Shown in pieces: positions 1 to 10,411 of a stretch of 10,411 bases of DNA. The DNA is from Hepatocystis sp. ex Piliocolobus tephrosceles (taxonomy: Eukaryota > Apicomplexa > Aconoidasida > Haemosporida > Plasmodiidae): contig CABPSV020000692.1 in assembly GCA_902459845.2 (NCBI GenBank), positions 1 to 10,411 on the forward strand, given 5' to 3'. The position numbers and the translations under genes are program-made. The notes under the pieces were generated by a model that saw only the letters and a program-made list of their open reading frames with translations, was not told the DNA's origin and did not search any database. Numbering within the stretch: position 1 is the first letter of the stretch; every line of letters starts with the position of its first letter.

Positions 1-71
1 TATTTGTTAACTTATTTGTTAACTTATTTGTTAACTTATTTGTTAACTTATTTGTTAACTTATTTGTTAAC

Positions 72-72
<1 letters not shown>
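1..72. repeat. 12-bp tandem repeat, 6 perfect copies
   Basis: Six perfect head-to-tail copies of TATTTGTTAACT fill positions 1-72, and the array may continue beyond the left edge. Each unit carries the palindrome GTTAAC. The array passes without a break into a TATT microsatellite, which suggests growth by replication slippage. No coding role is visible. Confidence 0.95.
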
Positions 73-118
<46 letters not shown>

Positions 119-119
119 T
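73..119. repeat. TATT tetranucleotide microsatellite
   Basis: About twelve uninterrupted TATT units follow the 12-bp array directly. The 12-bp unit starts with the same TATTTGTT-like core, so one array may have evolved from the other. Confidence 0.9.
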
Positions 120-640
120 GTTTTTTTTTTAATTTTTTTTTAATTTTGTTTTTTATTTTGTTTTTTATTTTTTTTTTATTTTGTTTTTTATTTTTTATTT
201 ATTTTGTTTTTTATTTTTTTTTTATTTTTTTTTTTATTTTTTATTTATATGTATTTTTTTTAATCCATTCGTATTTTTCATTTATCAATGTTTTCATTAT
301 GAATTTAAATCGCTTTACATTACATGTATATAATATACATAATTTAAATATATTTTTTTGTAAATTGACGATCAAACTTTACTTTTTTTTTCTCTTTTTT
401 TTTATTTACTTTTTTTCTTTTTTTTTTTTTGTTAGTATGTTTATACTATACACATGTGTAAACAAAAATTTCAAATAGGACATTCTCTTTTGTTTTACAA
501 ATATAAATTTTTAATTCTTGTATAAAATCGTTGCCTTATTTTGTTGTCTTATTTCTGTTCTATTTTTTTTTATCACATAACTTTTTATTAACCTTTTATA
601 CTTTTCGCAAAATTAAATTAAAAATAAATCGTTAAGAGGG
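120..640. other. T-rich low-complexity intergenic DNA, no gene
   Basis: Positions 120-260 are almost pure T, broken by single A and G bases in loose repeats of TTTTGTTTTTTATT type. From about 260 to 640 the sequence is mixed A+T with further T runs. The long plus-strand frame here would encode a Phe/Tyr/Ile-only peptide, which is what T-rich noise produces. I see no gene or structured RNA. Confidence 0.7.
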
Positions 641-843
641 GATAGTTCAGGTCACAAAAACACTGTAACGTTTGCATCAGTCTGTATAAGCCTATATATA
701 TATATACATATGTATGTATGTATGTATATATGTATGTGTGTGTACGTATTGTCACGTGAGCACACATGTCACAACTTGGAGACTCAACAACAACGTGCGA
801 AATCACAACATAAAATTTAAGTTAAAAACAAAACATTTTAATT

Positions 844-846
<3 letters not shown>
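636..846 (+). promoter_or_regulatory. candidate 5' region of the EF-hand gene
   Basis: This stretch is clearly more complex than its flanks and lies directly upstream of the EF-hand gene. It holds GAGGGGA at 636-642, which fits the Plasmodium G-box pattern (A/G)NGGGG(C/A). A TA/TATG/TG microsatellite lies at about 694-744, a palindromic CACGTG at 753-758, and two direct TGTCAC copies at 750-755 and 767-772. These are motif matches only. No transcription start site can be read from sequence. Confidence 0.3.

Positions 847-891
<45 letters not shown>
847..891 (+). repeat. 45-nt poly(A) tract abutting the EF-hand start codon
   Basis: Forty-four A residues occupy 847-890 and the next A is the first base of the ATG at 891. 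An in-frame TAA sits at 846-848, so the tract cannot extend the reading frame beyond a run of Lys codons. The ribosome would enter the gene straight from poly(A). Confidence 0.9.
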
Positions 892-893
<2 letters not shown>

Positions 894-1685
894 CAAATAA
901 ATTTACCAAAGGATAAAATAGAATTAATACAAAAAAATTTTGATTTAATTGATAAGAATAAAGATGGCTTAATAAATGATGAAGAGTTTAAAATATTGGT
1001 ACGTTTGTTAGGCCAAACAAAAACAGAACGAGAACTTGAGCAGTGCATTGAGACATTTTTTGAAGATGATAATGGGGATAGTGAAAAAGAAGAAATCACA
1101 AAAAAAGAACAGAATGGGGAACAGAATAAGAATGAGGATAAAAATAAAGGCAAGGATGAAGGAAAAAATTTTAATGTAAAGGAAAAAAGCCCTAACAACA
1201 AAGCAGATAAAAATGCCATTAAAACAAAATATACTAACAATGGACCTACAAAATATTTTAATGACGATAATAAAATTCCAAGTATACCAGATAGGTTTAA
1301 AAACAAAATGAGCAGTAAAATGAGCAGTAAAGTAAGTGGTAAAATGGGTAACAAACTAGACATTAACAACAATAACAACAACAAAACAACAAATAACGAA
1401 TTAAAAAAAAAAAAAAATATTAATTTTGAAACATTTTTAAAAATATTTATTGAAACTTATACTGAACCCATACCCTTAGATTATTTAGTTAAATGTTTTA
1501 AAATTTTTGACAATGAAAAAACTGGATATATTAATAAAGAAAAGCTAGAATATATTTTAAGAAATTGTGATGAAAAAATAAATGAAGAAGATATTAAATT
1601 ATTTTTAAGCTTATCAAATATACAAAATAAAAAAAATATTGATTATGTTAAGTTATCTATAAAACTAAAAGAAATATGTCCATAA
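891..1685 (+). CDS. EF-hand (calmodulin/light-chain-like) protein with split second EF-hand
   Basis: The product has 264 residues and looks like a Ca2+-binding or myosin-light-chain-type protein. EF-hand 1 has a canonical loop at residues 21-32 (D21, N23, D25, G26, I28, N29, E32), so it should bind Ca2+. A helix at 45-57 enters EF-hand 2, but its loop is interrupted by a Lys/Asn/Glu/Ser-rich insert (about 66-173). The exit part, NINFETFLKIF, resumes at about 176. EF-hand 3 (loop 207-218, D207, T211, G212, I214) has Lys at position 12 instead of Glu and is probably weak or silent. EF-hand 4 (about 240-260) has lost its acidic ligands. The four-hand layout with one working site recalls divergent essential light chains or calmodulin-like proteins; I cannot choose between them. 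The ATG at 891 is the first after an in-frame TAA at 846. No intron is needed. The neighbour downstream is convergent. Confidence 0.9.
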
Positions 1686-2153
1686 AATTTTGATATAACC
1701 CTTCATCCCCCACAAAAAAAAAAAAAAAAATAAAAATAAAAAATAAATCGTTTAACATTACTACTACTGTTTATACAATATGAAGTAACATGTGTGTATG
1801 TGTATTTACCTGTCATATTTACTTAGTTATTGAAACTATCACTATTATTAGAACTATGACTTACTATTGTTTTCTTGGTAATGTATATGCATAATTTTTT
1901 TTTTCTTTTTTTTTTTTTCTTTTTTTTTCATTTTTTTATTTTAAAAATAGCAAAATTTGAACAGGATAATACTTCATTTTTATAATATATTTATTTTTTT
2001 TTAATTATAAAATGTTTATGAATGTCATAATAAATATTAAAATTTCAAAAAGTTTGTATATACACAAAAATTGTATGTTCAAAGAAAAAAAATATTAGTA
2101 ATAAAACACCGATTGGGGAATATATATACACCGTCACGCACATAATTTAACCA
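1686..2153. other. convergent intergenic region
   Basis: This is the 468-bp gap between two convergent genes. It contains a C-rich patch just after the EF-hand stop, an A run near 1713, several AATAAA-like strings at about 1733-1747 that could serve as poly(A) signals for the plus gene, and a T-rich stretch at about 1896-1940. I see no ORF or RNA gene. Confidence 0.6.
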
Positions 2154-2992
2154 TCATGATGTACTTAAAAATTGTGTACATTCTGTAATCAATTTATTAA
2201 CATTATATTTGTCAAAAATTAAAAATAAAAAAGGAGTTTCTTCCGACATAAGTTGTATCCTTTTTATTTCATTTTCATCTGTACTATCAACATGAAGAAT
2301 AATTTCATGTATTTTTTTTTTTAGTTTATAATCTTGTTTGAAATAGGTTAATGTGTTATTAAAAAATATATTTAAGGTATATAATATACGTTGGTCAGTA
2401 ACGCTAGTAACATTAGGTGTACTCTTTATTTTACAATTTTTAATAGTTGTATTTAAACTTTTCATTTTTAAAATACATTTTTTCATTTCAACTAAAGTTA
2501 GTTTTGCAGATTCAAAAAATTTTATAAATTCCCGTGTTAATTCATTTTTTATAAGTATATCCATTTCATCTTTTTTTTCTAACCCTTCAACAAGGTTAGT
2601 GCTAAAAATTGGCATAAAGAAATGAAAAAAAAAAAAAAAAAAGACATATTAAGGTGGGGAGAGGGGTATGTAAAAAGTATGACATATTTAATGGATATAT
2701 ACAAAAAAAAAAAAAAGGTATATATTGAATGAGTGTATGCAAAAAAAAAAAAAAAGGGATATAAAAAAAAATTTTTAATTAATATAAGTGCAATTATAAA
2801 TTCTGTTAAAAAAAAAAAAAATCATTTGTTTACAATAACATGTTACAATAAAAGAAATTACCTTCTATTTAAAATAATTTTGATTAGTTTTTTGATTGTT
2901 ACATTAATTGTGTCATGTAGAGTAAAATATTTTTTAATATAAGTGACACACTCGTTTACTATAAGCTTTTCATTTTTTTTTTTTTCATTCAT
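2154..2992 (-). CDS. two-exon small protein, weakly CINP-like (exons 2992-2862 and 2601-2154)
   Basis: Exon 2 lies in a 153-codon open frame whose first ATG is at 2615. A better model joins it to an upstream exon. Exon 1 runs from ATG 2992 to 2862 (43 codons plus AG). The intron starts GTAATT and ends TTTTTAG, and exon 2 resumes at 2601 with C, making an in-frame Ser codon. The product is then 192 residues, helical, without signal peptide or membrane span. TGA at 3022-3020 closes the frame upstream, and ATG 2992 is the first Met after it. From memory, the segments IKKYFTLHD (19-27), KKCILKMKSLNTT (84-96) and the helix around YFKQDYKLKK (130-139) fall in the order and spacing of CINP, the CDK2-interacting protein of about 212 residues. 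That match is suggestive, not proven. Exon 1 holds a 13-nt A run, so a sequencing slip there would alter the model. Without splicing, exon 1 stops right at the donor (GG-TAA). Confidence 0.75.
2602..2861 (-). other. predicted 260-nt intron
   Basis: Read on the minus strand, it begins GTAATT at 2861 and ends ATTTTTAG at 2602. The interior is T-rich, with a C/T tract around 2651-2668 and a long T run at about 2626-2642, as expected before an acceptor. Splicing preserves frame (2+1 nt). A second acceptor-like TTTAACAG at 2803 would lead to a stop after about nine codons and is less likely to be used productively. Confidence 0.6.
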
Positions 2993-3141
2993 TATAATTG
3001 TACAGCTGTAATTCAATAGTCAACAAGTCAGTTATGACGTACATAATAAAATAAAAATATGTGAATAAATGAATAGTTAAATTGGGTGGCTAAATAATGG
3101 AGTAAATAAATGAATAAATAAATGAACAAATAAATAAAAAA

Positions 3142-3180
<39 letters not shown>

Positions 3181-3492
3181 ACGGTAAATTTTTGTATACA
3201 ACACAATATAAACTATTTTTATTTATTTATTATACTGCACTGTACCATATTATATTTAACTGTTAATTTTTTTTTTTTTTTTATGCTCATTGTAATATGT
3301 ACATTACCGCCGAATTAAACTTTATTGGTAACTTATTTATTTTTAAGGCTAGCTATTTTTAGCTAATATATTAAATTCTGCGAAACAATAATATTACAGG
3401 TACTCATAAAATGTGCTAGCAATTCGATTTAGCATATTATTACCACGATTATTATAATAATTAATATTATTATTATTACCAATTATTTCGTT
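2993..3492. other. divergent intergenic region, part 1
   Basis: This is the 5' flank of the minus-strand gene. It holds AAAT-type degenerate repeats at about 3090-3143 and a 35-nt poly(A) at 3144-3178. At 3290-3440 there is a patch of more complex sequence with small inverted repeats: TAGCTA-TTTT-TAGCTA at 3350-3365, and TGCTA/TAGCA arms near 3412-3433. Only very short ORFs are present (for example 11 codons from about 3282). I see no gene. Confidence 0.5.
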
Positions 3493-3728
3493 ATCATTTT
3501 ATTTAATAAGTTTTTTTATCATTTTATTTAATAAGTTTTTTTATCATTTTATTTAATAAGTTTTTTTATCATTTTATTTAATAAGTTTTTTTATCATTTT
3601 ATTTAATAAGTTTTTTTATCATTTTATTTAATAAGTTTTTTTATCATTTTATTTAATAAGTTTTTTTATCATTTTATTTAATAAGTTTTTTTATCATTTT
3701 ATTTAATAAGTTTTTTTATCATTTTATT
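3493..3728. repeat. 25-bp minisatellite, 9 perfect copies plus a partial
   Basis: The unit consists of ATCATTTTATTTAATAAG followed by seven T. It repeats perfectly from 3493, with copy starts every 25 bp up to 3693, and ends in an 11-bp partial at 3718-3728. No copy differs by a single base, which points to recent expansion or active homogenisation. Confidence 0.97.
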
Positions 3729-4532
3729 AGTTAATTTTATTATGTGATTCTTATAAAAATAGTGTTACATAAGGAGCATTTATCCGATATGTCTCACTTT
3801 TCTTCTATGTTTTCCATGTATATTTTTGTAATAAACCAAAACTAGACATTGCTCATTTATATATATAATTAAAAAAATTGCTACGAGAAGTAAAAATATA
3901 TGCATATATATATATATATATATATAACCTCAAATTCTTATAATGTATAATATACCCTTTTTCATAGTTAGTTATATATTTTAAAAAAATGAGAAAAAAA
4001 ATAAAAAAAAAATAAATATACAACTGTTACTATAGTATATAACTTCTCGAAAAAATTATAATGAATATATTTGTATGTAAAAAAAATAAATATGGAATAA
4101 ATGGTTATCTGGTTAGTTAGGAAAATGAATAACTAATCAGGTGTCTATTTGTTTTAAAAAACAATCCAGATCTTTTCAAACAGATACAACTATGTAAACG
4201 TACTTAAAAAAAAATAAAATAAACACTTAATTATTGATATATGTTATGTGTATATATTTTCAGTTATGTGCACTGTTTTTCATTTCAATTTTTTGAAAAA
4301 AAAAAAAAATCGAAAATAAAATAGTTAAGTTTAATAGGGAACTAGCGTTAGACATAAAAAAAATTCACTCATGTAGAGGTGCAGAGCATTTTTAAACAAT
4401 GAGTTGTTTTAAAAAGTATATAAGATAATAAAATAAAAAAAAAGAAAAGGATTATTAAAAATGTAAATATAAAAAATGTAAATATAAATTATTGTATTAT
4501 TGTATTGTTGTATTATAGTTTTTATGTTTATA
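3729..4532. other. divergent intergenic region, part 2
   Basis: This is A+T-rich sequence without a supportable gene. It contains a TA microsatellite at about 3904-3926 next to TGCATA, and two possible stem-loops. One has arms GTGTCTATTTG (4141-4151) and CAAACAGATAC (4177-4187). The other is AAACAA-TGAG-TTGTTT at 4394-4409. The longest open stretches are under 20 codons. Confidence 0.5.
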
Positions 4533-4580
4533 TGTTCTTTCATTTGTTCTTTTATTTGTTCTTTTATTTGTTCTTTTATT
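4533..4580. repeat. 12-bp tandem repeat, 4 copies
   Basis: Four copies of TGTTCTTTTATT are present at 4533-4580; the first has C in place of T at position 9. In one frame it reads as repeated Cys-Ser-Phe-Ile, but this is a repeat artefact that runs into the adjoining poly(T). Confidence 0.9.
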
Positions 4581-4625
4581 TGTTTGTCCTTTCATTTCTT
4601 CCGTCCTGTCCAGTCATACCATAGC

Positions 4626-4628
<3 letters not shown>

Positions 4629-4697
<69 letters not shown>
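4629..4697 (+). repeat. 69-nt poly(T) tract
   Basis: This is an uninterrupted T run, the longest homopolymer in the window, about 520 bp upstream of the MORN gene start. Its exact length is uncertain because such tracts are prone to slippage and assembly error. Confidence 0.9.
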
Positions 4698-4701
<4 letters not shown>

Positions 4702-5120
4702 CATTATATATATTTAAAGAAAAAAAAATGTATGCACAGTGTGTTTATTTAATACATTTGACAAATATTTTAAATAATTTATTTTTATTTTCCTTTTCTT
4801 CTTTAAAGCATATACATATATGTTCAGATTAAATGATGTTACATTGCACGTGTGTATAAATAAATAAAATAGTATATAGCTTTATCCAGCATTTAACATT
4901 TTGTTAGTTTTTTGTTAGTTTTTTATTAGCTTTTTTTATTAGTTTTTTTTATTAGTTATTTTTTTATTTTGTTTTTTTTTTAATTTTATAACTTACTATT
5001 TTATAATTTTTTTTTTTTTTTTAGTTTAGGATAAAATTCTACCTATGTCATTTTTGTATGTTCATTTTGTGAGCTGAGCATGTAAAATAAACACATACAA
5101 ATGTATGTAATTTTTTTTGA

Positions 5121-5176
<56 letters not shown>

Positions 5177-5214
5177 CACGTTTATATAAATATATAGATA
5201 TATAGCACCAAAAA
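4698..5214 (+). promoter_or_regulatory. probable 5' region of the MORN gene
   Basis: This is the sequence immediately upstream of the MORN ORF. It has degenerate TTTTTTGTTAG-type repeats at about 4900-4957, a T run near 5010-5022, a 31-nt poly(A) at 5124-5154, and a TA microsatellite at about 5155-5175. Rigid dA tracts followed by TA steps are common upstream of Plasmodium genes. No specific factor site is identified. The start context is A-rich (CAAAAAATG), as is usual in this genus. Confidence 0.35.
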
Positions 5215-6312
5215 ATGATATCTGAAGAAACCCACAGTTACAACGGAAATATAAAAGATGGTTTATTCCATGGGTATGGTATTTTAATGTACTCTAAAAA
5301 CGAGAAATATGAAGGTGAATTTGTTTATGGTAAAAGAGAAGGGAAGGGTAAATTCAAGTATGCTGATGGTGCAACATATGAAGGTGATTGGGTAGATGAT
5401 AAAATTCATGGAAAAGGGATAGCTCGATTTGTTAGTGGTAATGTATATGAGGGTGAATGGAAAGATGGTAAAATAAATGGCTATGGTATATTAAAATATA
5501 ATAATGGTGATATGTATGAAGGAGAATGGATTGATGGTATGATGAATGGGAAAGGTACTTACACTTATGAAGATGGGGATGTATATATAGGAGAATGGAA
5601 AAATGATAAAAGACATGGAAAGGGTAGTGTTAAATATAAAGGAAATGAAAACAAAATAGCAGAAACATATGAAGGTGATTGGTTTGAAGGTAAAATGCAA
5701 GGAAGAGGTACTTATTTTTTTGCTGATGGAGGTATATATGAGGGAGATTGGGTAGATGGTAAAATGGAAGGTAAAGGTGTGTATAAATATTTGAATGGTA
5801 ATGTATATGATGGTGAATGGTTGAATGATATGAAAGACGGGTATGGTATATTAAAATATGTAAATGGAGAAATGTATGAAGGGTTTTGGAAAAATAATAA
5901 AGTAAATGGAAAAGGGACATTAACTTATAGTCAAGGAGATAAATATATAGGAGAATGGAAATTAGCTAAAAAATCAGGTGAAGGTGAATTAATTTATGCA
6001 TCAGGTGATAGGTTTAAAGGTATATGGAAAGATGACAAAGCAAATGGATTTGGTGTTTTGAATTATTCGAATGGTAATAAATATGAAGGTGAATGGGTAG
6101 ATGATAAGAGACATGGTTTTGGTACTTTTACATGTAAAGAAGATTCATCTGTTTATTCTGGTATGTTTGTAAATAATAGAAAAGAAGGAAATGGTATATT
6201 AACATTTAATAATGGAAATATTGTTGAAGGTATATGGAAAGCAGGCATTTTAACAAAAGTCACTAAATTTCAGTTGAATCCGACGTCACCATGGAACGAC
6301 CCGGATTTGTAA
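5215..6312 (+). CDS. MORN1: MORN-repeat protein, probable MORN1
   Basis: The product has 365 residues and is almost nothing but MORN repeats. The first, degenerate repeat spans about 8-30. Clear 23-residue repeats of (K/T/V/M)YEGEW-type start at 31, 54, 77, 100, 123, 151, 174, 197, 220, 243, 266, 289 and 313. A last partial repeat lies at 336 onward, ahead of a short tail that ends NPTSPWNDPDL. Repeat 6 has five extra residues (around GNENKIAE). The length and near-pure MORN make-up match apicomplexan MORN1. That protein is known in Toxoplasma and Plasmodium as a scaffold of the basal complex and inner-membrane-complex ends during daughter budding, and in Toxoplasma also at the centrocone. 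There is no signal peptide or membrane segment, and no intron. Unlike its neighbours it has no Asn/Lys insert, as expected for a packed beta-solenoid. The symbol rests on length and architecture; another MORN family member is possible but less likely. Confidence 0.95.
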   Translation: MISEETHSYNGNIKDGLFHGYGILMYSKNEKYEGEFVYGKREGKGKFKYADGATYEGDWVDDKIHGKGIARFVSGNVYEGEWKDGKINGYGILKYNNGDMYEGEWIDGMMNGKGTYTYEDGDVYIGEWKNDKRHGKGSVKYKGNENKIAETYEGDWFEGKMQGRGTYFFADGGIYEGDWVDGKMEGKGVYKYLNGNVYDGEWLNDMKDGYGILKYVNGEMYEGFWKNNKVNGKGTLTYSQGDKYIGEWKLAKKSGEGELIYASGDRFKGIWKDDKANGFGVLNYSNGNKYEGEWVDDKRHGFGTFTCKEDSSVYSGMFVNNRKEGNGILTFNNGNIVEGIWKAGILTKVTKFQLNPTSPWNDPDL

Positions 6313-6670
6313 CATCGTCATGGAGTTAATGAATGTGTGTACTTATTTTTTTTTGGAAATTTTTACTACACAGCAGCAAAAAAAAAAAAAAAATAAAATA
6401 AAATAAAAAAAAAAAAAAAAAAAAATATGTTATAGATAATGGGGAAAAAAAAAATTACCACGTTTATAATAACAAATACCACATTTATATATAAAAAAAA
6501 AAAAAAAAAAAATTTAGATTTATTCTTTTTTTTTTTTTTTTTTAATATTTACTCGTAATAAAATACTTTTCTGTTTTAAGCCTTACACTTTTTACTTACT
6601 TTTTTTTGTCATAAATATATACATATTTTTTATCATAAATATATACATATTTTTTTGTCATTTTTTTTTT
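6313..6670. other. intergenic A/T runs and a 24-bp repeat
   Basis: This is the 3' flank of the MORN gene, with several A runs (about 6379-6425, 6495-6511) and AATAAA-like strings that could act as poly(A) signals. A T run lies at about 6528-6543. At 6609-6657 the unit TCATAAATATATACATATTT occurs twice, 24 bp apart. No gene is seen. Confidence 0.6.
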
Positions 6671-6783
6671 GTCAGCTTTTTTTGTCAGCTTTTTTTGTCA
6701 GCTTTTTTTGTCAGCTTTTTTTGACAGCTTTTTTTGACAGCTTTTTTTGTCAGCTTTTTTTCAGCCTTTTTTCAGCCTTTTTT
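6671..6783. repeat. 13-bp GTCAGC-T7 tandem array
   Basis: Seven 13-bp units start at 6671, 6684, 6697, 6710, 6723, 6736 and 6749, each a six-base core plus seven T. Copies 5 and 6 read GACAGC; the others read GTCAGC. The array then shortens to 11-bp CAGCCTTTTTT units at 6762 and 6773, and fades at CAGTG. The Phe/Ser-rich frame across it is an artefact. Confidence 0.93.
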
Positions 6784-6795
6784 CAGTGTTTTTTT

Positions 6796-6798
<3 letters not shown>

Positions 6799-6843
<45 letters not shown>
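6799..6843. repeat. 45-nt poly(T) tract
   Basis: An uninterrupted T run follows closely behind the 13-bp array. Together with the array's T7 spacers it forms a nearly continuous T-rich strand. Confidence 0.9.
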
Positions 6844-6846
<3 letters not shown>

Positions 6847-7387
6847 TTAATTAATTATTTAGCGATGAACTTTTTTTTTTTTTTCTCATTTTATTAATTT
6901 TTTTTTTTAATATTTTTTTTCTTATGTATATTTTTATGTTGTCCCGATTTTTCCGCTTTTCCTACTTTTCCGACTTTTTTTGCTTATATTTTACTTTCTT
7001 TACCAAACCTTGGTGTTTCCTTTTTAAATTTTAGTTGTGTTTAAAACATTTCATATATGCAATAAATATAAACATATAACACTTATATTAGCAAAAATAT
7101 ATGTGTATAACTAATTCGTATTATTTTTAATTTTTTTATATTGTTCATTTGTTCTTTTGCTTGTTTTTTTAACATTTTTTTAAAATAACTTTTTATGTTG
7201 AACATATTGTTTAAAAAAAAGAAAAATAAGAAGAAAAAAAAAAAAACAAAAACAATAGCACAATAAAAAAAAAAAAAAAATGATAACAAAAAGAGAAGAT
7301 AACAGAAAAAAAAAAGAAACTATAACAAAATTTATAACAAAGTAATAATATAATAAACTGAAATAGTAAAATTCTACTTTTTGTGTA

Positions 7388-7434
<47 letters not shown>

Positions 7435-7563
7435 TGACATTAGTGTAGAGTTATTAGATTTTCACAAATCGCAGTGTCATTTTATTTTATTCCCTATGAT
7501 AAGATTTAATTTTACATAATACATTAACAATTATGTTGTATTACATTGTTTTTATATCATTTC
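6844..7563. other. intergenic low-complexity region
   Basis: No gene is seen. A small CTTTTCC-type repeat lies at about 6945-6978. Mixed A-rich sequence follows at 7215-7330, and a 43-nt poly(A) at 7390-7432. Just after it, ATGACA (7434-7439) and TGTCAT (7475-7480) form a loose inverted repeat. Minus-strand frames here give Phe-only peptides. Confidence 0.6.
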
Positions 7564-7819
7564 AATTTAATTTTTTTAAAAGTTCATCAGTTGTCAATTT
7601 AATTTTTTTAAAAGTTCATCAGTTGTCAATTTAATTTTTTTAAAAGTTCATCAGTTGTCAATTTAATTTTTTTAAAAGTTCATCAGTTGTCAATTTAATT
7701 TTTTTAAAAGTTCATCAGTAGTCAATTTAATTTTTTTAAAAGTTCATCAGTAGTCAATTTAATTTTTTTAAAAGTTCATCAGTTGTCAATTTAATTTTTT
7801 TAAAAGTTCACCATTTGTC
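7564..7819. repeat. 32-bp minisatellite, 8 copies
   Basis: Eight units of 32 bp have starts at 7564, 7596, 7628, 7660, 7692, 7724, 7756 and 7788. Each contains AATTTAATTTTTTTAAAAG and then TTCATCAGTTGTC. Copies 5 and 6 share a GTTGTC to GTAGTC change, and copy 8 is altered at its end (CACCATTTGTC). The array ends 149 bp before the CtIP-like start codon. Downstream, 7850-7893 carries three decayed short repeats around CTGATAGTT. Confidence 0.97.
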
Positions 7820-7895
7820 TACTTATTATATTTCTTTTCATGTAAGTTTTTAGCTGATAGTTATTGACTGATAGTTGTTAGCCGATATTTGACAA

Positions 7896-7920
7896 TTTTT
7901 TTTTTTTTTTTTTTTTTTTT
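7896..7920. repeat. 25-nt poly(T) tract
   Basis: An uninterrupted T run lies 48 bp before the start codon of the CtIP-like gene, and so probably within its 5' leader or core promoter. Confidence 0.85.
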
Positions 7921-7968
7921 CAAATCCGTTCGAATAGTTTAATTACGCTTTAAGCGCTACAAACATTT

Positions 7969-9894
7969 ATGACAAACTTGACAAAAATGGAAAAAAGGTT
8001 CACTTGTAGTTTGGAGGGAAAAACTGTATACAATGAGTTTACAAATTTACTAAACCAAATATTTGATGAGTTAATATACGAATTTAAAACAAAATTTATG
8101 GAAAAAGTATGCATAAAAATTACTGATACAAAATTTAATAATTTTATATTAGAAATTGATAAAAAAAGACAGGGTAAAAATGATGATAAAGAAGTTAAGG
8201 AAGAAAAAATAAAAAATGTTGATTTATGTAATAATAGTACCTTATCGGTTTATTTTAACAATTGTAAAAATGTTAATAAACATAATTTATCGAAAAAAAT
8301 ATTAAATGAAATGATTAGCAAAACAAACAAAAATGAAAATAGTTCAGATGAAAAAGTCGATACGGAACGTTTATTTACAGAATCTTCATCTGTAGAAAAA
8401 AAAATTGATGAAGCTGAAGTAAAAAACATTTATAAAAAAAGAAGAACATTATTATCCACAGAATCGGTCAAAAAATACTATATGCAAAAAAAAATAATGT
8501 CAAATAAAATAGTGTCAAATAAAATAAAAAGTGAAAATATCTTAAAAGAAAAAAATAATAATAAAAAAACATATGATTTAGACAAAAAAATAAGTATGGA
8601 AGTAGAAAAACATGAAAATGATAATTTAATAAATTTTTTACCTGTACTTGATCAGAATAATTATAATCGTAATAGCAATTATAATGATAATTTTAGTAAC
8701 ACTAACAGTAGTCATAACAGTAGTCATAACAGTAGCATTAGTGGTAAAAAATATGAGCCTATTTATTTCACAAATGAGACTAAACAGAATGTATACAACG
8801 ATATGGATAAGATATCAGAAAAAAATGAAACGGGAAGAAAAAGATCACAAAAAAGAATGTCTCAAGAATATAATGAAGAAAAAGAACAACAAAAAATAAA
8901 AGAATATTTTAAATATTTGTCAAATAAAAAAGAATCACCATCAGGATCACCATTAAGATCACCATCAGGATCATCATCAAAAACAGATACATCACTAAAT
9001 TTCGAAAAAAATGTTAACAATAACAATATAAACGTTTTGTCTAAATCAAAATATGTTGAAACAAGTAATGATTTAAAAACAAAAAAAAATTTATTTTTAT
9101 TTCAAAAGAAAGAAAAAACATGTGATTGTAAAAAAGACAAAAATAAAAACGGAAATCTATATTTTGAAGTTGTTAGAGGGAAAAAGCGTAAAAAATTATT
9201 AAAAGGGTTTGACTGTGTAGAATGTAGAGAGTTTTATAATGAAATATTATCAGATAGTTCTGAAGATTTGAAAACAATAAATCAAAAACATATAACAATA
9301 AAAGACTCAGAAGATGAAATAGAAGAAGAAAAAAAAAAATATATCTGTAAAAATAGTATAAACAATGCTAATCAAGTGAAAAAAGTAAATATTTCTATTG
9401 ATAATATTTTAACAAAAAATAAAAATAATAAAAATAATGTAGATGAAAAAAAAACATCAGAAGAAAATATAAATAGTAAAAAAAATGATAATAACATTGA
9501 AACTATAAATTATACAATTAGTGATCTATTAATTGAATATAATAAATGTTCAGAAAATATTAACAACAGTAATAATAATAAAAATGAGAACGTTATTGAT
9601 CTGTCTTCTAGCTTAATTTTAACAACTGATATAAATAACTCGAACAATAATGGAAACTACGATGATGACTTGTATAAAAAAAACACAAGTACTTTTTTTA
9701 GTACACCACAAAACGGTCAAATGGAAAAACAAAAAATCAAATCCGATTTTTATTTAATTAGTGATCAAACACAGAAAGAAAAAAAAAAACAAAATAAAAA
9801 AGAAGCTATTATTCAATCTATTTCACGTCATAGATATCATAGCAAAGTTAATGATTCACCAGAAAATTTCTGGAGTTTTGATTTTTTTAAATAA
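7969..9894 (+). CDS. CtIP/Sae2/Ctp1-like DNA end-resection factor
   Basis: The product has 641 residues. CtIP, Sae2 and Ctp1 activate the Mre11-Rad50 nuclease to clip blocked DNA ends and start resection for homologous recombination, including Spo11-made meiotic breaks. The family's C-terminal domain is visible in two pieces. Piece one (398-427) has the YFEVVRGKKRKKLL basic helix followed by CxxC (C416, C419) and EFYNEIL. Piece two (619-640) has the RHR motif (620-622) and SPENFW (630-635). Between them lie about 200 residues of Asn/Lys-rich sequence, where relatives have roughly 20. A helical segment at about 18-50 could be the N-terminal oligomerisation helix. The middle is low complexity, with SPSGSPLRSPSG (323-334) offering SP sites. 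VIDLS (542-546) resembles a SUMO-interacting motif. The start is the ATG at 7969; Met7 is an alternative. No intron or membrane span is seen. The resemblance is from motif reading, not a search. Confidence 0.9.
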   Translation: MTNLTKMEKRFTCSLEGKTVYNEFTNLLNQIFDELIYEFKTKFMEKVCIKITDTKFNNFILEIDKKRQGKNDDKEVKEEKIKNVDLCNNSTLSVYFNNCKNVNKHNLSKKILNEMISKTNKNENSSDEKVDTERLFTESSSVEKKIDEAEVKNIYKKRRTLLSTESVKKYYMQKKIMSNKIVSNKIKSENILKEKNNNKKTYDLDKKISMEVEKHENDNLINFLPVLDQNNYNRNSNYNDNFSNTNSSHNSSHNSSISGKKYEPIYFTNETKQNVYNDMDKISEKNETGRKRSQKRMSQEYNEEKEQQKIKEYFKYLSNKKESPSGSPLRSPSGSSSKTDTSLNFEKNVNNNNINVLSKSKYVETSNDLKTKKNLFLFQKKEKTCDCKKDKNKNGNLYFEVVRGKKRKKLLKGFDCVECREFYNEILSDSSEDLKTINQKHITIKDSEDEIEEEKKKYICKNSINNANQVKKVNISIDNILTKNKNNKNNVDEKKTSEENINSKKNDNNIETINYTISDLLIEYNKCSENINNSNNNKNENVIDLSSSLILTTDINNSNNNGNYDDDLYKKNTSTFFSTPQNGQMEKQKIKSDFYLISDQTQKEKKKQNKKEAIIQSISRHRYHSKVNDSPENFWSFDFFK

Positions 9895-9987
9895 AAATAT
9901 GTGTGTGCATCTGTTTATATAAATACATGTTAACACACACTTACACATAAACAAAGAATGCATGAATAGATTATACAATTTGGAATG

Positions 9988-10023
<36 letters not shown>

Positions 10024-10078
10024 GTTGATTTACACCTTACTTTTATGAATTAATATTTATTTCCATGTCACACAATAT
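9895..10078. other. 3' flank of the CtIP-like gene
   Basis: This is a short A+T-rich stretch with TGTG/CACA patches at about 9900-9945 and a 30-nt poly(T) at 9990-10019. No ORF or RNA gene is evident. Confidence 0.6.
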
Positions 10079-10129
10079 ACATGGCATTTACATGACATTT
10101 ACATGACATTTACATGACATTTATATGAC

Positions 10130-10160
<31 letters not shown>
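10079..10160. repeat. 11-bp tandem repeat x5 running into a TA microsatellite
   Basis: Five units of ACATGACATTT start at 10079, 10090, 10101, 10112 and 10123. The first has GGC for GAC and the last has ATA for ACA. They merge into an alternating TA run up to 10160. A further ACATGACA lies at 10207. Confidence 0.93.
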
Positions 10161-10164
<4 letters not shown>

Positions 10165-10252
10165 TGTATTTGTTCCTAAACAATTTGTTCGAGTATAAAA
10201 TTTTTTACATGACAATTTTGTCTAATTAGTTGGTCAATTTATATGTTTATAC

Positions 10253-10332
10253 GTTTATAAGTTTATTTGTTTATACGTTAATTTGTTCATACGTTTATTT
10301 GTTCATACGTTTATTTGTTTATTCATTTATTT
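10253..10332. repeat. 16-bp degenerate tandem repeat, 5 copies
   Basis: Units start at 10253, 10269, 10285, 10301 and 10317. The central two are identical (GTTCATACGTTTATTT). The outer ones differ by a few bases, as is typical of arrays whose edges decay while the centre is homogenised. Confidence 0.85.
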
Positions 10333-10349
10333 AATTGATTTAGACATCG

Positions 10350-10381
10350 TTCCATTTTGGAATTTAACAACATTTTGTTGT
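10350..10381. other. two adjacent small hairpins with the same TTT loop
   Basis: TTCCA-TTT-TGGAA (10350-10362) and ACAACA-TTT-TGTTGT (10367-10381) are perfect inverted repeats four bases apart. They could fold in DNA or RNA. No known element is recognised. Confidence 0.5.
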
Positions 10382-10411
10382 AAACACAAAAACAAATAAA
10401 AAGTTTTGCAT

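Follow-up and report, generated by a model that had tools for sequence, protein, structure and literature searches.

A CtIP/Sae2-like protein of Hepatocystis with a C-terminal domain split by a low-complexity insert

Among the closest described systems, here cited from excerpts of the papers concerned, Rad50 binding by the C-terminal part of Sae2 requires phosphorylation and is lost with the rad50S substitution K81I (PMC6167383). In fission yeast Ctp1, the part predicted to interact with Rad50 consists of the last 17 residues, which nearly coincide with a 15-aa peptide capable of stimulating MRN; the minimal Rad50-binding region of human CtIP in two-hybrid assays is 849–888, past the RHR motif, and binding takes place without a need for T847 phosphorylation (PMC11260466). 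The RHR motif of the human protein is numbered R837–R839 (PMC6344080), which places C835 two residues before it. A C-terminal fragment of human CtIP showed a native mass increment of 63 Da, and zinc was suggested on C813, C816, C835 and H838, an assignment described as needing further scrutiny (PMC11317151).

Excerpts of two papers describe Plasmodium as being without classical end joining (PMC6635534; PMC4647826), and because this pathway has been lost (PMC6635534), the way in which these parasites initiate break resection bears on meiosis and on genome change. In P. falciparum, a gene with a SAE2 domain has already been published, mentioned in the excerpt concerned as a PfHDAC1 target; beyond this mention, we found no experiments on the CtIP/Sae2-like protein in the literature. 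The term CtIP occurs 0 times in the paper on the P. berghei MRE11 knockout (PMC7761864), and excerpts of a review of meiotic resection (PMC12453631) add nothing for Plasmodium. A search of open-licence literature, and therefore weak evidence of absence, returned no paper dealing with the split of the domain, with the insert or with a zinc site in this protein.

The gene and its family membership

The window analysed here is a whole stretch of 10,411 nt from Hepatocystis sp. ex Piliocolobus tephrosceles (contig CABPSV020000692.1, assembly GCA_902459845.2). The assembly is AT-rich (12.39 Mb, 611 contigs) and the protein relatives found were those of Plasmodium. An open frame at 7969..9894 on the plus strand encodes a CtIP/Sae2-like protein of 641 aa followed by a stop codon, and all features of this gene given below lie on the same strand. 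Also on the plus strand are an EF-hand protein (891–1685; matches at residues 13–64 and 199–225, with a long low-complexity stretch between them), at whose start codon a 45-base A run ends, and a MORN-repeat protein (5215–6312; 14 matched MORN stretches); in P. falciparum, MORN1 presumably adjoins the SAE2 gene. A 153-aa ORF on the minus strand (2154–2615) gave no convincing family match, and by eye it may have a further exon near 2860–2990. Two tandem arrays were seen as well, one intergenic (3491–3728) with 9.5 copies of a 25-bp AT-rich unit at 100% match, the other (7562–7819) with a 32-bp unit repeated about eight times in nearly identical form (98%), located 150 bp upstream of the start codon of the CtIP/Sae2-like gene.

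Comparison of the whole protein with the Pfam SAE2 profile (PF08573) gave an E-value of 4.5e-10 and 41 bits in two stretches, against a curated cut-off of 19.8 bits, confirming the CtIP/Sae2 assignment made in the first-pass annotation. When the halves were searched apart, the tail alone (residues 601–639) scored 41 bits (4.6e-10 for residues 600–641, profile positions 67–105) and the first half alone (residues 398–425) scored 18.3 bits, slightly below the cut-off, in agreement with the earlier statement that the C-terminal domain is split and its profile hit halved. The point is illustrated by HMM-HMM comparison with plant COM1, in which the first half alone aligned (moderate probability of 85.5, E = 5.7e-6). 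The further expectation that profile searches could miss the protein did not hold, since the tail by itself exceeds the cut-off, PF08573 annotation is precomputed on all seven Plasmodium orthologues found and UniRef uses the name DNA endonuclease activator (Ctp1 C-terminal) for six of them, the ovale row carrying no UniRef name. NCBI names the same seven as conserved Plasmodium, hypothetical or uncharacterized proteins. Databases already carry the CtIP/Sae2 identification.

A six-frame search of the whole assembly with the SAE2 profile returned a single match, the CtIP/Sae2-like gene, and motif resemblance by chance was ruled out by this result together with the scores of the whole protein and of the tail alone. 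Searches of PDB sequences with the full protein, either half or an eight-sequence profile gave no match at E up to 10.

The first half of the C-terminal domain comprises residues 397–430 (9157..9258; LYFEVVRGKKRKKLLKGFDCVECREFYNEILSDS), corresponding to Pfam profile positions 2–30, and the second half comprises residues 611–641 (9799..9891). Within the first, FEVVRGKKRKKLLKGFDCVEC occupies residues 399–419 and includes the CxxC motif (C416 and C419, 9214..9225); within the second, RHR (R620–R622) is part of RHRYH (residues 620–624, 9826..9840), and PENFW (P631–W635) is part of SPENFW (residues 630–635, 9856..9873), the putative start of a Rad50-binding tail as judged from excerpts of PMC11260466 and PMC6167383. 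Between C419 and R620 lie 200 residues. The first-pass annotation, whose span (9163–9894) begins at F399, had given these motif positions and a gap of about 200 residues, and was exact to the residue. Its figure of roughly 20 residues for the CxxC–RHR spacing elsewhere in the family agrees with human numbering (C816, R837) and fails for plant COM1-type proteins, in which the gap is 30–35 in 120 of the 120 listed. With about 62 columns between the half-motifs of the Pfam profile, as estimated from match ends, this spacing varies within the SAE2 family.

Orthologues were found in Plasmodium vinckei, P. cynomolgi, P. vivax, P. knowlesi, P. ovale curtisi, P. fragile and P. coatneyi, which together with the window protein make up eight Plasmodium-type sequences. 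Five of the seven belong to what we take to be the vivax/monkey clade, and with sampling this shallow, invariance across all eight is partly a matter of shared descent. P. falciparum was absent from the protein-search matches, an uninformative absence given that P. vinckei was present in one of two listings; we infer that PF3D7_1031300, the P. falciparum SAE2-domain gene, is orthologous to the window gene. Scanning three of the seven orthologues with PF08573 gave 30.9–37.6 bits in two stretches each. Both CxxC and RHR were present in 7/7, and the order of CxxC, RHR and (S/T)PxxFW near the C-terminus is kept in 8/8 Plasmodium-type sequences and aligns with 26 plant-type proteins. The latter were drawn from a survey with a typed bait that produced 975 matches, of which 120 were listed (105 named, all from land plants and several from the same species, and 15 unnamed). 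Sequence comparison thus covers Plasmodium and the listed plant-type proteins.

Overall identity of the window protein to the seven orthologues was 22–28% in the eight-row alignment. Mean orthologue identity was 0.60 over residues 397–430, 0.11 over residues 431–610 and 0.83 over residues 611–641, making the C-terminal tail the best-conserved part and the insert the least. Residues S630, P631, N633, F634 and W635 are invariant in all eight Plasmodium-type sequences. An alignment of 34 rows (the window protein, its seven Plasmodium orthologues and 26 plant-type proteins out of the 120 listed) contained 17 identical columns, all of them within the two half-motifs, and CxxC was invariant in every row.

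Near the N-terminus, AF2 predicted a long helix at residues 15–53 (8011..8127), with pLDDT of 72–73 over residues 21–40 and a poor model elsewhere. Mean orthologue identity was 0.45 over residues 26–65, versus 0.15–0.16 on both flanks, and the segment is a candidate oligomerization helix.

The gene is very probably the parasite's orthologue of CtIP/Sae2/Ctp1 and, to judge by its relatives, an activator of the Mre11-Rad50 nuclease.

The low-complexity insert

The two half-motifs are separated by a low-complexity insert at residues 431–610 (9259..9798), of which a 180-residue core (residues 432–611) is 20% N and 16% K. The gap from CxxC to RHR spans 170–206 residues in 8/8 Plasmodium-type sequences, well apart from the plant-type range given above, and an insert core of 150–186 residues occupies the same place in the seven annotated orthologues. 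A short helix, ISDLLIEYNKCSENIN, was predicted inside the insert (window 9517–9564, residues 517–532), and residues 520–529, with a mean pLDDT of 82, ranked among the most confidently modelled segments of the C-terminal AF2 prediction.

If the insert were an unspliced intron, the true protein would have a contiguous domain, and four frame-keeping GT/AG pairs do occur near both insert ends in the ranges scanned. Yet the 540 nt of the insert contain no in-frame stop, where shuffles averaged 19 stops and 0/5000 were stop-free, and first-order simulations of the insert likewise gave 0/5000 stop-free sequences. Codon-position GC across the insert resembles that of the flanking coding sequence (residues 66–396). 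The insert is therefore coding, and with annotated orthologues carrying inserts of comparable length at the same position, the intron reading was rejected as exceedingly improbable.

Low-complexity inserts are common in these parasite genomes. In the same assembly, the match to the DNA-binding domain of Mre11 falls into two pieces, separated by 426 nt of the same frame that contain Asn-rich runs; at this locus (L003:1501–2475, contig C138 of G000) the interruption amounts to about 142 residues with Asn/Phe/Ser-rich repeats. Since Mre11 is interrupted likewise, the insert in the CtIP/Sae2-like gene is no special event in this parasite, and it is an ordinary parasite-style insert of a kind seen elsewhere in the genome.

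Such an insert could nonetheless be a functional regulatory element that alters DNA or partner binding, for which excerpts of PMC11260460 provide a precedent in the apicoplast nuclease PfExo, a Plasmodium enzyme whose substrate range is changed by a low-complexity insert. Its occurrence in 8/8 sequences, a core length held within 150–186 residues and the short helix predicted at residues 517–532 are compatible with a role of this type. We consider it unlikely, though worth keeping in mind, as sequence identity within the insert is merely 0.11 and low-complexity inserts are found elsewhere in the genome, for instance in Mre11.

The proposed zinc site and the C-terminal tail

Across the alignment of all eight sequences, invariant Cys or His columns were limited to C416, C419, H621 and H624, the two His residues forming an HxxH motif that overlaps RHR. 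At the position of H624, all 120 listed plant-type proteins have R (108) or K (12). The equivalent of human C835 is I618 in the window protein, I/F/Y in 8/8 Plasmodium-type sequences and V in 120/120 listed plant-type proteins, and a Cys two residues before RHR is thus not a family-wide feature. Nor was any Cys found within 20 residues before RHR in the eight Plasmodium-type sequences, P. vinckei having one at 21. This pattern suggests, as its simplest reading, a single CCHH zinc clasp reaching across the insert, with C416 and C419 as the first half of the site and H621 and H624 as the second; H621 may instead serve DNA binding rather than zinc. AF2 models of the full protein (8 sequences; mean pLDDT 39.2, pTM 0.18) and of residues 380–641 (34 sequences; mean pLDDT 54.2, pTM 0.23) were too weak to judge either the clasp or the rejoining of the halves.

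A rival to the clasp, which leaves the CtIP identity as it stands, holds that the RHR-SPENFW tail accounts for the whole function and that the CxxC half forms a patch of its own for binding DNA or protein, with neither reassembly nor a shared zinc. Published excerpts (PMC11260466) would fit, given that Rad50 binding by human CtIP in the two-hybrid assay needs 849–888 alone and that MRN is stimulated by a 15-residue peptide from the end of Ctp1, as would the lack of a confident joined fold from AF2, in models too weak to count for much. Mean identity of the CxxC half is, however, 0.60 between stretches of 0.16 and 0.11, and the same residues are kept in plant-type proteins, which together place this half under selection; a tail acting alone would also leave the exact invariance of two Cys and two His unexplained. 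We put the chances of this reading somewhat short of even.

The equivalent of the Rad50-docking module lies wholly C-terminal of the insert in the window protein. The S/T-P (CDK) site of Sae2 S267 and human CtIP T847 is present as S630-P631, invariant in 8/8 and presumably phosphorylated. By analogy with the described proteins, the N-terminal helix would oligomerize, the RHR region would contact DNA and the last ~22 residues would dock on Rad50, S630-P631 acting as a cell-cycle phosphorylation site. The docked tail would then switch on the Mre11 endonuclease, which would cut close to break ends that are blocked or meiotic. The N/K-rich insert of ~180 residues would be a disordered loop linking two modules that can be separated. 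Its presence would be tolerated because the tail can probably act as an autonomous peptide, and also because C416, C419, H621 and H624 would bind one zinc and so pin the ends of the loop together.

Partner genes and comparison with known systems

The same assembly contains Mre11, the N-terminus of Rad50 and a TP6A/Spo11-type match, and no Ku match was found in it, in line with the statement of the first-pass annotation that Plasmodium has Mre11 and Rad50 and is without the NHEJ core; the Ku model matched 1/14 control genomes, and the assembly may be incomplete. Nbs1_C had no match in the assembly either, an uninformative result since 0 control genomes were matched. The Rad50 frame (L004:1486–2682, contig C114 of G000), whose best PDB matches were RAD50 chains, comprises the first 398 residues and has its stop 148 bp from the contig end, which is probably why the Rad50 zinc hook had no match in the assembly.

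Comparison of the Rad50 N-terminus (L004:1486–1740) with yeast, at rad50S sites that we in part take as given, showed in this one species that K6 and S14 are kept, that R20 is replaced by Thr (with an Arg at position 19) and that K81 is replaced by Asp. The published Sae2-Rad50 phospho-contact may therefore not apply as it stands. These departures from yeast at K81 and R20, and the fact that no functional data for the protein were found, would also fit a protein that has kept its SAE2 domain but lost its function in resection, and that now either serves another role or is the product of a decaying gene. With a tail conserved across eight sequences, an open frame, and both Mre11 and the Rad50 N-terminus present, we regard this as improbable and retain the resection activator.

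Joining the Rad50 changes to the zinc site leads to a broader proposal, put forward tentatively: that the zinc site of Plasmodium CtIP has been re-wired, H621-x-x-H624 replacing the proposed or likely ligands C835/H838 of human CtIP and CEH plus H of plants in a CCHH clasp around a disordered loop of ~200 residues, and that, with Rad50 charge-reversed at the rad50S site, the interface between activator and nuclease has co-diverged from that of the host. The rearrangement to CCHH and the change in the Rad50 pocket look new and worth a test. Recognising the split orthologue points to a zinc site and a Rad50 interface that may be specific to the parasite, and provides a natural case of a domain that tolerates a 200-residue interruption; significance is reduced by the family label already in databases and by the frequency of low-complexity inserts in these genomes.

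The first-pass annotation had expected a resection activator to be of central importance in a parasite of this kind, a claim partly weakened by excerpts reporting that MRE11 of P. berghei is dispensable in asexual blood stages and required in oocysts, which in the knockout are small and degenerate and undergo no sporogony (PMC7761864). The strongest prediction for the gene is accordingly a mosquito-stage, meiosis-linked role, and not one in general blood-stage repair.

By published descriptions, human CtIP resembles the window protein in having CxxC, RHR and a CDK site (T847) in a conserved Rad50-binding stretch. It differs in its gap, about 20 residues by published numbering versus 200, and in its proposed zinc ligand C835 two residues before RHR, where the window protein has I618. 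Ctp1 and Sae2, again by published descriptions, share a short C-terminal tail that acts as a Rad50-docking activator, with a CDK site at S267 in Sae2; no long insert appears in the excerpts describing them, whereas the window protein has one of ~180 residues. In plant COM1/GR1, VRxK....LKGxxCxxCxxFY and SRHRY....(S/T)PxxFW align column by column with the window protein (26 of 120 listed), but the gap is 30–35 rather than 200 residues and R/K stands in place of H two residues after RHR (120 listed). A Cys-Glu-His that starts eight residues before RHR in 26/26 aligned COM1-type proteins is absent from the window protein. The seven Plasmodium orthologues share its architecture, insert included, and differ from it in insert sequence and in having SPKNFW or SPQNFW where the window protein has SPENFW.
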